DNA of 64,000 nt from Clostridia bacterium (GTDB lineage: Bacteria; Bacillota; Clostridia; Oscillospirales; Acutalibacteraceae): positions 1 through 64,000 of the forward strand of contig JAFYOI010000035.1 in assembly GCA_017560255.1 (NCBI GenBank), written 5' to 3'. This document shows positions 1 through 64,000 of this stretch, in pieces. How positions within the stretch are numbered: the stretch's first letter is position 1; each line of letters begins with the position of its first letter. Under the pieces are notes generated by a model. The model was given only the letters and a program-made list of their open reading frames with translations. It had not been told where the DNA came from and made no database searches. The position numbers and the translations under genes were made by a program.

Positions 1-1
1 C

Positions 2-286
2 AGATTCTACACAACTAAGTCCTTCTGTGACCTCCCTGCAGGCAACTACACCTTCGGTGCAGACGGTAAGATGCTCAACGGCTTCGAAACAATCGACGGT
101 ACACTTTACTACTACGTAAACGGTACTGCTCCGGCTCCGGGCCTTATCAAACTTGACGACGACTTCTACTATGTAAACTGGGGTGGCGTCGTTGTAACTA
201 ACCAGAAGTTCTACGTATCCAACGGTAATGGCTACACCATTCCGATGAACTATACGTTTGATGCAGACGGTAAAGTTATTGGCTAA
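2..286 (+). CDS. C-terminal part of a cell-surface repeat protein (5' end outside window)
   Basis: The reading frame is open from base 2 and ends at a TAA, so only about 94 C-terminal residues are present. The sequence is rich in Gly, Tyr, Asn and Asp, with short aromatic repeats such as YTFGADGKMLNG, LYYYVNG, FYYVNWGG and YTFDADGKVIG. These resemble the aromatic/glycine cell-wall- or glucan-binding repeats of Gram-positive surface proteins, so attachment to the cell wall or extracellular glycans is inferred. Codons favour C at the third position (TAC, AAC, GGC), as in highly expressed genes and as in the pyrophosphatase gene later in the window. The N-terminal catalytic or adhesive part cannot be seen. 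Confidence 0.7.
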   Translation, partial: RFYTTKSFCDLPAGNYTFGADGKMLNGFETIDGTLYYYVNGTAPAPGLIKLDDDFYYVNWGGVVVTNQKFYVSNGNGYTIPMNYTFDADGKVIG

Positions 287-300
287 TTAACCTAAAAATA

Positions 301-378
301 CCCTCAACCGATTTCGGTCGGTTGGGGGTATAAAATTATGCAAAAGAAAACTCCTTGGATATTCCAAGGAGTTTTTAT
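301..378. terminator. Tandem hairpins between convergent genes
   Basis: The hairpin at 301-328 (CCCTCAACCGA / TCGGTTGGGG) has an A-rich flank on its left, so it reads best as a terminator on the minus strand. The second, at 350-371 (CTCCTTGGA TAT TCCAAGGAG), is followed by a T-rich run on both strands and is a good bidirectional terminator for the convergent genes. Confidence 0.8.
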
Positions 379-794
379 CTTTTTTTAATTTGAACTGTTT
401 TGAATTTTCTGTCGTGGGAATAATTCATATAGTCGCCCAGCCAGAATGCAGGTATGCACAGTAGAAACCAAAGCGCACAATATGGCAGGCAAACCTGACC
501 CATAATGTTAAGCGGTACCGATGAGTAATCCCAGACGTTGAGATTATATTTTTTGTTTACAATGAGTCCGCATACGAATTCAATCCCCGTAATGACGCCC
601 GTACCCGCAAGGCACTTTTTCCACATAAATGATTGTTTCATTTTTTTTGATAGTTTGCAGATGCACACAAAGCACGTGCCGCCAACAATAGCCATTGTCC
701 AGTGAGTATGACCGCGCCAAAGTATTTCGATTGCGGAATAAAGTCCTGCGCCGACAATAAAATTCTTAATAACTTCATTTTCTTTTAATGACAT
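375..794 (-). CDS. Putative ABC-transporter type IV / CmpB-like membrane protein
   Basis: A 139-residue protein with about four hydrophobic segments and conserved-looking motifs near the N-terminus (LWRGHTHWTMAIVGG) and C-terminus (LPYCALWFLLCIPAFW). This pattern matches the family annotated as putative ABC-transporter type IV (CmpB-like, PF06541), short membrane proteins of unproven function often found in Clostridia. TTG (803), ATG (800) and ATG (794) are all possible starts. A GGTGAT sequence eight bases before 794 favours that ATG. No ATPase partner lies beside it, so a transport role is not supported here. Confidence 0.6.
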   Translation of the reverse strand: MSLKENEVIKNFIVGAGLYSAIEILWRGHTHWTMAIVGGTCFVCICKLSKKMKQSFMWKKCLAGTGVITGIEFVCGLIVNKKYNLNVWDYSSVPLNIMGQVCLPYCALWFLLCIPAFWLGDYMNYSHDRKFKTVQIKKR

Positions 795-846
795 ATACAT
801 CAATCACCCAAGGGTATTATCTGCATTTGTCATAAAATAATTTGTG

Positions 847-1200
847 TTAAATTGAGGAAAGAATAAATTGAGCAATATAGACGGCAATCGTTGATGCAAC
901 AGCAACAATTATCAGACTGCGGTTGAGAAGCGATAATATCAAAGCAACCGCACCGCCGATGCAGGCGGTGATAATGTTTTGTGTTGTTGCTATGCTATCG
1001 ATTGAAACTGCACTCTTTGTTGAGTACAGAATTCCGGGTACAATCAGTGCTGTCAGAACAGCATAGGGTATGTAATTGAGAAAAGAGTAAAGATATTTGT
1101 TTTTGAGTTTTTTTCTGAATAGGACGAGCGGGATTGCTCTTATCAGATAAGTTGTAATTGCCATAGCAGTTACCGCAAGCAGAAGATATACGTTATTCAT
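847..1200 (-). CDS. azlD: Branched-chain amino acid export subunit AzlD
   Basis: A 117-residue protein with four hydrophobic helices and the AzlD motif TYLIRAIPLVLF near the N-terminus. AzlD is the small partner of AzlC; together they form an exporter of branched-chain amino acids and analogues in the cytoplasmic membrane. The ATG at 1200 was chosen because a GGAGG lies just before it, inside the end of azlC. The two genes overlap by eight bases, which suggests translational coupling. Confidence 0.88.
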   Translation of the reverse strand: MNNVYLLLAVTAMAITTYLIRAIPLVLFRKKLKNKYLYSFLNYIPYAVLTALIVPGILYSTKSAVSIDSIATTQNIITACIGGAVALILSLLNRSLIIVAVASTIAVYIAQFILSSI

Positions 1201-1903
1201 TGAAATCCTCCATCTCCTGCGGGAAAAGTATTGCACCGATTGCGGCGGCAACAACTCCGCTTATGATAACCGACCACGAACTGCCGATTCCGTTTATAAC
1301 GGGTGTGTAGGTGAAAATACAGTTAAGCACTGCGGCGATTGCCACAACGGTAAAAATCGGTTTTGACTTTTTGAGCGGGGGAACTATGATTGCAATAAAC
1401 ATCGCGTAAATTGCAATACCCATTGCAGAAACAAGGTCAATGGGCATAAAACTGCCGATGAGTGTGCCTGCAACCGTTCCGCCAACCCAACCCGAAAATG
1501 AGCAGAGTATAAGTCCGAACATATATTTGATGTTTAAAATTTTGTTTTGCTGCATCGCAACGGCAAAAATCTCGTCGGTGTTACCAAAAGCAATAGCGAA
1601 CCTGCCGAGTAAGGTGATTTTAGAAGAAAGCCTTTGCGACAGAGAGATGGACATAAGGAAATACCTTGCATTTATTACCATCAGCGTCAATATGATTTCA
1701 ATTATGAGCGACCCCATAGCAATCATATTTGCGCCGACAAACTGCCCCGTACCCGTGAAGTTTGTAAGAGAAATCAAAGGTGCCGCCCACATTGGCATTT
1801 TGTTACTTATGCAAATCATACCAAATGCAGCGGAAACGGAAAAATATCCCAACGCAATCGGTATCGCGTCGCGCAATCCTTTGCGGAAAGTCAAAGTTTC
1901 CAT
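1193..1903 (-). CDS. azlC: Branched-chain amino acid export subunit AzlC
   Basis: A 236-residue polytopic membrane protein of the AzlC family. The N-terminal motif FRKGLRDAIPIALGYF and the following segment IALGYFSVSAAFGM are typical, as is a run of hydrophobic helices to the C-terminus. It forms the large subunit of the AzlCD exporter with the overlapping downstream gene. An in-frame upstream ATG at 1942 exists, but an AGGAGG ribosome binding site directly before 1903 decides the start. It is transcribed divergently from yabP. Confidence 0.9.
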   Translation of the reverse strand: METLTFRKGLRDAIPIALGYFSVSAAFGMICISNKMPMWAAPLISLTNFTGTGQFVGANMIAMGSLIIEIILTLMVINARYFLMSISLSQRLSSKITLLGRFAIAFGNTDEIFAVAMQQNKILNIKYMFGLILCSFSGWVGGTVAGTLIGSFMPIDLVSAMGIAIYAMFIAIIVPPLKKSKPIFTVVAIAAVLNCIFTYTPVINGIGSSWSVIISGVVAAAIGAILFPQEMEDFNE

Positions 1904-2042
1904 TTTTAACACCTCCTGTAGCGTGATTGAAAGTTGCACCAATAAATACTATCACAATAACGGGTTGCAGTCAAACTTTTTATACATATTTCTTGCAAAA
2001 AATGCATAGGATTAACTGATTTCTTTTTAGGAGGCAGGCTCA

Positions 2043-2321
2043 ATGGAGGATAAATTCAAGGCGGCTATTGACCATAATATAATTTTAGAGGGCAGAAAAG
2101 TGCTGCGTATGTCGGGAGTAAAGGACGTTGACAGTTTTGACGAACAAACTGTGGTGACGTTTACCAATATGGGTGAGTTGACAATCAGAGGGGAGAATAT
2201 CCACGTCAGTAAACTGAATACGGAGACGGGCGAATTGTCGCTTGAGGGTGAGTTTTACGCCTTGTATTACAGTGACAGCACCAAGCAAAACGGCGGTTTT
2301 TTCTCCAAAATATTTAGGTAG
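2043..2321 (+). CDS. yabP: Sporulation protein YabP
   Basis: A 92-residue YabP/YqfC-family protein. Typical features are an early ILEGRKVLRMSGVKDVDSFD segment and a beta-rich core with TNMGELTIRGENIHV, then a short basic C-terminus. In Bacillus subtilis YabP is needed for spore development and is encoded with yabQ, as here. The ATG at 2043 follows AGGAGG at good spacing. The S4-domain gene yabO, normally just upstream, is absent; the neighbour is the divergent azlC. Confidence 0.93.
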   Translation: MEDKFKAAIDHNIILEGRKVLRMSGVKDVDSFDEQTVVTFTNMGELTIRGENIHVSKLNTETGELSLEGEFYALYYSDSTKQNGGFFSKIFR

Positions 2322-2329
2322 GTGGTTGT

Positions 2330-2800
2330 TTGTATAGTACATCGGTTTCTCCCGTTTTTCAGCTGAAATGTTTTGCGATTGCAATTGCTGTCGGGATTGC
2401 GCTCGGCATCGTGTATGAAGCGTTTCGGTTGTTGCGGCTTGTTTCACCAAAAGGGAAAATCCTCACTTTTGTCTGCGATGTTTTGTTTATGAGCGTTGCT
2501 GCTCTTGTAAATTTTATTCTGACCGTCGTTGTAAATATTGGCATAGTACGGTGGTACATTCTGCTTGGTGAGGCGGTTGGATTTATCGTTTATATGCGTA
2601 CTGTCGGGCGCATCAACGGCGCCCTTTTTCGCTTAATCCGTAAAGTGATTGCAAAGATTTTGTGGCTGATTTTCACTCCTGTCCGACTTCTCCGCGGTGT
2701 AATAATAATTTTTTTCTCCAAATTGATGAAAAAAATTAAAAAAATTGTTAAAAGACTATTGAAAAAGAGAAAAAGAATATTGTATAATGAACAGGAATAG
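2330..2800 (+). CDS. yabQ: Sporulation membrane protein YabQ
   Basis: A 156-residue protein with about four membrane helices (roughly residues 12-30, 45-65, 70-90 and 105-125) and a very basic C-terminal tail rich in Lys and Arg. Size, topology and position after yabP match YabQ, a membrane protein needed for spore cortex formation. The start is a TTG at 2330, preceded by a GGTAGGTGG ribosome binding site overlapping the end of yabP. No ATG in the first residues fits better. Confidence 0.88.
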   Translation: MYSTSVSPVFQLKCFAIAIAVGIALGIVYEAFRLLRLVSPKGKILTFVCDVLFMSVAALVNFILTVVVNIGIVRWYILLGEAVGFIVYMRTVGRINGALFRLIRKVIAKILWLIFTPVRLLRGVIIIFFSKLMKKIKKIVKRLLKKRKRILYNEQE

Positions 2801-2859
2801 ACGCATTTGAGAGTGCGGCTACGGTTTCGTATGTCTAATTTGAGTTAAAGGAATAGGCT

Positions 2860-3159
2860 ATGGAAAAGAGAATGGAAAAAGGAAGAAAAGCAAAAGGTAA
2901 AAAGAGTGTTTTGGTCACTGCTCTTATCTGCGCGGTTGCCGCTTGGTTGTTGTTCCAACTTGTCGGATATATTTTCGATATAAGACTCGCCAAGGAAGAA
3001 TTAGCCGCTGCACAGGGACAGTATGACCGAATCAGTGCAAGCAACGAGGAGTTGAAGTTGCTTCTTTCCGGCGACGACTATATTGAACGAATTGCCAGAG
3101 ATAAGTACGGTTTCATTTTACCCGGTGAGGAAGTCTTTATAGACATTTCGGGTAATTAG
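2860..3159 (+). CDS. divIC: Septum formation initiator DivIC/FtsB-type protein
   Basis: A 99-residue single-pass membrane protein: a basic cytoplasmic start, one membrane helix at about residues 17-38, then a coiled coil around residues 42-75 and the terminal segment YIERIARDKYGFILPGE, which is the family signature. DivIC pairs with FtsL and DivIB in the division septum. It lies 60 bases after yabQ, as in Bacillus, which supports the assignment over FtsL. Confidence 0.9.
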   Translation: MEKRMEKGRKAKGKKSVLVTALICAVAAWLLFQLVGYIFDIRLAKEELAAAQGQYDRISASNEELKLLLSGDDYIERIARDKYGFILPGEEVFIDISGN

Positions 3160-3198
3160 TAATAAATTTTATTATTTCAGGGAGGCAATTCGCTTTTT

Positions 3199-3669
3199 AT
3201 GCAGTTTGTTGTTGGAGATGTTTTAGAAGGTAAGGTTACCGGCCTTACAAGTTTCGGCGCGTTTGTTGAAATCAGCGGCGGAAAGACGGGTATGGTACAT
3301 ATTTCCGAGGTGTCCAATTCTTACGTTAAGGACATTAAGGACTGTCTTAAAGAGGGGCAGGAAGTCAAGGTTAAGGTGCTTTCAATCGGCAACGACGGAA
3401 AGATAAGTCTTTCCATCAAGCGCACGTTGGAGCCCGCACCGCAGCAGGAAAGAAAACCGAGAGTAAATCGTGAAAGACGTCCTGCGCCGGCACCGCAGCA
3501 GAATAGCGGCCCGTCTTCTTATGAGTGGCAGCCCAAGCGTAACGAAAATCTTTCGTTTGAGGATATGATGTCCCGTTTTAAGCAGGTCAGTGATGAGAAG
3601 ATGACTTCTCTTAAAAGAGGACCGGAGAATAGTAGGCGTACCGGCTTTTCCAAGAAGAACGGAAAATAA
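3199..3669 (+). CDS. S1 RNA-binding domain protein, YabR/GSP13 type
   Basis: Residues 1-75 form one S1 domain, with GDVLEGKVTGLTSFGAFVEI and the closing GKISLSIKR. A linker rich in Pro, Gln and Arg follows, then a basic C-terminal stretch. Position after divIC matches yabR of Bacillus. S1 proteins of this kind bind RNA and may associate with ribosomes; the exact role is not known. The extra C-terminal half is low complexity and probably disordered. Confidence 0.85.
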   Translation: MQFVVGDVLEGKVTGLTSFGAFVEISGGKTGMVHISEVSNSYVKDIKDCLKEGQEVKVKVLSIGNDGKISLSIKRTLEPAPQQERKPRVNRERRPAPAPQQNSGPSSYEWQPKRNENLSFEDMMSRFKQVSDEKMTSLKRGPENSRRTGFSKKNGK

Positions 3670-3688
3670 ATTTCTAAAAATTATTGGC

Positions 3689-3717
3689 GGAGCGTTGCTT
3701 TTCAACGCTCCGTTTTT
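3689..3717 (+). terminator. Terminator of the yabP-S1 operon
   Basis: GGAGCGTTG and CAACGCTCC form a nine-base-pair stem around a five-base loop, directly followed by a T run. Confidence 0.9.
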
Positions 3718-3729
3718 GTATAAAGGTGT

Positions 3730-4887
3730 ATGAATATGCTTATTATAAACGCAAAAATTTTAACAATGACAGGGCAGGATTTTGAAAACGGCTTTATCCG
3801 TATTGCTGACGGCAAGATTGCCGAAGTCGGCGCTATGCGGGACGGTTTGATTGACGAGCAGGTGATTGATGCGGCTTCTGCTCTTGTATTGCCCGGATTT
3901 ATTGATGCCCACACCCACCTTGGAATGTTTGAGGATTCCCTGGGTTTTGAGGGTGACGACGGGAACGAGGACAGTGAGCCTTCAACGCCGCATCTTCGCG
4001 CGATTGATGCAATCAATCCGATGGATAAATGCTTTGACGAGGCTTTGCGCGCAGGCGTTACAACCGTTGTTACGGGTCCGGGGAGTGCCAATGCAATCGG
4101 CGGGCAAATGCTTGCTATGAAGACTTACGGTGAGTGCGTTGACCTTATGACTGTCAAAGCGCCCGTCGCAATCAAAATGGCACTTGGAGAGAATCCCAAA
4201 ACCGTCTATAACGGAAAAGGTGAGAGTCCGAAAACAAGAATGGCAACTGCCTCAATAATCAGAACACAACTTATAAAAACAAAAAAATATCTTGCTGACC
4301 TTGAACGTTCACGTACGGACGAGGATTTTGACGAGCCCGAATACGATGAAAAGTGTGAAGCGCTTATTCCGCTTTTTACGCAGGGGCTTTCTGTACATTT
4401 CCACGCGCACAGAGCGGATGATATTTTCACTGCTATGCGAATTGCGGACGAATTCAAAATTAACTATCTTATTGTCCACGCAACTCAGGGGCACAAGATT
4501 GCAAAATATCTTGCCGACAAAAAAGTGGGCGTTTTGAGCGGTCCTCTTTTGTGCGACCGTTCAAAACCGGAACTCAGTGACCTTACTCCTGAAAGCGTTG
4601 GAATACTTGACAAAGCGGGCGTGCCTTGTGCGATTATAACCGACCATCCCGTTATACCGATTCAGTATTTGCCGCTTTGTGCGGCACTTGCCGTACGCGA
4701 GGGTATGGATTATAATTCTGCACTTGAAGCAATCACGATTAATGCCGCAAAACTGTGCGGAATTGCTGACAGAGTGGGTAGTATTGAGGTTGGTAAGGAT
4801 GCCGACGTGGTTATGTTTGACGGCGACCCACTTTCCGTATACGCTAAACCGAAAGCGGTTGTTATCAATGGCAAAAGGGTGTTTTAA
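3730..4887 (+). CDS. Amidohydrolase family protein
   Basis: A 385-residue metal-dependent hydrolase. The metal-binding HTH lies at residues 61-63 after the typical LPGFIDA segment. Further likely ligands are His225/His227, His250 and Asp305 (TDHP). The C-terminal strands return to GKDADVVMFDGDP, as in imidazolonepropionase-related amidohydrolases. The substrate cannot be told from sequence. The stop codon is directly followed by the ATG of the fumarase subunit, so the two are translated as one operon. Confidence 0.85.
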   Translation: MNMLIINAKILTMTGQDFENGFIRIADGKIAEVGAMRDGLIDEQVIDAASALVLPGFIDAHTHLGMFEDSLGFEGDDGNEDSEPSTPHLRAIDAINPMDKCFDEALRAGVTTVVTGPGSANAIGGQMLAMKTYGECVDLMTVKAPVAIKMALGENPKTVYNGKGESPKTRMATASIIRTQLIKTKKYLADLERSRTDEDFDEPEYDEKCEALIPLFTQGLSVHFHAHRADDIFTAMRIADEFKINYLIVHATQGHKIAKYLADKKVGVLSGPLLCDRSKPELSDLTPESVGILDKAGVPCAIITDHPVIPIQYLPLCAALAVREGMDYNSALEAITINAAKLCGIADRVGSIEVGKDADVVMFDGDPLSVYAKPKAVVINGKRVF

Positions 4888-5727
4888 ATGAGAGTTGTTA
4901 ATGCTTCAGAGATAACGCAGATTGTCAGCAGGCTTTGTGTTGAGACTAATAAAAGGCTTCCGCAGGACCTTGAAACCTGCATATCCTGCTGTGCAGAAAA
5001 GGAGACCCGACCGATAGCGCAGGGGATTTTTAAAAATATGCTTGATAACATAGACGCTGCGAAGGAACTTGATATTCCCGTCTGTCAGGATACGGGAATG
5101 GCGGTTGTGTTTGCTGAGATAGGACAGCAGGTTTTCATTGACGGCAATTTTGAAGATGCGGTCAATGAGGGGGTGCGCAGGGGATACGTTGACGGACTTT
5201 TGCGCTTGTCCGTTGTGGGTGACCCGATTGAGAGGGTGAACACAAACGACAACACTCCCGCTATTATATATACACGGCTTGTCGACGGAGATAAAATTAA
5301 AATTACTGTTGCGCCAAAAGGTTTCGGAAGTGAAAATATGAGTGCAATTAAGATGTTCACCCCGTCTGCAAAGCGTGAGGATATCGTTGCTTTCGTTGTT
5401 GATACTGTAAAAAAAGCGGGCGCAAATCCCTGTCCACCCGTCGTATTGGGTGTTGGTATAGGCGGCGATTTTGAGTATTGTGCATATCTTGCAAAAAAGG
5501 CTTTGTGCCGTGCGGTTGATAAAGAAAATGAAAGTGAATTTTATCGCAATCTTGAAAAAGAAATGCTCGATAAGATAAATGAACTTGATATTGGTTGTCA
5601 AGGCTTCGGTGGAGATATTACGGCACTGAAAGTCAATATTGAAACCTACCCGACGCATATTGCGGGGCTTCCTGTTGCGGTCAACGTCGGTTGTCACGTA
5701 ACAAGGCACGCGAGTGCCGAAATTTAA
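4888..5727 (+). CDS. fumA: Fumarate hydratase (class I), alpha subunit
   Basis: A 279-residue protein matching the N-terminal (TtdA/FumA) half of iron-sulfur hydro-lyases. Three cysteines in the expected contexts can hold the 4Fe-4S cluster: Cys66 (VCQDTG), Cys182 (NPCPP) and Cys237 (DIGCQGFGG). The enzyme interconverts fumarate and malate in the cytoplasm. In two-subunit enzymes the beta subunit is usually the next gene; here the next gene is an rRNA methyltransferase and no beta subunit appears in the window. A related hydro-lyase such as tartrate dehydratase is possible. Confidence 0.85.
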   Translation: MRVVNASEITQIVSRLCVETNKRLPQDLETCISCCAEKETRPIAQGIFKNMLDNIDAAKELDIPVCQDTGMAVVFAEIGQQVFIDGNFEDAVNEGVRRGYVDGLLRLSVVGDPIERVNTNDNTPAIIYTRLVDGDKIKITVAPKGFGSENMSAIKMFTPSAKREDIVAFVVDTVKKAGANPCPPVVLGVGIGGDFEYCAYLAKKALCRAVDKENESEFYRNLEKEMLDKINELDIGCQGFGGDITALKVNIETYPTHIAGLPVAVNVGCHVTRHASAEI

Positions 5728-5746
5728 AGAGAAAGGCTTAAATAAA

Positions 5747-6865
5747 ATGTCTGATATAAAATTTGTAACGCCCTGCCTGCTGGGTCTTGAAGGGCTTGTT
5801 GCGGAAAATTTAAGGAATATGGACGCGCAGGACGTGCAGGCGCAGAATGGACGAGTTTTCTTTTCGGGCGACGAGTCAATTCTTGCAAGAGCAAATCTCC
5901 ATTCCCGTTACAGTGAGAGAATTCAGATTGTAATCGGCACTTTTAAAGCAACTACGTTTGATGAACTTTTTGAGGGCACAAAGGCTCTTAACTGGGAGCG
6001 ATGGATTTCGGCAAAGGACGCTTTTCCTGTCAAAGGTTATTCTATAAATTCAAAATTATTCAGTGTCAGCGACTGTCAGGCAATCGTCAAAAAAGCGGTT
6101 GTTGAACGTCTTAAATCGGTCTATAAAATCTCATGGTTTGAAGAAACGGGCAGTTCTTATCAGATTGCTTTTTCAATTATGAAGGATGAGGTTACGCTTA
6201 CGATTGATACAAGCGGTACAGGACTTCATAAGAGGGGATACCGACCCGCTTCAAATGATGCGCCGATTAAGGAAACGCTTGCCGCGGCGATGGCGAATAT
6301 TTCAAAACTAAGGCATTATCACACTTTGTACGACCCGTTTTGCGGTTCCGGTACAATTCTTATTGAGGGCGCGATGCTTGCTCACAATATTGCCCCCGGA
6401 ATCCGTCGAGGCTTTGTCAGCGAAAAATGGGACAAGATAAATCCGAAAATCTGGAGTCAGGAGCGTGCACGAGCGCTTGATATGATTGTCAGGGATACGG
6501 ACTTCATCGCTTACGGAAGTGACGTTGATGAACACGCAATTGCGCTGACGGAGATGAATGCAAGACGTGCGGGAGTTTTGTCAAAGATGAAACTCAAAGT
6601 GCGTGACGTCAAAAATTTTGAACGGCTTACCGAAAAGGGCACAGTTATCTGCAACCCGCCTTACGGCGAGCGTATGCTTGACCGTCGTGAGAGTGAGGAG
6701 ATTTATCGCGATATGGGTCGTGTTTTTGAACGTATGAACGGTTGGAGTTACAGCATTATCACCGCTAACGAGCAGTTTGAAAGTTTCTTTGGCAGAGCGG
6801 CTGATAAGCGTAGAAAACTCTATAACGGTATGATAAAATGTCAGGTATATATGTATTTTAAATAA
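5747..6865 (+). CDS. rlmL: THUMP-domain rRNA guanine-N2 methyltransferase (RlmL/YpsC type)
   Basis: A 372-residue methyltransferase. A THUMP domain occupies about residues 45-160, the S-adenosylmethionine site DPFCGSGT is at 196-203, and the catalytic NPPY motif at 303-306 is followed by GER. This is the layout of the RlmL N-terminal half and of Bacillus YpsC, which modify 23S rRNA guanine. An upstream in-frame ATG at 5714 lies inside fumA; the ATG at 5747, after GAGAAAGG, is preferred. Confidence 0.87.
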   Translation: MSDIKFVTPCLLGLEGLVAENLRNMDAQDVQAQNGRVFFSGDESILARANLHSRYSERIQIVIGTFKATTFDELFEGTKALNWERWISAKDAFPVKGYSINSKLFSVSDCQAIVKKAVVERLKSVYKISWFEETGSSYQIAFSIMKDEVTLTIDTSGTGLHKRGYRPASNDAPIKETLAAAMANISKLRHYHTLYDPFCGSGTILIEGAMLAHNIAPGIRRGFVSEKWDKINPKIWSQERARALDMIVRDTDFIAYGSDVDEHAIALTEMNARRAGVLSKMKLKVRDVKNFERLTEKGTVICNPPYGERMLDRRESEEIYRDMGRVFERMNGWSYSIITANEQFESFFGRAADKRRKLYNGMIKCQVYMYFK

Positions 6866-6882
6866 AGAGAGGAATAACGAAA

Positions 6883-7506
6883 ATGAAAAAGATAATTTCG
6901 ATTTTGCTTGTACTGTGCGTTTTGTTTGCGCTTGGTGCCTGTAAGGGTAATTCTGACGATGCTACCACAAAGACGACAATTCCCAATCCCGACATAACAC
7001 CAATTTCCATTGACGATAGCACAATCACCGATTATCTTGACAACTGTGCATATTTCGGCAGATGCAACTGGAACGATTTTACCACTGATGAGCAGAGAGC
7101 GATCAGTGAGAAAGCAAGGCAGATCGGCGCCGAACTGAACGTTTCCGATGATGGAGCAATTAAAATTACCGATCAGTCGGGCATTATCATAACCTACGGC
7201 TGCACTTGGCCAAGAGATAACCATCTGATAAAGTCTTTCCCGATTCCCGAGGGCAAAAAAGTTGCTTATGTTTATGAAAAGACGGGAGTTTTGTGCTATG
7301 TTGCTACGTATATGACAATGGATGAAGCAAAGGCGTATGCAAAGAATTTAGCAGACCTCGGCTTTACAAAGGGTGTAACAGAAACCGAGAATGAAAAGAC
7401 GTATTATTATGATGCTGAAAAAGAAGACGGCACGTTGATGTCACTTGTTGTTTTTGAGGCAGGAATAACGCTTATAGGCGTACTGCCCGTCGAAACAGGT
7501 AACTAA
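6883..7506 (+). CDS. Hypothetical lipoprotein
   Basis: A 207-residue protein with a lipoprotein signal: basic start, hydrophobic core and lipobox LGAC with Cys20. A Thr/Asp-rich linker follows, then a mixed alpha/beta part without a motif I recognise. It should be anchored to the outer face of the membrane. A good AGAGAGG site precedes the ATG, 17 bases after rlmL. Its function is unknown. Confidence 0.75.
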   Translation: MKKIISILLVLCVLFALGACKGNSDDATTKTTIPNPDITPISIDDSTITDYLDNCAYFGRCNWNDFTTDEQRAISEKARQIGAELNVSDDGAIKITDQSGIIITYGCTWPRDNHLIKSFPIPEGKKVAYVYEKTGVLCYVATYMTMDEAKAYAKNLADLGFTKGVTETENEKTYYYDAEKEDGTLMSLVVFEAGITLIGVLPVETGN

Positions 7507-7516
7507 TCAAATAAAA

Positions 7517-7545
7517 AACCTTGGATTTAATCCAAGGTTTTTTTG
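7517..7545. terminator. Bidirectional terminator
   Basis: AACCTTGGATT and AATCCAAGGTT form a strong stem with A and T runs on both sides. It serves the lipoprotein operon and the convergent mnmA. Confidence 0.9.
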
Positions 7546-7552
7546 TATATTT

Positions 7553-8599
7553 TTATTCTATTTCTCCACCGCCGATTACCGTGTCGCCGTCGTAAAAGAC
7601 AGCGGATTGCCCCGGGGTAATGGCACGTTGCTTTTCGACAAACTTAATTTTTGCCCGTTCGTTTTCAAGTATTGTTACAACCGCATCGGTAGGGGGAGCG
7701 GCAAATCGGATTTTAACTTTTGCATCAAACTCGGTTTTGTTAAAATCCGTCGTGAAGCAAAGCGAGTTTACAGTAAGACTGTCCGACATAAGACTTTCGG
7801 AATTGCCGAGTGTTACAAATCCCGATTGAGCATCAATTTCAGTAACGAATTTCGGTTCGCCAAGCGCTATTCCAAGCCCTTTGCGCTGACCGATTGTGTA
7901 GTGAATGATGCCCTTGTGTTCACCCAGCACTTTGCCGTTTTCGTCGATGAAATTACCTTTAGGGAATTTTTTTGATAAATATTTTTCAATAAATTCTGCG
8001 TGTCCACCGCTTTTTACAAAGCATATATCCTGACTGTCGCGTTTTGATGACGTCGGCAGATTGTGCTTTTCTGCGATTGCCCGCACATCCTGCTTTGTCA
8101 TCGTGCCGAGCGGGAGGATAACCCTTTTCAGAACGTCTTGTGACAAAGTGTAGAGGAAGTAACTCTGATCTTTGTTGTGCGGTGATTTTTTTAGCAAAAA
8201 GTTTCCGGATGCATTGTCAAAAACGCATTGAGCGTAATGCCCCGTAGCAAGTTTTTCGCAACCTAATTTGTCGGCAAGTGCCATCATCTCACCGAATTTT
8301 ATCGTTTTGTTACAAACAATGCAGGGATTAGGGGTTTTGCCGCTCAGATATTTTTCGGCAAAATCCGCCATAACGTTAATGTTAAATTTATCTTGCATAT
8401 CTACAATATGGTGTTCAATGCCGAGCAGTTGTGCAATCTGCGATGCATCCTGCGCCGAGGTGTCGGTTTGGTCGGCAAATTTATCGGGTACAAGGTTAAG
8501 CGTAATACCTACAACCTCATATCCCTCCTGTTTTAAAAGTAACGCGGCAACGCTGCTGTCAACACCGCCGCTCATTCCAAGAAGAACACGTGTTTTCAC
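7553..8599 (-). CDS. mnmA: tRNA-specific 2-thiouridylase MnmA
   Basis: About 348 residues. The PP-loop SGGVDSSVA lies near residue 10. The catalytic cysteine is in CIVCNKTIKFG and the second active-site cysteine in DICFV. The C-terminal beta-barrel is complete. The enzyme puts sulfur on U34 of Lys, Glu and Gln tRNAs. Start: the frame extends to 8656, but a GAAAGGAG site eight bases before the GTG at 8599 points to that GTG, giving VKTRVLLGMSGG, the usual N-terminus. Confidence 0.95.
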   Translation of the reverse strand: MKTRVLLGMSGGVDSSVAALLLKQEGYEVVGITLNLVPDKFADQTDTSAQDASQIAQLLGIEHHIVDMQDKFNINVMADFAEKYLSGKTPNPCIVCNKTIKFGEMMALADKLGCEKLATGHYAQCVFDNASGNFLLKKSPHNKDQSYFLYTLSQDVLKRVILPLGTMTKQDVRAIAEKHNLPTSSKRDSQDICFVKSGGHAEFIEKYLSKKFPKGNFIDENGKVLGEHKGIIHYTIGQRKGLGIALGEPKFVTEIDAQSGFVTLGNSESLMSDSLTVNSLCFTTDFNKTEFDAKVKIRFAAPPTDAVVTILENERAKIKFVEKQRAITPGQSAVFYDGDTVIGGGEIE

Positions 8600-8627
8600 T
8601 GCATCAACTCCTTTCGGATATGAAATG

Positions 8628-8656
8628 ATTTTAACACAAAATTCCCGTAATATCAA
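8628..8656 (-). promoter_or_regulatory. Promoter of mnmA
   Basis: On the minus strand TTGATA, 17 bases, TAAAAT: a good housekeeping-sigma promoter about 30 bases before the GTG start. Confidence 0.7.
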
Positions 8657-8681
8657 ATATTATTCTTACACCAGTTTTTAC

Positions 8682-8710
8682 TTGTAAGAGGATATAAAAT
8701 GTGGTATAAT
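8682..8710 (+). promoter_or_regulatory. Promoter of the PHP-TSCPD-UDG-secA operon
   Basis: TTGTAA, 17 bases, TATAAT with an upstream TG (extended -10). No terminator is visible until after secA, so this promoter may drive the whole four-gene unit. Confidence 0.8.
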
Positions 8711-8738
8711 ATTAAAATAATAAAATGGGGGTAGTGTT

Positions 8739-9569
8739 ATGAGCGCGGATTTGCATTGTCATACCGTCTTATCCGACGGTTCTGCAACAATTGAACAGAC
8801 TATGAGATTTGCCCACAACGTTGGTGTTTCCGCTATCGCAATAACCGACCACGATACTTTTGCGGGTGTTGAACGCGCCAAAGAACTCGGAGCAGAATAT
8901 GGCATACAAGTTATCAACGGTGTTGAAATTTCTTCTTATGATTATAAAAGAAACAAAAAGGTGCACGTACTTTCCTACTTGCCCGACAGACCCGAGGTGC
9001 TCAGTGATATTATGAACTCAACCCTTGCCCAAAGAAGAAGTTCGGGTTTGGCTGCAATAGAACATCTGTGCAAAATGTTCCCGCTCACGAAGGAAGAGTT
9101 CCTTGCTTACAGTGAATGCTCAACAACAATTTTTAAACAACATCTTATGCGCGCACTTATGGATGCGGGTTTTGCGGATAAGGTTTTTTCAGAACTTTAC
9201 TACGACTTGTTCAAACGCCCAGGCGATAAGAGAATTTACACCTCGGTCAGTTACCCCGATGTAAACAACGTTTTAAAAGCGGTCAGGGATGCGGGAGGAA
9301 TTGCCGTTATCGCTCACGCGGGATTTTACGGTAATTTTGAACTGATAGTGGAACTTGCATCACAGGGTGCGATTGATGGTGTTGAAGTGTGGCATCCCGA
9401 AAATAACGCTGAACAGACGCAGTGGCTTTTTGATTTTGCCAATGCTCACTCACTTATTAAAACGGGCGGGTCGGACTTCCATGGAATGAACAATTCACGA
9501 ATGACACACGTTGGTGAGTACCGCACCCCGAAAGAAGAGTTGGAAAAACTTCTGAATTACAAAAAATAA
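8739..9569 (+). CDS. PHP-domain phosphoesterase
   Basis: A 276-residue PHP protein. Metal-binding motifs are DLHCHTVLSDG near the start, ITDHD at about 35-39, an Asn-Gly-Val-Glu-Ile segment, AHAG in the second half and GGSDFHG near the C-terminus. This is the single-domain form related to nucleoside 3',5'-bisphosphate phosphatase / RNase AM (YciV/TrpH). A role in nucleotide or RNA turnover is likely, but the substrate is inferred. First gene of the operon. Confidence 0.87.
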   Translation: MSADLHCHTVLSDGSATIEQTMRFAHNVGVSAIAITDHDTFAGVERAKELGAEYGIQVINGVEISSYDYKRNKKVHVLSYLPDRPEVLSDIMNSTLAQRRSSGLAAIEHLCKMFPLTKEEFLAYSECSTTIFKQHLMRALMDAGFADKVFSELYYDLFKRPGDKRIYTSVSYPDVNNVLKAVRDAGGIAVIAHAGFYGNFELIVELASQGAIDGVEVWHPENNAEQTQWLFDFANAHSLIKTGGSDFHGMNNSRMTHVGEYRTPKEELEKLLNYKK

Positions 9570-9587
9570 CCGAAAGGATTTGTGTTT

Positions 9588-9845
9588 ATGACTTATAATT
9601 TTTCACCTAAGGGAGTATGTTCCCGTGGAATTACGGTTGAACTTGACGGCGATACGGTTGTATCTGTTCAGTTTATGGGCGGATGTGCAGGAAATACTCA
9701 GGGCGTTTCGAGGCTTGTTGCGGGTATGAAAGTTGACGAGGCAATCAAAAGACTTCGCGGAATCAGATGCGGAATGCGTCCGAGTTCGTGCCCTGACCAA
9801 CTTTCTATTGCCCTGGAAAGAGCGCTTGAGGAGAGCAAAAAATAG
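9588..9845 (+). CDS. TSCPD-domain (NrdJ C-terminal-like) small protein
   Basis: A protein of about 85 residues with Cys-rich signatures SPKGVCSRGI, GGCAGNTQG and CGMRPSSCPDQL. These match the TSCPD domain, found at the C-terminus of adenosylcobalamin ribonucleotide reductases and as free-standing proteins (TIGR03905). The free form has no proven function; metal or nucleotide-reductase association is only inferred. The ATG at 9588 is preferred over the GTG at 9582 because of spacing from AAAGGA. Confidence 0.8.
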   Translation: MTYNFSPKGVCSRGITVELDGDTVVSVQFMGGCAGNTQGVSRLVAGMKVDEAIKRLRGIRCGMRPSSCPDQLSIALERALEESKK

Positions 9846-9867
9846 TTTGCGGAAAGAAGGGCTGATT

Positions 9868-10428
9868 GTGTATAAGACCTTTGATGAGATAAAGAAAGAC
9901 TGCTTGAGTTGCGAAAAGTGCGAACTTTGCAAAACAAGAACCAACGTTGTTTTTGGAGCAGGGCAGGAGAATGCCAAAATATTGATAATCGGCGAAGGCC
10001 CCGGTGAAAACGAGGATTTGCAGGGGTTACCCTTTGTTGGCAGGGGAGGACAACTGCTTGATAAAATGCTCAAAGCGGTCGGACTCTCACGCGAGGAAAA
10101 CGTTTACATAGCCAATATAGTCAAATGCCGCCCTCCAAAAAACAGAGACCCGCTTCCGCAGGAGCAGGAGGCTTGCATTAACTGGCTTCGCCATCAGGTT
10201 GCGGTAATGAAACCGAAAATTATCGTCTGCCTTGGCAGAATATCGGCGCAGAAGATTATTTCGCCCGATTTCAAGGTTACAAAACAGCACGGTGAGTTTT
10301 ATGAGCGCAACAACGTCTTGCTTATGGGTACTTTTCACCCCGCAGCGTTGTTGAGAAATCCTAACAACAAACCGCTTGCTTTTGATGATTTTACAAAATT
10401 GAGAGAAAAACTCGAGGAATTGAGTTAA
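9868..10428 (+). CDS. Uracil-DNA glycosylase, family 4
   Basis: About 186 residues. The active-site motif is GEGPGENED, and the C-terminal motif is GTFHPAALLRNP. Cysteines in CEKCELC, VKCRPP and QEACINW fit the 4Fe-4S cluster of family 4 enzymes. It removes uracil from DNA in base excision repair. The frame extends upstream into the TSCPD gene, but GGAAAGAAGG seven bases before a GTG at 9868 marks the start. Confidence 0.9.
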   Translation: MYKTFDEIKKDCLSCEKCELCKTRTNVVFGAGQENAKILIIGEGPGENEDLQGLPFVGRGGQLLDKMLKAVGLSREENVYIANIVKCRPPKNRDPLPQEQEACINWLRHQVAVMKPKIIVCLGRISAQKIISPDFKVTKQHGEFYERNNVLLMGTFHPAALLRNPNNKPLAFDDFTKLREKLEELS

Positions 10429-10444
10429 TAACTGAGGTGACAAA

Positions 10445-13237
10445 ATGGGATTACTTACTAAAATTTTCGGTGATTACAGCACCAAGGAATTGAAGCGTAT
10501 TGAACCGATTAAAAATAAAGTTTTAGCGCTTGATGAAAAATTCTCCGCTATGAGCGAGCAAGAGTTGAAGGCCATGACGGGAGTTCTTAAATCAAGGCTT
10601 GAAAACGGCGAAACGCTCGACGATATTTTACCCGAAGCATTTGCAACCTGTCGTGAGGCGGCTTGGCGTGTGCTTAATATGAAGCACTTTCCCGTGCAGA
10701 TTATCGGTGGTATTATCTTGCATCAGGGCAGAATTTCCGAGATGCGCACAGGTGAGGGTAAAACCCTTGTGGCAACTCTTCCCGCATATCTTAACGCGCT
10801 TTCGGGTAAGGGTGTGCACATCGTAACGGTTAACGACTATCTTGCGCGCCGTGACTCCGAGTGGATGGGTAAAGTTTACCGTTATCTCGGACTCAGTGTC
10901 GGACTTGTTGTCAGCGGTATGACTCCCGAGGAGAAAAAAATCGCATATAATGCCGATATCACTTACGGTACAAACAATGAATACGGATTTGACTATCTTC
11001 GTGACAATATGGTGCAGTATAAGCAACAGAAAGTTCAGAGGGGTCACAATTACGCCATCGTGGACGAGGTTGACTCAATTCTCATTGACGAGGCGAGAAC
11101 TCCGCTCATAATTTCAGGTAGGGGCGAGCGCTCGTCCGAACTTTACACCCTTGCAAACAGATTTGCAAAATCTCTCAAAATGGTCAAGGTTGTTGAGCAG
11201 AACAAAAAAGAGGAGAGCGACGAACTTTACGCTGACGCTGACTACATCGTCGACGAGAAGGCAAAGACCGCAACTCTTACAAAGAACGGTGTTGCAAAAG
11301 CGGAAAGAACTTTCAAGGTTGATAACCTTATGGATTTTGATAACCTTACTTTGCAACATCATATTAACCAGGCAATCAAAGCGCACGGCGTAATGCACAG
11401 AGATATTGACTATGTTGTCAAGAATAACGAAGTTATCATCGTTGACGAATTTACGGGTCGTTTAATGGTTGGCAGACGTTATAATGAGGGACTTCACCAG
11501 GCGATTGAAGCAAAGGAAGGCGTAAAGGTTGAAAACGAGTCAAAGACTCTTGCAACAATCACTTTCCAGAACTATTTTCGTCTTTATACCAAACTTTCAG
11601 GTATGACGGGTACTGCTATGACCGAGAGAGAAGAATTTGAAGAAATTTACAAACTCGACGTTGTGGAAATCCCAACCAACAAACCGCTTCTCAGAGAGGA
11701 TTTACCAGACTCAATTTATAGAACGGAAGCGGGCAAAATCAAGGCTATAATCGCACAGATAAAAGAGTGTAACGAGAAAGGCCAGCCCGTACTTGTCGGT
11801 ACAGTTACAATCGATAAATCCGAAATGCTCAGTGCAATTCTCAAAAAAGAGGGCATAAAGCATCAGGTGCTCAATGCAAAGCATCACGAGCGTGAGGCGG
11901 AGATTGTTGCGCAGGCGGGTAAACTCGGCGCCGTAACAATTGCAACCAATATGGCGGGCCGTGGTACCGATATTATGCTCGGCGGTAATGCGGAATATCT
12001 TGCAAAGGCAGAAATGAGAAAACTTGGCTATACCGAAGAACTCATTGTTGAGGCAACGGGCTTTGCGGAAACCGATAACGAGGAAATCCTTGAATCAAGA
12101 CGAGTTTTCAAGGAACTTGAGAGTAAATATAAGGCGGATATAGAAAAAGAGGCACAGGAAGTTAAAAATGCGGGCGGTTTGTTCATTCTCGGTACGGAGA
12201 GGCACGAATCCCGTCGAATTGATAACCAGTTACGCGGTCGTGCGGGCCGTCAGGGTGACGAGGGTACAAGCCGATTCTTTATTTCTGCTGACGATGACCT
12301 TATGCGTATATTCGGCGGAGAGAGAGTCAAGAGTATTCTCGGAATGCTCCGTGTGGACGAGGATATGCCGATTGAGCATAAAATGCTTTCAAACGTTATT
12401 GAAAGTTCACAGAGAAAAGTTGAAGGCAGAAACTTTGCAATCCGTAAAAACGTTCTCCAGTACGACGACGTTATGAACCGTCAGCGTGAGATTATTTATG
12501 ACCAGAGAAATCAGGTGCTTGACGGAATTGATCTGAGGGCAACCGTCTGGAAGATGCTCGATGGTGTTATTTCCGATGCCGTTGCATCTTACTGCCCGAT
12601 GACAGACGGTACTGTCTGGAATCTTGACGCGCTTCGTGAGAAGTTTATGGGCTGGATTCTTGATGAAAACGACCTTAAATACACCGATGAGGAAATGGCT
12701 GAAATGTCAGCAAGTGACGTTGAACAGTTTATTACCGGAAAAGCCCACGCAAAGTACGAGGAGCGAGAGCGCGAGATGGAAACCGTACTTGCACATATTT
12801 ATGAGGCAACCGGTGAACATCCGATGAGAGAGGTTGAGCGTTTTGCTCTCCTGCGTAACGTTGACGAGAAGTGGATGGACCACATTGACGCTATGGAAGA
12901 ACTCAAACAAGGTATTGGGCTTCGTGCATATGGTAACAGAGACCCGGTAGTTGAATTCAGACTTGAGGGCTTCGATATGTTTGACGATATGACCAAGGCG
13001 ATCCGAGAGGATACCGTCAAAATGATATTTATGTTCAAGGTAAAACGTCAGGAAGACGTTGAACGTAAAGAGGTTGCCAAAGTTACGGGACACAGTGGCG
13101 GCGATTCAAGCGACAGCGGCAGCAAAACTGTCCGCAATACAAACAAGGTCGGCAGAAACGAATTCTGCCCTTGCGGAAGCGGTAAGAAATACAAGAAATG
13201 CTGCGGTATGAACCAAGGCACAACCGAACAGAACTAA
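10445..13237 (+). CDS. secA: Preprotein translocase ATPase SecA
   Basis: 930 residues, full length. Walker A GEGKT is at residues 103-107 and the DEVD box at 207-210. Helicase motifs NMAGRGTDI and [10 protein letters not shown] follow. The C-terminus ends with the SEC-C zinc motif [14 protein letters not shown], which contacts phospholipid and SecB or ribosomes. SecA drives proteins through SecYEG. It is the last gene of the PHP operon; the ATG follows TGAGGTGAC. Confidence 0.98.
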
Positions 13238-13239
13238 AA

Positions 13240-13275
13240 AATAACCCGCAGTCATCGACTGCGGGTTATTTTTAT
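13240..13275. terminator. Bidirectional terminator between secA and the ATPase-like gene
   Basis: ATAACCCGCAGTC and GACTGCGGGTTAT form a 13-base-pair stem with A/T runs on each side, ending the convergent units. Confidence 0.92.
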
Positions 13276-15860
13276 TTTTTGATAAATTTAGGAATGATAC
13301 AGGCAAGAACCGCTACAACTAACTGTAATATAATCAGGCTAAGTGCCGAAATGCCGATGTTTACGTCGCTGAGCGCGGATACTGCAAAGAGCGCAAACAG
13401 GATGATTGCACCGATTATGTTGACTCTGAATGCCGCGCGGAGCATTGAACGCAAACGTAGGGAGAATGAGAGCGTTTTGAACATTGAACGCGGATTGTTT
13501 CTGTGGACGATGGAAGCGGCAAGTTTCGGGTGAGAAGCCTTGCTGAAAATTCTGTAAAGTTCGCCGCAACGTCCGTTGAGAATCTTGAACGTTGATTCAT
13601 ACGCGCCGAAGTAGTGCGCGAGCATCTGCTCGGACAGGTTCGGGTCAGTTGAACGTACAAGCAAGGTTATGTCGTGGTCTTGCAAATGCTTGATGTATGG
13701 TGTCAGTTTAGTGTCGGGAGTAAGACCTACAACGAACATTGCTGAAAGCACATTTTCAACCGCCAGGTATAAAATCTGTCTGTTGTTTTTTGTGTACTTT
13801 CTTTCGTTCTGCGGTGTGAGTACGTCAATGCCGCGGTGCACCATCATATCCCTGTTACCGACCAGAATTCTCTTGCCGTCAATCCATGCGGTAATGCCGA
13901 GCCCGTCCTCGTAATTACATTCTTCAACCTCGGGCAGAATTTCCTGTCTGCCGCCGATAATTGTTGTAAAAATAGCACCAAGCGGGTTTTCCGCGCATAC
14001 TAGTGCGGCAGTTGTCAAAAGGATTGCCTCGTCAATCGGCATACTCTTAAATGTCTTGATTCCGTAGAGTGAGCAACATTCTCTCGGGAATAATGAGCAA
14101 CTGTCAACGGCAACTGCGTTTGTGTCTGCGCTTTGTTCAATCGCACCGCAACCGAGAATAACGCCGTCTTTTCTGTTCTTTCTTGAAAATCTCAGAAGCG
14201 GAAGATTAGCGCACAAACCTGCCGCGGCGGGAATGCTGCAACAAGTCAGCGCGGTAAATGCGGTTATCGCATTGAGGAACGTTTTGCTCATAATGAAAAC
14301 GAGAATTGAAACAACAAATCCTATGATTATAAGCACCAGTGAGAATTTGCCGTACTTGTGCTTGAACTCGTCTTCCTCGTTTGACGTCTGCAGGAATTTT
14401 GAGATATTCTTGACCTTTGCTGAATATACGATGGTGGGATTTGGGTCGGGAATACCCTTGCCGAGAAGTGAGGCGATGTCATCGTCACCGATTTTGGATA
14501 CTGCATAAATGTCGGGCATTTCCGACAGGTTGTGGAAATTGTTTTTAATTCTTTCCTCAACTGAAAGTTTACCCCATGAGTGCAGCAACATTATCATAAT
14601 AACGGCGATTTGGTACGGGTAAACGTCGGCAACCGATAAATCCGATACGATGAACGTAAAGTTTTGTATAAGCGCGGCGAGTGTTGCAACCGCTATTGCC
14701 GAGTTTATCGTGAATTTTTTGTTTATTACCGTCGCAACGCCCGAAATGAGAGTGTGCGAGTATATAACCCCCGCAACTATCAGTATGAACGTGTTTAGTA
14801 CACCATACAAAGCAATGTTGCCGTCGGCGGGGAATAAGAAAAACAACAGCGCATTGAAAATGCCCATAACGAGCAGGGCGATAACCTGTATTGCCCTTGT
14901 TGCATATCTTTCACGCAAGGTTGAGTGAACTCCCTTTTTCTTCGGGAGAGTGGGTTGCGGTTGTGTTTCTTCGGGTGCTTTGTCCGGACCTTGTATCTGG
15001 TCGGGTTCGGGTGGCTGTGCTTCTTCCTCTTCACCCTCGTAAACGTCAAAGATTTTCTTGGCGTTGAATTCGCTGATTTTACGCAGTCTTGTGTTTCGCA
15101 GTTGCTCTGCAACAAACTCGTCGTCAACTTTGTCGGGTGCAGTTTCGTCGTCAAAACCGCTGAGCCTTATCTGACCCTCAACAACCTGACTGTCACTTGT
15201 TGGTGATTCAGGCGCTTTTTTGCCCGAATTGAAGATTCGTGCAAGGTCATCGGTGGAAGTGTCGCTGAGTTTTCTTTCAGGAGTTATCGTCGCTGTTGTG
15301 AAAACGTCGTCGGTTGCGCCGGGTTTGGAGATTCTGCGACGCATTTCGCCCGTTTGAGAAAACTCCATACGGCTACGCTGATTGTTCACTCTGCCGTCGA
15401 TAACGGATTGACCTTTAAATGAGCGCTCGGGCTTATCGTCCTTCTTCGTTACGTTGGGGACGGATATTGTCGAGTCGGTCTTGTTGTCGGCAGTTTTGAC
15501 CTTTGCGTTCCCTGCGCCCGATTCAAACATAATTGTGCCCGTATCCTCAAATTTGAGCGGCTTTGTTTGAAATCTTGAACGCTTGAAATACATCGTTGGC
15601 GAATCGTCGGGGTTTTTAAGCCTTTCAAAGACGGCAGTCGCTTCACCGTCTGTTTTTGTATATTTACTTGTCGTTTCTTCAATGTCGGAAACAATGGCGG
15701 ATTTCTTATCACCGTCAGATGAAAGAATAGCATCAACCTTATCAAGCACTTCCTGTTTTTCGGGGGAGAGTTCAGCGGCTGTGCCGTCGTCCTCGTAATC
15801 ACCCTTTGAGTGCTTGATTTCCTCCATTATCTCATCAATAATTGTTTTATCGTTTGACAT
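13272..15860 (-). CDS. P-type ATPase-like membrane protein with degenerate catalytic motifs
   Basis: 862 residues. The first ~310 are hydrophilic, acidic and low complexity (probably disordered, cytoplasmic). Then comes a P1B-ATPase-like frame: four helices (about 325-430), a shrunken actuator region without TGES, a helix pair, the CPx-like CCSIPAAAG (541-549), GVILGCGAIEQ (567-577), the nucleotide-domain-like GLGITAWIDGKRILVGN (654-670), and two C-terminal helices. The phosphorylation site DKTGT is replaced by DSCSL (Asp587 kept), HP by NP (626-627), TGD by STD (738-740), and GDGxND is not found. ATP-driven transport is therefore doubtful. It starts 15 bases after rlmB, with AGGAGGTG before the ATG at 15860. 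Confidence 0.75.
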   Translation of the reverse strand: MSNDKTIIDEIMEEIKHSKGDYEDDGTAAELSPEKQEVLDKVDAILSSDGDKKSAIVSDIEETTSKYTKTDGEATAVFERLKNPDDSPTMYFKRSRFQTKPLKFEDTGTIMFESGAGNAKVKTADNKTDSTISVPNVTKKDDKPERSFKGQSVIDGRVNNQRSRMEFSQTGEMRRRISKPGATDDVFTTATITPERKLSDTSTDDLARIFNSGKKAPESPTSDSQVVEGQIRLSGFDDETAPDKVDDEFVAEQLRNTRLRKISEFNAKKIFDVYEGEEEEAQPPEPDQIQGPDKAPEETQPQPTLPKKKGVHSTLRERYATRAIQVIALLVMGIFNALLFFLFPADGNIALYGVLNTFILIVAGVIYSHTLISGVATVINKKFTINSAIAVATLAALIQNFTFIVSDLSVADVYPYQIAVIMIMLLHSWGKLSVEERIKNNFHNLSEMPDIYAVSKIGDDDIASLLGKGIPDPNPTIVYSAKVKNISKFLQTSNEEDEFKHKYGKFSLVLIIIGFVVSILVFIMSKTFLNAITAFTALTCCSIPAAAGLCANLPLLRFSRKNRKDGVILGCGAIEQSADTNAVAVDSCSLFPRECCSLYGIKTFKSMPIDEAILLTTAALVCAENPLGAIFTTIIGGRQEILPEVEECNYEDGLGITAWIDGKRILVGNRDMMVHRGIDVLTPQNERKYTKNNRQILYLAVENVLSAMFVVGLTPDTKLTPYIKHLQDHDITLLVRSTDPNLSEQMLAHYFGAYESTFKILNGRCGELYRIFSKASHPKLAASIVHRNNPRSMFKTLSFSLRLRSMLRAAFRVNIIGAIILFALFAVSALSDVNIGISALSLIILQLVVAVLACIIPKFIKK

Positions 15861-15875
15861 CACAGCACCTCCTGT

Positions 15876-16628
15876 TTAGGAATTTCTGTTTCTTGCCACT
15901 TCGTACATAAGTATGCCCGCTGCAACGGACGCGTTGAGAGAGGAGATTTTACCCTTCATCGGAATTGAAACGATAAAGTCGCAGTTTTCGCGCACAAGGT
16001 GACTCATACCGTTGCCCTCCGAACCGATTACAAGCGCAACCGCGCCTGAAAAATCAACCTTTGAGTATGCCTCGCCATCCATATCCGCGCCGTAAATCCA
16101 GACACCTCTGTCTTTGAGTTCTTTCATAGTTGAAGCAAGATTGCTTACTCTTGCAACGGGGAGATGCTCAATAGCGCCTGCGGACGTTTTGCCAACAATG
16201 TAGGTCAGACCTGCGCCGTGTCTTTTCGGAATAATTACGCCGTGAGCGCCCGCACATTCTGCGGTACGGATAATTGCGCCGAGGTTGTGCGGATCCTCAA
16301 TATCGTTACAGATGATAATGAACGGTTTTTCGTCCCTCTCCTGTGCAAGAGCGAAAATATCGTCAACGCTTGAATATTCGCAAGCAGCGGCAACCGCAAC
16401 AACTCCTTGGTGGCTTGTATGCGGACACATAAAGTCAAGTTTCTTTAAGTCAACTTCTTTTACAACTATGTTTTTATCCCTGCACATAGAGATAATTTTG
16501 CCAACGCTGCCGCCGCGCTCGCCGCGGGCAACGAGCAATTTGTCAATCGGCCTACCCGAGCGGAGCGCTTCCGTAACGGCGTTTCTGCCGATAATAAGGT
16601 CGGAATCTTTCTGGTTTTTCTCTATCAT
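15876..16628 (-). CDS. rlmB: 23S rRNA 2'-O-methyltransferase RlmB (TrmH family)
   Basis: 250 residues. The substrate-binding N-domain begins with IIGRNAVTEALRSGRPIDKL. The SPOUT knot carries NDIEDPHNLGAIIRTAE, VIGSEGNGM and PMKGKISSLNASVAAGI, the three TrmH motifs. RlmB methylates a guanosine of the 23S peptidyl-transferase region. The ATG at 16628 follows CGGAGGT; the upstream ATG at 16664 has no such site. It is followed closely by the ATPase-like gene, probably in one transcript. Confidence 0.93.
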   Translation of the reverse strand: MIEKNQKDSDLIIGRNAVTEALRSGRPIDKLLVARGERGGSVGKIISMCRDKNIVVKEVDLKKLDFMCPHTSHQGVVAVAAACEYSSVDDIFALAQERDEKPFIIICNDIEDPHNLGAIIRTAECAGAHGVIIPKRHGAGLTYIVGKTSAGAIEHLPVARVSNLASTMKELKDRGVWIYGADMDGEAYSKVDFSGAVALVIGSEGNGMSHLVRENCDFIVSIPMKGKISSLNASVAAGILMYEVARNRNS

Positions 16629-16760
16629 GAATATACCTCCGTATAAAAGACAATATAATAACAATTAATTCTAACATAGATTTAAGTAAAATGAAAGTGA
16701 AAATATAGCCAAAATGAAACTATTTGTCGATAAATTTGCATTTTGATATCGTTTTTAATC

Positions 16761-16789
16761 TTGACTAATTACAAATAATATGATAAACT
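16761..16789 (+). promoter_or_regulatory. Promoter of the asparagine T-box operon
   Basis: TTGACT, 17 bases, TAAACT, ending a few bases before the T-box leader. Confidence 0.75.
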
Positions 16790-16796
16790 GCTAACC

Positions 16797-17057
16797 GTGA
16801 AAGGCTGTGAACAAGACAAGTAGCATAGGAATTCGTTTGAAGTGAGTGCGGGGCAGTGTAAACCGCGTAACAGAGCCTGTGTGAATAACACTTGGGAGCC
16901 GCAATCTGAACGGTGTAAACTCAGTAGGTGCGACGGGGGCTGACCGTTATATTAGCAGGCTTTTTGTGAAGCGCAGAGTGACCGGAAACGGTAAGATAGG
17001 TGGTACCACGGGTGCAGGCTCGTCCTATTGTCAGAGGGCGGAACTGTGCTTTTTTTA
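16797..17057 (+). ncRNA. T-box leader (tRNA-sensing riboswitch) of the asparagine operon
   Basis: The 3' part holds the T-box core AGGTGGTACCACGG at 16998-17011. Downstream is an alternative hairpin (CGTCCT at 17021-17026, AGGGCG at 17035-17040) and a T run at 17050-17056, which form the terminator. Upstream is a long structured stem I with an AGTA near its 5' side, like the S-turn of specifier loops. An AAC at 16909-16911 followed by G is a candidate Asn specifier, but I could not fold the stem to prove it. Uncharged tRNA would favour read-through into asnS. Confidence 0.9.
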
Positions 17058-17102
17058 TTTGTCAGGTTATAAATTTTTATATAAAAGGAAAGGTGACACT
17101 AA

Positions 17103-18476
17103 ATGAAACATACGGATATAAAGGAAGTAATGTCAAATGCGGCGCTTGTCGGCACAAATGTTGTTGTCTGTGGCTGGGTAAGAACTGCGAGAGATTCCAA
17201 AAACATCGCGTTTATCGAACTTAACGACGGTACAACTCTCAAACATCTTCAGATAGTTATTGACAAGTCTGTTATGAACGCACCCGCCGGTGCAACAAAC
17301 TTGGGAACTTCTTTGCGCGTTGAGGGCGAAGTTGTACCTAATATGAAAAATGACGGAGTGGAGATCAACGCTCGTTCAATTGATATTCTCGGAGCGTGTC
17401 CCGCTGACTATCCGCTTCAAAAGAAATTCCAGAAACTTGAAACTTTGAGAGAAATCCCGCATATCAGAGTGCGTACAAATACTTTTAACGCAGTTTTCCG
17501 TGTTCGTTCCGTAATGGCTGACGCTATCCACAGATATTTCCAGGACAGAAACTACGTTTACGTCAACACCCCGCTTATTACGGGCAGTGACTGTGAGGGC
17601 GCAGGTGAAGTGTTCAAGGTAACTTCAATCGGATATTCCGATCAATACAAGAGCGAGCAGGAGTACTACGCTGATGACTTCTTCGGAAAGAAAGCGGGCC
17701 TTAGCGTTTCGGGTCAACTTGAGGGTGAAGTTGCGGCTATGGCATTCGGTAAGATTTATACCTTCGGTCCGAGTTTCCGCGCGGAAAACAGTAACACTCC
17801 CCGCCACGTTGCAGAATTCTGGCACGTTGAGCCCGAGGTTGCATTTGCTGAACTTTCCGACATCATTGAGATTGCCGAGGATATGATTAAATACATCATC
17901 AGGGACGTTATGGAGAAGTGCCCCGCTGAACTCAAATTCTTTGAGGAGAGGTTTGAAAAAGGGCTTATCGAGAAACTCACAGGTGTTGTTGAAAACAGTT
18001 TTGCAGTTGTTGATTACACAACCGCGGTTGAGCAGTTGATTGCATCGGGTAAGAAGTTTGAGTACCCTGTTGAATGGGGACTTGACCTTCAGACCGAGCA
18101 CGAGAGATATATCACGGAGGAAATTTACAAAAAACCCGTATTCATCACAAACTATCCGAAGGATATCAAGTCATTCTATATGAAGCAAAATCCTGACGGC
18201 AAAACCGTTGCGGCAACCGACTTGCTCGTTCCGGGCGTTGGTGAAATCATCGGATGCAGTGAGCGTGAGGCTGACTACGACAAACTCCTTGATGCTATGA
18301 AACAGCGCAATATGAATATTGAGGAGTACAAGGACTACATTGATTTGCGTAAATACGGTTCTGTTCCGCACAGTGGATTCGGACTCGGATTTGAAAGAAT
18401 TATTATGTACGTTACGGGTATGAGCAACATCAGGGACGTTATCCTTTACCCCAGAACAGTTGGCTCAATACGTTAA
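17103..18476 (+). CDS. asnS: Asparaginyl-tRNA synthetase
   Basis: 457 residues, class IIb synthetase. An N-terminal OB-fold anticodon-binding domain (about 10-105) leads to motif 2 (FGPSFRAENSNTPRHVAEFW) and the motif 3 region GFGLGFERIIMYVTG near the C-terminus. The Glu/Asn-rich catalytic core matches bacterial AsnRS rather than AspRS. It charges tRNA-Asn with asparagine. First gene after the T-box leader; GAAAGGTGAC precedes the ATG. Confidence 0.96.
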   Translation: MKHTDIKEVMSNAALVGTNVVVCGWVRTARDSKNIAFIELNDGTTLKHLQIVIDKSVMNAPAGATNLGTSLRVEGEVVPNMKNDGVEINARSIDILGACPADYPLQKKFQKLETLREIPHIRVRTNTFNAVFRVRSVMADAIHRYFQDRNYVYVNTPLITGSDCEGAGEVFKVTSIGYSDQYKSEQEYYADDFFGKKAGLSVSGQLEGEVAAMAFGKIYTFGPSFRAENSNTPRHVAEFWHVEPEVAFAELSDIIEIAEDMIKYIIRDVMEKCPAELKFFEERFEKGLIEKLTGVVENSFAVVDYTTAVEQLIASGKKFEYPVEWGLDLQTEHERYITEEIYKKPVFITNYPKDIKSFYMKQNPDGKTVAATDLLVPGVGEIIGCSEREADYDKLLDAMKQRNMNIEEYKDYIDLRKYGSVPHSGFGLGFERIIMYVTGMSNIRDVILYPRTVGSIR

Positions 18477-18491
18477 GAAAGGGATAAACCG

Positions 18492-19499
18492 ATGAGTAAA
18501 TTATATGTGCCGAAGGATTACGTCAGCAAACTTTCCGTGCGTGACACCCAGAGGGCAATCAAATTTATCAAAGACACTTTTCAGATAAACCTTGCAAATG
18601 AGTTGCAACTTGACCGCGTTACCGCTCCCATTATCGTAACGAAAGAGAGCGGAATTAACGATGACCTCAACGGCGTTGAACGCAAGGTAAGTTTCACGAT
18701 GAAGGAAATTGAGGGCGAGGGTGAGGTTGTTCAGTCCCTTGCAAAGTGGAAAAGAAAGGCGTTGCACGATTTCGGCTACGTTGCGGGCGAGGGTATTTAT
18801 ACCGATATGAACGCCATTCGCCGTGATGACGACGTTGACAATATTCACTCAATTTTCGTTGACCAGTGGGACTGGGAGAAGATTATCACAAGGGAGCAGA
18901 GAAACAAAGAATTTCTCTGCGACGTTGTAAGGCGTATTGTAAAAATCCTTGCTTACACAAAGCAGATTGTAAAGGACAGATACCCCGTGTTGAAATACGA
19001 TATTTGTCCCGACGTGTTCTTTATCACTTCGCAGGAACTTGAGGATATGTACCCCCGAATGACCGCTAAGGAGAGGGAGAATGCAATCACACGTGAGCAC
19101 AAATCTGTGTTCATTATGCAGATTGGCGACGTGCTCAGAAGCGGTAACAAGCACGACGGCAGAGCGCCCGACTACGACGATTGGTCGCTCAACGGAGATC
19201 TGATGATCTGGAATGACGTTCTTGAAAGTGCGTTGGAAGTTTCTTCAATGGGAATTCGTGTTGACAGTGCGGCACTTCTTTCTCAACTTGAAAAAGCCGA
19301 TGCTCTTGACCGAAAGAAGTTTGAGTATCACAGCGGCATCATCAATGACATTTATCCCTTGACAATCGGCGGTGGTATTGGTCAGTCAAGAATTTGTATG
19401 CTTATTCTCGAAAAAGCGCATATCGGTGAAGTTCATTCATCAATCTGGCCCAAAGACCTCCGTGAAGAGTGCAAACGCGCTGGAATAAACCTTTTATAA
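18492..19499 (+). CDS. asnA: Aspartate-ammonia ligase (asparagine synthetase A)
   Basis: 335 residues. The class II synthetase-like fold is seen in VVQSLAKWKRKAL, EGIYTDMNAIRRDDDVDNIHS, QWDWEK and the C-terminal GGGIGQSRICM. AsnA makes asparagine from aspartate, ammonia and ATP. Placed 15 bases after asnS under the same T-box, it raises asparagine supply when tRNA-Asn is uncharged. Confidence 0.96.
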   Translation: MSKLYVPKDYVSKLSVRDTQRAIKFIKDTFQINLANELQLDRVTAPIIVTKESGINDDLNGVERKVSFTMKEIEGEGEVVQSLAKWKRKALHDFGYVAGEGIYTDMNAIRRDDDVDNIHSIFVDQWDWEKIITREQRNKEFLCDVVRRIVKILAYTKQIVKDRYPVLKYDICPDVFFITSQELEDMYPRMTAKERENAITREHKSVFIMQIGDVLRSGNKHDGRAPDYDDWSLNGDLMIWNDVLESALEVSSMGIRVDSAALLSQLEKADALDRKKFEYHSGIINDIYPLTIGGGIGQSRICMLILEKAHIGEVHSSIWPKDLREECKRAGINLL

Positions 19500-19518
19500 T
19501 AACAGGACGGTGAAATAA

Positions 19519-20892
19519 ATGGAATTTGTAAATTATGAAAAGAAACAGGATGTTCAGGACATTCAGTATATAATCGAAAAAGTTAAGAGTGGCGAGATAA
19601 AGGACGGTGAGAATATCACCGTTAAAGGCGCAATTTACAGAATTAAGGAAATGAGCGGCTTTGCTTTCGTAAACGTAAGAGCGGCAGGCGTAATTTATCA
19701 GTGCGTCTGGGAAGAGGGCAACTCCAGAATTAACATCAAGGACTTCAAAGCGGAAGAGTGTGTTATCATTGACGGTACAGTTGTTATTGAGGAACGCAGC
19801 CGCCTTGGCTTCGATATCCGCATCAACGATATGACCCGTATTTCAGGCAACGTTGAGCAACTTCCCGTTGAAATCAGCAACGATAAGGTGATTACAAAAT
19901 TGCACATAAATAAACTCCTTGATTACAGAGTAATTACACTTCGCAACCAGCGTGTAAGAGCGATTATGAAAATCTCCAGTGGCGTACTCAACGGCTTCAG
20001 AGATTTCTTGCGCGGCGAAGGTTTTACAGAGTTTGTACCGCCAAAAATCGTTCAGGCAGGTGCAGAGGGCGGCGCAGATATGTTTGAGGTTGACTACTTC
20101 GGTGAGAAAGCATACCTCAACCAGAGCCCGCAGATGTATAAGCAGATTATGGTCGGCGTGTTCACAAAGGTGTTCACAACAAGCCCCGTTTTCCGCGGTG
20201 AAAAGCACAGCACAAACCGTCATATCAATGAGTTCCAGGGACTTGATCTTGAGATGGGATTCATCAATTCTTTTGAGGATCTTATGGAACTTGAAGCAAG
20301 ACTTTTCAAGTATCTTTACGCTTATATAAATGAAAATTACGGTGCAGAACTTGACATCGTACTCGGTAAAGGTAAGCGTTTACCCGAACTTACAGTGTTC
20401 CCGAAGATCAAGTTTGCCGATGCGAAGAAACTCTTTGCTGACGCTCACCCCGGAAAGTACGGTGAATCAACTCTCAAAGAGCCCGACCTTGATCCCAATG
20501 AGGAACGTTGGCTTGGTGAGTATTTCAACAAGGAGTACAATGCTCCCGTTGTTTTCATTACTCATTATCCGACGATTAAACGTCCGTTCTATGCAAAGGA
20601 AGACCCGACAAATCCTGAGGTTACACTCAGTTTTGATATGCTTCTCAATGGCCTTGAGGTAACAACCGGTGGACAGAGAATTCACGATTATGATGAGCAG
20701 GTTGCAAAAATGCAGCGTCTTGGAATGAACGTGGAGGAGTTTGAGGATTACCTGACAATGCACAAGTACGGAATGCCCCCGCACGGCGGAATGGGACTTG
20801 GACTTGAAAGAATTGTCCAGAATATGCTCGGCCTTCAGAATATCAAGGAGGCAACCGCGTTCCCGAGAGACCGCGAAAGACTCCGCCCGTAA
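19519..20892 (+). CDS. aspS: Archaeal-type aspartyl-tRNA synthetase (aspartate--tRNA(Asx) ligase)
   Basis: 457 residues, class IIb. The OB-fold is at about 32-115, then the catalytic domain with QSPQMYKQIMVG, motif 2 SPVFRGEKHSTNRHINEFQGLD and the motif 3 region GMGLGLERIVQNMLG. It lacks the bacterial GAD insert, so it is the short archaeal form. In bacteria such second copies are commonly non-discriminating and charge both tRNA-Asp and tRNA-Asn. That property is inferred here from context. Confidence 0.88.
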   Translation: MEFVNYEKKQDVQDIQYIIEKVKSGEIKDGENITVKGAIYRIKEMSGFAFVNVRAAGVIYQCVWEEGNSRINIKDFKAEECVIIDGTVVIEERSRLGFDIRINDMTRISGNVEQLPVEISNDKVITKLHINKLLDYRVITLRNQRVRAIMKISSGVLNGFRDFLRGEGFTEFVPPKIVQAGAEGGADMFEVDYFGEKAYLNQSPQMYKQIMVGVFTKVFTTSPVFRGEKHSTNRHINEFQGLDLEMGFINSFEDLMELEARLFKYLYAYINENYGAELDIVLGKGKRLPELTVFPKIKFADAKKLFADAHPGKYGESTLKEPDLDPNEERWLGEYFNKEYNAPVVFITHYPTIKRPFYAKEDPTNPEVTLSFDMLLNGLEVTTGGQRIHDYDEQVAKMQRLGMNVEEFEDYLTMHKYGMPPHGGMGLGLERIVQNMLGLQNIKEATAFPRDRERLRP

Positions 20893-20901
20893 AACAAAAG
20901 C

Positions 20902-20938
20902 AAAACGGCTTTGGAAAATCCCAAAGCCGTTTTATTTT
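20902..20938 (+). terminator. Terminator of the asparagine operon
   Basis: AAAACGGCTTTGG and CCAAAGCCGTTTT form a 13-base-pair stem followed by T-rich sequence. A near copy lies at 21413-21446. Confidence 0.92.
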
Positions 20939-21412
20939 GTAACTAAACCTACGCGATAATCGCGTGGCTCAAAATAAGTTAATCAATACACAGACAGTTA
21001 AAAATGCATCAAAGAATTTGAAACTTGTAAGTATGATGATTTATTCAAGTCTGAAGTCTTAACCTTATTGTATGAGGATATTGTGGTCATCAAAAATTAT
21101 TTGAGATTTTTAAACGGGTCAAGGGCAGAGCCCTTGTCGTTTAAGGGGGATAAGGTGACGGAGGGGAAACTGTGAATTGTTGCAAAACTGCCGACAAATT
21201 GAAAACGCAGTTTTCACGCTTTGTCGGAAAACCGATAATATTTATATCCGTCACCAAAGGGGGAAATCGAAATTCCCCCTTAAAAGGCGAATCTTCCCCC
21301 CCTTTCTTTTCGCCTACACAAGAAAGGGGGTGCCCGTCGCGGCACGAGCGACATTGGTTAAATTATATTCTTTTAGATAACAATATTCTCCTGTGTGCTT
21401 TTTGGTATATAA
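20939..21412. repeat. Gene-free block of hairpins and dispersed-repeat pieces
   Basis: I see no credible gene in this 470-base stretch. It holds a 32-base piece (20951-20982), a strong stem at about 21111-21143 (TTAAACGGGTCAAGGGC with its partner), a nested stem at 21191-21227 (CCGACAAA..TTTGTCGG), a GGGGGAAAT/ATTCCCCC hairpin at about 21259-21280, and a 50-base piece (21303-21352). The 32- and 50-base pieces both recur near 40.1 kb. It is bounded by two nearly identical terminators. It looks like a non-coding repeat cluster or mobile-element remnant. Confidence 0.7.
21303..21352 (+). repeat. Dispersed 50-bp repeat, copy A
   Basis: It matches 40041-40090 at 46 of 50 bases by eye. It contains a TTTCTTTTCGCC..AAGAAAGG arm pair and a GTCGCGGCACGAGCGAC core. 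Confidence 0.8.
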
Positions 21413-21446
21413 AAACGGCTTTGGAAAAACCCAAAGCCGTTTTTGT
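21413..21446. terminator. Bidirectional terminator downstream of nrdG
   Basis: AAAACGGCTTTGG and CCAAAGCCGTTTT stem with flanking A and T runs. It is nearly the same stem as that ending the asparagine operon. Confidence 0.9.
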
Positions 21447-21448
21447 TT

Positions 21449-21982
21449 TTATCTTCTTCTGTTGTAATGTGAAAGAACAATATGTCCCGACTGCCTTGTA
21501 GCATTCATATCGATTATTCTCTGATTTGACGAGCCGCGGAAAATGAGGGAAATGTCTTTCAGTTCCTCAACAAAGCGTCCGTCAACGAGGATATCAACGA
21601 GTGCGAGAAGTTCGTCGGTAACTTCGCAACGCGGATGAGTACCGTTCGTTGTCAGTTCTTCGTACGTAAAGCCGCTGAATGCCCATATCGTTTTTGTCGG
21701 ATATGTCGCTTTTACTTTTTTGACGAAAGGTAATAATGCACGTTGATTGCAGGGCTCAAACGGATCTCCACCAAGGAGAGTCAGGCCGTTTATATAGTCT
21801 GGTTTAAGCGCCTTTAAAAGCGTTTCTTCCGTTTCTTCGGTAAAAGGTTGCCCGTACTCAAAGTCCCACGTTTCGGGCTGAAAACAGCCTTTGCAACGGT
21901 TTGTACATCCCGAAACGAAAAGAGTTACGCGTACCCCTTCGCCGTTTGCAATATCGTATTTTTTAATTTCTCCGTAGTGCAT
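21449..21982 (-). CDS. nrdG: Anaerobic ribonucleotide reductase activase NrdG
   Basis: 177 residues, radical-SAM activase. The cluster cysteines are Cys26, Cys30 and Cys33 (CTNRCKGC), followed by the GGDPF motif that contacts S-adenosylmethionine. It installs the glycyl radical on NrdD. Its ATG lies 21 bases after the nrdD stop, in one operon. Confidence 0.95.
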   Translation of the reverse strand: MHYGEIKKYDIANGEGVRVTLFVSGCTNRCKGCFQPETWDFEYGQPFTEETEETLLKALKPDYINGLTLLGGDPFEPCNQRALLPFVKKVKATYPTKTIWAFSGFTYEELTTNGTHPRCEVTDELLALVDILVDGRFVEELKDISLIFRGSSNQRIIDMNATRQSGHIVLSHYNRRR

Positions 21983-22003
21983 AGCAAATTCCTCGGTTTA
22001 TGA

Positions 22004-24163
22004 TTACAGGTGGAGAACTCTCTCCTTAATCTCCTGTGTTCTGCCTTGGTTCCAATACTGTGTACCGATATATCCGCAGGTGCGGCGGGCAACGTTCATT
22101 TTGTCCTGATCCGTGTTGCCGCAGTTGGGACATTTCCATATAAGTTTTCCGTCGTCCTCGACAATGTTGATTTCGCCGTCCCAACCACATTCCTGACAGT
22201 AGTCGCTCTTTGTGTTGAGTTCTGCGTACATAATGTTGTCGTAAATGTAGCGGATAATCTGGAGCACTGCTTCAAGATTGTTCTGCATATCGGGTACTTC
22301 AACGTAACTGATAGCACCGCCCGATGACAGATGCTGGAACTGAGCCTCAAACTCAAGTTTCTCAAAGGCGTTGATATCCTCCGTTACGTGAACGTGGTAA
22401 CTGTTTGTAATATATCCTTTATCCGTTACGCCCTCAACGACGCCGAAACGCTTCTGCAAACACTTTGCAAATTTGTACGTTGTGCTTTCAAGCGGAGTGC
22501 CGTAGATACCGAAACCGATAGTGGTTTCCGCTTTCCAACGGTTGCAAGCATCGTTCATATACTTCATTACTTGAAGAGCAAACGGAGTAGCGGATGCGTC
22601 TGTGTGGCTTTTGCCGGTCATATATTTAACGCATTCGTAAAGACCTGCATAACCGAGTGAAATTGTAGAATAACCGCCGACAAGAAGTTTGTCGATTGTT
22701 TCACCTTTCTTGAGTCTTGCGCAAGCGCCGTACTGCCAGAGAATAGGAGCAACGTCGGACAAAGTGCCCTTGAGTCGCTCGTGTCTGCACATAAGTGCGC
22801 GGTAGCAAAGGTCAAGACGCTCGTCAAAAATTTTCCAGAATTTTTCAATACTTCCGCCGGAGGAAAGTGCGACGTCAACAAGGTTGAGTGTAACAACGCC
22901 CTGATTGAATCTGCCGTAGAATTTGTAGTTTCCGTTTTCGTCTTTCCAAGGGGAAAGATTACTGCGGCAACCCATTACGGGGAAGCAGTTGCCCTCTTTG
23001 AACTCCTTCATCTTCTTTTCGGAGATGTAGTCGGGCACCATTCTCTTTGCCGTACATTTTGCGGCAAGTTTCGTAAGGTAATAGTATTTTGAATCCTCGT
23101 TTATATTGTCCTCTTCAAGAACGTAAATGAGTTTCGGGAATGCGGGAGTTACCCAGACACCGTTTTCATTCTTAACGCCCCTGTATCTCTGAATAAGACA
23201 TTCTTCGATAACAAGCGCAAGGTCCGCTTTCTCCTGCTCGTTCTTTGCTTCGCCGAGGTACATAAATACGGTAACAAAAGGTGCTTGTCCGTTTGTTGTA
23301 AGCAAGGTTACAACCTGATACTGAATTGTTTGCACACCCCTGCGAACTTCTTCACGCAGACGCTTTTCAACGATTTCGTTGAGTTTTTTCTCGTCGTAAC
23401 CAACGCCCATAAGTTCAAATTCTTCTTTGACACTCTTGCGGATTTTTTCGCGGCTTACCTGAACGAAAGGCGCAAGGTGGGAGAGGGAGATACTCTGACC
23501 TCCGTACTGGTTGGAAGCAACCTGAGCAACTATCTGAGTCGCAATATTACAAGCGGTTGCAAAACTATGCGGTTTTTCGATAAGTGTACCGGTGATAACA
23601 GTACCGTTCTGGAGCATATCCTCAAGGTTTACAAGGTCACAGTTGTGCATATGCTGCGCGTAATAATCTGTATCGTGGAAATGAATGATACCCGCCTCGT
23701 GAGCCTCAACAATATCTTTTGGCAAAAGGATTCGGTTAGTAATGTCACGGCTTACTTCGCCCGCCATATAGTCGCGCTGAGTGCTGTTTACAACGGGGTT
23801 TTTGTTGGAGTTTTCCTGTTTTGCTTCCTCGTTGCTGCACTCGATAAGGCTGAGAATTTTATCGTCAGTTGTGTTGGACTGACGGATAAGGCTTCTTGTG
23901 TAGCGGTATGTAATGTATCTCTTTGCAACTTCAAATGCGCCGTGCGCCATAATCTGTTGCTCAACCATATCCTGGATTTCCTCCACGGCAACAGAACGGC
24001 CAAACTCAATACAAGCGAGTTCAACGCTGTTTGCAATGCGGCGGATTTGCATGGGTGTCATTCTTTCTTCTTCGTTTACAACATCATTTGCTTTTGTGAT
24101 AGCCGCAATAATTTTTGTGATGTCAAAAATCATTTCGGAGCCGTTTCTTTTAATAATTTTCAT
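22004..24163 (-). CDS. nrdD: Anaerobic ribonucleoside-triphosphate reductase NrdD
   Basis: 719 residues. An ATP-cone regulatory domain (about 1-95, starting KIIKRNGSEMIFD) is followed by the glycyl-radical barrel. A C-terminal zinc site CQEC..CPNC precedes the radical loop RTCGYIG, with Gly697 the likely radical site. The enzyme makes dNTPs without oxygen. The ATG at 24163 follows GGAGG. The upstream promoter carries an NrdR-type box. Confidence 0.97.
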   Translation of the reverse strand: MKIIKRNGSEMIFDITKIIAAITKANDVVNEEERMTPMQIRRIANSVELACIEFGRSVAVEEIQDMVEQQIMAHGAFEVAKRYITYRYTRSLIRQSNTTDDKILSLIECSNEEAKQENSNKNPVVNSTQRDYMAGEVSRDITNRILLPKDIVEAHEAGIIHFHDTDYYAQHMHNCDLVNLEDMLQNGTVITGTLIEKPHSFATACNIATQIVAQVASNQYGGQSISLSHLAPFVQVSREKIRKSVKEEFELMGVGYDEKKLNEIVEKRLREEVRRGVQTIQYQVVTLLTTNGQAPFVTVFMYLGEAKNEQEKADLALVIEECLIQRYRGVKNENGVWVTPAFPKLIYVLEEDNINEDSKYYYLTKLAAKCTAKRMVPDYISEKKMKEFKEGNCFPVMGCRSNLSPWKDENGNYKFYGRFNQGVVTLNLVDVALSSGGSIEKFWKIFDERLDLCYRALMCRHERLKGTLSDVAPILWQYGACARLKKGETIDKLLVGGYSTISLGYAGLYECVKYMTGKSHTDASATPFALQVMKYMNDACNRWKAETTIGFGIYGTPLESTTYKFAKCLQKRFGVVEGVTDKGYITNSYHVHVTEDINAFEKLEFEAQFQHLSSGGAISYVEVPDMQNNLEAVLQIIRYIYDNIMYAELNTKSDYCQECGWDGEINIVEDDGKLIWKCPNCGNTDQDKMNVARRTCGYIGTQYWNQGRTQEIKERVLHL

Positions 24164-24253
24164 ATCCGTAATCCTCCCATGAAATGTTTGTAAATGCTCA
24201 TATATTAATGCTTTCAGTGTAATTGATTAACATAAATCTTGTACTGATTTATT

Positions 24254-24318
24254 ATTTTAGCACTATATATTGTGATTGTCAATAGTTTGTACATATTTTA
24301 ATCACAATATTTATTATT
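24254..24318 (-). promoter_or_regulatory. nrdD promoter with NrdR-type boxes
   Basis: Minus strand: TTGACA (24277-24282), 17 bases, TAAAAT (24254-24259). The palindrome CACTATATATTGTG (24261-24274), close to the NrdR box consensus, fills the spacer. A weaker related element, CACAATATTTATTA, starts at 24303, 42 bases away (about four helical turns), as expected for paired boxes. Repression by NrdR-(d)ATP is inferred. Confidence 0.75.
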
Positions 24319-24362
24319 TTGAAATTTTCTGCACACAATTAGTAGTGAAAGGAGATGTCAGA

Positions 24363-24797
24363 ATGATACACAGTGACACAATCAAACTGCTTCGTGAGTG
24401 TAATGCGGGAATAAAAATGGGCGTTGCATCAATCGAAGACGTTGTCGACCACGTTAAAGATTCGGGGATGTATAACATTCTCAATAAGAGCCGTGAGGAT
24501 CACAATGCGCTGGGCAGTAAAACAAGACAACTGCTTAACGATTACGATGATTCGGGCAAAGAACCGAATCCGCTTGCCAAGGGAATGTCAAAAATGAAGA
24601 CGAGTTTTAAACTGACCGTAAATGATACGGATGCTGCTATTGCCGACCTTATGACAGACGGGTGCAATATGGGTGTAAAGTCTTTGAGTAAGTACCTCAA
24701 TCAGTACGCTGCGGCGGAAGAGCAAGTAAAAGATATTGCCAAAAAACTTATCAAAATTGAAGAACAATTGAGCGTTGATATGCGTAGTTTTCTGTAA
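24363..24797 (+). CDS. Small helical protein of unknown function
   Basis: 144 residues, hydrophilic and almost wholly helical by composition, with no signal or membrane segment. The pattern of four long helices is similar in shape to ferritin-like or DUF2383-type bundles, but no di-iron motif is seen. The ATG at 24363 follows AAAGGAG; the upstream extension to 24276 lies in the nrdD control region and is not coding. I do not recognise the family. Confidence 0.7.
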   Translation: MIHSDTIKLLRECNAGIKMGVASIEDVVDHVKDSGMYNILNKSREDHNALGSKTRQLLNDYDDSGKEPNPLAKGMSKMKTSFKLTVNDTDAAIADLMTDGCNMGVKSLSKYLNQYAAAEEQVKDIAKKLIKIEEQLSVDMRSFL

Positions 24798-24802
24798 ATC
24801 AA

Positions 24803-24836
24803 ATGAGGGCGGGGTGCTTGACCCCACCCTCATTTT
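24803..24836 (+). terminator. Terminator after the small helical protein
   Basis: ATGAGGGCGGGGT and ACCCCACCCTCAT form a long GC-rich stem followed by a T run. Confidence 0.9.
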
Positions 24837-24847
24837 TATGAAAGGGA

Positions 24848-24973
24848 TTAGTTACATCCGCAACCGCAACCGCAGTTATTGCCGCTTCTGCCGTTATTAT
24901 TGTTGAACACAAGGAGAAGAACAACGAGGATAAGCGCCCAGGTACAACTATTTTCACCGAACAAGTTACACAT
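24848..24973 (-). CDS. 41-residue Cys-rich membrane peptide
   Basis: A short frame with a perfect AAAGGAGG site before its ATG at 24973. It has a short polar start with one Cys (MCNLFGENSC), a single hydrophobic helix (WALILVVLLLVF), an Asn-rich turn, and a terminal GCGCGCN. Size and plan recall the YjcZ-type or other tiny membrane peptides of Firmicutes, but the CGCGC tail suggests metal binding or disulfides. Its function is unknown. A terminator-like stem lies further along at 24803-24836. Confidence 0.7.
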   Translation of the reverse strand: MCNLFGENSCTWALILVVLLLVFNNNNGRSGNNCGCGCGCN

Positions 24974-25080
24974 AAATCAAACCCCTCCTTTCTGTATTAC
25001 ACTTTATTCTATGACAATGCACGGAACAGTGTTACAGATAGGAATATAAAAACACAAACCACGTAAGGCTTTATCCGAAA

Positions 25081-25120
25081 AAAACACACTGTAAAATCTG
25101 AGTTTTACAGTGTGTTTTAA
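25081..25120. terminator. Terminator of the CHAP-protein gene
   Basis: AAAACACACTGTAAAA and TTTTACAGTGTGTTTT form a 16-base-pair stem with T runs on both strands. Confidence 0.92.
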
Positions 25121-25125
25121 ATTTT

Positions 25126-27915
25126 TTAGATATACGTATGATAGTAATCCTTGAGATAGGCGCCCGTCAGAATACTGTGGAGGTCAAAAGAGTAGCACTC
25201 GTCGGAAACGTTACCGGTGTTCAAAGTCCATACGTACTTGTTGTCGACAACAACGTAATCATTTGAGTAATATTTTTTGCCGCCGACGTAAACTTTCAAT
25301 TCGTTGAAAGCGCCGGGCTTTGTTATAACGGTGCATACCGTGTCGGACGTTGACGTGTCGAAAGTAACGCTTATTATATGGTTACTGTTTGTGTATTCAT
25401 AGTAGTAATAGTTTCTTGAATATTTTGATGTTTCTGAATTTCTTACGTCAAAGCAGTATGCGGTAGTTGTATTAGGCCTGTTAATAGTCAATTCCCAGAT
25501 ATAATCGTTGCCGATTTTTACGGGATCAGCGCAAGTGACGATACTTGATGAGCAATCGCTTGCCAACGCAAGTTTAACGCGGTTGATTGACTCAGTACAG
25601 GGCGTTGTGACGTGGAAGATAATCTTATCATCAACTATTGTATGAGTCACGTTTGTGATGGTGGCTTCACTGTCGGGGACAAATACGTTGAGTGTGAACG
25701 CTTCACTCATAAGGTATTCGGAGTTGATGAGCGGATAGAATCGGTAAATTCCCGTTTCGGTCGGAGCGGCCATCGTTATTGCCCAGATGTAACAATCTTC
25801 CGCATCAACAAATTTTGTAGTGTATGCCTGCGCGTAATTACCGCCAAACTGCGTTGCCATAATGCCGCGCAACGACGACAATGACTTTGTTGTTTTTATA
25901 ATGAAAGTAACTTCATCGCCGACAACAGATTGATGGATTGATTTGATTATACCCTCGGCAATCGTGTTTTCGTAGTTTTTAATGTGTACGGGGTAGTAAT
26001 CCTTAGAGTATGTGGAAATTGCAGTATTGCGGTAGTCAATAAGGAAGTCAACGTTCTTGGTGGGCGCGGTCATTTCGAGGGTCCATACGTAGTTTTCACC
26101 GCTTACAATGAATTTATCGGTTGTTGCAACAACTGCCTCTGATGCGTCTGCAAAGGAGATTCGCATACCGTTTATGAAGTTGGTTGCAGGAGTTGTAACC
26201 ATTACCGTCAACTTTTCTTCATTGATGGAGTATGAAACGTCCTTGATAATGGAATGAACAATGCCGTTATATGCATTGACCGTTGTCTTATATCCTCCAT
26301 CTGAATACTGCTTTTCACCGCTCAATCTGTAATCAACGGTTACTTTCGCTTCATGTAAGGGGAGTGAGGTCGAAACGGACCAGATGAGTTCTTCGCCAAT
26401 CTGTGTGTATTGCGTTGAGTAGGTGACGATGTTTTCGTTGGGGGTTGCAATTGTGACTTTGATTTTATCAATCTCGGCTTTTGCGGGCGTGGAAACGTTG
26501 AGTGTAAGTTTTCCGTCACCCATAAAAGACTGTACTTTCGTTATATGAATGGACGGGTCTATATATCGTGCGGAAGTAATATTTCCATCAAGGTCACAAA
26601 GGTACCACTTCTGGTTGTTTTCACCCGTATAGAGTGTTGCTGAAGTGGAGAAATAGTTCGCCGCTGCACTGCCGAGCGAGCAAGAAAGAACGTTTCCCTG
26701 ATTTTCCGCAAGTTCAAAAATGTAAGAGCCATCTTCTTGCTCTATGATGTAGTAAAACGACTCGTTACCGTTTGTAAATCCAAGTGAAGTGTTGAAATCG
26801 GCAGAAGCTGATATTCTGTACCTGCCGTTTGAAACGTAAGTAACAGTAAATTTCTGAGCCGATTCAGCGCTTTCTGAACGTGAGAGTATGAGCGCGGAAG
26901 TTGCATCGTTTGCAACACCGAGGGTGTAGCCGTTTTCGACGGATTTTATAATATAAACTCCTTCGTTAACGGTTCTGTAATCCGTACCGTTTGCGATGTT
27001 CTGAACGTAGAAACAGGTACCGGTACTTTCCTGACCATAGAGTCCGGAGAACGAAGCCGTTACGGTCGCAGTATAAATTCCGTTTTCAAGTCCGGAAATA
27101 GTAATATGGTTTGCTGAAACGGTTTCTGTTACAACTCTTTCACCGTCGGAGTTGTAAATTCTCACTCTGTAAGAGGTTGCACCTTTGGGAGCAGTCCATT
27201 CAAGTTCTACGTCAGCGCCCATTGGATAAATTTCCTTGGAAACTTTCGGAGGATCAATGTATTCGGCGTAATAAATGTTGTTTCCTGCCGACGTTGAGTG
27301 GTCGTAACCCGTTGTGTATTTGGGGGTTACGTAAGATGCAATGTAGAATGTGTCAAGACTGATTGTGCGGTATTTTACCGCGTGACTCCAGTTGCCGTCA
27401 ATAATTGTAACCGTGCCCTCTGTGGTATCTGACGAAACTACGAGAGCAACGTGGCTGTAAGCGGAATACTTCCCGTTATGGATTGAGGGAGTGTAGTAGG
27501 AGTCGTTGTTGCTATTGGCAAGGGGCTTGAAAAGCATAAGGTCTCCTGCTTTCGGGATATAGCCGCTGACACTTGTTGCAAAATGGTAAGCGCCGATGTC
27601 AACAAGGGACTGTACGCCCGTCGTGCGCGGAATGATGGAGGAGGGGATGCCCGCCTGGTTTGCACACCACGAAACAAACGCGGCACACCACGCGGTATTC
27701 GGAACGCCGAGCCACGCACCATATTTTGTGCCGTAATTCTCGGTGTATCCCACCTGCGTCTTTGCTATGCTTATTATGTCGTGCACCTGATTGCCCGTAT
27801 TTTTATGTGTATTAGGATAACCGGTACTGTACGCGCTTGCCTGAAAAATTGACGTGGAAATCGCCGAAAAACACAGGACAAGAACGAGTATTATACTGAT
27901 AATTCTATTCTTCAT
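25126..27915 (-). CDS. Secreted CHAP-domain protein with C-terminal beta repeats
   Basis: 929 residues. A signal peptide ends near ASA at 26-28. The CHAP domain covers about 40-200, with nucleophile Cys77 (TAWCAAFVSWC) and His155 (YSHVALVV); such domains cleave peptidoglycan peptides or amides. A fibronectin-like segment (about 215-300) and a ricin-like segment (about 310-450, closing with NNQKWYL) follow. Then come about five ~85-residue repeats with VWTL and FDVRNSETSKYSRNYY motifs. The ATG at 27915 follows GGAAAGGTG. The repeats are also found in the surface protein at 42204-44450. Confidence 0.85.
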   Translation of the reverse strand: MKNRIISIILVLVLCFSAISTSIFQASAYSTGYPNTHKNTGNQVHDIISIAKTQVGYTENYGTKYGAWLGVPNTAWCAAFVSWCANQAGIPSSIIPRTTGVQSLVDIGAYHFATSVSGYIPKAGDLMLFKPLANSNNDSYYTPSIHNGKYSAYSHVALVVSSDTTEGTVTIIDGNWSHAVKYRTISLDTFYIASYVTPKYTTGYDHSTSAGNNIYYAEYIDPPKVSKEIYPMGADVELEWTAPKGATSYRVRIYNSDGERVVTETVSANHITISGLENGIYTATVTASFSGLYGQESTGTCFYVQNIANGTDYRTVNEGVYIIKSVENGYTLGVANDATSALILSRSESAESAQKFTVTYVSNGRYRISASADFNTSLGFTNGNESFYYIIEQEDGSYIFELAENQGNVLSCSLGSAAANYFSTSATLYTGENNQKWYLCDLDGNITSARYIDPSIHITKVQSFMGDGKLTLNVSTPAKAEIDKIKVTIATPNENIVTYSTQYTQIGEELIWSVSTSLPLHEAKVTVDYRLSGEKQYSDGGYKTTVNAYNGIVHSIIKDVSYSINEEKLTVMVTTPATNFINGMRISFADASEAVVATTDKFIVSGENYVWTLEMTAPTKNVDFLIDYRNTAISTYSKDYYPVHIKNYENTIAEGIIKSIHQSVVGDEVTFIIKTTKSLSSLRGIMATQFGGNYAQAYTTKFVDAEDCYIWAITMAAPTETGIYRFYPLINSEYLMSEAFTLNVFVPDSEATITNVTHTIVDDKIIFHVTTPCTESINRVKLALASDCSSSIVTCADPVKIGNDYIWELTINRPNTTTAYCFDVRNSETSKYSRNYYYYEYTNSNHIISVTFDTSTSDTVCTVITKPGAFNELKVYVGGKKYYSNDYVVVDNKYVWTLNTGNVSDECYSFDLHSILTGAYLKDYYHTYI

Positions 27916-27978
27916 AAAATTCACCTTTCCGACCGCAATGAGATGAATATACCACCCCATTTTAGTCTCATACACGCA

Positions 27979-28007
27979 AGTATACCATAATATATATAAA
28001 TAATCAA
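27979..28007 (-). promoter_or_regulatory. Promoter of the CHAP-protein gene
   Basis: Minus strand TTGATT, 17 bases, TATACT. Confidence 0.75.
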
Positions 28008-28100
28008 GTTTTTTATTTTTCAGGCGGATTCTGCAAAGAAAATTTTATTTAAAGGGTTGCTAAATAATGTGTATTATTTTGATAAAATTACATATTCTTG

Positions 28101-28129
28101 TTGAATTTCTTTGCAATTTGTTGTAAAAT
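28101..28129 (+). promoter_or_regulatory. Promoter of the small membrane protein
   Basis: TTGAAT, 17 bases, TAAAAT, about 38 bases before the ATG. Confidence 0.7.
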
Positions 28130-28166
28130 AAAAAGCAATAAAACAGAAAAGGAGTAAGTGGTTACT

Positions 28167-28409
28167 ATGGATTTTCTCAGGAAAGTTTGGCCGACCCCGT
28201 TCAGAATTAAGGAGAAGAACGTTGTTTCTTTCGTTATCCAACTTATTATTTTCGTTGTTGTTTGTGCGGTTGTAGGTTGGCTTATCGGTTTGCTCGCAGG
28301 TATTCCGATTATTGGAATCATTGTTCCGATTGTCGGCGCGATTATTGAACTTTATGGCCTTGTTGGTATTATCCTCTGCATTCTCAAATTCATCGGTGTA
28401 GTAAAATAA
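28167..28409 (+). CDS. Small membrane protein
   Basis: 80 residues with a basic N-terminus (MDFLRKVWPTPFRIKEKN) and two long hydrophobic helices rich in Ile, Val and Gly. A GTG at 28158 is also in frame, but it is too close to the AAAGGAG site; the ATG at 28167 fits better. It is a single gene with its own promoter and terminator, between the CHAP gene and the phage block. The function is unknown; a small-membrane stress or holin-like role cannot be told from sequence. Confidence 0.65.
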   Translation: MDFLRKVWPTPFRIKEKNVVSFVIQLIIFVVVCAVVGWLIGLLAGIPIIGIIVPIVGAIIELYGLVGIILCILKFIGVVK

Positions 28410-28430
28410 ATTATAAAACCCCAAAAAACT

Positions 28431-28468
28431 AAAAGCCTTGGAAACGTTGATTTTCCAAGGCTTTTTTG
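28431..28468. terminator. Bidirectional terminator at the end of the phage block
   Basis: AAAAGCCTTGGAAA and TTTTCCAAGGCTTTT stem with T runs on both strands. It closes the small membrane gene and the 11.5-kb minus-strand phage operon. Confidence 0.9.
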
Positions 28469-28473
28469 TTTTA

Positions 28474-28947
28474 CTATTTAAACGCTATATACTGGTAGCG
28501 GTATCCCGATGTATTCATACAGGGATAAAAATTACTGTATACTGCATTGCTTGGTGTGTCTGTAACTGTAAAGGAATTTTCACCGAGATAGATGCCGGGG
28601 GAAGAATACCACACAGTTGAAAAACCGCCGTAAGAGAAAACTTTGTTGCTGTCTTTGTTGAATACTGACCACGGAATAAGGTTTGCATAAACAATTAGGA
28701 AAGAAGGGGTGAAGTCAAGATTGATAACTCTGGTATTTGCACCGTTACCCTGGTACGTACCTATTACAAATGGTGCATCCCATTTCGCCCTCTCTTGTGA
28801 CGTTATATGGATTTCAGTGTTGTCGAGATGCTCTCCGAGCGTAGTATCTAAGGTCTCGTTATCGTAGTTAAAATCGGCTCTTTTCGGTTTGTCTGAGCCG
28901 TCCCAGACGTTGAGTTTGAGCCTTGGTGTTTTCTGGTTGCTGGACAT
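28474..28947 (-). CDS. Phage tail fibre-like protein
   Basis: 157 residues. The N-terminus (PRLKLNVWDGSDKPKRADFNYD) resembles the attachment part of short tail-fibre or tip proteins. A beta-rich C-terminus of Gly, Tyr and Ser follows and would be the distal domain. It is the last gene of the phage block, where receptor-binding proteins usually sit. The ATG at 28947 follows GAAAGGAG. The family is inferred from position and composition. Confidence 0.6.
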   Translation of the reverse strand: MSSNQKTPRLKLNVWDGSDKPKRADFNYDNETLDTTLGEHLDNTEIHITSQERAKWDAPFVIGTYQGNGANTRVINLDFTPSFLIVYANLIPWSVFNKDSNKVFSYGGFSTVWYSSPGIYLGENSFTVTDTPSNAVYSNFYPCMNTSGYRYQYIAFK

Positions 28948-28969
28948 AAGTAATCTCCTTTCAGAATAA

Positions 28970-29533
28970 TTATTGATTTTCAAACAGGTCAAAGCGAAGC
29001 CCCATTCTGTCAATCGTGCCGAAATTAAAATCAAGAGAGTCAAATTCGTCCCAATCAAATTCCCTGAAACCTACGTCAATATGTAGGTTTGAGGGTAATA
29101 TATCCTCGATTATATTCAGTTGTTCTGCGGTTTTTACAATATCTGTTAAAGCAACAAGGTCAGGAAAATCGATTTGTTCATCTTCAAAAATTTCAACAAA
29201 ATTGTCAGAAATGCCGACAAGCCTTAACTGATGTCTGATGTCGTCAACGGTAAAGTTGTTGTTGTCGAGCGTCATATACAGGCGCAGACGGTCTTTCCTC
29301 TCCTTGATGGGCAGATCGGGACGGAAGCGATCAAAAAGTTTTTCAAAGGTTTCGATTCCGTATTCTTCAGCGGTACTTATAAAACTTTCCCGAAGCATAA
29401 TGCGGAGTTTGTCGTGCAGTTTTTCAAGTTCTGTTGCATACACCGTCAGTTCATACGTAACCAGGGAGTCTTCATTCAAATTGTAAATTCCGAGAGGGGT
29501 GAGCATATCTTGCATTTGTTTTAAAACGGACAT
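28970..29533 (-). CDS. Baseplate protein, gpI/YmfQ (XkdU) type
   Basis: 187 residues: an acidic helical N-terminal half (EKLHDKLRIMLRESF) and a C-terminal half with PSNLHIDVGFREFDWDEFDSL, as in the DUF2313/YmfQ group of baseplate wedge proteins. It follows gpJ, as in Mu, P2 and PBSX. It should connect the wedge to the fibres. Confidence 0.75.
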   Translation of the reverse strand: MSVLKQMQDMLTPLGIYNLNEDSLVTYELTVYATELEKLHDKLRIMLRESFISTAEEYGIETFEKLFDRFRPDLPIKERKDRLRLYMTLDNNNFTVDDIRHQLRLVGISDNFVEIFEDEQIDFPDLVALTDIVKTAEQLNIIEDILPSNLHIDVGFREFDWDEFDSLDFNFGTIDRMGLRFDLFENQ

Positions 29534-29543
29534 TCTGCACCTC

Positions 29544-30608
29544 CTACATCAGTTCGGTGATAATCATATTTATCGGTACAAGTTTTGATGAAGCGGGTAC
29601 AATATAGTCGTTTTGCGGAGTCACAACCTTATAGTTTTCAACTCCGTCAAGATTACGCAGCAAGGTATGCAAATCTCTGAGATACAAGGTTTTTCCAATG
29701 CCTATATTGTTGATGAATTCTGTTACCGCGTCGGCTACTGATGTTATAACGTCCGATATATTATGTCCCACTTGCGCACTTACCCTAATTTTTATCGGAG
29801 TAAAAATCTGCTCCGCTGAATATACCGAAACGTCTGTACCTACCTCTCTTGCGCTTTCCAGCATTTGTGCAACCTCATCGATTACTTGTTGTGATGGTGG
29901 TGTGTTGGAGGATGAGAAAACGACGACGTCAACCGTGCCGCGTCCGCGCTTTCTTGCTATTGCGTTCGCATCGCCTATTTCGCTGTGGCGCAATGCAATT
30001 TCACGGTAAAAAGCCGTGTTTGCACCGTTGGAAATGTCGGAATAGGTGTTTTTTACCCTTTCTCTGAGTGAATCATCGTCCTCAACGTCGCATCCGCCCG
30101 TAAATTCTACCTCGTTTGAGGCTGAAATTATTCCCTGTGGAGCCGTTACCATAACGGTGATGGTGTTTGCCGCGGCGTTGTAGTCTTTACCTGTTGCTTC
30201 TGCCTGCGCACTGACAGTAACGCTCAATTCTCCCGCTTTTAACACTGCATCTTCAGTGGTGATGAAGCGTCTTGCGTTATTACCCTTAGTTGAACAGATT
30301 GTGCCCGATGGGATTGAAATGTCCGATAATGACTCGGTTTCTCTGTAAAAAGTGATTTCTCCGAGTGCTTTATAAGCGGATTTCCGTTCAACTGCTCTTT
30401 GCTGTGCGTGCATGTCAAGGTATTGACCATCGGCAGTTTGTGGAAAAGTCTGTCGCAGAAGCCAGTCGCATTTTGAATACAGAGCAAAAATCTGACCCGC
30501 AACCACTTTTAATCTTATGCCGATGTCGGAAGCGTCGTCGGGATTAATGCCCGACAATGAGCGGAAATGATTTTTCATATTTTCAAGAATTTCGTTATAA
30601 TCGGTCAT
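29544..30608 (-). CDS. Baseplate protein J (gp47/XkdT family)
   Basis: 354 residues, full length for the family. The typical start (DDASDIGIRLKVVAGQIFALYSK) and the core (AQAEATGKDYNAAANTI, GGCDVEDDDSLRERV) are present. Baseplate J forms the wedge of contractile-type tails. The ATG at 30608 overlaps the gp25 stop by four bases. Confidence 0.92.
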   Translation of the reverse strand: MTDYNEILENMKNHFRSLSGINPDDASDIGIRLKVVAGQIFALYSKCDWLLRQTFPQTADGQYLDMHAQQRAVERKSAYKALGEITFYRETESLSDISIPSGTICSTKGNNARRFITTEDAVLKAGELSVTVSAQAEATGKDYNAAANTITVMVTAPQGIISASNEVEFTGGCDVEDDDSLRERVKNTYSDISNGANTAFYREIALRHSEIGDANAIARKRGRGTVDVVVFSSSNTPPSQQVIDEVAQMLESAREVGTDVSVYSAEQIFTPIKIRVSAQVGHNISDVITSVADAVTEFINNIGIGKTLYLRDLHTLLRNLDGVENYKVVTPQNDYIVPASSKLVPINMIITELM

Positions 30609-30946
30609 ATTGTGAACTGAACCTCCTTTTCAGCACCTATGACAGCGCTGATTGTGATTACGTTTTTTTCGCCGAATTGAACATTTGCACCGCTTACCCT
30701 CATTTGAGATGCAAGAGGGGAGAGCGCCTGCTGAGCAAATAGGAAAGCGAGTTTGTCGGCGTTTTCTCTGTTTTCGGGGGTGATTTCGGCAAAGCGACTT
30801 CCAAATTCCGCATCATGCAGAAACGCCCCCTTGGGAATTTTCAGACGCAGAAATGCTTGCTGCAATAATTCCGTTTCGTTGGAAATAGTGATGGGCATAC
30901 CGCATTCATCGGTTGCCCAATCACCATTTGAAATTTTTATATCCAT
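30605..30946 (-). CDS. Baseplate wedge protein, gp25/XkdS type
   Basis: 113 residues. The segment LLQQAFLRLKIPKGAFLHDAEFGS matches the gp25/DUF2634 lysozyme-like wedge proteins. It lies between the spike and gpJ genes, the conserved order of contractile systems. Confidence 0.82.
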   Translation of the reverse strand: MDIKISNGDWATDECGMPITISNETELLQQAFLRLKIPKGAFLHDAEFGSRFAEITPENRENADKLAFLFAQQALSPLASQMRVSGANVQFGEKNVITISAVIGAEKEVQFTI

Positions 30947-30956
30947 AAAATCCCCC

Positions 30957-31364
30957 TTAATATAAATCTTGAAAAGCAGCGGCAGTTACAGAACCCGATG
31001 TCCTGATATTACCTGATTTATCAATGGTGACAATGTTGTTAAGTACGATTGAACCATCATTTTTGAGCAGTAAATTTGCGCCACCGTGTGAAAAAACGCG
31101 AACTTCACCTGCACTTATTGCTGATGTCTTTTTCATCTCGACTCCCGCGCAAGCGGTCCGGTTTCCGCAGGTGATGAGCAATACGTCCTGGTTTTCTTCA
31201 GGGAAGAATTCAATTCCATACGGGGCATAAAAAACAATGCCTCTTTTTTCGGAAGATGATACTGCGGCAACGACGTTGTCCGTTGCAATGGAAAGTGTGC
31301 CTATTTCGGCGATATTTTCCTGCGATGAAGCGCTGTTTTCCGCAAGTTTTTTTGATAGCCACAT
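30957..31364 (-). CDS. Baseplate spike / assembly protein V-like
   Basis: 135 residues, mostly beta. An OB-fold-like part (GIVFYAPYGIEFFPEENQDVLLI) leads to a repetitive end (LLKNDGSIVLNN, DKSGNIRTSGSV) typical of trimeric beta-helix spikes such as gpV and Mu gp45. The ATG at 31364 follows GAAAGGAG; the longer upstream frame overlaps the hub gene and is not needed. Confidence 0.72.
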   Translation of the reverse strand: MWLSKKLAENSASSQENIAEIGTLSIATDNVVAAVSSSEKRGIVFYAPYGIEFFPEENQDVLLITCGNRTACAGVEMKKTSAISAGEVRVFSHGGANLLLKNDGSIVLNNIVTIDKSGNIRTSGSVTAAAFQDLY

Positions 31365-31383
31365 ATTAAAACTCCTTTCTTCG

Positions 31384-32346
31384 TCAAAGGACTTTGAGGT
31401 TTTCAGGGGGGCAAAGGGTGATTCTTGAAAATACCCCCGAGGGTTTGATGATAAAAGCATATTCCTTTATGCAAAGTCCCGTGAATTCGCCCAGAAGTGC
31501 ATCGCTGAAATCCGCCGTTGAGTACAGTTCGGTTATGCAGACGTTTGGAACTTCTATCGTTATTTCGAATGAATCTGCTTTTGATTTCTGAATTGTGCTT
31601 TTTATGCGGTACTCATTGAATTCGGGCGCATTTGATGAGAGGTTGAGCAGTCTGCGCCTTATTATCTTACGTTCAACCGCATCGTCGTTCGGACAGGCGT
31701 AAATGTAGTCGCTGTGAGTGGCAAGTTTGTAAGCAACCTGGGATAACGTTCCGTATCTCTGGCGTTTGACTTTTGCTGAGGTAAATTTCAAATCACCGTT
31801 TCGGTTGTTCGAAAACGTATAGTGCACACTTTTTCTGTTTACCCGTGCATCTAAAAATCCGTCGTTTGTAATAAGTGGATTTACTTTCAATACACTTCGG
31901 CAGAAATTTTCAATTACCTCCCATTCGCTGACACCTTTTTTAACGGTAAAGTCGCAATCGCAAACACCATTGTCGCCGAGAAAACCTTTTATTCCATATG
32001 ACTTTGCGTGTTTTGAGAAAATGTCGGCAAGCGAAGGTGTGTGATATGTTGCGGGAATTGCTTCATTGTCAATCAGCAATGCACTGTGACTTCGGGCGTT
32101 GATTTTTAGGATGCAACCTTTTGAACAGTAAGCGGCGGTTTGTTCGTCCACGATGCCCGAAAATACAAGTTTGCCATCAACTCTAACGTCAATATGAGTC
32201 AGTTCAGCCGTCGGATTAAGACAGGGGAGAGTGAGCACAAGCGCGTTTGAAGGCGTGTCCAGTGATGCATACACTTCCATAGAAACAGGAGTTGGCAGAA
32301 GAATGGAATTTCCGTTAACGTCGGTAGCGTTGATTAAAAATTTCAT
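31384..32346 (-). CDS. Baseplate hub protein, XkdQ/gpD type
   Basis: 320 residues. Beta-rich segments and the KINARSHSALLIDNEA region match the XkdQ / late-control-D hub fold. In the middle is a helical insert with WEVIENFCRSVLKVNPLI. The hub links tube and spike. It overlaps the LysM protein gene by four bases. Confidence 0.8.
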   Translation of the reverse strand: MKFLINATDVNGNSILLPTPVSMEVYASLDTPSNALVLTLPCLNPTAELTHIDVRVDGKLVFSGIVDEQTAAYCSKGCILKINARSHSALLIDNEAIPATYHTPSLADIFSKHAKSYGIKGFLGDNGVCDCDFTVKKGVSEWEVIENFCRSVLKVNPLITNDGFLDARVNRKSVHYTFSNNRNGDLKFTSAKVKRQRYGTLSQVAYKLATHSDYIYACPNDDAVERKIIRRRLLNLSSNAPEFNEYRIKSTIQKSKADSFEITIEVPNVCITELYSTADFSDALLGEFTGLCIKEYAFIIKPSGVFSRITLCPPENLKVL

Positions 32347-32864
32347 TTAATTCTCACCACGTCCCCTTGTTTTACTTCCCATGGCGATGGGATGAACGGG
32401 TTGAGTTTCATCAGTGTTTCAATGGCAACGCAGTGTAGATTACTGATATGCCATAGATTCTGACCGCAGGACAAAACGACGTAGCAACTCTGTGTCGAGT
32501 TGCTTTCAATTTCTCCGATGTCCTCAACGAAAACGAATTCATATTGAACTGTGTCTTTTGCGGGCTGACCGAGCATTTTGAGTTTGGTAAACGTCGCGTT
32601 GCAGGGTGCGATACCGGAAATCAGCAAGATCCCGCTTGTATTCTGAGCGAACAGTTTTTCAAGTTCGCTGAACCAGAAAAATGCGTTTTCGCCCGTAAAA
32701 GTACCTTTACCGCTTATGATTTTCGGTTGTCTGCCAAGGTTTTGCAGAATGCATCCGCCGTAAAGGAGATTGAGTTCCTTTACTGTGTTTTTTGTGGAGA
32801 ATGATATTTCCGCAGGGTTTATCGGCCAGACGAAATCTTTGAATCTCATATTTGCATTATTCAT
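32343..32864 (-). CDS. LysM-containing tail protein, XkdP type
   Basis: 173 residues. The N-terminal part (FVWPINPAEISFSTKN) resembles the XkdP start. The C-terminal ~50 residues form a LysM-like motif with CGQNLWHISNLHCVAIETLMKLNP in outline. XkdP normally follows the tape-measure gene and joins it to the hub. Here the gene before it encodes only 39 residues. Confidence 0.75.
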   Translation of the reverse strand: MNNANMRFKDFVWPINPAEISFSTKNTVKELNLLYGGCILQNLGRQPKIISGKGTFTGENAFFWFSELEKLFAQNTSGILLISGIAPCNATFTKLKMLGQPAKDTVQYEFVFVEDIGEIESNSTQSCYVVLSCGQNLWHISNLHCVAIETLMKLNPFIPSPWEVKQGDVVRIK

Positions 32865-32873
32865 AAAATCACC

Positions 32874-32993
32874 TTATTCGTTGTCTGAATTGAAACGTGA
32901 GGGATATCTGCGCAGATCCCGACTAGCATTTTCGGAGACAAGTTGCAACAATTCGTTTTCCGTTTCAAAAAAAGTATTTTCGTTATCCGTCAT
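32874..32993 (-). CDS. 39-residue protein in the tape-measure position
   Basis: A short frame with AAGGAGG before its ATG and a stop nine bases before the next gene. It is acidic at the start (MTDNENTFFETENELL) and basic later (SRDLRRYPSRF). It sits exactly where PBSX-type phages have a tail-assembly chaperone and a tape-measure gene of 2-4 kb. It could be a remnant of the chaperone or a small structural protein. I do not recognise it. Confidence 0.6.
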   Translation of the reverse strand: MTDNENTFFETENELLQLVSENASRDLRRYPSRFNSDNE

Positions 32994-32997
32994 AGCC

Positions 32998-33381
32998 TTA
33001 CGCCTCCTTGACCGTTTTGTGTGGGGAGAGCATGCAGATTTCGCTTATGCACTCCTTGTCGCCCACAATTTTTGTCTTCATTTTATAGGTTTTGCAGTCC
33101 GAGAAAACGATGGTCTTTTTGGGCATTCTGATTTTGACGGTAGCACCGCGAAGAAGCGATAAATCATCACTGCAGTGAACGTCCACGCTTTCAATCTGCA
33201 AATAGTGGGTGTACGCACCGAGTGTCGTTGCCGCCGCCTCGTTTTCTCCGTATTCGTGAACAAAATCCTCTTTACACGTTGTTATAACGTTGCATTCTTT
33301 AGCCCCTGCAAGTGTCTTTGAATCAAATTCAATGGTAATCTGGCTTGGGATGGGGAAAAGTTCGCTTTGTGAAATCAGCAT
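32998..33381 (-). CDS. Possible tail tube or tube-initiator protein
   Basis: 127 residues, mainly beta by composition, with two Cys-containing segments (AKECNVITTCKED, ECISEICMLSP). Position between the tail-completion gene and the XkdP gene suggests the tail tube (XkdM place), and its small size fits. No motif is decisive. The contractile sheath gene that should precede it is missing. Confidence 0.5.
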   Translation of the reverse strand: MLISQSELFPIPSQITIEFDSKTLAGAKECNVITTCKEDFVHEYGENEAAATTLGAYTHYLQIESVDVHCSDDLSLLRGATVKIRMPKKTIVFSDCKTYKMKTKIVGDKECISEICMLSPHKTVKEA

Positions 33382-33382
33382 A

Positions 33383-33811
33383 TTAACCCTCCGTTTCGTA
33401 AAATATTGAGGTTAAATTTGCGTGCAGTTCAAAACTGCCCGTATCTCTGTTTGCGGAAATTTTTCCGTATTTTACTTCCTTAATCTCAAATCGCCCGTCG
33501 TTAATCAGTGTGTTGACGGCATCGTCGAGAGCAGTAAAAGCGAGTGCGCTGTTCTTTGTGAGCGGTACGTAAACCGCCACTTCAATCTGGAGCGCAACTT
33601 CCTTACCGTGCAGAGTATCACTCAATCTGTCGCCAAGATATTTTGATGAAATGTTGCGCCCGATACTACCGACTGTAATTGTTACGTTTTTTAACGGCAG
33701 CGGCTTTATTCTGTCGGGAAAATGGCGGATTACAGTGGCGTGATTTGAAAGAGTACCGCTGAGCAATTCGACTGCCGCATTAAGAATATCGTTCGATGAT
33801 TGAAAACTCAT
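33383..33811 (-). CDS. Tail completion / terminator-type protein
   Basis: 142 residues: a helical start (NDILNAAVELLSGTL), then strands with PLPLKNVTITVGSIG and a segment ALDDAVNTLINDGRFEIKEV. This is the plan of phage tail-terminator (YqbJ-like, minor tail) proteins. The ATG overlaps the upstream stop by four bases and has GGAGGG before it. Confidence 0.6.
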   Translation of the reverse strand: MSFQSSNDILNAAVELLSGTLSNHATVIRHFPDRIKPLPLKNVTITVGSIGRNISSKYLGDRLSDTLHGKEVALQIEVAVYVPLTKNSALAFTALDDAVNTLINDGRFEIKEVKYGKISANRDTGSFELHANLTSIFYETEG

Positions 33812-34155
33812 TCTTCACCCTCCACATTTCTCAGAATTGCCCAGATATGAGTAACTTCTTCTCCAAGGTAACAGCGCTCTGCCCTTGTGATAACGTATTT
33901 TTCATCTCCGGAAATAATAACGGCATCATTACCGAGTTTAGTTATGTCATGGTCTGAAGGGCCAATGTAAAGGTAATATCCGCTTGTTGAATTGCCAATG
34001 TCGGTAAACTTGCCCTCAAGGTACATCTTGTTTTTATAGCGCAGTGGGTGAATGAGCGCACGGTAGGGCGTGCTGTACCAACCGTCAGGCGTGTGCGCTA
34101 CAACGCTTCTTCCCACGCTTGCAATTACGGCATTGAAATTGAATTTTTGCTTCAT
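33808..34155 (-). CDS. Head closure / connector protein
   Basis: 115 residues, beta-rich. It contains a start GRSVVAHTPDGWYSTPYRALIHPLRY in outline and a turn YYLYIGPSDHDI. Position after the connector gene suggests the head-tail joining or stopper protein (YqbI-like). This is inferred from gene order, not from a clear motif. Confidence 0.55.
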   Translation of the reverse strand: MKQKFNFNAVIASVGRSVVAHTPDGWYSTPYRALIHPLRYKNKMYLEGKFTDIGNSTSGYYLYIGPSDHDITKLGNDAVIISGDEKYVITRAERCYLGEEVTHIWAILRNVEGEE

Positions 34156-34518
34156 TTAAACACCCCTGAAAAAGAATGAGCCGTCGTCAACAAGGTCGGA
34201 AATAGCGGCAAGCCCCTGTTCGTATAATGCTTTTGCACTTTTGCAGATGGCATCGTATGAGCGCGTCTGGGTAACGTCACCCACAGTTATACTGTCAGCC
34301 GTACCGTTAAGGTCGGCGGAGCGGATTAAGCATAACTGATAATACGCTGCGGTAGCGGCGGCGAAAACAAGGCGGTCGTCATTTTTGTCAACGTCGGGTT
34401 TGAGCCTTTTTTCAATATTCTTTGCACACATAGAGCAAAGTGAGAGATATTCGTTGGCAGTTTGTGCGTCCATACCGGAGATGGTGCGAAGTTGCAGCAG
34501 AATTTTATTGTAATTCAT
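34156..34518 (-). CDS. Head-tail connector protein
   Basis: 120 residues, helical, with several Cys. The pattern resembles gp6/YqbG-type connector adaptors: three or four helices and a short hairpin (ITVGDVTQTRSYD). It comes right after the capsid gene, as connector genes do. Confidence 0.6.
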   Translation of the reverse strand: MNYNKILLQLRTISGMDAQTANEYLSLCSMCAKNIEKRLKPDVDKNDDRLVFAAATAAYYQLCLIRSADLNGTADSITVGDVTQTRSYDAICKSAKALYEQGLAAISDLVDDGSFFFRGV

Positions 34519-34584
34519 AAATTGAGCCTCCTTGTATTTTCTCTAAAAATTTGGGGCAAGCGGTTGCCTGCCCCGTCGGTTAAC

Positions 34585-35589
34585 TTAATAGGAAATTTTA
34601 GCGGAAGCGTCAGCAAAAATCTTTGCAAATCCTGCGGTTGAAGTAATTGCAACTCTTTCAAGTTGGCGGTCGATAAGTTTATCGTACTCGGTTGTGATGT
34701 CGCCCGCCTGAACCATTTCAAGCGCACAGTTTTTATCAAGACCGATTACTGTGTTGTTGGCGATAGCACCCGTTTTGATGAGATTTGCGCCGAGCGGAGT
34801 TACCATATTACCTGTACCCTGGAAGTTAAGACCCGCGGTTGCATCTTTCATCTCGGAGAGAGTGAGGATGCCCTCGGTTGTTGCGGGGGATGCGATGATT
34901 GTTGTCAGAGAATAGGGGTCAAGGTGATTCCAGAGTTTGAGCAAGTCTGCGTAACAAACCGCACCCTGTGTGTTTGCAACGGTACCGATAGCGTTGTTGT
35001 TGCCGTCGCCGTTGAGAAGCACGTCAATAGCATCGTTTAACTGGCAACGCGCGATGTAAGCGCCAATCTGCTTGAGTGTTACTGTGAAGAGGTCAAGTTT
35101 CTGGTATTTGAGAGCCTCGTAGGAAGCGACAAGCATACGTCCTCTCTTGTTGAGTTTAACAAGATTTTCCTTTGTTCTTACAGTTGTTTCGGGGATGTAA
35201 GCGCCCTCGTTCACTCTCTTGAGTTCCTTTTCATCCGCTGTCGGAACTGAAGCGATTGTGCGGTAGTCAAGGGAGTCGATGTTAGTAATGGTTGCAACAA
35301 TCTGAGGGAGGATATTTGCCTCCTCCATACCCTGTCTTACCGCTCTTGCAACGTATTCGGGGAAAAGTGCGGCGCTGGAAGAAGTTCTGAAGAACTTTTC
35401 AACTGCGTCACTGCCTTTACCACTCACACGGATGTCGAAACGCTTCAACTGGCGCTGATAAGCATCAAGACCTTCGAGGGATGAACCAACGTACTGCTCG
35501 GACGGGTCAAGTGATTCGAGAACTGTGGAAAAGGAGTAGGGCAGACCGTACATTCCTTTTTCAAGGCTGATATTATCGTAACTGAACAT
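34585..35589 (-). CDS. Phage major capsid protein (HK97 fold)
   Basis: 334 residues. A helical start is followed by an E-loop/P-domain pattern with ILPQIVATITNIDSLDYRTIAS, EGAYIPETTV and a C-terminal RVAITSTAGF-like strand. Size and position between the cement and connector genes fit the shell protein. GGAGG precedes the ATG. Confidence 0.78.
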   Translation of the reverse strand: MFSYDNISLEKGMYGLPYSFSTVLESLDPSEQYVGSSLEGLDAYQRQLKRFDIRVSGKGSDAVEKFFRTSSSAALFPEYVARAVRQGMEEANILPQIVATITNIDSLDYRTIASVPTADEKELKRVNEGAYIPETTVRTKENLVKLNKRGRMLVASYEALKYQKLDLFTVTLKQIGAYIARCQLNDAIDVLLNGDGNNNAIGTVANTQGAVCYADLLKLWNHLDPYSLTTIIASPATTEGILTLSEMKDATAGLNFQGTGNMVTPLGANLIKTGAIANNTVIGLDKNCALEMVQAGDITTEYDKLIDRQLERVAITSTAGFAKIFADASAKISY

Positions 35590-35610
35590 TATTATTCTTC
35601 CTCCTTAAAA

Positions 35611-35952
35611 TTAAAGCATAAATCCAACTGTGGATTCGGTTGTGTCGACGTACGTGACAAGGTATGTTCTGCCGCTTTCGTCCACGCTTACACTGCCGTC
35701 CGAACCTGCAACAAGTGTAGTGTACCCAAGTGTGGGGGCATCTGCGCTGTACTTGATTTTTACGTAACCCGATGTCTGTACTGTGGCATATCCGCCGCGC
35801 ACGTCTGTTGCAACGCCGCAGAAAACGTCACCCTGACCGCAAGCGGAAACTGTGCCGTTTGCGCTTACCTTAACCGGCGCGCCGATTTTGACGCTGTCGT
35901 TTGCTTCGAAAGTGATTGATTTTTCGTTAAAACCTGAGAATGAAACGTTCAT
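35611..35952 (-). CDS. Capsid decoration (cement) protein, DUF2190-like
   Basis: 113 residues, all beta, with DSVKIGAPVKVSANGTVSACG and GDVFCGVATDVRGGYATVQ. This is the pattern of DUF2190/gpD-like cement proteins, which trimerise on capsid faces. It lies between the protease-scaffold and capsid genes. Confidence 0.75.
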   Translation of the reverse strand: MNVSFSGFNEKSITFEANDSVKIGAPVKVSANGTVSACGQGDVFCGVATDVRGGYATVQTSGYVKIKYSADAPTLGYTTLVAGSDGSVSVDESGRTYLVTYVDTTESTVGFML

Positions 35953-35966
35953 TATAAAAATTCCTC

Positions 35967-36947
35967 CTAAATTTTAAATTCGGTATGATTGTTTGTGTTT
36001 TTCTTTGCCTTGGGAGCAAGTTGAATTGTCGGGGGGAGAGTTTCGCTCGCCTTTTTCTCAAATGCCTTTTCAAGCGATATGAGTTCGTCAATGCTCATCT
36101 TTTTAGTAATGCTTTCAAAACTTTCGACGTCCATATCGGGCAACGCAATTGTACAGAGTTTTTTAACTCTGCCCGAAAGTTCTTCATAATACTTTTCGCC
36201 AAATTTTGCCATGCGCGACATATTTGCAAATTTCTCAACGATTTCCTCTGCCTGTTCCTTTGTGATGACAAGGTTTTTGTCGGTGGATTTGAGAGTGTCA
36301 AAGATGTTGTTCATTTTGTTTTCACCACCTGCGTTAAATGATTTTGAAACGCCTGCATTCCTCTGCGCAGGCACGGCAACGAAAGACCATTCATAGGCGT
36401 CGCGGGGCTGATTTAAAATGTGATAGCAGGGCTTTGTACCATAGTTTACGCCCTTTATATGAGCGCACGCGGTCTGCTTTACGTTTGTGCCGCAGACAGA
36501 ACAAGTGACCTCTCCCACACTGCATCCAACGCTGACCTCCTTGAGAATTCCCGCGTCGATTTCGGCAATAATCTGCGCGTTTTTCTCCGTTCTTGGCATG
36601 TATGCGGATGCAACAAGTTTCATGTACGGTTCACCTATGGAGTTGAATTTGCCTTCAACCGTTTCGGTATGAGCCTTGAAAATTCTTGCGGTCTGGTCAC
36701 GGCTTTTCATACTGTGGTCAAAAATGCCCGTCTTACCGACAAACATCTGAGCAAGCGTTTTCAGGGCTGCGGGAGAAAACTGCTCGGAATCTCTGTCGAT
36801 TTCGTTGTCGCAAAGGATGAGATTAAAGGTGTAAACTTCGTCCGATGAGAGTTTCTTACGGGAGAGCGTGTTGATAAGTTCCATATCATGCGCGCTTACA
36901 CCGCTTTCGCACACGTCAATTCCTTTGTCACAAAAAAATTCCTTCAT
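35967..36947 (-). CDS. Prohead protease-scaffold fusion
   Basis: 326 residues. The N-terminal ~205 residues resemble a capsid maturation protease with FDHSMKSRDQTARI and the EVSVGCSVG strand. A Cys/His cluster (CSVCGTNVKQTACAHI) may bind zinc. The C-terminal ~120 residues are helical and charged, like a scaffold. An in-frame ATG at 36314, with GGTGGTG before it, could give the scaffold alone (35967-36314). The first ATG overlaps the portal stop by one base. Confidence 0.72.
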   Translation of the reverse strand: MKEFFCDKGIDVCESGVSAHDMELINTLSRKKLSSDEVYTFNLILCDNEIDRDSEQFSPAALKTLAQMFVGKTGIFDHSMKSRDQTARIFKAHTETVEGKFNSIGEPYMKLVASAYMPRTEKNAQIIAEIDAGILKEVSVGCSVGEVTCSVCGTNVKQTACAHIKGVNYGTKPCYHILNQPRDAYEWSFVAVPAQRNAGVSKSFNAGGENKMNNIFDTLKSTDKNLVITKEQAEEIVEKFANMSRMAKFGEKYYEELSGRVKKLCTIALPDMDVESFESITKKMSIDELISLEKAFEKKASETLPPTIQLAPKAKKNTNNHTEFKI

Positions 36948-38110
36948 TAAAAATCACCTCCTGTTGTTTCGTTGCTGTGAACGGCTCTTTCAAGTTCCTG
37001 CGCTTGAGCGCGGTAGAGCCTTGCCTGAGCAAGTTCCAACTCGTCCTGAAGCATAATCTCGTCCCACTCCACGTTGCAGTTACCGCTGAACCCATTGAGT
37101 TTCAGCCAGGTTTCGCTTATCCGGATAATGACCGGTGACAGTATACGTCTGTATGCTTCAAGTTCGCTTGTCAACATATCGGCCTGCTGCTTTGACATTC
37201 GTTCAGTGGATGACCAGGTAAGACCGAGCATAAAAGGTGGGAGTCCCGTTTTGGCAACGATCTGTTCAAGGATCTGCCTTACCGGTACTTCGCTGTCGAG
37301 CACTTGATTGTCGGCACCGATGACCTTGATGTCAACGTCGCCTACGCAGATAAAATCCTTGACCTTATCGCCCGATTGCATCGCCTTTCTCCACTGCTCT
37401 GCAATCTGTTGAGCGTTTTCCCTCGCGTGAGCCTTGTCGAGCGCATCCGACTGAGGCTTGTACGTGACGGCAAAGCGCAGATTGCCAACGCGTTCAAAAT
37501 TAAGACCGATAGTGTTGTATATCTTCATAAGTACGGAACTTACAAAGGCAAGACCTTTTAAAAGAGAGTTACCGCGCAAACTACCTGCTTCGGGGTTGAG
37601 TACGGACAGCAGTATCAGTTCGGGGTATTTTACGGCTGTGGGAGTACCGTTCACGTTGGTGCAAACGATAGTTTCAAGGGCGTTTTCGCCCCTGCACAGT
37701 TCAATGTCATCGAGGGGAGCGTTGTAAAGAGAAACGATTTTTCTGTTGTTAAGTACAATCTCTCCCACAGCCGTGCCAAAGGTGAGTAACTGTTCAAAAT
37801 ATGTTGATATAAATGAGTCAATGCCCGTCTGAGTACCGCCGACGGAAACGGTTTTGAAGAAGTGGTCAAGTCCCGCCTGAGCATCCCGAGAGCCGCAGGT
37901 GACCTTGAAACCACCAATTAAACGCGTTATTTTGAAAATAGCCGCGTCAATAATCGGTACGGCCTCGCGTAGCGCCGAGTAAAGTTTTGTGTCGGGCGCG
38001 CAAAGCGGCGTGTATCGGTCAAGTATGCCGAACGGATTTGATGCTGAGCGCTGAGCCTCAACGAGTGTTGTCGGTGCATTCTGATTTTTTGCTTTTTTAA
38101 ATAATCCCAT
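36947..38110 (-). CDS. Phage portal protein
   Basis: 387 residues. The core ALREAVPIIDAAIFKITRLIGG and the later SDALDKAHARENAQQIAEQWR, TGLPPFMLGLTWSSTERMSK segments match DUF935/SPP1-type portals. It forms the DNA channel of the head. The ATG at 38110 follows GGAGGT; the upstream ATG at 38125 precedes that site and is rejected. Confidence 0.88.
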   Translation of the reverse strand: MGLFKKAKNQNAPTTLVEAQRSASNPFGILDRYTPLCAPDTKLYSALREAVPIIDAAIFKITRLIGGFKVTCGSRDAQAGLDHFFKTVSVGGTQTGIDSFISTYFEQLLTFGTAVGEIVLNNRKIVSLYNAPLDDIELCRGENALETIVCTNVNGTPTAVKYPELILLSVLNPEAGSLRGNSLLKGLAFVSSVLMKIYNTIGLNFERVGNLRFAVTYKPQSDALDKAHARENAQQIAEQWRKAMQSGDKVKDFICVGDVDIKVIGADNQVLDSEVPVRQILEQIVAKTGLPPFMLGLTWSSTERMSKQQADMLTSELEAYRRILSPVIIRISETWLKLNGFSGNCNVEWDEIMLQDELELAQARLYRAQAQELERAVHSNETTGGDF

Positions 38111-38128
38111 AATTTTTACCTCCAAAAT

Positions 38129-39403
38129 TTATCTTTCAAGTGCAAGCGCGAAGAAGTCGCATCCGCCCTGAGCAATTACACCCATAACGAAGTAACGTAT
38201 GTCGTCCATAGCGTGATCGTTCTCTTTTTTCGGCGCATCTTTGGACAGATTGTCGTCCCAACGATAAAGTCCGAATTCCCTTATAGCGTCGTGGCAACAA
38301 GGAGCAATTTTTATTTCCTGCGCCCGAAGCGCATCGGATACCCTGCGTATGCCGTCAACAACGTTGTTTTTTGCGGGAGTGACGTGATATTTTCCGTGTC
38401 GCCTTATACATTCAATAAAACTTGCGGCGGATGGGTCGACTATGACCGATTCAATGTGGCAATCTCCTGCAAGTTCGCACAACGCCGAATAATGTTCTTC
38501 GTCGGTGCGCTGAGAACCGACCTTTTTTGAGTTGTAGTAATATTCTCTGATTCTGTACCAGACGTCGTTATAAAGTCCCCATAAACCAAAGGACGACGGA
38601 TTGACTGTGCCGTAATCGCAGGAGATGTAATATTTTTCGGCGGGACGATCTGGCGGTTGACAAATATCTCTGTCAACGTCAAAGTTTGAATAAACAAGCC
38701 CTTGCGCCGCAACCCATTTACCAAGCACAAATCTCTCATAGAAATGTCCCGAATATAGTGATTTGTATCGCGCAAGTATTTCGGGCGAGAGCGATGGGTT
38801 GTCTTCCATTCTGAAATGGACGTAGAGCGCGTTTTTCTCCTTTGCTTTTTTAATCCATTCAAGGTAGAACCAGTGTTGCGGGTTTTCGGGGTTACAGTTA
38901 AACCAGAAGCGAGAGCCTTCAACCGAGCAGCGAGCCAGAGCCTGCTCAACGAATGAACGTGGCATAAGAGCAACTTCGTCGAAAAGTACTCCCGCCAGCG
39001 TCATACCCTGTATCAGCGATGCAGACGCTTCGTCTTTTCCACCGAACAGATAAAAGCGGTTTTTTCGCTTGCCCTTTGAAATCTCAATCACGTTTGTTGA
39101 AATTTTCAATTTGCAGGAAAATCCAAGGTTTTCAAGTGTTGGCAGAAGTTCGTTGATTACGTTCCTACGCAGTGAAGCGATTGTTTTCCCGCATATTGCA
39201 AAAGAGTGGGAACTGAATCTGTAAAAAGTCCAGGCGACAAACCCTACGGACATACAACTCGTTTTGCCGCTACGGACCGCACCGTCGCAGATGATGGCGT
39301 CATACTTATGATAGGGGCTCGAATCGTTCCACCATGAAAGAGCAGTTAACTGCTTTTCGGAAAACGGAAAAAACTTTTTATTAATCTTCTCCAAAGTCAG
39401 CAC
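38129..39403 (-). CDS. Terminase large subunit
   Basis: 424 residues. The ATPase Walker A is GAVRSGKT near residue 40, and the Walker B region carries LFDEVALMPRSF. The nuclease half has SCDYGTVNPSSF and a late DDIRYFVMG. All key parts are present, so packaging may be possible. The GTG start lies inside the end of the small-subunit gene. Confidence 0.93.
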   Translation of the reverse strand: MLTLEKINKKFFPFSEKQLTALSWWNDSSPYHKYDAIICDGAVRSGKTSCMSVGFVAWTFYRFSSHSFAICGKTIASLRRNVINELLPTLENLGFSCKLKISTNVIEISKGKRKNRFYLFGGKDEASASLIQGMTLAGVLFDEVALMPRSFVEQALARCSVEGSRFWFNCNPENPQHWFYLEWIKKAKEKNALYVHFRMEDNPSLSPEILARYKSLYSGHFYERFVLGKWVAAQGLVYSNFDVDRDICQPPDRPAEKYYISCDYGTVNPSSFGLWGLYNDVWYRIREYYYNSKKVGSQRTDEEHYSALCELAGDCHIESVIVDPSAASFIECIRRHGKYHVTPAKNNVVDGIRRVSDALRAQEIKIAPCCHDAIREFGLYRWDDNLSKDAPKKENDHAMDDIRYFVMGVIAQGGCDFFALALER

Positions 39404-39890
39404 CCGCTTTGCCTATTGCTCTTGCGCCCTGTTCAATTGCCTTGTAGAATGGGATTGAACTGTCTGTATCCGTGCTTTCCGACAGTTCAATTAGTTTCTC
39501 GAGCGCATCAAGGCGGTTGAAAAATTTGATTTCAAGCGCATCTGCGCGCGGCCTTTTGATTTCAGAAACGCAGAATAAATCCATTTCTTCGAGCGCTTTA
39601 GGTGACGGCTCACCGTCAATGAACATCAGTGCAACCGCATCCGCAACGCTGCCGAAAGCAATTCGTTTGAGTCCGCTTATTGCCTGCTCGTTAAGATAGT
39701 GTTTTGCGTTTTGTTTAAAAAGCGATTGTATTTCTTTTTTGATTCTGTCCTGTGACAGCAGTTTTACTGCCGTCTTTTCGGGGAATGAATATCCCGCCTT
39801 TGCCGCCGCCTCTCTCGGCGAATAAGATTCCGCAAAATATTGGCAGAACAACTCCTCTTTTTCGGCAAGTGTTATTCTTTTTCTGCCCAA
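39381..39890 (-). CDS. Terminase small subunit
   Basis: 169 residues from the TTG at 39890, which has GGGAGGT at six bases. The N-terminal helix-turn-helix region ITLAEKEELFCQYFAES and EAAAKAGYS is typical of TerS (Terminase_2 family). A C-terminal helical part follows. It is the first gene of the phage block. A longer frame starting at 39947 lacks a binding site. Confidence 0.87.
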   Translation of the reverse strand: MGRKRITLAEKEELFCQYFAESYSPREAAAKAGYSFPEKTAVKLLSQDRIKKEIQSLFKQNAKHYLNEQAISGLKRIAFGSVADAVALMFIDGEPSPKALEEMDLFCVSEIKRPRADALEIKFFNRLDALEKLIELSESTDTDSSIPFYKAIEQGARAIGKAGADFGED

Positions 39891-40153
39891 GTTTTTTACC
39901 TCCCAAAAAATGTTTTCACTTATACCCGTAACACAGGGGTCTGGCAACCGAAAATGGTTAACTTTTTAAAAAGTTTTTTATTTTTTTGCAAGAAAACACA
40001 AAAAAACGCCTTCGTCGGACACAAATCCGATCGAAAGCGCTTTCTTTTCGCCCACACAAGAAAGGGCATGCCCGTCGCGGCATGAGCGACACACAAAAAC
40101 ATCGGTTAACCTATTTTGAACCCCGCGACTATCGCGTGTTTTTCGTTATAAAA
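39891..40153. repeat. Gene-free region with second copy of the dispersed repeats
   Basis: It holds the 50-base repeat (40041-40090) and, 15 bases later, the 32-base piece in reverse orientation (40106-40137, 28 of 32 bases like 20951-20982). I see no clear promoter for the phage block here and no integrase or regulator. Confidence 0.7.
40041..40090 (+). repeat. Dispersed 50-bp repeat, copy B
   Basis: 46 of 50 bases match 21303-21352. It lies just upstream of the phage block. Confidence 0.8.
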
Positions 40154-40196
40154 ACTTGAACACCCCGACCTGTTTTCAAAGTCGGGGTGTTCAAGT
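40154..40196 (-). terminator. Terminator of the LRR surface protein at 40220
   Basis: CTTGAACACCCCGAC and GTCGGGGTGTTCAAG form a 15-base-pair stem, followed on the minus strand by a T run. Confidence 0.9.
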
Positions 40197-40219
40197 TGAA
40201 AGGAAATTTTTACGTTATG

Positions 40220-42049
40220 CTAAGATCTTTTTGTTTTGTTACTTTTTGCGATAATTACCGTGATTACTATAATCGCAACAACTGTAACCGATGCTATGAT
40301 TATAAATATTATCGCTGTGTTTGATATAGCGTGTTCGGGTGTAAGAATCACGTTCGTGTCTGGCGATTGTTGAGATTCGTCGTTCTCAGCAACAACGTTT
40401 ATTTTGTTACTTACAGCGTACTTGTATGCATCAGAGTTGAGCGGTGCATAAATTGTCAGAGCATCGTTTCTGTAATTAAATACCTCGAAAGCGCCTGAAC
40501 CAATTGAGGTAACGCTGCCCGGCACTACTATGGTCTTGACAACGCATTGTTCAAAGGCGTTATCTCTGAGTGCTGTAACGCTTTCCGGAATGACAATACT
40601 GCCGACGACTGCCGTGTAGAATGCCATGCTTGCTACCTTGGCGGTTCCCATAGGTATTGTGTACGTATCGGTACGTTTTGATTTTTGGTTCGGATAACAG
40701 ATGAGAGTTTTTTTGTCTTTGCTGAATAGCACACCGTCTATGGATGTATAAGTGGAGTTATTTTCGGATACGTTAAATGCTTTGAATCTGTCGCCTTCAA
40801 AAGCACGTGAGCCGATAGAAATAATATTTTCGTGAATATCTACGCTTTCAATGTAACAGTCAAGAAACGCGGTGTCTCCTATCTGTTTAAGGCTTTTAGG
40901 GAAGGTAACGTTTGTGATACAACCGAAAGCAAACGCAAAGTCTTCAATTCGTACAAGCGTATCGGGGAAAGTTATGCTTTCAAGTTTTGAGGAATAGAAA
41001 GCCTTTGTGCCAATAGATACTACACCATCTGGAACGGTGTATTCGCCTTTTCTACCCTCGGGGAAATATAGAATAGAGGTTTTATTTTTATTGAATAAAA
41101 CACCGTCAATGCTTGTATATTTTTTGTGGGTATCGGATACGTGAATTTTTTGCAGATTTTTGCATTTTAAGTCTACGGGGGTGAAGTTGCAGTTGTCTGC
41201 AAGAATGGTTATTTCTTTAAGGTTCAGACAGTTTTTAAAAATATCGGAGTCTAAGCGCTCAATGCTTTTGGGAATAACAATATTTTCCATATCCGTGTTC
41301 GATGAAAATGCATTGCTGCCGATATAAGTTACGCTGTCGGGTAAATCGAAGTTTTTGATCCTGCTACCGTAAAAGGCGTAGGAGTTGATGCTTGATACGG
41401 AGTTTGGTATATTGATTTCAGACAGTTTGCTGCAATAGAATGCGTTGGTTTCTATTTTTGTTACAGTGTTAGGAATTGTGTATTCACCCGTTTTCCCTTG
41501 CGCACAATAAACAAGAAGAGTTTTGTCCTTGTTGAACAGAACGTTGTCAACGGCAGTGTAGAAATTATTATAAGCAGAAACGGTAATATCTTTTAACTTT
41601 GTAGTGTGGAATGCGTATGGGCTGATAAAGTGTACGTTTGACGGGATGTTAATTTTTGTCAGATTGGTGCAGTTTTCAAATGCGTATGCACCTATTGACA
41701 AAAGCGAATCGGGGAGATTAATTTTTTTAAGATCCGTAAGTCCTGAAAAAGCGTAATCTCCAATAAAAGTGATGGTTTTGGGGAGGATTATTTCCTCAAT
41801 ACATCTGCTGTTGCGAAGGGCTTTTTGGTCTATGCCAACAACCGTATAACCCTCAATCGTTTTGGGAATCTCAACGATTTTACTTTCTTTAAATCTACAG
41901 TCCGTTACTACCGCTTTTCTGTCCTCTAATCTATAAGAAAAATCGGGCGGCAGATATGCAAATGCCGTGAGAGGTACAATCGTTGTAAATATTAATAATA
42001 CCAATAGTGATGCTGCAAGGATGGTTTTCAGGGAGTGGCTTTTTTTCAT
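40220..42049 (-). CDS. BspA-like leucine-rich-repeat surface protein
   Basis: 609 residues. A signal peptide ends near AFA (about 29-31). At least twelve BspA/LRR_5 repeats follow, of the form SLLSIGAYAFENCTNLTKINIPS, broken by longer units around TSIDGVLFNKNKT. The C-terminus has a Ser/Gln linker and a membrane helix with a basic tail, so the protein is membrane-anchored with its repeats outside. Such proteins often bind host or matrix proteins. The ATG at 42049 follows AAGGAGGG. Confidence 0.88.
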   Translation of the reverse strand: MKKSHSLKTILAASLLVLLIFTTIVPLTAFAYLPPDFSYRLEDRKAVVTDCRFKESKIVEIPKTIEGYTVVGIDQKALRNSRCIEEIILPKTITFIGDYAFSGLTDLKKINLPDSLLSIGAYAFENCTNLTKINIPSNVHFISPYAFHTTKLKDITVSAYNNFYTAVDNVLFNKDKTLLVYCAQGKTGEYTIPNTVTKIETNAFYCSKLSEINIPNSVSSINSYAFYGSRIKNFDLPDSVTYIGSNAFSSNTDMENIVIPKSIERLDSDIFKNCLNLKEITILADNCNFTPVDLKCKNLQKIHVSDTHKKYTSIDGVLFNKNKTSILYFPEGRKGEYTVPDGVVSIGTKAFYSSKLESITFPDTLVRIEDFAFAFGCITNVTFPKSLKQIGDTAFLDCYIESVDIHENIISIGSRAFEGDRFKAFNVSENNSTYTSIDGVLFSKDKKTLICYPNQKSKRTDTYTIPMGTAKVASMAFYTAVVGSIVIPESVTALRDNAFEQCVVKTIVVPGSVTSIGSGAFEVFNYRNDALTIYAPLNSDAYKYAVSNKINVVAENDESQQSPDTNVILTPEHAISNTAIIFIIIASVTVVAIIVITVIIAKSNKTKRS

Positions 42050-42149
42050 AATTAAGTTCCCTCCTTTTTTGATTACAACTGAATGGTAGCACAATGAAAA
42101 TATCAAAGTCAACAAAGGTAACAAAACTGTAACCTTTTATTTCTTAATA

Positions 42150-42184
42150 AAGAAAAACCCGACGCTTGAAGTAAACGTCGGGTT
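42150..42184 (-). terminator. Terminator of the LRR surface protein at 42204
   Basis: AAACCCGACG and CGTCGGGTTT form a ten-base-pair stem, followed on the minus strand by TTTTTCTTTATT. Confidence 0.88.
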
Positions 42185-42203
42185 TGTAATTGTTCTGTAA
42201 ATT

Positions 42204-44450
42204 TTAGGTTGTGTAAGTAAAAACTACAAAATCTTTGAGGAATTTTCCTGTATTACTGTTGCGCAGGTCAAGATAGAAAGGAACGCTCTTGTCGGGAAGT
42301 GTAAATTTGAGCGTCCATACGTAATCACCGTTCGAATCGACTCTGTAATAGTTGGAGTTTGCAAGGTTTCCGATTGTTGATTCGGAAATGCCGCAGCGTA
42401 GGCGGTCAAAGTCGCCCGCAACCGTCGTTACCTTGAGTGTGAGCACAACACCGGAACGGTAGTATGTAACGGACTTGATTGACGGCACAACCGTGCACAA
42501 CACGTACTCCCTTTTGTATTTACCCGTTTCGGATGAGCGCACGTCAAAAGCGTATTCGGTTGTTTCGCTCGGATTGTTTGCGGTGATTGTCCATACGTGT
42601 TCACCGTCAGCGTTTACAACGTAATTGTCGGAGTATGCAACGTAACCTGCAAGGTCGTCTGCCAGAGTTGCCTTGACTCTGTTGAAATTTCCCGCTGTTG
42701 TTGTAACGGTGAAAATAACTTTGCCGTTTGATTTTTCATAGGTTATGGACTTGATGTTGGAGATTATCTCTGCCTCATAGTCGAAGTATTCCTTTGTATA
42801 TTTTCCTGTTACGGAATTTCTCAGATCAAAGGAATATTCCGTTGTAACTTTCGGCGCGGTTGTTTTTACTGTCCATACGTAGTCGCCGTCAGCGTTGATT
42901 TCGTATGTGCTTGCAACTGCAAGACTGCCGCCGAGGTTGTCGGGGGTGGTAACTTTGACTCGATTGAAATCACCTGCGCTTGTCACAATGGTGAACGTGA
43001 TTTTGTTGTTTGCAACGCTGTGGGAAACGCTCTTTATAACGTCCGTAGCAACTACGTTTATACCGTTCTTAACGGCAAAATCGTAAGCGTAAGACGTTGA
43101 TTTTGCATAGATTGTGAGGTTGTCACAGTCAATGAAAGCATCGGAACGGATGTAAGTAACTGTTTCGGGAATATGGAGAGAGGTGAGGTTTGTCGGGTTT
43201 ACAAATGCACGCGGGTCAATGGTCGTAACGGAATCGGGCACTGTGTATGACGTCATCTCGCTGCCAACGGGGAAGAAGTAAAGTTTTGTCTTATCCTTGT
43301 TGAACAAAACACCATTTTTAGCGGAGTAATATTTATTCTGTGTCGCAACGTTGATTTTGGTAAGTGATGTACAATCTTCAAACGTGCTTGTACCCGTTGC
43401 GGTAATGCTTAATGGGAGCGTAATCTCCGTGAGATTTGAACATCCTTTAAAAGAATCGTTTCTGATAGCGGAGAGTGTTTTGTGAATTACGATTGAAGTC
43501 AGGTTGGTACAGTCTGCAAACGAGCCGTACTCAATATATGTAACGGTTTTGGGAATTGTGTACGTTTCACCGCTCTTTGCGATGGGGTAACGTACGATTT
43601 TTGTTTCAGACTTGTTGAACAAAACACCGTCTTTTGAAACGAAATATGTGTTTTCCTTTGCAACGTCAATGCTTTCCAGAGCGGTGCAAGCATCAAAAGC
43701 GTAACTGCCAACTGAGGTGACGTTACTCGGAATAGTGATTGATTTAAGGGCTGAACACCCCTTGAAAGCGTAGTCGTAAATTCCGCTGAGAGATGACGGG
43801 AGAGTGATGCTTGTCAGTTGTGAGCATCCGGCAAACGCGCTGGTGTTGACGTACCACACTTTGTTTGGTACTTCGTATGTTTCGCCCTGCTTGCCTGCGG
43901 GGTATTGCATAAGTCTTGTTTTACCGATGTCGAAAAGTACGCCGTCAACGGAAACGTAACCCTTGCTGTTCGCATCAACGTCAATTGATGTAAGCGATGA
44001 GCAGAAAGCAAGAACTTCCGTACCGATATATGTTACGCTTGACGGGATTAAAATGCTTTTCAAATTTGTGCAGCCGTAAAATGCCTTGTTTCCGAGATAT
44101 GTTACGGAATAAGGAATGTTAACGGATTCAAGATTAACGCAACCTTCAAAAACCGATGAACTGATTTTTGTAATGGTTGACGGAATTGTAACTTGTTTTA
44201 CGTTTGTGCAGTTTCTGAAGGCGTAGTCGTTGAGTGTTACAACGGTGTTCCCACCCAAAGTGCTTGGAATTTCAACGATTTCATCGGTTCCCACGTATTT
44301 CTGGATGTAGGCCGAGCCGCTGAAAGATACGTATTCAAAGTCGCTCTCGGTTGCGGCAGATGCAGTAAATGATCCGAACGGAACGAGAACGCTTGCAATA
44401 ATCGCAACAATAAGTGCGATGCTCATAATTTTTGAACGATAACTTTTCAA
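42204..44450 (-). CDS. BspA-like LRR surface protein with C-terminal beta repeats
   Basis: 748 residues. A signal peptide ends near SAA, then LRR_5 repeats fill about 35-470 (units such as SVTYLGNKAFYGCTNLKSI). Three ~85-residue repeats end the protein, with DYVWTVKTTAP and FDLRNSVTGKYTKEYF. These repeats resemble those of the CHAP protein at 25126-27915. There is no membrane anchor, so it is secreted or held by other means. The start is a TTG at 44450 after AGGAGGGG; the ATG further up lies before that site. Confidence 0.87.
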   Translation of the reverse strand: MKSYRSKIMSIALIVAIIASVLVPFGSFTASAATESDFEYVSFSGSAYIQKYVGTDEIVEIPSTLGGNTVVTLNDYAFRNCTNVKQVTIPSTITKISSSVFEGCVNLESVNIPYSVTYLGNKAFYGCTNLKSILIPSSVTYIGTEVLAFCSSLTSIDVDANSKGYVSVDGVLFDIGKTRLMQYPAGKQGETYEVPNKVWYVNTSAFAGCSQLTSITLPSSLSGIYDYAFKGCSALKSITIPSNVTSVGSYAFDACTALESIDVAKENTYFVSKDGVLFNKSETKIVRYPIAKSGETYTIPKTVTYIEYGSFADCTNLTSIVIHKTLSAIRNDSFKGCSNLTEITLPLSITATGTSTFEDCTSLTKINVATQNKYYSAKNGVLFNKDKTKLYFFPVGSEMTSYTVPDSVTTIDPRAFVNPTNLTSLHIPETVTYIRSDAFIDCDNLTIYAKSTSYAYDFAVKNGINVVATDVIKSVSHSVANNKITFTIVTSAGDFNRVKVTTPDNLGGSLAVASTYEINADGDYVWTVKTTAPKVTTEYSFDLRNSVTGKYTKEYFDYEAEIISNIKSITYEKSNGKVIFTVTTTAGNFNRVKATLADDLAGYVAYSDNYVVNADGEHVWTITANNPSETTEYAFDVRSSETGKYKREYVLCTVVPSIKSVTYYRSGVVLTLKVTTVAGDFDRLRCGISESTIGNLANSNYYRVDSNGDYVWTLKFTLPDKSVPFYLDLRNSNTGKFLKDFVVFTYTT

Positions 44451-44487
44451 AGTAACCCCTCCTGTACGTTGCTTCATATGTAATATA

Positions 44488-44516
44488 ATGATACCACCAT
44501 TGGCACGTGTTGTCAA
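44488..44516 (-). promoter_or_regulatory. Promoter of the LRR surface protein at 42204
   Basis: Minus strand TTGACA, 17 bases, TATCAT, about 37 bases before the TTG start. Confidence 0.75.
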
Positions 44517-44590
44517 TTTTTAAACGGACCTGCACGGACAAAAGCGCCTTTGCATAGTATTTATAGTAATTTGTAAGGTGGGGGAGAGTT

Positions 44591-45277
44591 ATGATTCTGT
44601 CAGCGGTGTTATTTGTTCTTTCGAACGTGTTTTATTTTGCTTTGCATTTGGGAAATGCCAATTCTTTTCCTAAACCATTGACGGCAAAGCAGGAGCAGGA
44701 GTATCTTGAAAAAATGCAGGAGGGGGACGCATTTGCGCGCGAAAAACTGATTGAGCACAATCTGCGCCTTGTCGCGCATATAATCAAGAAATATTATTCG
44801 GGCGATAATGATCAGGACGACTTAATATCAATCGGTACGATAGGGCTTATAAAAGGCATAAACAATTTTCGCGCAGATAAAGGTACGCGCCTTGCTACCT
44901 ACTGTGCACGTTGTATCGAAAACGAAATACTTATGTATTTTCGCTCGCAAAGAAAAACTTCGCTTGATACTTATATGAATGATCCAATTGACGTTGACAG
45001 TGAGGGAAATCCATTAACACTTAACGATATTATTGCCGTCAACGATACTATAGCAGATGACCTTGATTTAAAAATCAAGTCTGAGAAACTGCGACGCTTT
45101 GTTACCGAAATAAAAGACGGACGTGAGAAACAAATCATAGTTATGCGTTATGGATTGGGAGAAAGAGAGCCGTTAACACAGAGAGAAGTTGCAAAAAAAC
45201 TAAAAATTTCCCGTTCCTACGTGTCGAGAATTGAGAAAAAAGCATTGAGCAATCTCAAAAAACGCTTTGACGATTGA
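44591..45277 (+). CDS. sigK: Sporulation sigma factor SigK (pro-sigma-K)
   Basis: 228 residues. A hydrophobic pro-sequence of about 20 residues (LSAVLFVLSNVFYFALHL) is followed by LTAKQEQEYLEKMQEGD, region 2 with RLVAHIIKKYY and DLISIGTIGLIKGI, and region 4 with LTQREVAKKLKISRSYVSRIEKKAL. Sigma-K acts late in the mother cell after SpoIVFB cuts the pro-sequence. The gene is whole, with no skin insertion. Confidence 0.92.
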   Translation: MILSAVLFVLSNVFYFALHLGNANSFPKPLTAKQEQEYLEKMQEGDAFAREKLIEHNLRLVAHIIKKYYSGDNDQDDLISIGTIGLIKGINNFRADKGTRLATYCARCIENEILMYFRSQRKTSLDTYMNDPIDVDSEGNPLTLNDIIAVNDTIADDLDLKIKSEKLRRFVTEIKDGREKQIIVMRYGLGEREPLTQREVAKKLKISRSYVSRIEKKALSNLKKRFDD

Positions 45278-45369
45278 TAATTACATACAAAAAATGCAGT
45301 AAAAAATCCGATAAATTGTTACCATAGTTGTAAAAATGTAAAATAATGACGTAGTTTGAGAAAACTTAC

Positions 45370-45398
45370 TTGACTATTACAATATTTTATAGTAAAAT
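45370..45398 (+). promoter_or_regulatory. Promoter of hppA
   Basis: TTGACT, 17 bases, TAAAAT, 37 bases before the ATG. Confidence 0.8.
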
Positions 45399-45435
45399 CT
45401 TTTGGTAAAATTTAAAAAAAGGGGATGTTTTTCCA

Positions 45436-47478
45436 ATGACAAATTCACTCATTATGTGGATTGCCATTGCAGCATCTGCGCTCAGTTTGATCGTTGCTAT
45501 CTTCAAGGGTATCAAGATCAGCAAGGCGGATGCAGGCAATGACAAAATGAAAAAGATCGCCGGTTCAATCGCAGACGGTGCAAGAGCGTTCCTCAAGGCT
45601 GAATACAAAATTCTTGCTGTATTCATCGTTGTTGTTGGCGCACTCATCTGGTTGTTCCTTGGCGACGGCAAAATCGGAAGTGGCTGGCTTACAGCAATTT
45701 GCTTCCTCGCTGGTGCCCTCTTCTCAATCTTTGCTGGTTTCTTCGGTATGACAGTTGCTACAAAGGCTAACGTAAGAACCGCAAGCGCAGCAATGAAGGG
45801 CGGTATGAGCAAGGCTCTTGCAATGGCTTTCTCCGGCGGCTCCGTAATGGGCCTTTCTGTAGTAGGTTTGGGCCTTCTCGGTATTTCCGTAATCTATTTT
45901 GCAACTGACTATAATGCTGACGTTCTCTTCGGCTTCAGCCTCGGTGCTTCTTCAATCGCGTTGTTCGCACGTGTTGGCGGTGGTATCTATACAAAGGCTG
46001 CTGACGTTGGCGCTGACCTTGTTGGTAAGGTTGAGGCAGGTATTCCGGAGGATGACCCGCGTAACCCCGCTGTTATCGCTGACAACGTAGGTGATAACGT
46101 GGGTGACGTTGCAGGTATGGGTGCTGACCTCTTCGAATCCTACGTTGGCTCCATCATTTCTGCAATCGCTCTCGGTGCAATCTTCCTTAAGGAAGCAGCA
46201 TTGTACGCAATTCTTCTCGCAGCAACAGGTATCGTTGCTTCAATCATTGGCGGCCTCTTTGTAAGAGGTAAGGACGGCTCCAACCCGGGTACTGCTCTCA
46301 AAGTTGGTACATACGTATCTTCCGTTCTTGTTTTGGTTGGCGCATTCGTATTCAGCAAGGTTCTCTTCGGCAGACTCGAATACTTCTTCGCAGTTCTCGC
46401 AGGTCTTGTTGTTGGCGTTCTCATCGGCCAGTTCACAGAGTTCTATACTTCTGGTGATTTCAAGTGGGTAAAGGGTATTGCAAAGCAGTCTGAAACTGGT
46501 TCTGCAACAACAATCATCAGCGGTCTTTCCGTTGGTATGGAATCCACAGTTCTCGTAATCATCTTCATCGTAATCGCAATCATCGTTGCATTTATGGTAA
46601 TGATGGGCGTTGACGAATCCGCAGTTTCCGGCGTATACGGTATTGCTCTTGCAGCAGTAGGTATGCTTTCTACAGCAGGTATCACCGTTGCTGTTGACGC
46701 TTACGGTCCGATTGCTGACAACGCTGGCGGTATCGCAGAGATGGCAGACCTTGATCCCTCTGTAAGAGAAGTTACAGACAAACTCGATGCTGTTGGTAAC
46801 ACAACTGCTGCTATGGGTAAGGGCTTCGCAATCGGTTCCGCTGCTCTCACCGCTCTCGCATTGTTCTTCACATACGCTCAGGAGTTCACTGATTTCGCAA
46901 TCGATCTTCTCGATTACAAAGTAGTTTGCGGTCTCCTCATCGGCGGTATGCTCACATTCATCTTCTCCGCTCTCACAATGTCTTCCGTAAGTAAGGCTGC
47001 TAACAGCATGATTGAGGAAGTTAGACGTCAGTTCAGAACTATCCCGGGTCTTCTCGAGGGTAAGGCAGAGGCTGATTACAAGAGATGCGTAGAGATTTCC
47101 ACAAAGGCATCCCTCAAGCAGATGATCCTCCCCGGCGTTATCGCAATCGCTGCTCCCGTACTCGTAGGTATCCTCCTCGGTGCTTCCGCTCTCGGCGGTC
47201 TTCTCGCAGGTGCGCTCGTATCCGGTGTTCTTATGGCTATCTTTATGTCCAACGCTGGTGGTGCATGGGATAACGCTAAGAAGTACATCGAGTCCGGCGA
47301 ACACGGCGGTAAGGGTAGTGATGCTCATAAGGCTGCAGTTGTTGGTGATACAGTTGGTGACCCGTTCAAGGATACATCCGGCCCGTCCATCAACATCCTC
47401 ATCAAACTTATGACAGTTGTTGCTCTTGTTGTTGCTCCGGTTATCACAACAATCGGCACAAGCGGTTTGATTGGCTAA
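45436..47478 (+). CDS. hppA: Membrane pyrophosphatase, ion-pumping
   Basis: 680 residues, about 16 membrane helices. The pyrophosphate site includes [42 protein letters not shown] and the late [23 protein letters not shown] has Ala where K+-independent enzymes have Lys, which points to a K+-dependent form; Na+ or H+ pumping cannot be decided by eye. It couples PPi hydrolysis to an ion gradient. Codon use is strongly biased to C-ending codons, suggesting high expression. Confidence 0.95.
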
Positions 47479-47492
47479 TTAATTTAAAAATA

Positions 47493-47528
47493 AACAGCGG
47501 TGAGCGCTCGGCGTTCATCGCTGTTCTT
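47493..47528 (+). terminator. Terminator of hppA
   Basis: AACAGCGGTGAGCGC and GCGTTCATCGCTGTT form a long imperfect stem followed by a T-rich stretch. Confidence 0.8.
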
Positions 47529-47539
47529 CTTTGTAAAAA

Positions 47540-47570
47540 ATAACCGCTCAATTTTTTGAGCGGTTTCTTT
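47540..47570. terminator. Second, bidirectional terminator
   Basis: AACCGCTCAA and TTGAGCGGTT form a ten-base-pair stem with A and T runs. It also ends the convergent GNAT gene. Confidence 0.88.
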
Positions 47571-48139
47571 TATTTGTTCTGTTCTTTCCAATCGGATTTA
47601 AGTATGGCGTAAATTGAAACATTCATCGGGTTGCCTTCCTTGGTCAATCCGCTTTCACGTAAAGTCCCATCGTATTTCATGCCGCATTTTTTCATAACTG
47701 CGCCGGAATTGGGGTTGTTTACGTCGTGTAATGCCGAGATTCTGTTATACCCGATTTCTTTAAAAAGATACTCTATAATACGTGCTAACGCCTCCGAGGT
47801 GTAACCCCGATGCCAGAAGTCGTCGCCTATGCAATATCCCATTTCAGCCGATTTTACGTCTTCTTTCTGCCTGACAACTCCAATCGATCCTATTACTTCA
47901 TTAGTGCTTTTAAGTACAATTGCCCAATGATAACGATTAGACTTTTCGTCTTCCTCAATCCACGCACGGATAATGTTTTTTGTTTCCTCAATATCTTTGT
48001 GCGGAAACCAAGACATATATTTTGTCACGATATCCCTGGATGCCCAGTTTTTAAACATAGCCTCGGCATCACTTTCAATAAAACTTCTCAGAATAAGTCT
48101 GGGTGTTTCTAAATTTACCGTACCTTTGTGGTTAAGCAT
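47570..48139 (-). CDS. GNAT-family N-acetyltransferase (RimJ/RimL-like)
   Basis: 189 residues. The start LETPRLILRSFIESDAEAMFKNW, the middle GSIGVVRQKEDVKSAEMGYCIGDDFW in outline, and RGYTSEALARIIEYLF carrying the acetyl-CoA loop are typical of the RimJ/RimL acetyltransferase group. The target (protein N-terminus or small molecule) is unknown. It follows the LRR lipoprotein by nine bases. Confidence 0.88.
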   Translation of the reverse strand: MLNHKGTVNLETPRLILRSFIESDAEAMFKNWASRDIVTKYMSWFPHKDIEETKNIIRAWIEEDEKSNRYHWAIVLKSTNEVIGSIGVVRQKEDVKSAEMGYCIGDDFWHRGYTSEALARIIEYLFKEIGYNRISALHDVNNPNSGAVMKKCGMKYDGTLRESGLTKEGNPMNVSIYAILKSDWKEQNK

Positions 48140-48148
48140 ATTTTCTCC

Positions 48149-49027
48149 TTATGCCTGCTCGGTTGTTTCTTCGTTTTCCGTACCGTGCTCGTGTTCGTCG
48201 TCGTATGAAACGTCTACATCGTTCGTGTCGTCGTTGTATGACTCTTCAAGATGAGTGTAGCATTCAATGAATAACGTGGAATTTTGAAGAGCGTAGTTGT
48301 GCGCAACACTGCTTGCAGGCGCATAAATTTTAAAATTCTGATGGCATCTGCCGAAAACATCGTCACCCATCTGCATCACGCTTCCGGGGATAAATACCTT
48401 GAACATACTCTGGCAAAGATAGAAAGCGTGGTCGCCGATTGATTCAACACTGTCCGTTATAACAATGCTTTCAAGCGACAGGCAGGAGTTAAAAGCGTAC
48501 TCCTTGATTTCTCTGAGTGTGTTGTTAAGATATACTCCGTCAAGGCTGTCGCAACCAAAAAACGCGTATTTTCCAATTACCTGCACGTTTTCTCCGAAAG
48601 TTACCTGGAGCAATCTCTTTGCCTCGTAGAATGCGCCGTCGCCGATTTCCGTAACGGAATTTGAAATCTGTACACTGGTTATATTTGATTGATGAAAAGC
48701 ATTTTTAGCGATTATCGTTACGGGTATGCTCTCAATTCTTTCGGGGATAACAATGTCGGTTTCTTCGCCCTTATATCCTATAATTTCAGCGTGGTCGGAA
48801 TACAATTTGTACTTAAACCCGTTTTCTTCACCCTGATGCATATAGATAACTTTTGTCGGCTCGTTGGAATTGCTGTTGTAGGTGAAATTCTTAGTCAGCG
48901 TGTAGTCGTCCGTATCGCCGCCCTGGAGTTGATTTTTAACGTTGTCCCAGAATTCGCAACCTGTGAAAATGCTTGCGATTAGGGTAAGTATAACAATGAA
49001 TATGCAGATTTTGATAAGTCGTTTCAT
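48149..49027 (-). CDS. LRR (BspA-type) lipoprotein
   Basis: 292 residues. A lipoprotein signal ends IFTGC with Cys24. A Gly/Asn-rich linker precedes about five LRR_5 units (for example NSVTEIGDGAFYEAKRL). The C-terminus is very acidic with Asp, Glu and His. It is anchored outside the membrane. The ATG at 49027 has GGAGAAG; the ATG at 49039 is less well placed. Confidence 0.82.
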   Translation of the reverse strand: MKRLIKICIFIVILTLIASIFTGCEFWDNVKNQLQGGDTDDYTLTKNFTYNSNSNEPTKVIYMHQGEENGFKYKLYSDHAEIIGYKGEETDIVIPERIESIPVTIIAKNAFHQSNITSVQISNSVTEIGDGAFYEAKRLLQVTFGENVQVIGKYAFFGCDSLDGVYLNNTLREIKEYAFNSCLSLESIVITDSVESIGDHAFYLCQSMFKVFIPGSVMQMGDDVFGRCHQNFKIYAPASSVAHNYALQNSTLFIECYTHLEESYNDDTNDVDVSYDDEHEHGTENEETTEQA

Positions 49028-49105
49028 ATTCTTCTCCATTCTTTCTGTTCTCAAAGACAAAATACCATAAAAAAAGAAAATTGTCAATTTTGAGAATATA
49101 AAATA

Positions 49106-49133
49106 TTGAATAATAATCAAATTGTGATATACT
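49106..49133 (+). promoter_or_regulatory. Promoter of the comM operon
   Basis: TTGAAT, 16 bases, TATACT. Confidence 0.65.
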
Positions 49134-49173
49134 AAAAGCGTATGTAATCTATCGCAAGGGAGGCGGGAATAAA

Positions 49174-50697
49174 ATGTTTTCAAAAGTGAACAGTCTTGGT
49201 TTGTTCGGCTTGGATGCTTTTTTGGTGGAGGTTGAAACGGACGTTTCTATGGGACTTCCGCGTTTTGATATCGTCGGACTGCCCGATGCCGCCGTAGATG
49301 AAGCAAAAGAGCGTGTGCGCGCAGCACTTAAGAACAGCGGGTTTGAGTTTCCTGTCAGCAGGATAACCGTAAACCTTGCCCCCGCAGAACGTAAGAAGAT
49401 AGGTACTGTGTATGATTTGCCGATTTGTATGGCTCTCCTTTGCGCTACAAAGCAACTTTCGGCGGATCTGAGCGGAAAAGCGTTTATCGGTGAACTTTCC
49501 CTTGATGGTAAAATCCGCAAAGTCAGCGGTGCTTTGCCGATGATAATTATGGCGAAAAACCTTGGCATAAACGAGATTTATATTCCGTGCGAAAATGCCG
49601 CAGAGGGCAGTGTGATGAGCGGCATTGACGTTTATGCGGTTGATAATATTAAAGAGTTGCTTGCCCATATAAATGGCGAATCCGTGCTTGAAAAGGTAAA
49701 GGGTACGGATTTTGAAATGGAAAAGCGGGGAGAACTTCCCGACTTTGCTGATGTAAAAGGGCAGTATGAAGCAAAGCGTGCTATGGAGATTGCCGCAGCC
49801 GGTGGTCACAACATTATTCTTGTCGGCCCTCCCGGTTCAGGTAAGAGTATGCTTGCAAAAAGGCTTCCGTCAATTATGCCTGAAATGACCTTTGAAGAAT
49901 CTATTGAAACGACCAACATCCATTCCGTTGCGGGTGTTTTGCCAAGCGGAGTGCCGATAGTTAAAAATCGTCCGTTCCGTTCACCGCATCATACTGTGTC
50001 GGCGGTTGGACTTACGGGCGGCGGTGCGGTTCCCAAACCGGGTGAAATTTCCCTTGCGCATAACGGCGTGCTGTTTCTTGACGAGTTGCCTGAATTTCAG
50101 CGCTCAGCGCTTGAATCACTTCGTCAACCATTGGAGGATGGGGTTATTTCAATTTCAAGAGCGGCGGGACGGCTCGCATATCCGTGTTCGATTATGCTCG
50201 TTTGTGCGATGAATCCCTGCCCGTGTGGTTTTTCGGGACATCCGAAAGTAGAATGTTCCTGCCCGAATGGTGCAGTTGATAAATATCTTTCAAAGATATC
50301 AGGTCCGCTTCTTGATCGAATCGATATTCATATTGAAGTTCCGCCCGTTGATTATGAGCAGTTGACAGATAAGACGGCGGCGGAAACTTCCGCAGAAATC
50401 CGAGAGAGAGTCAACGCCGCAAGAGCGGTTCAGCACAAACGCTTTGAGGGTACGTCGGTTCACTGTAACGCCCGTATGGGTTCGTCGGAAGTGCGTAAAT
50501 ATTGTTTGCTGTCACAGGCAGCGCAGAACTTTCTGAAGAATGTTTTTGATAAAATGAATATGTCGGCGAGAGCCTATGACAAAGTGCTGAAAGTTGCCCG
50601 CACAATTGCCGACCTTGACGGTTGTGAGGAGATAGACGTTATTCATATTTCCGAGGCTGTGCAGTACCGCAGCCTTGACAGAAAATTCAGAAGATAG
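49174..50697 (+). CDS. comM: ComM/YifB-family Mg-chelatase-like AAA+ ATPase
   Basis: 507 residues. The N-terminal ChlI-like domain carries LPRFDIVGLPDAAVDEAKERV. The AAA+ core has Walker A GPPGSGKS near residue 220 and Walker B LFLDELPEF. A C-terminal Mg-chelatase domain and the zinc-like CPCGFSGHPKVECSC insert complete the family plan. ComM is a DNA branch-migration helicase in transformation. It heads a five-gene operon to vanZ. Confidence 0.93.
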   Translation: MFSKVNSLGLFGLDAFLVEVETDVSMGLPRFDIVGLPDAAVDEAKERVRAALKNSGFEFPVSRITVNLAPAERKKIGTVYDLPICMALLCATKQLSADLSGKAFIGELSLDGKIRKVSGALPMIIMAKNLGINEIYIPCENAAEGSVMSGIDVYAVDNIKELLAHINGESVLEKVKGTDFEMEKRGELPDFADVKGQYEAKRAMEIAAAGGHNIILVGPPGSGKSMLAKRLPSIMPEMTFEESIETTNIHSVAGVLPSGVPIVKNRPFRSPHHTVSAVGLTGGGAVPKPGEISLAHNGVLFLDELPEFQRSALESLRQPLEDGVISISRAAGRLAYPCSIMLVCAMNPCPCGFSGHPKVECSCPNGAVDKYLSKISGPLLDRIDIHIEVPPVDYEQLTDKTAAETSAEIRERVNAARAVQHKRFEGTSVHCNARMGSSEVRKYCLLSQAAQNFLKNVFDKMNMSARAYDKVLKVARTIADLDGCEEIDVIHISEAVQYRSLDRKFRR

Positions 50698-50713
50698 AAA
50701 GGTAAGGTTTACT

Positions 50714-51250
50714 ATGAAAATCAAAAAAATATTGATTTGTGCTATCGTTCTTGTACTTACACTTGTCTGCTTTGCGGGTTGCGGAGAAGAGCCCGAAAAC
50801 CCTGCAACTTTTGGTATTGATGCGTTTATTGAGGGCCACGCGAAGTTTGTTCTCGGTGACCTTGAAAACGATGCGCAGTTCGTTGAATTTGCAAGCGAGT
50901 GCCTTGCTTCTCATTTCTGTACTTGCAACCTTCCCGGAACTTTCTACCGCATCGAAGGGTCAAAAACAATAAAATGGCAGATTAACCGCGTTATTATGAG
51001 GGATGATTGGGAGAAGAATACCGATGCGTTTCTTTATCCCACACCGATTGGTGACAATTACCCCGTGTTTTTTACCTATATTCTTGACGTTGACGGCGTT
51101 CAGACCGAATATATGTCAAGGGCAACGAGAAATCCCGAAAACGATAACAGATGGATGATTGACCTTGTAATGATGCCAACGGTTGACCAACTGGATTGCA
51201 CAACGCAGATGCTTGAAACTAATGAATGGCACACAGTTAACGCCGAATAA
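50714..51250 (+). CDS. Hypothetical lipoprotein
   Basis: 178 residues. The signal sequence ends FAGCGEE with the lipidated Cys near residue 23. The mature part is a mixed alpha/beta domain with SHFCTCNLPGTFYRI and a strand FYRIEGSKTIKWQI; the pattern is cystatin/NTF2-like at best. No family is recognised. Placed between comM and the DUF896 gene. Confidence 0.72.
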   Translation: MKIKKILICAIVLVLTLVCFAGCGEEPENPATFGIDAFIEGHAKFVLGDLENDAQFVEFASECLASHFCTCNLPGTFYRIEGSKTIKWQINRVIMRDDWEKNTDAFLYPTPIGDNYPVFFTYILDVDGVQTEYMSRATRNPENDNRWMIDLVMMPTVDQLDCTTQMLETNEWHTVNAE

Positions 51251-51262
51251 CAGGAGATAGAA

Positions 51263-51475
51263 ATGGATCAGAAAAAAATTGACCGAATTAATGAACTTTC
51301 TCGTAAAGCGAAAACTCCCGAGGGGCTTACCGAGCAGGAGAAGCAGGAGAGGGAAGTGCTTCGTCGCGAATACATAGATTCTTTTAAGCGCAGCCTTGTG
51401 GGACACCTTGACAATACATATATTGTTGATGAAAACGGAAATAAAGTTGCACTTAAAGACAGAAAAAAGAAGTAA
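51263..51475 (+). CDS. DUF896 protein (YnzC-like)
   Basis: 70 residues, highly charged, with the DUF896 signature INELSRKAKTPEGLTEQEKQE and the later REYIDSFK. Bacillus YnzC forms a two-helix hairpin and belongs to the SOS-linked yneA region, but its function is not known. AGGAGA precedes the ATG. Confidence 0.92.
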   Translation: MDQKKIDRINELSRKAKTPEGLTEQEKQEREVLRREYIDSFKRSLVGHLDNTYIVDENGNKVALKDRKKK

Positions 51476-51493
51476 GATTTTTCGGGAGGATAT

Positions 51494-52504
51494 ATGAGCA
51501 ATAGTGTTAAACAACGCAATTATTGCCTTGATTTTGTGAAACTTGTCGCGTGTATATTCATCGTCCTTCGTCACTGTATTGTTCTTGGCGATGCGGGCGA
51601 AATTATGGTCACGCTCACAAGGTGTTTTGTTCCGTTTTTCTTTATTGTGTCGGGATATTATTGCTTTCGCGGTGAGGGAGTCAGCGAAAAAAGTCTTAAA
51701 CCCAAAATCACTCATATTGCAAAAATAACTTTTTGGACGTGTTTGCTGTACGTTATTGTTACGGCGTTTTTTGTGCTGGTGTTTAATGAACGGAGCGATA
51801 CGGCCCTTGCTGAAGTACCCGTTAAGTTGCTTAAACTTGTGCTGCTGAATCATCCGTTCTTTATACCCGAACTTGTGTGGTTCCTGTTTGCAACGCTATA
51901 CGTCTATTTTGTGTATGCGCTTGTGAAGAAATTCAATCTTTATAAACTTGCATATATTCTTATCCCCGTGTTTTTCTGTGTGTTCATTTTCCTTACCCGT
52001 GGGCTTGAACTGTTCGATATAGTAATTCCAAACTACTATTACCGAAATTTTTTAATTGAGGCGTTTCCGTTCTTTATGTTCGGACATCTTGTTCACAGGT
52101 ATGAGCACAAAATCAGAATTCCAAGTTGGGTGCTTTGGCTTATTCTCGTCACGTCAAGCGTTCTTGTGTTCTTTGAAGCGCGCGTGCTTGGTACGGAGTT
52201 TGACCTCAACGTAATGAGTTTTGTTCAGGCTATAGCGATATTCCTCTTGGCAGTTAAACATCGCAACTTCGGTAAGGGAGTTTTGTCAGACCTCGGACGC
52301 GATTTGTCAATGTACGTATATATATTCCATATTGTCGTACGACGCGTTGTGTTTATGGCGTATAGCATATTGGGGCTCAGCCTTGATGTAGAGATAAACA
52401 GGCGTTTTGTGCCGTTACTCGTTATCGTGGGCGCGTTGATTGTGTCTTTTGTGTGGTTTCACCTTGTTAAATTTGTAGGAAATAAAATTAAGAAAAAGAA
52501 CTGA
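51494..52504 (+). CDS. Acyltransferase-3 family membrane protein
   Basis: 336 residues, about ten membrane helices. The start YCLDFVKLVACIFIVLRHC and then RCFVPFFFIVSGYYCF are the OafA/acyltransferase-3 signature, with His in LRHC probably catalytic. Such enzymes acetylate cell-surface polysaccharide, lipids or peptidoglycan. The substrate here is unknown. GGGAGG precedes the ATG. Confidence 0.85.
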   Translation: MSNSVKQRNYCLDFVKLVACIFIVLRHCIVLGDAGEIMVTLTRCFVPFFFIVSGYYCFRGEGVSEKSLKPKITHIAKITFWTCLLYVIVTAFFVLVFNERSDTALAEVPVKLLKLVLLNHPFFIPELVWFLFATLYVYFVYALVKKFNLYKLAYILIPVFFCVFIFLTRGLELFDIVIPNYYYRNFLIEAFPFFMFGHLVHRYEHKIRIPSWVLWLILVTSSVLVFFEARVLGTEFDLNVMSFVQAIAIFLLAVKHRNFGKGVLSDLGRDLSMYVYIFHIVVRRVVFMAYSILGLSLDVEINRRFVPLLVIVGALIVSFVWFHLVKFVGNKIKKKN

Positions 52505-52507
52505 ATT

Positions 52508-52999
52508 ATGAAAAGAAAATTGATTGCAAAAATAATCCTGCTTGTTTTAATAGTGTCTTTGATGACTACGATCTTTATTTTTTCTCATCAGCCTGCCGAC
52601 GTGTCGGGTGAGGTAAGCGGAGGACTCATTTACCGGGTGCTGAACTTCATAATGTCGGGTTTTGACTCTTTGAGTGAAGCGAGCAGAGCGGAAATGGTCG
52701 AATCGTTGCAGTTCGTTGTCAGGAAGTGCGCGCACGCTTTCAGTTATGCGACTTTGGGCGGCTTGCTTATGGGATTTATGTTGACTTATGATTTTAAGAA
52801 AATCATAAACGGCGTTGCGATAGCGTTTGGTGTTGCATTTTTGTATGCCGTCAGTGACGAAGTGCATCAACTTTTCGTGCAAGGTCGAAGCGGACAGGTT
52901 TCGGACGTGGTTCTGGACAGCGTGGGTGCAGTTTGCGGTATTTGCATTGTCCTGCTCTGCGTGAAATTAACGCGTAAACGTCGATTAAAGAAAAAATAA
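52508..52999 (+). CDS. VanZ-like family protein
   Basis: 163 residues, four helices. The VanZ signature is clear: IFIFSHQPADVSG, VRKCAHAFSYATLG and SDEVHQLFVQGRSGQVSDVVLDSVG in outline. VanZ gives low teicoplanin resistance in enterococci; most chromosomal members have unknown roles. It starts three bases after the acyltransferase stop. No terminator is visible after it. Confidence 0.9.
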   Translation: MKRKLIAKIILLVLIVSLMTTIFIFSHQPADVSGEVSGGLIYRVLNFIMSGFDSLSEASRAEMVESLQFVVRKCAHAFSYATLGGLLMGFMLTYDFKKIINGVAIAFGVAFLYAVSDEVHQLFVQGRSGQVSDVVLDSVGAVCGICIVLLCVKLTRKRRLKKK

Positions 53000-53030
53000 A
53001 ATAAAAAAGCAAAAAAACTTAAAAAAAGAC

Positions 53031-53059
53031 TTGACATATCCTAATATAAATGATATACT
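53031..53059 (+). promoter_or_regulatory. Promoter of the tRNA-Thr/tRNA-Tyr operon
   Basis: TTGACA, 17 bases, TATACT: near consensus, ending 18 bases before tRNA-Thr. Confidence 0.9.
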
Positions 53060-53077
53060 CTCTCTTGTTGAAAAAAT

Positions 53078-53153
53078 GCTGGTGTAGCTCAGTTGGTAGA
53101 GCAGCTGATTTGTAATCAGCAGGTCGGGGGTTCGAGTCCGTCCACCAGCTCCA
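53078..53153 (+). tRNA. tRNA-Thr (TGT)
   Basis: A complete cloverleaf: acceptor GCTGGTG pairs with CACCAGC, discriminator T and an encoded CCA. The anticodon loop TTTGTAA gives TGT (Thr). The T-arm has GGGTTCGAGTCC. Confidence 0.97.
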
Positions 53154-53175
53154 TTTTTTTGACACAACTGAATAG

Positions 53176-53260
53176 GGGAGAATTCCCGAGTGGCCAAAGG
53201 GGGCAGACTGTAAATCTGTTGCGATTCGCTTCGGTGGTTCGAATCCACCTTCTCCCACCA
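53176..53260 (+). tRNA. tRNA-Tyr (GTA)
   Basis: Acceptor GGGAGAA pairs with TTCTCCC, discriminator A and an encoded CCA. The anticodon loop CTGTAAA gives GTA (Tyr). A long variable arm is present, as expected for a class II bacterial tRNA-Tyr. Confidence 0.97.
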
Positions 53261-53263
53261 AAA

Positions 53264-53294
53264 AACAGACTTGCTATTGCAAGTCTATTTTTTA
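53264..53294 (+). terminator. Terminator of the tRNA-Thr/Tyr operon
   Basis: AGACTTGC and GCAAGTCT form a stem (53267-53286) followed by ATTTTTTAT. Confidence 0.88.
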
Positions 53295-53393
53295 TCCATT
53301 GCGAAAGCAATGGCATATCATCAACGATAGCATCGCTATCGTTGTATCTCATCAGTCCGTCGGGACTGTATATCATCACGCATAGCGTGTATC
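53294..53393 (+). repeat. Palindrome array 1 (unlike palindromes with a conserved linker)
   Basis: Four different perfect or near-perfect palindromes: CATTGC-GAAA-GCAATG, AACGATAGC-ATC-GCTATCGTT, AGTCC-GTCG-GGACT and ACGC-ATA-GCGT. They are joined by ten-base linkers GCATATCATC, GTATCTCATC and GTATATCATC, ending with GTATC. The palindromes share no sequence; the linker is constant. It lies directly after the tRNA terminator. Confidence 0.9.
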
Positions 53394-53396
53394 AAA

Positions 53397-53426
53397 AAAC
53401 GGTGCAGTTAAACTGCACCGTTTAAT
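53397..53426 (-). terminator. Terminator of ddh
   Basis: AAACGGTGCAGTT and AACTGCACCGTTT stem with A and T runs. It serves the minus-strand gene and could also catch plus-strand read-through. Confidence 0.88.
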
Positions 53427-53428
53427 TT

Positions 53429-54412
53429 TTACAGCAATTTTCTTCTCATTTCGTCGCGGGACATTGTGCTCAGGTCTGCGGGGGCGATATCAAAAATCGT
53501 CTGGCAGCCCGTGATTCCGCGTTCCTTCATTCTCATAGCGGCTCTCGCCAATGCGATAAGTACGCTTGAAGTAAACTGCGGATTGGAATCAAGAGTGAGT
53601 TTGTATTCAATCGTCTGCTTGCATTCGCCGTCCCAACCCGTAACACCGCTACGGATTACGCTACCGCCGTGGGGGAGGCCAGAATGATCTCTTGCCATTT
53701 CTTCTTTTGTGATGAACTCAACCGTCGTGTCGTAGTCGGTAAAATAGTTGGGCATGTTTACTATTGCCTCGGTGATAGCCGCTTTGTCAGCGCCGTCCTC
53801 AGCAACAACAAAGCAGTGACGTGTGTGCTTTTCCCTTGTTGTAAGGTCGGGGTTTTCACCGTTACGAACGCGGTCAAGCGCCTCAGGAACGGGGATTGTG
53901 TACTGACGGCAATCAACAACGCCCGGAATGCGCCTTACGGCATCAGAATGGCCCTGGCTGACACCTCTGCCCCAGAAGGTATAATCCTTACCCTGCGGGA
54001 GAATAGCACTTGCATACAGGCGATTTACGGAGAACAAGCCGGGGTCCCAACCGCCCGAAATAACAGCAATATTGCCGTTTTCAACCGCCGCCGCATTAAC
54101 TCTTTCAAAATGTTCGCCAATAGCGGCGTGGGTGTCAAAACTGTCAATAACGTTGAAGTGTTTTGCAAGTTCGGGCGTCATCTCGGGCAGGTCTGTCGCA
54201 CTGCCGCCGCACAGGAGAAGTACGTCCACTTTGCCCTGCCAGGAGAGAATATCATCCATAGCAACAACGGGCACGTCGGGGGTACGGATTGTGAGTGATT
54301 CGGGATTCCTGCGTGTAAATACTGCGGAAAGCACCATATCATCATTCTGCGCAATAGCGCACTCAGCACCTTTTGCCAGGTTGCCGTAACCTACAATACC
54401 AATTCTTATCAT
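53429..54412 (-). CDS. ddh: meso-diaminopimelate D-dehydrogenase
   Basis: 327 residues. The Rossmann motif is GIVGYGNLAKG near the start. Later come SCGGWDPGLF-like GGWDPGLFSVNRLYA and WGRGVSQGHSDAVRRIPGV, the Ddh active-site region, with YTIPVPEAL next. It makes meso-DAP from tetrahydrodipicolinate in one NADPH-dependent step for lysine and peptidoglycan, a route seen in a limited set of bacteria including many gut Firmicutes. Confidence 0.95.
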   Translation of the reverse strand: MIRIGIVGYGNLAKGAECAIAQNDDMVLSAVFTRRNPESLTIRTPDVPVVAMDDILSWQGKVDVLLLCGGSATDLPEMTPELAKHFNVIDSFDTHAAIGEHFERVNAAAVENGNIAVISGGWDPGLFSVNRLYASAILPQGKDYTFWGRGVSQGHSDAVRRIPGVVDCRQYTIPVPEALDRVRNGENPDLTTREKHTRHCFVVAEDGADKAAITEAIVNMPNYFTDYDTTVEFITKEEMARDHSGLPHGGSVIRSGVTGWDGECKQTIEYKLTLDSNPQFTSSVLIALARAAMRMKERGITGCQTIFDIAPADLSTMSRDEMRRKLL

Positions 54413-54450
54413 AAAAACACCTCACTGAAAATTCATTAAAAAACGAAAAA

Positions 54451-54480
54451 ATTATATCATAATTATATGCAAAAAATCAA
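54451..54480 (-). promoter_or_regulatory. Promoter of ddh
   Basis: Minus strand TTGATT, 18 bases, TATAAT with an extended TG. Confidence 0.65.
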
Positions 54481-54509
54481 CCCTGAAAAACTATATTCAT
54501 CTCATAGAA

Positions 54510-54546
54510 AAATAGCACCCGATTTTTTCGATCGGATGCTATTCTT
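54510..54546 (-). terminator. Terminator of the XRE regulator gene
   Basis: AATAGCACCCGAT and ATCGGATGCTATT form a stem with one mismatch around a T-rich loop. On the minus strand it is followed by a T run (complement of the As before 54510). Confidence 0.75.
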
Positions 54547-54751
54547 TTACAAACTCAATGATGTCGCTTACTCCGCAATCAAGCGCGTAACACAGCGCGT
54601 CAAGAGTTTTTGTGCTTATCGCTTCACCTTTTTTGATTCTGTGCAACGTGTTTGCGGAGAATCCCTGTTTAAAAATCAACTGATATTCCGTGATGCCCTT
54701 TTTAAAAAGTGTTTCATAAAATGGCGCGTAACTTATCATTTTCATCACCAT
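54539..54751 (-). CDS. XRE/Cro-type HTH regulator
   Basis: 70 residues at most. The helix-turn-helix reads KKGITEYQLIFKQGFSANTLHRIKKGE, then AISTKTLDALCYALDCGVSDII. This is the HTH_26/YozG-like compact repressor form. ATGs at 54751, 54745 and 54739 are all possible starts. It is divergent from a two-gene module, with a palindrome in the shared promoter region, so autoregulation and control of that module are likely. Confidence 0.85.
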   Translation of the reverse strand: MVMKMISYAPFYETLFKKGITEYQLIFKQGFSANTLHRIKKGEAISTKTLDALCYALDCGVSDIIEFVKE

Positions 54752-54775
54752 TTTAATATTATCATACTTAATCTC

Positions 54776-54804
54776 TTGACTATACTCAATAAATTGAGTA
54801 TAAT
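54776..54804 (+). promoter_or_regulatory. Promoter with palindromic operator of the CFI-box module
   Basis: TTGACT (54776-54781), 17 bases, TATAAT (54799-54804). The spacer is filled by the perfect palindrome TATACTCAAT-AA-ATTGAGTATA (54781-54802), an ideal place for repressor binding by the divergent XRE protein. Confidence 0.85.
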
Positions 54805-54833
54805 TATGTCAAATAAAATCGGGAGGTAAGTGT

Positions 54834-55076
54834 ATGGAAATTTTTTTTATGCTTATAATAGGCATAATATTGGTAAGTGGCTTTGTTGTTCTGGAGTGGG
54901 TTTTAGATAATATTTTGTGGATTGGTGCAATCGTGATTATTTTGGCTATAATCTCCATTGTAAGAGGATTCCGGGACTATAAAGATTTTGGCTTTAGTTT
55001 TTGGGAGTTTGTGTTTCTTTTAATTAAGGTCGCAGCAATAATTGGTAGCGTATATATGATGATTTCATTTGCTTAA
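54834..55076 (+). CDS. Small membrane protein of the XRE-controlled module
   Basis: 80 residues with three hydrophobic helices (about 3-22, 26-43 and 58-78) and a short charged loop RGFRDYKDFGF. GGGAGG precedes the ATG. It is the first gene behind the palindromic promoter and is followed 15 bases later by the CFI-box gene. The function is unknown. It is AT-richer than the surrounding housekeeping genes. Confidence 0.7.
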   Translation: MEIFFMLIIGIILVSGFVVLEWVLDNILWIGAIVIILAIISIVRGFRDYKDFGFSFWEFVFLLIKVAAIIGSVYMMISFA

Positions 55077-55091
55077 AAGGAGGGAATTTTA

Positions 55092-56033
55092 ATGGAATGC
55101 AACAAAATAGAAAATTATGATGCTTTAGTCAGACGTGCAAATAAAATGGTTGATGATTTTAATCAATATCCGTTAATGACTGATGGTGGTGCTGGTTGGT
55201 CGCTTGATCCAATAAGGGATGTGTTTAATTATAATCCGTTGTTTGTGTTAGCACGGTTGAAAAAATCGGTTATGGATATGTTGCTTGAAAAGACGGATTA
55301 TCGATATGATGAAAAGGATTTGCTTCCGATATTAGAGGAAACTTACGAAAAAAAAGAAAAGAAACATTGTATTAGAATAATGGAAATATTGATCAATAAT
55401 TTTAAGAAGGAAATGGATGGTTTTAGATTTAAACACGACAATTATATGGATTTGCGTAAGCCAGAAACAAAAATTTTCTATTATGCATATAGCGTCTTTT
55501 ATATATCTAAAAAAATCAATAATGCATCGGGAATGTTCGTTGCAAGAAATATTTTGAAAGCGTTGGAGTTAATACAATGTGAAAGAAATCCCGACAATCC
55601 CATTATTGGTATTAAACGTACAGGCAAGATGTTGAATTTGAGGGAGTTTAATGAAGATAGAACAATATATGAAAAACTGTTACATATGATTGAAACAGAG
55701 ATAGAAAATTCTTCTGATGAAGAAACGAAAGCCAAGCTCACGCAAACAAAACAGAAGGAAAACAAGAAAAAGGGATGCTATGTAGCAACCTGTGTGTATG
55801 GCTCATATGATTGTCCACAGGTCTGGACATTGAGAAGATATAGAGATTTTTGTTTGTCAGATACAGTTTTTGGAAGATTGTTTATAAAGGTATATTATAA
55901 AGTGAGTCCATTTATTGTGCGTAGATTTGGAAAAAGTAAAATTTTTAAGTGTGTTTGCAAAGCTCCACTGGAATTGCTTCTTAAAAGATTGCATAGGAAG
56001 GGCTATGAAGATACACCCTATGAAGATGATTGA
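55092..56033 (+). CDS. CFI-box-CTERM protein of unknown function
   Basis: 313 residues. The N-terminal ~220 are helical and charged with no motif I know. At 229-238 is CYVATCVYGS, followed by WTLRRYRDFCLSDTVFGRLFIKVYY and SPFIVRRFG: the CFI-box C-terminal domain found at the ends of many unrelated bacterial proteins, of unknown function. AAAGGAGGG precedes the ATG. The AT-rich, transposable-looking module with its own regulator suggests horizontal origin. Confidence 0.75.
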   Translation: MECNKIENYDALVRRANKMVDDFNQYPLMTDGGAGWSLDPIRDVFNYNPLFVLARLKKSVMDMLLEKTDYRYDEKDLLPILEETYEKKEKKHCIRIMEILINNFKKEMDGFRFKHDNYMDLRKPETKIFYYAYSVFYISKKINNASGMFVARNILKALELIQCERNPDNPIIGIKRTGKMLNLREFNEDRTIYEKLLHMIETEIENSSDEETKAKLTQTKQKENKKKGCYVATCVYGSYDCPQVWTLRRYRDFCLSDTVFGRLFIKVYYKVSPFIVRRFGKSKIFKCVCKAPLELLLKRLHRKGYEDTPYEDD

Positions 56034-56037
56034 TAGA

Positions 56038-56075
56038 TAAAAATACCCCTCGTTTTGTAACGAGGGGTATTTTTG
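56038..56075 (+). terminator. Terminator of the CFI-box module
   Basis: AAATACCCCTCG and CGAGGGGTATTT form a 12-base-pair stem followed by a T run. Confidence 0.9.
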
Positions 56076-56082
56076 CGTTCGC

Positions 56083-56157
56083 AACCCTCACGGGTTCGAA
56101 TCCCATATCAAACTGAACAAAACAAAAAGAACCCATCTTGCGATGAGTTCTTTTTTG
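56083..56157 (+). other. Possible tRNA 3' remnant followed by a terminator
   Basis: CGGGTTCGAATCCC (56091-56104) has the exact form of a tRNA T-arm. About 20 bases later comes a terminator-like stem (AAAAGAACCCATC / GATGAGTTCTTTT, 56125-56156). The rest of a tRNA is missing and there is no CCA. It may be an attachment-site scar or a decayed tRNA gene. Confidence 0.45.
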
Positions 56158-56221
56158 TTGCGAAAGAGCAGTAAAAAGGTGCGTGAAATGCTAGGTTATT
56201 TGCCAGAAGTAGTATTTTTGT

Positions 56222-56782
56222 TCAATTAAAAAATTTAACATATTGTTTTCGTAAGTGAAACCAACCGAACAAATGTCGAAGTGCAATCGTTAATCCAACA
56301 AAACCAACGATGGCTAAAAACAGATGCCTAATGTCTAAAAGTGGATTCTTATTAACAACGCACGATAAGGTTATACCTGCAACAGCTATCGCTGTAAAAA
56401 GAAGTCCAATCAGAACATATTGCATTACCAAATGTCTTAAATAGATATTTCTGTAAAACGTTCTTTGCAGCAAATCTTCTGTTTTCGTTATACGATAAAC
56501 AGAGGTGGTTTTAAGCAGTTCAATAAAACTACCGCCTATTTCGGTGGCTTTGAGTTGCTTTTTTAATGCTTGCTCGGTTATTATCATTCCACTTTCCTTG
56601 ACAAAAGAACAAGTAAAGAAATATTTAACTTCCTTATTTTGTGACCGAATAAATCTAAATTTTCTGAATCCGGAGATTTTATCTAATCTCCACCCATCTT
56701 TCTCCAGTTGTTCCAGTTTGGACTCAATTTCTTCACATTTCCATATTGGAGAGAAGAAACGCATTGACATTGTCTCTTTCAA
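56222..56782 (-). CDS. DUF2812-type membrane protein
   Basis: About 186 residues. The N-terminal part (IESKLEQLEKDGWRLDKISGFRKFRF) is the DUF2812 signature. Two helices follow near the C-terminus, then a basic tail. Such proteins often pair with PadR regulators; none is next to it here. AAAGGAGG seven bases before a TTG at 56782 sets the start. The longer frame to 56908 runs into the palindrome array and is rejected. Confidence 0.75.
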   Translation of the reverse strand: MKETMSMRFFSPIWKCEEIESKLEQLEKDGWRLDKISGFRKFRFIRSQNKEVKYFFTCSFVKESGMIITEQALKKQLKATEIGGSFIELLKTTSVYRITKTEDLLQRTFYRNIYLRHLVMQYVLIGLLFTAIAVAGITLSCVVNKNPLLDIRHLFLAIVGFVGLTIALRHLFGWFHLRKQYVKFFN

Positions 56783-56831
56783 AATGCCACCTCCTTTGCA
56801 ACTGATTATATTACAAATTAACACACTTTTC

Positions 56832-56934
56832 AATGATGTATCGCTTGTGCGATATGATATACGGCTTACGCCGCATGATATACTTGTTTCGCAAGCATGA
56901 TATATCATCCGTTCCGACAGGGAACGGATATCAT
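56832..56934 (-). repeat. Palindrome array 2 (inverted relative to array 1)
   Basis: Different palindromes, ATCGC-TTGT-GCGAT, CGGC-TTAC-GCCG, CTTG-TTTCG-CAAG and CCGTTCC-GACAG-GGAACGG, are joined by the plus-strand linker ATGATATAC (GTATATCAT on the minus strand). The linker is the same as in array 1, in reverse. It lies downstream of the minus-strand tRNA-Gln and its terminator, so the order tRNA, terminator, array is kept in the same sense. Confidence 0.9.
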
Positions 56935-56940
56935 TGCAAA

Positions 56941-56976
56941 AAACCTCTTTTGTCAGGTAGACAAAAGAGGTTTTTT
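56941..56976 (-). terminator. Terminator of tRNA-Gln
   Basis: AACCTCTTTTGTC and GACAAAAGAGGTT form a 13-base-pair stem, with A and T runs on either side. Confidence 0.9.
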
Positions 56977-56979
56977 ATA

Positions 56980-57053
56980 TGGCAGCGGAATAGGGATTCG
57001 AACCCCAACAAACAGAGTCAGAGTCTGTCGTGCTACCGTTACACTATTCCGCT
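56980..57053 (-). tRNA. tRNA-Gln (CTG)
   Basis: Reading the minus strand, acceptor AGCGGAA pairs with TTCCGCT, with discriminator G and an encoded CCA. The anticodon stem ACAGA/TCTGT holds loop CTCTGAC with anticodon CTG (Gln). The T-arm has GGGTTCGAATCCC. Confidence 0.95.
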
Positions 57054-57120
57054 TTGAACACAAAGAATATTATATACTATTTTTTCCAAGTGTCAAGTGT
57101 TTTATTCAAAAATTTTAATT

Positions 57121-58386
57121 TTATTTTGCGATTTTTACGTATTCGTCGGCGAGTGCGGAAAGTTTGATGGGTGTTTGTTCGCCCGTTTCCATATTTTTGA
57201 GTTTTCCGCTATCGGTAGCAATCTCATCATCGCCAATAACAACAACGTATTTTGCGCCGATTTTGTCGGCATATTTCATTTGCGCCTTGAGTGAACGCTT
57301 TGTAAGGTCAAACTGCGCCGCGATTCCGTTTTCTCTGAGATTGTTTACGTACTTAACCGACTCGTTAAAGGAGTTTTCACCGATGCAGGCAATATATACG
57401 TCGCATTTCGGCGGCTCGGGGAAGTAGCAATTCTGCGCTTCCATAAGGAGTATGAGTCTCTCAATGCCAAGACCGAAACCGAGTGAGGGGATATGAGTGC
57501 CGCCCATCTGCTCAACAAGTCCGTCATAACGTCCGCCGCCGCAAACTGTGCCCTGTGCGCCGATGCTGTTTGAAACGAATTCGAAAACGGTCTTTGTATA
57601 GTAGTCAAGACCTCTTACGATCGAGGTGTTGACAGTAAAATCAATACCCATAGCGGTCAGGTGTTTCTGGAGATTTTCAAAATGCTCCTTACACTCGTCG
57701 CAGAGGTAGTCAATCGTCCTCGGCGCATCTTTTGCAATCTCACCGCAAACGGGACTCTTACAGTCAAGAATTCTCATCGGGTTTGTTTCAAGTCTGCCGT
57801 GGCAAGTGCCGCACAACTGTTCCTTATTGCTTTCAAAATGCTGCTTGAGAGCGCTATGGTAAGCCTTTCTGCATTCGGGGCAACCGATTGAGTTGATTTG
57901 AAGCGCAAGGTCTTTTACGCCGAGTTTTTTGAAGAATCTGTCCGCAAGTGAAATGATTTCGGCATCAGCAAGAGCGTCCTGCGCGCCGAAGCATTCGATG
58001 CCGAATTGGTGGAATTCGCGCAATCTGCCCGCTTGCGGTTTTTCGTATCGGTAACAAGAGGTGAGGTATGCAACCTTCTGCGGCAAACCCTCGTTATAGA
58101 GCGCGTGTTCTAGCAAAAGTCTTACCGCACCCGCTGTACCCTCGGGGCGCAGAGTGATTGAGCGGCCTCCCTTGTCCTCAAAGGTGTACATCTCTTTTTG
58201 CACAATGTCAGTCGTGTCGCCAACGCTTCTCTGGAACAACTCCGTGTACTCAAAAACGGGTGTACGCTCCTCACGGTAGCCGTAGAGAGCGGCAACCTCA
58301 AGCGCCGTTTTTTCAATATATTGAATTTTATGGCTTTCGCTGGGCAATACGTCCTGTGTGCCCTTAATCGCTTTGATAGAAGCCAA
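57121..58386 (-). CDS. hisS: Histidyl-tRNA synthetase
   Basis: 421 residues, class II. The start IKAIKGTQDVLP, motif 2 with SCYRYEKPQAGRLREFHQFG, the histidine loop VRGLDYYTKTVFEF and motif 3 LGFGLGIERLIL are all clear. A C-terminal anticodon domain follows. The start is a TTG at 58386 after GGGAGG; the frame beyond it includes that site. Last gene after serC-serA. Confidence 0.95.
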   Translation of the reverse strand: MASIKAIKGTQDVLPSESHKIQYIEKTALEVAALYGYREERTPVFEYTELFQRSVGDTTDIVQKEMYTFEDKGGRSITLRPEGTAGAVRLLLEHALYNEGLPQKVAYLTSCYRYEKPQAGRLREFHQFGIECFGAQDALADAEIISLADRFFKKLGVKDLALQINSIGCPECRKAYHSALKQHFESNKEQLCGTCHGRLETNPMRILDCKSPVCGEIAKDAPRTIDYLCDECKEHFENLQKHLTAMGIDFTVNTSIVRGLDYYTKTVFEFVSNSIGAQGTVCGGGRYDGLVEQMGGTHIPSLGFGLGIERLILLMEAQNCYFPEPPKCDVYIACIGENSFNESVKYVNNLRENGIAAQFDLTKRSLKAQMKYADKIGAKYVVVIGDDEIATDSGKLKNMETGEQTPIKLSALADEYVKIAK

Positions 58387-58410
58387 ATTTATTCCTCCCA
58401 ACAAATAGAT

Positions 58411-58443
58411 AAAAGGCTTTTATACTTTTGGGGTATAAAAGCC
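58411..58443 (-). terminator. Terminator between serA and hisS
   Basis: GGCTTTTATA and TATAAAAGCC form a stem, followed on the minus strand by TTTTATC. hisS may be partly read through from serCA. Confidence 0.75.
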
Positions 58444-58454
58444 GAATATCCTTA

Positions 58455-59618
58455 CTATCTGATAACTCTTACGCGAACAACGCCGTCAACTTCACGGAGT
58501 TTTGCAACGATTGTATCGCTTACGTTGCCCTCAAGGTCAACAACAGTGTAAGCCATATTTTTCTTTGACTTATTTGTGAGGTTTTCGATGTTGATTCCCT
58601 CGGCAGAGAATACACCGGAAATTCCCGCAATCATATTCGGAATGTTCTTATGAATTACGCAAACACGGTCGCCCGCTGTTCTGTCAACGATAACTTCGGG
58701 CATATTAACAGAGTTTTTGATGTTACCGTTTTCAAGGTAGTCGATGAGCTGAACTGCCGCCATGTGAGCACAGTTGTCTTCAGCCTCGGGTGTGGAAGCG
58801 CCAAGGTGGGGGATAGCGATTACGCCGTCAACACCGATGAGATTTTCATTCGGGAAGTCGGTAGCGTAAGCGGAAACTTTGCCGCTTGCAAGTGCCTCAA
58901 TGATGTCTGCATCGTTTACGAGTTCGCCTCTTGCAAAGTTGAGGATGCGAACGCCGTCCTTCATTGTAGCGATGGACTCTTTGTTGATAAGTCCGTTTGT
59001 TTCAGCGTTGAGCGGAACGTGGATTGTGATATAGTCGCAGTTAGCAAAGATTTCTCTTGTGCTCTTTGCGTGTTTGATTGAACGGGAGAGGTTCCAAGCG
59101 GCGTCAACGGAGATAAATGGGTCGTAACCGTAAACCTCCATACCAAGATTTTTAGCGCCATTAGCAACGAGAATACCGATTGCGCCGAGGCCGATAACGC
59201 CGAGTTTCTTGCCCTTGATTTCAGGACCTACGAATGCGCTCTTGCCTTTTTCAACGAGTTTTGCAACGCCTTCCTGACCTTTGAGGGTCTTACACCACTC
59301 AATAGAGGGGATGATTTTTCTTGATGTGAGAAGAAGTCCGCAAAGAACGAGTTCCTTAACTGCGTTTGCGTTTGCACCGGGTGTATTGAAAACCACAACG
59401 CCCTGTTCGCCGTAAGCATCAACGGGGATGTTGTTTACACCTGCGCCTGCTCTTGCAACAGCAAGGAGGGATTCGGGAACTTCCATATCGTGCATTGCTG
59501 CGGAGCGAACGAGGATTGCATCGGGATTTTCAATCTTGTCACCGCATGTGTATGCCTTAGGGTCGAAATTATCAAGACCAAAGGGAGAAATTTTATTTAA
59601 AGTTAATACCTTGTACAT
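58455..59618 (-). CDS. serA: D-3-phosphoglycerate dehydrogenase
   Basis: 387 residues. The NAD domain has GVIGLGAIGILVANGAKNLGM, then the Arg region NFARGELVND, the Glu and the catalytic His in IPHLGASTPEAEDN. A short C-terminal ACT domain (about 310-387) may sense serine. First step of serine biosynthesis. The ATG at 59618 is chosen because the upstream TTG is too close to AAGGAG. Confidence 0.95.
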   Translation of the reverse strand: MYKVLTLNKISPFGLDNFDPKAYTCGDKIENPDAILVRSAAMHDMEVPESLLAVARAGAGVNNIPVDAYGEQGVVVFNTPGANANAVKELVLCGLLLTSRKIIPSIEWCKTLKGQEGVAKLVEKGKSAFVGPEIKGKKLGVIGLGAIGILVANGAKNLGMEVYGYDPFISVDAAWNLSRSIKHAKSTREIFANCDYITIHVPLNAETNGLINKESIATMKDGVRILNFARGELVNDADIIEALASGKVSAYATDFPNENLIGVDGVIAIPHLGASTPEAEDNCAHMAAVQLIDYLENGNIKNSVNMPEVIVDRTAGDRVCVIHKNIPNMIAGISGVFSAEGINIENLTNKSKKNMAYTVVDLEGNVSDTIVAKLREVDGVVRVRVIR

Positions 59619-59649
59619 TGGTTTCAAACTCCTTTATATAAATCAGTAA

Positions 59650-60735
59650 TTAAGCGTTTTTTGCTTCGAAATCAGCCATGAAAGCAACGAGTTTTTCAAC
59701 GCCCTCAATCGGCATAGCGTTGTAGATGGATGCTCTCATACCGCCAACACTTCTGTGACCCTTAAGGTTTACAAAACCTGCTGCGGTTGCCTCCTTAACG
59801 AACTTAGCGTCAAGTTCTTCGTTACCTGTAACGAACGGAACGTTCATGAGTGAACGGTCTTCCTTTACAACTGTGCCTTTGAAGAGTTTGCTGTTGTCGA
59901 GGAAATCGTAGAGGATAGCAGCTTTCTTCTTATTGTACTCGCCGAGTTTTTCGATTGTACCGAATTCGCTCTTGATCCATTCGAGAACGAGTTTAGCGAT
60001 ATAGATCGGATAACAGGGGGGAGTGTTGTACATAGAGTCGTTATCAGCGTGTGTCTTGTAGTTGAGCATTGTGGGAGTGAAGTCCTTAGCGTTGCCAATG
60101 AGGTCTTCGCGAACGATAACGATTGTTACACCTGCGGGAGCAAGGTTCTTCTGAGCACCTGCGTAGAGCATACCGAACTTTGTAACGTCGAGCGGCTCGG
60201 AAAGGATGCAGGAAGAAATGTCTGCTACGAGCGGAACGTTGCCTGTATCGGGAAGTTCATTGAACTTTGTGCCGTAGATTGTGTTGTTGAGGCAGATGTG
60301 GAAGTAGTCTGCATCCGGTGTGAAGGTTGCCTTGTCAAGTTTCGGGATATAGGAGAAAGTCTTATCCTTGGAGGAAGCAACTGCCTTTGCCTCGCCGTAA
60401 CGGCCAGCCTCCTGGAAAGCCTTTGTAGCCCACTGACCTGTGATCACGAAGTCAGCTTTGCCCGAACCGTTCATAAGGTTGAGCGGAATCATAGCAAACT
60501 GTGTGGAAGCGCCGCCCTGAAGGAAAAGAACTTTGTAATTGTCCGGAATGTTCATAACTTCTCTGAGAAGAGCCTCAGCGCCCTGAATGATTGTTTCATA
60601 AATCTTAGAACGGTGGGACATTTCCATAACGGACTGACCGCTACCTTCGTAATCCATCATTTCTGCTGCTGCTCTTTTTAATACTGACTCCGGAAGGACT
60701 GACGGTCCTGCGGAAAAATTGTAAACTCTTGCCAT
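59650..60735 (-). CDS. serC: Phosphoserine aminotransferase
   Basis: 361 residues, PLP fold type I. The start YNFSAGPSVLPESVL, LQGGASTQFAMIPLNL, the pyridoxal lysine in YAGAQKNLAPAGVT and the closing GHRSVGGMRASIYNA are diagnostic. Second step of the serine path, in an operon with serA 31 bases downstream. Confidence 0.97.
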   Translation of the reverse strand: MARVYNFSAGPSVLPESVLKRAAAEMMDYEGSGQSVMEMSHRSKIYETIIQGAEALLREVMNIPDNYKVLFLQGGASTQFAMIPLNLMNGSGKADFVITGQWATKAFQEAGRYGEAKAVASSKDKTFSYIPKLDKATFTPDADYFHICLNNTIYGTKFNELPDTGNVPLVADISSCILSEPLDVTKFGMLYAGAQKNLAPAGVTIVIVREDLIGNAKDFTPTMLNYKTHADNDSMYNTPPCYPIYIAKLVLEWIKSEFGTIEKLGEYNKKKAAILYDFLDNSKLFKGTVVKEDRSLMNVPFVTGNEELDAKFVKEATAAGFVNLKGHRSVGGMRASIYNAMPIEGVEKLVAFMADFEAKNA

Positions 60736-60789
60736 TGTAATGACCTCCTGAAAAATAAAAGATTAGTTAATGTTTTGCCACTGAACAGA

Positions 60790-60818
60790 ATTATATCCCA
60801 ATAAAACTATATCGTCAA
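60790..60818 (-). promoter_or_regulatory. Promoter of serC-serA
   Basis: Minus strand TTGACG, 17 bases, TATAAT. Confidence 0.8.
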
Positions 60819-60923
60819 CAGATTGACAACAAATTAACAATCTTATCTGTGAATTTTGTGTGTACGAATTGAAAGTTATTTATATTTTTGTCAATCTTTT
60901 AATAAAAATGAGATTCTGGGTTA

Positions 60924-60952
60924 TGTACAATTTAATAATGTCGTGATATAAT
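60924..60952 (+). promoter_or_regulatory. Promoter of the secreted amidase
   Basis: TGTACA, 17 bases, TATAAT with extended TG. Confidence 0.65.
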
Positions 60953-60998
60953 TACAGAATATTACAGATCTTTTGAATAAAAAATAGGGGGGACAGCA

Positions 60999-62525
60999 TT
61001 GGCGAAGACGATTGTTAAGCGTGTAATATATATTATAATTAGTATAGCACTTTGGATTGGCGTAACGAGTCCGTTAAAAACGGACGTTGAAAGCGCAACT
61101 GTTTACGCTCCCGCTGTGCCTGATATTCCTGTTGTGATTCCTTTTGAAAATGCGCTTGTGGAGTATGATGAGGATGAACTCATCGGAATGTTGTTTGAAG
61201 CGTCTATTTCCGAGATTTCACAGTTGCTTGAGAGCGGCGTTTTCACGTCGGAAGAAATTACGGAATACTATCTTGAAAGAATAGCGAAATATAATCCCGA
61301 ATTCAACTGCTTTATAACTTTATGCGATGAAGCGTTGGAAACAGCAAAACTTCGTGATCAGCAACGCGCAAGGGGAGAGATACTCGGTAAACTACACGGT
61401 GTGCCGATTGTTATAAAGGATAATATTGATCTTGAGGGGTATCCAACCACCAACGGTGAAAACTGGAGAAAGAATAATATTGCGGCGGATAACGCTCACG
61501 TCGTTCAGAAATTAATTGATGCGGGCGCTATTATCATTGGCAAAACAAATATGAGCACTATGGCGGATTTTGCCGAGCATTCAATCAGTCAGGTGCAGGG
61601 AGAAACGAAGAATGCATATAGTTTTGACCATTCTCCCGGAGGCTCGTCCGGCGGCTCGGCTGTAGCCGTTTCACTGAATTTTGCCGCTGCCGCTTTGGGT
61701 ACGGATACAAATTCTTCTTTGCGAATTCCGTCGGCTTATGCGAGCACTGTATCGCTTCGTACCAGTTATGGATTAATTGATAAGGATGGCGTTGTTCCCC
61801 TTGTTTACGACAGAGACGTTGTCGGCACAATAACAAGGACTGTTGAGGATCAGGCGCTTATGCTTGACGTGATGACCGATAATAAATACAGTTTCTCGGA
61901 TAGTCTTGATGCAGACTATTTAAAAGGCGCTAAAATCGGATACATAGTTGAACTTTGTGAACTTACGTCTGATTTTCCGTTCAACCGTTCAAACGTGAAT
62001 ATGGAAATACTCGATGTGGTTAATGGGGCAATAAAGGAAATGGAAGAAGCGGGCGCAACAATTATAGGAATAGATATGCCGAATCTGTTTTATTACAACT
62101 CAACTCGCTCGTACGATGCTATTCATTCCGATTTAAAAAGAGCGTTTGAGAAGTATGACCTTGATGGAATTGTTTTTCCATCCTGCCTTTCAACAACCCC
62201 GCCAAGCGGTTTTGATGCAAACGGAGAGCCGCTTTCGCTCAAATGTGCATTTATAAATCCTGTGCGCTATTTTTCCTCTCCCCTCGGTATACCTGAAATT
62301 TGTGTACCTGTCGGGTATACGAGTGACGGACTTAGTATTGGTATGGAGATATTGGGGCTCAAGGGTGATGATATGACTGTGCTCAACGTTGCTTATTCTT
62401 ATGAGCAGGCCACACACCATCGCACCCCGTCATCCCTTGCACCAAATTTGTATGAGTACGGTGAAACCGACCTTGACAGATATCTGTTCATACTCAATAA
62501 AAAGAACAACGATTTGTTTGTGTAA
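60999..62525 (+). CDS. Secreted amidase-signature hydrolase
   Basis: 508 residues. A membrane-anchor or signal segment is at about 7-25. The amidase-signature triad is visible: Lys in VIKDNIDL, the cis-Ser in SPGGSSGGSA, and the nucleophilic Ser in GTDTNSSLRIPSA. The C-terminus keeps SSPLGIPEICVPVG. It hydrolyses amides outside the cytoplasm; the substrate is unknown. GatA function is unlikely, given the export signal. The start is a TTG at 60999 after GGGGGG. Confidence 0.87.
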   Translation: MAKTIVKRVIYIIISIALWIGVTSPLKTDVESATVYAPAVPDIPVVIPFENALVEYDEDELIGMLFEASISEISQLLESGVFTSEEITEYYLERIAKYNPEFNCFITLCDEALETAKLRDQQRARGEILGKLHGVPIVIKDNIDLEGYPTTNGENWRKNNIAADNAHVVQKLIDAGAIIIGKTNMSTMADFAEHSISQVQGETKNAYSFDHSPGGSSGGSAVAVSLNFAAAALGTDTNSSLRIPSAYASTVSLRTSYGLIDKDGVVPLVYDRDVVGTITRTVEDQALMLDVMTDNKYSFSDSLDADYLKGAKIGYIVELCELTSDFPFNRSNVNMEILDVVNGAIKEMEEAGATIIGIDMPNLFYYNSTRSYDAIHSDLKRAFEKYDLDGIVFPSCLSTTPPSGFDANGEPLSLKCAFINPVRYFSSPLGIPEICVPVGYTSDGLSIGMEILGLKGDDMTVLNVAYSYEQATHHRTPSSLAPNLYEYGETDLDRYLFILNKKNNDLFV

Positions 62526-62529
62526 AATT

Positions 62530-62566
62530 AAAAACCGCTATCCGAACGGATAGCGGTTTTTAATTT
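62530..62566. terminator. Bidirectional terminator between amidase and HU genes
   Basis: AAAACCGCTATCC and GGATAGCGGTTTT form a 13-base-pair stem with A and T runs. Confidence 0.92.
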
Positions 62567-62579
62567 ATTTACTGTTTAA

Positions 62580-62852
62580 TTATTTAACAGAGTCTTTAAG
62601 AGCCTTACCTGCTTTGAAAGCGGGGATCTTAGAAGCGGGAACAATGATTGTTTCTTTTGTCTTGAGGTTGCGAGCCTGCTTCTCTGCACGCTGACGAACT
62701 TCGAAAGTACCGAAGCCAACGAGCTGAACTTTCTCACCTGCTACGAGAGCGTCTGTGATGGAGTCAAGTGTTGCTGCGAGAGCCTTTTCAGCATCTTTCT
62801 TGCTGAAACCGGATTTTTCTGCGATTGCTGCTACCAATTCTGTCTTGTTCAT
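62580..62852 (-). CDS. hup: DNA-binding protein HU
   Basis: 90 residues, starting MNKTELVAAIAEKSGFSKKD. The arm region carries VQLVGFGTFEVRQRAEKQARN and PASKIPAFKAGKALKD closes it: canonical HU. It bends and compacts DNA. The ATG at 62852 follows GGAGG; the longer frame runs into mazG. Confidence 0.97.
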   Translation of the reverse strand: MNKTELVAAIAEKSGFSKKDAEKALAATLDSITDALVAGEKVQLVGFGTFEVRQRAEKQARNLKTKETIIVPASKIPAFKAGKALKDSVK

Positions 62853-62878
62853 GATAAATTCCTCCAAAATAATATTGT

Positions 62879-62898
62879 CCTTGAAAGCGTTTTCAAGG
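62879..62898. repeat. Perfect inverted repeat before hup
   Basis: CCTTGAAA-GCGT-TTTCAAGG sits between the mazG stop and the hup start, without a T run on the minus strand. It may be an mRNA stem that sets hup expression or a processing site. Confidence 0.6.
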
Positions 62899-63693
62899 TT
62901 ACATCTTTTTAGCCTCATCCCATAACTTGTCAAGTACGGAAAGCGGCTGTTCGTCAAGTCTTATTCCTCTTTCGAGGGCAAGCCTTTCAACAAGTGTAAA
63001 TCGATTTATAAATTTGTTACACGCTTTTGTCAGCGCGTTTTCTGCATCAATGCCCAGTAATCTTGATGTGTTAACGGCGGCGAAAAGAACGTCGCCAAAT
63101 TCTTCTTCAATGTCTTTCGCATTACCTTGTGCAATGGCTTGCTTGAACTCGGAAACTTCCTCATCAATCTTATCCAATGCACCGCGATAATCGTCCCAAT
63201 CGAAACCTACTCTTGCGGCCCTTTGCTGAACCTTATGGCTGCGCATAAGCGCGGGTAACGTCATTGGGACGTCCATAAGGCTCTGTGAAGCGTTCTGTCC
63301 TTTGCTTTTCTTTTTGATTTCGTCCCAGTTTCTGAGCACGTCGTCGCTGTCGTTAACCGAAACGTTTGCAAAAACGTGGGGATGACGCTCAATAAGTTTT
63401 TTGCAAACCGTATCGGTAACGTCGTCAAAATCAAAACCGCCGTTTTCACTCTCAATCTGAGCGTGAAAAACAACCTGCATAAGTACGTCGCCAAGTTCCT
63501 CTTTGAGTAGAAGAGCATCGCGCTTGTCTATGGCGTCAACAGCCTCATATACTTCTTCAATGAAGTTTGAACGTATGCTTTCGTGCGTCTGTTCCGCATC
63601 CCAAGGGCAACCGCCCGGAGAGCGCAGTAAACGCATAATTTCAAGCAAGTCGTTGATATTGTATTTTTCTTTTAATGAAAAATCCATCGCCAT
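62899..63693 (-). CDS. mazG: MazG nucleoside triphosphate pyrophosphohydrolase
   Basis: 264 residues with two MazG domains. The first has LRSPGGCPWDAEQTHESI, EEVYEAVDAI and EELGDVLMQVVFHA. The second has FDWDDYRGALDKIDEEVSEF and EEEFGDVLFAAVN. EExxE/D metal residues are intact in both. It removes non-canonical NTPs. The start at 63693 (or 63687) follows TTGGAG. In Bacillus and other Clostridia the homologue (yabN) precedes yabO-yabP. Confidence 0.93.
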   Translation of the reverse strand: MAMDFSLKEKYNINDLLEIMRLLRSPGGCPWDAEQTHESIRSNFIEEVYEAVDAIDKRDALLLKEELGDVLMQVVFHAQIESENGGFDFDDVTDTVCKKLIERHPHVFANVSVNDSDDVLRNWDEIKKKSKGQNASQSLMDVPMTLPALMRSHKVQQRAARVGFDWDDYRGALDKIDEEVSEFKQAIAQGNAKDIEEEFGDVLFAAVNTSRLLGIDAENALTKACNKFINRFTLVERLALERGIRLDEQPLSVLDKLWDEAKKM

Positions 63694-63733
63694 GAAACGT
63701 TGACTCCAAAACAAAATTTACACAATCTATATA

Positions 63734-64000
63734 TTATCGCACGATTCTTAGTTTTTCAAGGGTTTTAGCGATTTTTTCTCCAAAAGAAAACATTTTTATA
63801 TCATTTGCATAAATACCACGCACTAAAAATGTTACAAATATATAAATAAATATTGAAATTGTGACTGAGAAAACAGTTGCCAAGCGATGAGGGATGAGAG
63901 TTTGAAGCATTGAAAAACTGCCGTAAGCGCTAAGCGCACAGGCGATCGAGCAGATAAAAGGTTTTATAAAAGTCATTGTGAAATTTATTTTGACTTTCGT
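63734..64000 (-). CDS. C-terminal end of a SpoVB/MATE-type polysaccharide flippase (partial)
   Basis: The frame is open to the window edge, so 88 C-terminal residues are seen. They form two or three membrane helices and the ending FVTFLVRGIYANDIKMFSFGEKIAKTLEKLRIVR in outline, characteristic of the SpoVB/YtgP group of lipid-linked-precursor flippases. It lies just upstream of mazG, the usual partner. Confidence 0.75.
   Translation of the reverse strand, partial: TKVKINFTMTFIKPFICSIACALSAYGSFSMLQTLIPHRLATVFSVTISIFIYIFVTFLVRGIYANDIKMFSFGEKIAKTLEKLRIVR

Follow-up and report, generated by a model that had tools for sequence, protein, structure and literature searches.

The P1B-type ATPases are the closest described relatives of the protein reported here. 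These pumps are characterized by the motifs DKTGT, TGES and GDGxND, by a CPC- or SPC-type metal site and commonly, though not universally, by HMA metal-binding domains at the N-terminus. Loss of catalytic residues does not necessarily end the life of an enzyme fold. Pseudokinases and the iRhom pseudoproteases are pseudoenzymes that have been retained as scaffolds or regulators. We know of no described case of an order-wide pseudoenzyme among the P-type ATPases. Neither a dead P-type ATPase nor the N-terminal motif described below turned up in text searches, in which few subscription journals were covered. As far as sequence libraries and these searches show, it may be new that a pseudoenzyme of P-type ATPase origin belongs, in single copy, to the core proteins of an entire bacterial order.

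The locus

The window analysed here is a stretch of 64,000 nucleotides from a Clostridia bacterium. Its minus strand carries, at positions 13272 to 15863, an open reading frame of 863 codons in the window translation, which we call the pseudo-P1B-ATPase or pseudo-pump gene. The product has 862 or 863 residues, as the frame can begin at ATG 15860 or at the in-frame GTG 15863. Most likely, ATG 15860 is the start codon, with AGGAGG at 15873-15868 ahead of it. Throughout this text, residues are numbered with the GTG (15863) as residue 1. The rlmB gene coding for a TrmH/SpoU-type 23S rRNA methyltransferase is located directly upstream on the minus strand (15876-16664), with 12 bases between its end and the GTG. 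The initial sequence-only reading, which described a full-length frame behind rlmB, was correct in this respect. A promoter-like site, a consensus match only, precedes rlmB (16702-16730, minus strand). A 17-pair bidirectional terminator-like hairpin without assigned strand (13237-13273) separates the pseudo-pump gene from the convergent secA gene (10445-13237). The short gap, the promoter-like site and the terminator suggest that rlmB and the pseudo-pump gene form an operon. The window also contains a T-box leader (Rfam RF00230, 102 bits; 16798-17030, plus strand) ahead of an AsnS-like gene (17103-18476), which is followed by a gene for an AsnA-like aspartate-ammonia ligase (18492-19499) and by a second class II synthetase gene of the AspRS/AsnRS type (19519-20892).

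For comparison of gene order, we collected 61 stretches including the window, one of which contains an ordinary CopA on the second contig of one genome as a contrast. In all 59 family loci other than the window, representing more than 20 families, the gene immediately upstream is rlmB, in the same orientation and mostly 4-50 bases away. None of the other neighbours is constant among the family loci; genes for a DNA glycosylase, an EF-G-like protein, an aldolase and TrpS are present only in some of them. This strict adjacency and the suggested co-transcription might indicate a membrane protein linked to translation, either through ribosome assembly or through tethering of the ribosome or the translocon. 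However, core genes of unrelated function often stay together, profile searches of the window protein returned no RNA-binding domain, and the N-terminal motif is shared with envelope proteins rather than ribosomal ones. Thus, we give a role in translation only a small chance, and the constant co-location with rlmB may reflect nothing but shared expression.

Fold and residual architecture

Kinship of the window protein with P1B-ATPases is above chance by sequence and much stronger by structure. The family is not named in current libraries. Pfam returned no match at all for the window protein at E 1, not even to an N-terminal HMA domain. The NCBIfam pump models stay far below their cut-offs, as illustrated by TIGR01525 (heavy-metal P-type ATPases), which matches residues 496-752 with an E value of 9.6e-11 at 41 bits versus a cut-off of 346. 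In a phmmer search, the window protein matched LpCopA at E 6e-7; models of defence systems gave no match. An AlphaFold2 model of residues 307-863 (13275-14945, minus strand), the membrane and pseudo-catalytic core, was calculated from 51 aligned homologues and reached a mean pLDDT of 91.4 and a pTM of 0.87. A model of the Clostridium sporosphaeroides homologue was of comparable quality (pLDDT 89, pTM 0.82). The best solved match of the core model in Foldseek was LpCopA (4bbj, E 6e-18), and VIA-align placed it on LpCopA 3rfu with a Z score of 22.7 over 484 residues. Folds other than P-type ATPases were not prominent among the Foldseek and VIA-align matches listed. The proposed P1B plan of the core is therefore borne out, and the searches gave no indication of an unrelated fold.

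In the model, the core comprises eight membrane helices in the P1B order, namely MA, a kinked MB and M1 to M6. Retention of all eight helices could point to a passive ion conduit or facilitator derived from the membrane domain of a pump. In line with this, Pro545 is preserved in 52/60 members, Pro555 is conserved and a Trp at position 850 in M6 occurs in 57/60, with Val in the window protein. The ion-binding residues of M4 to M6 are not conserved, however, and a conduit would leave both the conserved P/N platform and the long N-terminus unexplained, so that its chance of being the right explanation is slim.

Comparison with CopA from the same genome revealed where the protein has been shortened. 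The remnant of the A domain (residues 449-498; 14370-14519, minus strand) consists of 51 residues versus 116 in CopA and lacks TGES. In the P domain, 51 residues separate the Asp of the old TGD motif from M5 compared to 81 in CopA; about 30 residues around GDGxND are missing. Other distances have been preserved, i.e. the segment from M4 to the P domain (42 versus 43 residues) and the N domain (153 versus 154). The nucleotide-domain fold spans residues 595-715 (13719-14081, minus strand), as judged by alignment and structural match.

Lost and conserved residues

The strings on which the sequence-only reading was based, CCSIPAAAG, DSCSL, GLGITAWIDGKRILVGN and STD, are all found in the window protein, and TGES and GDGxND are absent. 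DSCSL (residues 587-591; 14091-14105, minus strand) takes the place of DKTGT, and the triplet I544-P545-A546 (14226-14234, minus strand) aligns with the CPC ion site in M4. The loss exceeds what had been described. TGES is gone as stated, and so are more than half of the A domain, the roughly 30 P-domain residues and the CPC cysteines.

The same losses extend to the whole family. We inspected 124 members, 60 from the collected loci including the window and 64 from named genomes, a few of which duplicate sampled ones. DKTGT, TGES in the core, GDGxND and CPC in M4 were each found in 0/124 members. Hence, there was no homologue with an intact DKTGT that would have contradicted the initial proposal. 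TGES strings in some of the named members were rejected as A-domain motifs since they lie in the N-terminal tail outside the core. Sequence patterns were derived from a closer alignment of 8 rows, a set of 27 rows being too diverse. A conserved functional role of Asp587, whose conservation the initial reading had proposed to check, gained no support: only 24/60 members have it, chiefly those near the clade of the window protein, and Ser, Thr, Arg, Asn or others replace it elsewhere. Where DKTGT used to be, the family commonly reads [DS][DAS]x[DE][LIV]FP.

In many families, this site reads [ST]D.[DE][LIV]FP. Its D-x-D arrangement (xDxDLFP) resembles a HAD-like motif, and one of 42 members gave a weak match to the Pfam Hydrolase model. 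An active pump relying on unconventional chemistry is nevertheless very unlikely because D-x-D is absent from the clade of the window, the GDGxND region and the TGES loop are missing in all members, the A domain has less than half its length and CPC is lost.

Some residues of the P and N domains are highly conserved. G656 is present in 59/60 and G669 in 60/60 members, both in the N domain. A Tyr at position 714 occurs in 58/60, the window protein having Leu. The Asp of the old TGD motif, D740, is preserved in 58/60 members and is accompanied by a new Asn, N742, in 53/60 (D740-P-N742 in the window protein; 13638-13646, minus strand). Judged by the alignment, few features of the dead P domain are as conserved as D-x-N at this site. 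Together with the glycines, it suggests that the P and N domains still do something beyond serving as a pure anchor.

Since the P/N platform retains a few highly conserved residues, the main rival to the scaffold proposed below is a membrane sensor (transceptor). Instead of pumping, its dead P/N domains would bind a nucleotide, a metal or another ligand and use the disordered N-terminus for signalling. Preservation of the N-domain fold with both glycines, the new D-x-N pair and the overall P/N geometry are compatible with such a function. On the other hand, the SEHP site, whose Glu and His bind ATP in CopA, has lost its His, and its Glu in most members; it reads AENP in the window protein and GGPL in most others, the Glu-His pair being mostly GG. 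Moreover, CPC is lost, and neither an invariant metal-ligand cluster nor another conserved ligand site that would argue for a sensor was found among the family members. A sensor is somewhat unlikely.

Distribution and selection

A family profile built from 42 diverse members matched 275/295 sampled genomes of the order with E values of 1e-43 or better. Among good genomes, defined as at least 90% complete and at most 5% contaminated, 220/226 had a match. By way of the named relatives Acutalibacter, Neglectibacter, Caproiciproducens, Faecalispora, Anaeromassilibacillus and C. sporosphaeroides and their place in GTDB, we take this order to be the Oscillospirales; the family to which the window belongs is probably the Acutalibacteraceae. 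All but a few genomes contain a single match. The six good genomes without a match at this threshold may represent gaps or true losses. Two nearly complete genomes of the order, G104 and G275, have no detectable full-length member, owing to either loss or an assembly gap.

The profile detected no full-length member in other orders of the class. There, it recognized ordinary pumps only, with at most 142 bits and restricted to profile positions 208-507, as opposed to full-length matches of 229-665 bits inside the order. The window protein alone as query gave no match against the genome contigs, and a protein search recovered the first relatives within the same order. In a tree of 29 pseudo-pumps and 45 real pumps, the pseudo-pumps fall on one side of a branch with an SH-aLRT support of 100; their own branches are long and some joins inside the family are unsure.

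Pairwise dN/dS values of 0.02-0.17 for the core and 0.12-0.28 for the N-terminus show that both parts are under purifying selection. This bears on the explanation of a decaying pseudogene or an assembly artefact. In its favour, all catalytic motifs are gone, and the members from three genomes (G022:C38, G077:C4 and G276:C178) each have one in-frame TGA, which may stem from decay, recoding or an error in sequencing. The explanation is refuted by frames that are intact in nearly all genomes, by dN/dS values far below 1 and by the constant synteny, and retains a negligible chance. The window protein is almost certainly a conserved pseudo-pump and not a one-off pseudogene. The near-universal occurrence in single copy, the purifying selection and the rlmB arrangement strongly support the initial proposal that the protein has evolved to be non-catalytic.

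N-terminal region and motif

Residues 1-306 (14946-15863, minus strand) form an acidic, cytoplasmic N-terminal region of low hydrophobicity without a transmembrane segment. The residues V, I, L, M, F, W, Y and C make up 22% of this region versus 43% of the core, and a hydrophobic segment is absent. By composition, these approximately 306 residues are probably disordered, close to the 310 residues initially estimated. The length of the region varies across the family from several hundred residues to complete absence in the members of family f10. The latter (L085, L086 and L087) consist of the membrane core alone, about 545 amino acids without a disordered arm, and are still encoded directly behind rlmB.

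Near its start, the N-terminal region of most family members carries the motif [FY][ST][VIL][DE][DE]IL.E followed by basic residues. A motif score of at least 14 was reached by 72/124 members compared to 1/654 other ORFs of the same loci, the single exception being an interior site of SecA. As the scores were fitted to the family by eye, the evidence lies in this contrast with the controls and not in the raw count. Shuffling of the N-terminus, member by member, gave p <0.01 for many members. The version in the window protein, TIIDEIMEE (residues 7-15; 15819-15845, minus strand), is weaker than the family form, and several families of the order have only a weak motif or none.

Two further sequence elements were noticed in other members and are absent from the window protein. 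L035, L038, L039, L053 and L293 have a second conserved N-terminal module, DIYYG[IL][QK]L, and beyond it a stretch RF..LH.ER..R that looks helical. Most A3/A4 members, for instance L152 (DTGESIDDYTGPEDAKSISHE), have a conserved juxtamembrane motif DDY..P.DA.S just before MA.

Whole-genome pattern searches uncovered the motif at the termini of envelope proteins. It is N-terminal in an LCP protein (L295, PF03816), in VanW/PG_binding_4 proteins from four genomes of one genus (L297, L298, L300 and L335; PF04294 and PF12229 in the three that were scanned) and in an ABC-2 export permease (L250, PF01061). In LspA (L258, PF01252), it is placed at the very C-terminus. This LspA (L258:2488-3357, plus strand, genome G098) has a low-complexity tail of about 120 residues that ends in YSLEDILAEFRDI, equivalent to the pseudo-pump motif. 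The N-termini of the LCP, VanW-type and ABC-2 proteins are long, probably disordered and start with [VIL][DE][DE]IL.E, possibly as parts of a wider docking system. The last two pattern searches yielded 27 matches (9 and 18, two pairs of which are the same site) versus one in the reversed control. Motif-bearing envelope proteins came from few genomes and from a pattern search, and convergence is possible. Matches at interior sites of folded proteins, among them EF-Ts, SecA and AarF-like ones, were taken as chance.

Discussion

The protein encoded in the window is a pseudoenzyme derived from a P1B ATPase, as documented by the homologous fold, the clade-wide loss of catalysis and purifying selection. 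Its fold is P1B-like, but the defining catalytic and ion-site features are lacking, and it should therefore not be classified among the pumps. The loss of all pumping elements from a P1B-type ATPase may predate the radiation of the Oscillospirales or coincide with it, and the protein may since have been retained as a core protein of the order.

Our favoured reading, a tentative one whose chance we rate slightly short of even, is that of a membrane-anchored docking scaffold for envelope proteins. The eight-helix core would anchor the protein in the membrane, and its P/N domains would form a rigid platform on the cytoplasmic side. The long flexible N-terminus could reach out and use the helical peptide [FY][ST][VIL][DE][DE]IL.E to dock a partner in the cytosol. 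If the docked partner also recognizes the same peptide on envelope-building enzymes, the pseudo-pump might help to position the assembly of the cell wall or envelope, or to regulate it. An involvement in envelope organization is suggested by the motif being common to pseudo-pumps and envelope proteins, and in the choice between sensor and scaffold the N-terminal docking motif leans towards a scaffold. Nevertheless, peptide docking cannot be the whole function everywhere because several families have a weak motif or none and f10 members lack the N-terminal extension. A more far-reaching version is an order-specific docking system, in which one cytosolic hub would read the peptide on the tails of LCP ligases, polysaccharide exporters, LspA and VanW-type proteins, with the pseudo-P-type ATPase as universal membrane platform. 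We consider it somewhat unlikely. If true, it would make a dead ion pump an organizer of the cell envelope.

The Oscillospirales include many abundant gut anaerobes whose cell biology is little known. The pseudo-pump family offers a clean natural experiment, the fold of a pump without its cycle, and the peptide common to envelope enzymes is a concrete lead to a possible envelope-organizing system.

How does the family relate to known systems? With LpCopA (3rfu, 4bbj) and human ATP7B it has in common the overall fold, the order of the eight helices, the kinked MB and the N/P architecture, and with CopA the spacing between M4 and the P domain as well as the N-domain length. In contrast to P1B pumps, it lacks DKTGT, TGES, GDGxND and CPC, has a halved A domain and a shortened P domain, and carries a long, probably disordered N-terminus where pumps commonly have HMA metal-binding domains. 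The ordinary P-type ATPases of the same genome, a CopA-like protein (L001) and two others, are distant homologues with 21% identity over the P/N region. DKTGT, TGES and GDGxND are intact in these ATPases, and the pseudo-pumps form a group separate from them. Some LytR-CpsA-Psr, VanW/PG_binding_4, ABC-2 export and LspA proteins are, like the pseudo-pumps, membrane proteins with the same terminal motif on a cytoplasmic tail that is probably disordered; their membrane or extracellular domains are unrelated to the pseudo-pump, and the motif-bearing forms were found in few genomes. Finally, like the pseudokinases and iRhoms, the pseudo-pumps exemplify a catalytic fold that has remained under selection after the loss of its catalytic residues.

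Follow-up and report, generated by a model that had tools for sequence, protein, structure and literature searches.

What kind of particle would be made by a phage-like gene cluster that encodes packaging, capsid, and baseplate proteins and appears to have neither a tail sheath nor a tape measure? The question is raised by a minus-strand cluster at positions 28474-39947 of a 64,000-nucleotide stretch of Clostridia DNA (hereafter, the window), for which an earlier note had suggested a domesticated particle, such as a gene-transfer agent (GTA) or a very short-tailed injector.

A compact cluster of particle genes

The ~11.5-kb cluster comprises 18 intact reading frames for packaging, capsid, neck, tail tube, and contractile-type baseplate, with head, tube, and baseplate all in one unit and most neighboring genes spaced by -4 to +66 bp, given sensible start-codon choice. 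PHROGs and Pfam profiles supplied the names for TerS, TerL, portal, capsid, cement, hub, gp25, gpJ, and gpI and, together with the frames, bear out the initial description of 18 tightly packed phage-particle genes:

39381..39947, minus: terminase small subunit, TerS (Terminase_2; Pfam PF03592, 4e-13; phrog_51); start codon uncertain
38129..39403, minus: terminase large subunit, TerL (phrog_2, 2e-50; PF03237, 1e-15)
36947..38110, minus: portal protein (phrog_30703, 3e-128)
35967..36947, minus: head maturation protease/scaffold-like protein (phrog_16951, 7e-103; weak head maturation protease matches)
35611..35952, minus: capsid cement/decoration protein (phrog_4588, virion structural protein, 3e-27)
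34585..35589, minus: major capsid protein (phrog_3922, 2e-91; PF25209, 4e-15)
34156..34518, minus: putative head-tail adaptor-like protein, g7 (position; kept in 40/40 family regions)
33808..34155, minus: putative stopper-like neck protein, g8 (weak PF10665, Minor_capsid_1; conserved position)
33383..33811, minus: tail terminator, g9 (AlphaFold2, pLDDT 91.8, and Foldseek)
32998..33381, minus: tail tube protein (AlphaFold2, pLDDT 88.9, and Foldseek)
32874..32993, minus: 39-aa protein, candidate tape-measure stub (C-terminal RDxRRY motif, position, length)
32343..32864, minus: LysM-type baseplate protein, XkdP-like (phrog_380, 4e-07; weak LysM)
31384..32346, minus: baseplate hub, gpD/GpP-like (phrog_177, 2e-13; PF21683)
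30957..31364, minus: candidate spike, gpV-like, from its position (phrog_25991, of unknown function, 2e-10; conserved order in relatives)
30605..30946, minus: gp25-like baseplate wedge/sheath-initiator protein (phrog_975, 2e-04; weak PF10934)
29544..30608, minus: baseplate J (wedge), gpJ (PF04865, 2e-52)
28970..29533, minus: gpI-like tail protein (phrog_521, 1e-11; weak PF10076)
28474..28947, minus: candidate fibre/receptor-binding protein (in tail-less relatives, its C-terminal domain forms a fusion with the tail terminator)

The gene set from 28474 onward thus stands as first described, but the end originally placed at 39890 does not, as TerS runs on to ~39947; the spike and fibre genes probably start at ~31364 and ~28947. 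In TerL, the Walker A (GAVRSGKT) and Walker B (LFDE) motifs and the nuclease aspartates are legible in the sequence, and profile matches and predicted folds alike assign the particle proteins a caudoviricete origin. The island sits within a 285-kb contig with host genes on either side and no integrase in the cluster, and is therefore fully endogenized. Scanning the cluster genes and the two adjacent genes with PHROGs and Pfam returned no integrase, repressor, replication, or lysis gene, in agreement with the earlier report of none of these, holin and endolysin included; the complement that a functional temperate prophage would carry beside its structural genes is absent.

The island is placed inside a block bounded by two genes (25126-27975 and 42204-44516) whose products resemble secreted surface proteins and have a similar repeated domain at their ends (AGDFNRVKV...FDLRNS.TGKY.KDY). 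The first encodes a CHAP protein, apparently a host surface protein, whose N-terminus is signal-like and which carries Ig/ricin repeats. Glycogen genes (glgB, glgC, glycogen phosphorylase) lie within a few kb of the element at ten loci among the relatives, an adjacency that recurs in two families of the order.

A tube and a terminator, but no sheath or long tape measure

The products of the two doubtful small tail genes were modeled with AlphaFold2 from alignments of relatives. The product of 32998-33381, previously a candidate tube protein, matched the tail tubes of phage 812 (TM 0.74), phiCD508 (TM 0.75), diffocin, and RcGTA in Foldseek searches, confirming the assignment. The product of 33383-33811 matched the collars of pyocin R2 and diffocin, lambda gpU, and RcGTA; of the three connectors first proposed, g7 and g8 can stay as adaptor-like and stopper-like proteins, but this third one is a tail terminator. 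Between the tube and the LysM gene, where a PBSX-like particle would have a long tape measure, lies nothing but the 39-aa ORF. It is preceded by AAGGAGG and is a genuine small gene, because relatives have the same C-terminal RDxRRY motif in the ORF that occupies its place; its position, motif, and length make it a possible tape-measure remnant.

The sheath of a PBSX-like contractile particle is likewise missing. Neither Pfam Phage_sheath_1 (PF04984) nor a family-specific profile built from 28 sheath-bearing relatives—which recovered sheaths in three positive-control genomes—matched anywhere in the window genome, and the same was true of Pfam PhageMin_Tail for the tape measure. The absence of a sheath and a long tape measure, first noticed in the island, extends by these profiles to the whole genome, and predicted folds and profile searches together rule out a concealed homologue of either in the small genes, save for the possible 39-aa remnant.

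Graded tail reduction among relatives

Related elements fall into three grades of tail architecture. In the first, terminator, sheath, tube, chaperone, short ORF, and LysM gene follow the canonical contractile order, again with no long tape measure from tube to LysM; sheaths occur in one element (L125) of the window's own family, in most members of a second family, which is GC-rich, and in some members of a third. The second grade, that of the window, has neither sheath nor chaperone. The short ORF before LysM, ending in an ERDxRRY-like motif, measures 81-215 aa in elements with a sheath and 28-78 aa in those without (39 aa in the window). The third grade has lost the tube, hub, spike, and wedge genes, and its final gene is a tail terminator fused to a fibre domain—in L117, for example, a single protein matches both the terminator profile (8e-35) and the fibre profile (6e-48). 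Such fusions (L117:9010-9852, L121:10053-10910, L158:13913-14761) are the sole tail protein in one clade of relatives. Seven head-only or tail-less genomes of the own family have no copy of gpJ genome-wide, which rules out relocation of the baseplate in these genomes; a terminator-fibre fusion is the last gene in six of the seven or their close kin.

Tail state changes 8 times on an rpoB tree, compared with 23 times when labels are shuffled. Since the sheath-bearing relatives hold the canonical order terminator-sheath-tube-chaperone, absence of the sheath is most simply explained by loss, which we prefer over gain. The tail also appears to have been lost in place, because window-type and fused forms share the same chromosomal site next to mgtE (see below). 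Two other arrangements were seen: eight clusters from another family represent an even more reduced form, made up only of head genes, terminator, and hub with no spike, wedge, or fibre in the cluster, and one relative (L282) has capsid and cement matches upstream of the portal, in a gene order unlike that of other relatives.

Distribution, inheritance, and selection

The host order includes Caproicibacter, Faecalispora, and Clostridium sporosphaeroides, and named carriers include Caproicibacter fermentans, Faecalispora jeddahensis, C. sporosphaeroides, and Anaeromassilibacillus. A portal homologue is present, as one copy per genome, in 112/200 genomes of the own family, in 70/394 genomes of the order, and in 88 of 198 genomes of a second family of the order, where a few fragmented genes yield two matches. 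A class-wide sample of 391 genomes gave eight carriers, every one inside the host order and none outside it. Loss is common, given that ~44% of the sampled own-family genomes (some of them incomplete) have no portal. Capsid relatives at 30-37% in IMG/VR (L088-L110) showed matches chiefly to protease, cement, and capsid.

Distances computed from TerL, portal, protease, and capsid correlate with those of rpoB (Mantel r 0.666, n = 46 genomes; maximum 0.305 in 5000 permutations), and the correlation within the own family alone is 0.736. Elements also occupy fixed sites: hflX is found 17-211 bp downstream of the element in nine genomes (seven genera) of one subclade, and six genomes (five genera) of another have mgtE 140-459 bp upstream, baseplate-bearing and tail-less forms both included. 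The window copy is at neither site, and DegV was rejected as a site in common with the other family, identity being just 25-28%. The Mantel correlations, the clustering of tail states on the host tree, and the conserved neighbors all indicate vertical inheritance with host co-diversification.

The dN/dS ratios come from relatives, the closest one found for the window being too distant for reliable dS. Between closely related elements, window-type or tail-less, every gene had a low dN/dS, mostly well below 0.4 (0.00-0.22 for L128/L129, 0.06-0.40 for L114/L115, 0.03-0.14 for the tail-less pair L165/L198), with terminase and capsid among the most constrained genes; values of 0.24-0.73 came from one wider, GC-rich pair with sheaths, for which dS is probably an underestimate. 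The argument that intact, coupled frames reflect purifying selection rather than decay is thus borne out in relatives, by these ratios as well as by host congruence and fixed sites.

A dyad upstream of the terminase in relatives

Upstream of TerS, the dyad AAGTTGCA-N8-TGCAACTT (at most three mismatches) was found in 27/140 relatives, as against ~0.2 in shuffles, at ~60-130 bp from the gene in seven loci; the LexA box GAAC-N4-GTTC was found in none of 76. The genome of one relative (G1050) contains four exact dyads, which lie ahead of TerS, a gene for a BppU_N receptor-binding protein, and two MuF-barnase genes that both have barstar behind them, with contigs C16 and C17 among the loci; at two mismatches, dyads are also found ahead of a further BppU_N gene and a DUF4417 fusion. 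A second exact dyad in G1035 also precedes a DUF4417 fusion, and two further sites in G1105 adjoin DUF6291 genes. Elsewhere, G812 has many copies that resemble dispersed repeats and G122 one exact dyad near dnaA. Proteins at two relative loci (L433:4308-7520, L442:4969-6321) combine a DUF4417 N-terminal domain with variable C-terminal regions, and the L433 gene, followed by repeated small ORFs, resembles a polymorphic toxin with immunity genes.

Because exact G1050 dyads also precede the BppU_N and MuF-barnase/barstar genes, they suggest a particle regulon with toxin cargo. No site with two or fewer mismatches exists in the window genome, and none lies near the window TerS, so the regulon is a lead on relatives and not a property of the window. 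Tentatively, an order-wide domesticated particle may have shed its tail in place, from contractile to sheathless with a tape-measure stub to a terminator-fibre protein, and in at least some members may be one output of a dyad-driven regulon that also turns on separate receptor-binding proteins, together with immunity-paired toxins loaded into the head (MuF-barnase/barstar, DUF4417 fusions); a host-owned particle would then deliver both DNA and toxin.

Proposed function and alternatives

We took our criteria for a GTA from a published definition, which specifies caudoviricete-derived proteins, packaging of mostly random host DNA, an endogenized genome that is not fully packageable, vertical inheritance, and delivery (PMC9662315). 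The earlier suggestion of a domesticated particle with a very short tail is supported by a single copy across much of the order, a host-congruent phylogeny, fixed neighbors across genera, and purifying selection. The island is an old domesticated GTA-like element in reduced-tail form, a variant of a recently recognized kind. More fully, we consider it probable that it is a vertically inherited, GTA-like phage-particle locus (a viriform) with a PBSX-like contractile ancestor, working as follows.

Judged from sequence, its most likely function is the packaging and transmission of fragments of the host's own DNA. Terminase and capsid are both retained and constrained, which implies DNA packaging, and a short tube with hub and baseplate but no sheath points to delivery through a short tail that does not contract. 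Most likely, the terminase would fill a small capsid with host DNA, with adaptor, stopper, and tail terminator as the closure; the tube linking the neck to a baseplate of hub, spike, wedge, and fibre would be very short, limited in length by the 39-aa remnant that stands in for a full tape measure. With no sheath there would be no contraction, and attachment would proceed via the fibre, with delivery like that of a short-tailed phage. Particle production, host-DNA packaging, tail length, and delivery to other cells are all predictions from the gene content.

The same particle might instead be a weapon that packages host DNA, as PBSX does, and serves mainly to kill competitors, perhaps with a head-carried toxin. 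PBSX both packages host DNA and kills, according to the account given in PMC12946183, a published proposal has MuF toxins carried inside phage heads (PMC5576092), and the G1050 dyads join TerS to two such genes with barstars. The window grade, however, has no contractile sheath, its genome no comparable dyad, and the island no toxin gene; moreover, with terminase and capsid among the most constrained genes, DNA packaging itself appears to be selected. We therefore regard use as a weapon as unlikely. Very improbable is a satellite dependent on a resident phage for sheath, tape measure, and lysis genes: some relatives do have a PhageMin_Tail gene elsewhere in the genome, but the window genome offers neither that nor a sheath to borrow, no integrase was seen, and vertical inheritance at fixed sites is unlike a mobile satellite. 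Least probable of all is a defective prophage that recently lost its sheath, tape measure, integrase, and lysis genes, since the phage-like gene order and the missing integrase and lysis genes are outweighed by a sheathless gene order that recurs across many genera with intact frames, low dN/dS, fixed sites, and a phylogeny congruent with that of the hosts, contrary to a recent deletion from a complete prophage.

If the island is a GTA-like locus, it joins a very small group, as few GTAs have a known gene cluster and those of gut Clostridia were reported only in 2026. With its relatives, it constitutes a conserved marker set spanning a whole order and a natural series in which a contractile tail is dismantled stepwise while capsid and packaging motor stay under selection. 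Such a series allows tests of which tail parts are indispensable to a DNA-delivering particle, whether the minimal tube is set by a tape-measure stub, and what share of gene flow among abundant gut bacteria such particles carry.

Comparison with known systems

The PBSX family follows the order portal-protease-capsid-connectors-tube-LysM-hub-gp25-gpJ-gpI. The window shares this order with PBSX of Bacillus subtilis, which packages host DNA, but PBSX has a sheath, tape measure, regulators, and lysis genes, and the window cluster has none. RcGTA and the Rhodogtaviriformidae (PMC9662315) are similar in their vertical inheritance, host co-divergence, and structural cluster without integrase, and the window tube and terminator models resemble RcGTA chains. 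The RcGTA tail, however, is non-contractile and siphovirus-like, whereas the window baseplate is of contractile type with no tape measure; the two elements likely arose independently.

Closest in host are FpGTA I and II of Faecalibacterium prausnitzii, from the same order, which according to PMC12946183 (2026) were purified as ~40-nm capsids with no visible tails and 8.4-8.9 kb of host DNA, delivery to other cells being unproven. The authors' search covered Faecalibacterium, Gemmiger, and Subdoligranulum. Like the window, FpGTA has an operon of TerS, TerL, portal, scaffold, and capsid without replication genes; the particle is reported as probably podovirus-like with baseplate and fibre proteins as part of it, and the portion of the description available mentions no sheath. 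FpGTA consists of two operons, with holin/endolysin in the second, unlike the single 11.5-kb window cluster without lysis genes. The two are compatible in gene order, and the best reading of the island is a vertically inherited, very short-tailed GTA-like element that may be akin to FpGTA.

What the first reader, a model, noticed from the sequence alone, without database searches (positions are those of the whole stretch)
53294..53393. Array of unlike palindromes with a constant GTATATCATC linker after tRNA-Thr/Tyr
Four palindromes of different sequence but similar size are separated by an almost constant ten-base linker. The linkers, not the palindromes, are conserved. This is the reverse of usual REP or CRISPR logic, where the repeat is constant. 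It suggests repeated insertion of a linker or independent selection for hairpins.
Basis: seen in the sequence. Interest (0 to 1): 0.72.

Follow-up and report, generated by a model that had tools for sequence, protein, structure and literature searches.

The report
Half of a tRNA-anchored hairpin-array cassette
The row of unlike hairpins is one half of a folded element, related to the unexplained "Gut-1 RNA" motif of gut metagenomes, that gut Clostridia carry by the dozen at the ends of tRNA genes as part of gene cassettes that often encode a small protein of unknown function (IVP), which gives this orphan RNA and this orphan protein a shared, testable context.

Summary
The array is real: four unlike hairpins, a ten-base linker, fold z = -12. 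It is the left half of a longer, dispersed element. In full copies the right half carries the reverse-complement linker, so the linkers can pair while the hairpins branch off.

In Clostridia relatives this array precedes IVP genes (PF05635). Inverted-linker arrays occur upstream of 60/119 IVP genes, against 0/595 shuffles. A tRNA or tmRNA lies directly upstream in 57/97, always co-oriented. Linker class follows the IVP tree with the fewest possible changes (12; shuffles at least 32). tRNA identity does not.

Rfam's orphan Gut-1 RNA (RF01706) matches the left half of other families, and the right half on the opposite strand. It does not match array 1.

Many copies form cassettes: tRNA, terminator, array, promoter, IVP and/or coupled cargo gene, conserved right end, next cassette. 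The window holds a second one at tRNA-Gln (56158-56979, minus) with a DUF2812-like cargo and no IVP. Array 1 is 97-98% identical over about 104 nt to the left half of a copy at tRNA-Cys.

Mobility and IVP binding to the array are inferred. No mobilising enzyme is proven.

The parts
53176..53260 (+). tRNA-Tyr (after tRNA-Thr 53078-53153), the gene behind which array 1 lies
   Evidence: ARAGORN, Rfam tRNA
53260..53293 (+). terminator hairpin between tRNA-Tyr and array 1
   Evidence: sequence and fold
53294..53393 (+). array 1: left half of a family-A element (linker GYATMTCATC); right half and any cargo lost
   Evidence: 97-98% identical over about 104 nt to the left half of the full element at G000:C53 behind tRNA-Cys
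53296..53313 (+). hairpin 1 CCATTGCGAAAGCAATGG; in the full copy its 5' arm also pairs with the middle of the element
53314..53322 (+). linker 1 CATATCATC
53323..53343 (+). hairpin 2 AACGATAGCATCGCTATCGTT
53344..53353 (+). linker 2 GTATCTCATC
53354..53367 (+). hairpin 3 AGTCCGTCGGGACT
53368..53377 (+). linker 3 GTATATCATC
53378..53388 (+). hairpin 4 ACGCATAGCGT
53389..53393 (+). linker 4, cut (GTATC), running into the A-run of the convergent gene's terminator at 53394-53423
56980..57053 (-). tRNA-Gln, anchor of the second cassette
56938..56976 (-). terminator hairpin with TTTTGTCTACC/GACAAAA core, shared with other cassettes
56831..56936 (-). array 2, family-B type (linker ATGATAT/ATATCAT); internal deletion of the left half joins L2 to R1
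   Evidence: weak Gut-1 match 56814-56886 on + (29.5 bits, below gathering)
56805..56815 (-). promoter-like -10 region (TGTAATATAAT) between array 2 and the cargo
   Evidence: reading of the sequence only
56222..56782 (-). cargo ORF, 186 aa, DUF2812-like; no IVP in this cassette
   Evidence: PF11193, 28.4 bits against cut-off 27.8
56159..56193 (-). conserved right-end site TAGCATTTCACGCACCTTTTTACTGCTCTTTCGCA, followed by a new hairpin
   Evidence: this site is one of the ten used to build the motif

Best explanation
The array is a decayed left half of a tRNA-anchored gene cassette. Shown by sequence: a full element starts right after the 3' end of a tRNA or tmRNA gene with a terminator hairpin. 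It then has a left half of about four copies of a short linker with unlike hairpins between them, and a right half with the reverse-complement linkers and further hairpins. A promoter-like site, an IVP gene (four-helix-bundle family PF05635) and/or a small cargo gene follow. Some copies end in a conserved right-end site after which the next cassette can begin. Some families sit behind protein genes such as rlmD instead. Inferred: the tRNA-sense strand folds so that left and right linkers pair into a rod with paired side hairpins, with a second possible pairing of hairpin 1's arm with the middle. IVP made by some copies recognises the linker class of its own clade, so IVP-less arrays such as the two in this window are non-autonomous or decayed. 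The unit moves between tRNA 3' ends with the help of a recombinase (or reverse transcriptase) supplied in trans. Array 1 lost its right half and cargo.
For: Array 1 equals the left half of a full element elsewhere in the same genome. Inverted-linker arrays upstream of 60/119 IVP genes, 0/595 shuffles, 2/191 control windows. Upstream fold z of -4 or lower in 37/47 against 3/90 controls. Co-oriented tRNA/tmRNA within 600 bp upstream in 57/97, anti-oriented 0/97, downstream 1/97, background 0.029 tRNA per kb. Many isotypes; tRNA isotype changes on the IVP tree like shuffled labels (35 against mean 37), linker class 12, the minimum possible. Homology between elements at different tRNAs runs from the tRNA 3' end to the IVP stop, then often breaks off. 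Terminator shared even where no tRNA is near (L103). Cargo ORF overlaps the IVP stop as ATGA in 29/96: GNAT, methyltransferase, NUDIX, nucleotidyltransferase and others. Right-end motif in 13 IVP loci, 4 used to build it and 9 new, all on the IVP strand, 0 in reversed controls, most followed by a new hairpin; tandem cassettes in L118, L207, L208 and L210. Gut-1 model matches left halves, and right halves on the other strand. Gut-1 and IVP co-occur across 60 genomes, Fisher P = 2e-5, Spearman 0.72; 351 Gut-1 matches to 72 IVPs. G.T single mismatches 22 against A.C 7, P = 0.008: a strand-specific fold.
Against: No excision, circle or empty site was seen, and no congeneric genome was held. No right-side copy of the tRNA 3' end was found. 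The right-end motif was found in only 13 of about 130 IVP loci, and the scan used sites chosen by eye. A tyrosine integrase sits at a right end in one case only (L181); the own genome's integrase next to tRNA-Ser has no such end. Linker-IVP agreement could come from physical linkage alone. G.T excess could reflect strand-biased mutation. About half the IVP genes lack a clear inverted-linker array. Rfam does not match array 1.
Confidence: 0.6

Rival explanations
1. The array is a noncoding RNA or 5' leader (Gut-1 RNA) that works as RNA, for example controlling IVP and cargo or binding IVP, and is copied with its gene but is not a mobility signal.
For: Rfam treats Gut-1 as an sRNA; PMC2864571 lists it as certainly RNA, human gut only. 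G.T mismatches exceed A.C, as RNA folding would give. The array lies just upstream of a promoter-like site and IVP.
Against: A terminator precedes the array and the promoter-like site follows it, so its transcription is not evident from sequence. Gut-1 scores on both strands because the element is inverted. Arrays outnumber IVPs about five to one and lie at unrelated tRNAs.
Confidence: 0.25
2. REP/BIME-like extragenic palindromes settled between transcription units and spread by a REP-type (RAYT) transposase.
For: Extragenic, palindromic, dispersed, often between terminators.
Against: The palindromes are not conserved and the linkers are. Linker class follows IVP, with a tRNA anchor and cargo. 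No RAYT search was run.
Confidence: 0.04
3. Integron cassettes, with the array or right end acting as attC.
For: Tandem cassettes, small accessory cargo such as GNAT and NUDIX, folded structure conserved over sequence.
Against: No integron integrase over cut-off in the own genome. The anchor is tRNA rather than attI, the junction CGCA|AMAAAA is not an attC core, and cassettes show their own promoter-like site.
Confidence: 0.04
4. Convergent selection for terminators or hairpins behind tRNA genes, without a common element.
For: Arrays abut terminators.
Against: Near-identical copies at different tRNAs and linker class equal to IVP clade.
Confidence: 0.02

Closest known systems
Gut-1 RNA (Rfam RF01706)
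   Same: Its 77-nt model, UGAAAU linker repeated between unlike hairpins, aligns to the left half of the arrays at 51-67 bits in L088, L095, L107, L103, L110 and L153.
   Different: Rfam has only one half, as an orphan sRNA. Here it is half of an inverted element with tRNA anchor, IVP and cargo. Array 1 gives no Rfam match and array 2 only a weak one.
23S rRNA intervening sequences with S23/IVP ORF
   Same: Same protein family (PF05635; solved relative 2rld); a structured element tied to a stable-RNA gene.
   Different: Not inside 23S rRNA. Sits behind tRNA/tmRNA genes, with a palindrome array and cargo. Coxiella IVS is excised by RNase III (PMC4990558); nothing here points to that.
Integron gene cassettes
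   Same: Tandem small cassettes with accessory genes and folded single-strand structure.
   Different: No IntI found in the own genome, no attI/attC recognised; anchored at the tRNA 3' end.
Integrative elements at tRNA 3' ends (ICEs, islands)
   Same: tRNA/tmRNA 3'-end site, many isotypes, modules that swap cargo.
   Different: About 1 kb, no integrase inside, no copy of the tRNA 3' end found on the right.
REP/BIME elements
   Same: Extragenic palindromes in arrays.
   Different: Palindromes vary, linkers are constant; IVP nearby (a RAYT was not searched for).

Membership tests
Gut-1 RNA (RF01706) | match to the covariance model at gathering score (50 bits) | tested here: not met
   Window array 1: no match; array 2: 29.5 bits. 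Other families of the same element: met, 51-67 bits.
23S rRNA IVS | located inside 23S rRNA | tested here: not met
   Arrays lie behind tRNA/tmRNA or protein genes.
23S rRNA IVS | encodes an S23/IVP protein | tested here: met
   Full elements do; the window's two copies do not.
Integron cassette | integron integrase IntI in the genome | tested here: not met
   TIGR02249: no match over cut-off in the own genome.
Integron cassette | attC site with RYYYAAC...GTTRRRY cores | tested here: inconclusive
   Right-end consensus read by eye lacks GTTRRRY at the junction; no attC model was run.
tRNA-site integrative element | direct repeat of the tRNA 3' end at the far end | tested here: not met
   Right of the IVP only one partial copy (L133) in 76 tRNA-linked loci; other copies belong to an upstream insert.
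tRNA-site integrative element | site-specific recombinase | tested here: inconclusive
   Tyrosine integrase beside a right end in L181 only.
REP/BIME | conserved palindrome sequence | tested here: not met
   279 distinct hairpins of 337; the linker is the constant part.
REP/BIME | RAYT transposase in the genome | not tested
   No search run.

The most novel reading that the evidence does not exclude
A new kind of mobile cassette system in Clostridia: tRNA 3' ends are the docking sites, an inverted array of linker-paired hairpins is the cis-acting signal (half of which is the orphan Gut-1 RNA), and the IVP protein is the clade-specific factor that reads the linkers and acts in trans on the many IVP-less cassettes.
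Probability: 0.4. Interest if true: 0.9.

Novelty: new variant of a known kind. Interest (0 to 1): 0.75.

Why it matters
Gut-1 RNA has stood in Rfam without a function, listed from human-gut metagenomes only (PMC2864571), and IVP/S23 proteins have no assigned function in what was found here. Tying both to one tRNA-anchored cassette makes each testable: which linker an IVP binds, whether the array folds as RNA or DNA, and whether cassettes move. With 351 Gut-1 matches in 60 genomes this would be an abundant, overlooked carrier of small accessory genes (acetyltransferases, methyltransferases, NUDIX proteins) in gut Clostridia.

Tried and rejected
Sequence search of papers for the linker gave only unrelated papers. 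Keyword searches found no description of the system; 'Gut-1 RNA' as a phrase found none, though PMC2864571 names Gut-1. Two exact linkers in a row: no match in the own genome. A search for a tRNA 3'-end copy right of the element was negative. The right-end motif in viral contigs gave matches with low scores or unrelated contexts, read as chance, and none in plasmids. The own genome's tRNA-Ser integrase was examined as mobiliser: no cassette end beside it. PyrR, miRNA and ribozyme hits in the window are below gathering score and read as chance. My first idea that all IVP genes carry the window's own linker was wrong: each IVP clade has its own.

Full report
Observation. The four palindromes and their linkers are at 53294-53393 as described. 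The fold is far stronger than chance (z = -12) and the linker is enriched in the window and in the genome, 46 against 4 for the reversed control.

What it is a part of. The same linker marks further sites in the genome, and full copies have two halves: left linkers GTATATCATC, right linkers GATGATATAC. Array 1 matches the left half of the copy behind tRNA-Cys on contig C53 at 97-98% over about 104 nt, from the T-run of the terminator to the A-run after GTATC; the terminators themselves differ. Array 1 is thus a half element wedged between the tRNA-Tyr terminator and that of the convergent gene.

Neighbour gene. Several full copies lie beside IVP genes (PF05635). Upstream of IVP genes in relatives there are arrays of unlike hairpins with other linkers. 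Of 119 IVP upstream regions 60 have at least three copies of a 6-mer followed by three of its reverse complement; none of 595 shuffles and 2 of 191 control windows do. Upstream windows fold with z of -4 or lower in 37 of 47, controls 3 of 90. Some IVP families instead show tandem ATTATTCA-type repeats.

tRNA anchor. A co-oriented tRNA or tmRNA lies within 600 bp upstream in 20/41 and 37/56 loci of two sets, anti-oriented in none, downstream in 1/97. On a tree of 60 IVPs linker class changes 12 times (minimum possible; shuffles at least 32), tRNA isotype 35 (shuffle mean 37). So linker and IVP travel together and the tRNA is interchangeable. Linkage alone could give this; binding is inferred.

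Hairpins. Between linkers a stem of at least 4 bp is present in 178/267 segments against 8.5% of shuffles, with 108 distinct arms. Loops are mostly c(TNC)g on the left and c(GNA)g on the right, as the inversion predicts. G.T single mismatches exceed A.C 22 to 7 (P = 0.008), which suggests that the tRNA-sense strand folds; strand-biased mutation could do the same.

Cassette. Elements at different tRNAs are alike from the tRNA 3' end to the IVP stop. The next ORF often starts in an ATGA overlap with the IVP stop (29/96), and cargo includes GNAT, methyltransferase, NUDIX and nucleotidyltransferase proteins. A right-end motif, built from ten sites seen by eye, was found in 13 IVP loci, nine of them not used to build it, all in the IVP orientation, none in reversed sequence. 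Tandem cassettes are seen in L118, L207, L208 and L210. The window's tRNA-Gln holds one such cassette, IVP-less, with a DUF2812-like ORF. One right end follows a tyrosine integrase (L181); this is a single case.

Known relatives. Rfam's Gut-1 RNA matches left halves of several families and right halves on the other strand. The model is linker plus three hairpins, one half of the element. PMC2864571 lists Gut-1 as RNA, human gut only. Gut-1 and IVP co-occur over 60 genomes (Fisher P = 2e-5, Spearman 0.72), with 351 Gut-1 matches to 72 IVPs, so most arrays lack an IVP, as here; some elements count twice because both halves can match. In the 15 Gut-1 loci examined, all seven with a tRNA or tmRNA close upstream had it co-oriented, six of them 19-35 bp away.

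Limits. Mobility, IVP binding and the paired rod are inferred. There is no empty site, no transcript data and no congener. The literature check covers open-access papers only, so an earlier description elsewhere cannot be excluded.

Noticed in passing
L088, L111, L116, L124, L132, L145, L151, L158 (between tRNA and cassette): A second element type ends in an exact or near-exact 18-nt copy of the tRNA 3' end and pushes the IVP cassette away from the tRNA. Window 56036-56150 minus holds a similar stretch (GGGATTCGAACCCGTGAGGG).
   Followed up: partly
L074, L078, L105, L175: An IVP-array family sits at the 3' end of what reads like rlmD/rumA; in L175 and L078 a hairpin is formed between the end of that gene and the element.
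   Followed up: partly
L105, L098, L092: IVP gene flanked on both sides by the same array (L105) or long repeat behind tmRNA (L098); downstream array repeated three times in L092.
   Followed up: no
L068, L070, L072, L087, L099: IVP genes preceded by ATTATTCA-type tandem repeats whose middle copies the terminator arm.
   Followed up: no
L181:1-1500: Tyrosine integrase (PF00589, 428 aa) ending just before a cassette right end; candidate mobiliser.
   Followed up: partly
window 16798-17030: T-box leader (Rfam RF00230, 102 bits).
   Followed up: no

Follow-up and report, generated by a model that had tools for sequence, protein, structure and literature searches.

The palindrome array behind the tRNA-Gln gene of the window (the whole stretch of 64,000 nucleotides analysed here) is probably, at roughly three chances in four, a gene-less copy of a small, apparently mobile element and thus MITE- or REPIN-like, the gene that it lacks being that of a PF05635 protein, the "23S rRNA-intervening sequence protein" (IVP). 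The array would represent the left and right ends of this element, fused after the loss of the gene, and that the element is mobile we infer from its copies and from polymorphic sites in genome sequences. The features concerned are the following.

56831..56936, minus strand: dyad array of the ATGATAT family, internally shortened, with the ends CAATGATAT (56936-56928) and ACATCATTG (56839-56831); from sequence, stem and fold statistics
56980..57053, minus strand: tRNA-Gln(CTG) gene upstream of the array; ARAGORN, Rfam
56938..56976, minus strand: tRNA-Gln terminator, a stem with the loop ..TTTTGTCTACC.., the array following directly 3'; from sequence
56907..56929, minus strand: palindrome 1 (ATCCGTTCC-CTGTC-GGAACGGAT), remains of the left block; perfect-stem analysis
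56897..56908, minus strand: turning point ATGATATATCAT, where the left linker meets the right linker; from sequence
56883..56896, minus strand: palindrome 2 (GCTTGCGAAACAAG), right block; from sequence
56862..56874, minus strand: palindrome 3 (GCGGCGTAAGCCG), right block; from sequence
56839..56854, minus strand: palindrome 4 (TATCGCACAAGCGATA), right block; perfect-stem analysis
56238..56782, minus strand: ORF downstream of the array, DUF2812, 181 aa; Pfam, sequence
56156..56183, minus strand: possible cassette right end CGCACC-N6-CTGCTCTTTCGCAACA, then a terminator (56121-56155); from sequence
53294..53393, plus strand: sister array after tRNA-Thr/tRNA-Tyr, GTATATCATC family, left block only; from sequence and stems

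The array had been described before at 56832-56934, and it is indeed present on the minus strand, beginning immediately past the T-tract of the tRNA-Gln terminator, the loop of which (..TTTTGTCTACC..) recurs at other array-bearing tRNA loci. Its four palindromes are joined by ATATCAT/ATGATAT linkers, the left block is reduced and the central strand is lost. The motif GTATATCAT occurs four times in the window (0.31 expected; none of 100 shuffles reaches four), including positions 56854 and 56875 within the Gln array and 53368 within the Thr/Tyr array. Perfect stems of at least 5 bp sum to 15 bp in the Gln array, with 14 of 2000 shuffles equally good, and to 28 bp in the Thr/Tyr array, where none of 2000 shuffles matches; as single-stranded DNA the Gln array folds with -27.0 kcal/mol (z -6.5 against dinucleotide shuffles). 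Just 3' of it follow a -10-like TATAAT and the Shine-Dalgarno sequence of the DUF2812 ORF, which occupies the slot where cognate copies have the IVP gene. The motif of the possible cassette right end behind this ORF also precedes a terminator and array in another genome (L162).

Both arrays of the window are oriented in the direction of tRNA transcription, as had been noted. They had also been taken to share one linker, but they belong to two linker families (ATGATAT at Gln, GTATATCATC at Thr/Tyr). The apparent inversion between them merely reflects the strand of the tRNA and the half of the array that survived, because intact arrays hold the linker in both orientations. An intact array is a palindrome of palindromes, in which the L linkers of the left block are mirrored on the right by reverse-complement R linkers. 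In the GTATATCATC family, the left block runs hairpin 1, L, hairpin, L, hairpin, L, hairpin, and is followed by a middle strand and then R, hairpin, R, hairpin, R, hairpin, R being GATGATATAC, the reverse complement of L; the Thr/Tyr array has no right block. The middle strand is complementary to hairpin 1 along its 5' arm and loop, and across 105 arrays it matches its own hairpin 1 over 9.83 nt on average versus 4.11 with another class. Since R is the reverse complement of L, both ends are able to form one long stem with side hairpins, and a copy at tRNA-Leu folds as single-stranded DNA into nested L:R helices that bear side hairpins (z -7.7).

Such folding might also be that of a structured RNA, transcribed either as a noncoding RNA or as a 3' tail, with the tRNA transcript or the antisense strand as its origin, and an RNA tail was among the three guesses of the preliminary description. 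In support of this, Gut-1 (Rfam RF01706) is a curated sRNA, and sister arrays of the TGAAAT family match it with 53-74 bits, above its gathering threshold of 50, whereas the Gln array scores 29.5 bits. The array lies, however, past the terminator and ahead of the -10-like box of the next gene. Array stems are ~99% Watson-Crick, and their mismatches (14 G.T, 9 A.C) show no strand bias. Distinct hairpins of the left half have GNA triloops in 35 of 79 cases and TNC in three, those of the right half TNC in 44 of 76 and GNA in none; the dyad symmetry therefore includes the loops, and as loop types mirror between the halves, neither strand is favoured. Gene-less copies are moreover scattered over unrelated loci. 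Missing wobble bias and the position beyond the terminator led to the rejection of an RNA tail or antisense RNA, and a structured RNA in general is quite improbable; mobility fits best among the three earlier guesses.

The link between arrays and tRNA units that had been suggested from the two sites of the window is borne out in the same genome, where a genome-wide pattern search gave 19 matches (three with the reversed control). From pattern matches, tRNA loci and fetched stretches, true arrays were found at eight places, seven of which are behind tRNA operons in the direction of the tRNAs (Val-Val, Thr-Tyr, Gln, Ser, Leu, Phe-Gly-Cys and Arg). A scan of other genomes, one per species, covered at least 119 stretches, nearly all from gut Clostridia MAGs, and further supports the link: among the matches listed, which still include a few false ones, 120 arrays were scored, 82 of them with a tRNA upstream in the stretch, on the same strand in 81 of these 82. 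Also among the matches listed, the array starts 28-41 nt past the tRNA 3' end in 64 of the 120, and the tRNAs upstream span 30 anticodons. Many arrays without a recognised tRNA still come behind a tRNA 3' fragment ending in CCA. Comparison of orthologous tRNA-Leu genes within one genus showed the array in some genomes and its absence from others. Behind tRNA-Asn (L314, on G000:C47, and L324), an array of the same architecture has an entirely different linker, GTGAAG/CTTCAC, and is followed by an IVP gene. Viral contigs were dismissed, as there were two true matches only, in which a tRNA 3' fragment adjoins the array; these IMG/VR contigs (L236, L238) end in the tRNA 3' fragment, terminator and array, probably the host flank of a provirus.

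Arrays directly past terminators and in a single orientation might be insulators, that is, resident hairpin arrays which stop read-through both ways at tRNA units and pass from one tRNA locus to another by gene conversion. The near-identical Tyr and Cys arrays of this genome, which stand behind different terminators, would agree with this, and the symmetric design would suit a two-way block, but an insulator predicts neither the same elements away from tRNAs, nor elements around an IVP gene on plasmids of other phyla, nor the matching of linker and IVP, and this function is thus very unlikely.

At cognate loci, the array is located just upstream of the IVP gene, and the genome of the window has such loci for both of its families, for ATGATAT after tRNA-Ser (G000:C31:187037-187345) and for GTATATCATC after tRNA-Leu (G000:C31:206693-206971). 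The first ORFs past GTATATCATC arrays are diverse, with PF05635 (23S_rRNA_IVP) in 13 of 57. When 12 genomes were searched for PF05635, a dyad array, as called by eye together with its linker, preceded nearly every readable IVP gene; the linker differed by IVP lineage, and most of the genes followed a tRNA. IVP genes occur in 73 of 246 genomes of the class. A strong dyad repeat is present within 380 nt upstream of 39 of the 105 evaluable IVP genes outside rRNA (downstream control 3 of 105), and 35 of the 105 have a tRNA 3' end at most 450 nt upstream; about half of the non-rRNA IVP genes have no array by the simple repeat score. The idea that the top-scoring IVP genes are those of rRNA intervening sequences (IVS) was abandoned, as for three of them (L336, L340 and L345) the stretch fetched contains nothing that matches rRNA. 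On a tree of 41 IVP proteins, the nine linker families, assigned by motif rules drawn up after inspection and with 69 loci left unclassified, need eight changes, which is the possible minimum, versus a mean of 28.6 with shuffled linkers (none of 200 as low) and 32 for the genome label; the linker therefore follows the protein and not the host, and the match of linker family and IVP lineage holds across bacterial families. No PF05635 gene was found in G018, which has a GTATATCATC array, and no IVP of the ATGATAT lineage in G027, which has three ATGATAT arrays.

Repeat-flanked IVP genes are found also within operons and on plasmids. In plasmids from cyanobacteria, Bernardetia and others, L repeats are upstream and R repeats downstream of the IVP gene, an arrangement seen at 24 of 118 loci versus 3.3% of mismatched pairs. 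Some plasmid IVP genes (L425, L430, L431, L432) lie between genes of restriction or helicase/methylase operons. In genome G382, an IVP gene of the ATGATAT family has L on one side and R on the other, and about 17 more copies, which lack the IVP gene, are scattered between genes, with no tRNA within the 0.8-1 kb stretches read; the neighbourhood of tRNAs, to which the first interpretation had tied the arrays, is thus preferred and not exclusive, and that interpretation as a whole is partly supported. The site of the IVP-bearing copy of G382 has the full element in G413, a copy cut to about 80 bp in G287, and a different sequence with no such element in G412; no clear target-site duplication was seen at the site in these four genomes, and no transposase was identified. 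Dispersed gene-less copies and a polymorphic site are typical of a mobile family whose derivatives have lost the gene.

A complete element exists in two forms, either L block, gene and R block, or, at tRNAs, L block, middle strand, R block and gene, the gene encoding the four-helix protein IVP in both. IVP would recognise its own linker in the paired ends and promote the movement or copying of gene-bearing and gene-less copies alike, with the help of a further enzyme, as IVP has no recognised catalytic domain and another factor would therefore be required. Elements are placed directly behind the 3' end of a tRNA unit, made up of CCA and terminator, or between protein genes, and insertion just outside a transcription unit would be tolerated because nothing is broken. 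For IVP as the mobility factor, the chances appear about even. More tentatively, this could be a new class of minimal bacterial mobile elements in which an IVP of ~120 residues, four-helical and without known catalytic domain, recognises its lineage-specific linker within two inverted hairpin blocks and moves itself and gene-less copies to sites just 3' of tRNA and protein genes, the IVS of rRNA being a special case.

The arrays could alternatively be passive parts of gene cassettes, in which case a serine or tyrosine recombinase would insert the cassettes at tRNA CCA ends and IVP would be no more than a common cargo. Tandem terminator-array-gene units at one tRNA, such a unit swapped between two related genomes that share the flank, recurring right ends, and a large serine recombinase element exactly at a tRNA CCA would all be explained in this way. 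Yet the genome of the window has no PF07508 recombinase, its four PF00589 genes are not beside arrays, other cargo is diverse whereas IVP tracks the linker, and gene-less copies occupy gaps without tRNAs, so that a purely passive role is rather unlikely. Neither type of enzyme was retained as the partner: large serine recombinases insert at tRNA CCA, but their elements have no arrays (two cases read) and none is present in this genome, and none of its tyrosine integrases adjoins an array. Besides the IVP element preferred here, gene cassettes that lie at tRNA CCA ends and have recurrent right ends may form a second layer that carries arrays along. Tandem units and unit exchange of a gene-cassette-like kind were observed at L103, L107, L263 (G023), L267 (G042), L197 and L225, and large serine recombinase elements exactly at tRNA CCA ends at L307, L310, L265, L269 and L278; the recombinase gene makes a tRNA-like right end with its own 3' end (AGTTCGGAT..CCA).

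In its logic, the nearest analogue is the REP/REPIN-RAYT system (PMC2817692, PMC3116915), where short palindromic gene-less copies in inverted paired units likewise go with one matching protein gene and the repeat type tracks the protein lineage. The protein there is a Y1 (HUH) tyrosine transposase and here a four-helix bundle, and the array element has several hairpins per end, a constant linker and a tRNA-proximal position, with eight array sites found in the genome of the window. Like MITEs, the gene-less copies are multi-copy derivatives with inverted ends from a gene-bearing element, as shown for G382 and not for the window copy, but no known transposase or clear target duplication was found for the array element. 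The IVS of 23S rRNA (PMC4990558) shares the protein family, the S23p/IVP-family ORF being present in cognate array copies, and is also short, selfish-looking, sporadic and horizontally spread; it lies inside rRNA, whereas the array elements lie behind tRNA terminators or between genes and have modular hairpin-linker ends and many gene-less copies. Gut-1, described from human gut sequences only and as a noncoding RNA (PMC2864571), equals the left block of the TGAAAT linker family: it was found above threshold between tRNA and IVP gene at four of five TGAAAT-family loci scanned (L328, L385, L396, L407), and two more matches (L209, L128) are after a tRNA, at arrays inserted ahead of GTATATCATC arrays. 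The main text of the Gut-1 paper mentions no tRNA link, IVP link or dyad partner half. In searches of the open-access literature, no description of the tRNA link or of the IVP-array pairing was found; an earlier one in a subscription journal is possible.

In this little-noticed and apparently mobile family, every lineage has a small four-helix IVP of its own and palindromes to match, and because of this coupling the Gut-1 "RNA" and PF05635 join one system, with the Rfam "sRNA" reinterpreted as one end of an element that is apparently mobile. PF05635 proteins have been described as lacking functional characterisation (PMC11270868), and for the S23p protein of the rRNA IVS no function is known (PMC4990558). 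Given a nucleic acid that matches each protein as its partner, the function becomes testable, the question being whether each IVP binds its own linker.

In gut Clostridia, tRNA genes appear to have 3' flanks that are crowded with tiny elements which have landed there. Another small noncoding element, which has a reversed T-arm (GGATTCGAACCC), is found at 56060-56120 of the window and, in the same genome, at tRNA 3' ends or just behind them (L099, L096, L085, L077, L084, L093, L094, L091). At the Arg and Ser loci it is interposed between tRNA and array, parting the two and leaving a copy of the tRNA 3' end. The window also contains a T-box leader (RF00230) at 16798-17030.
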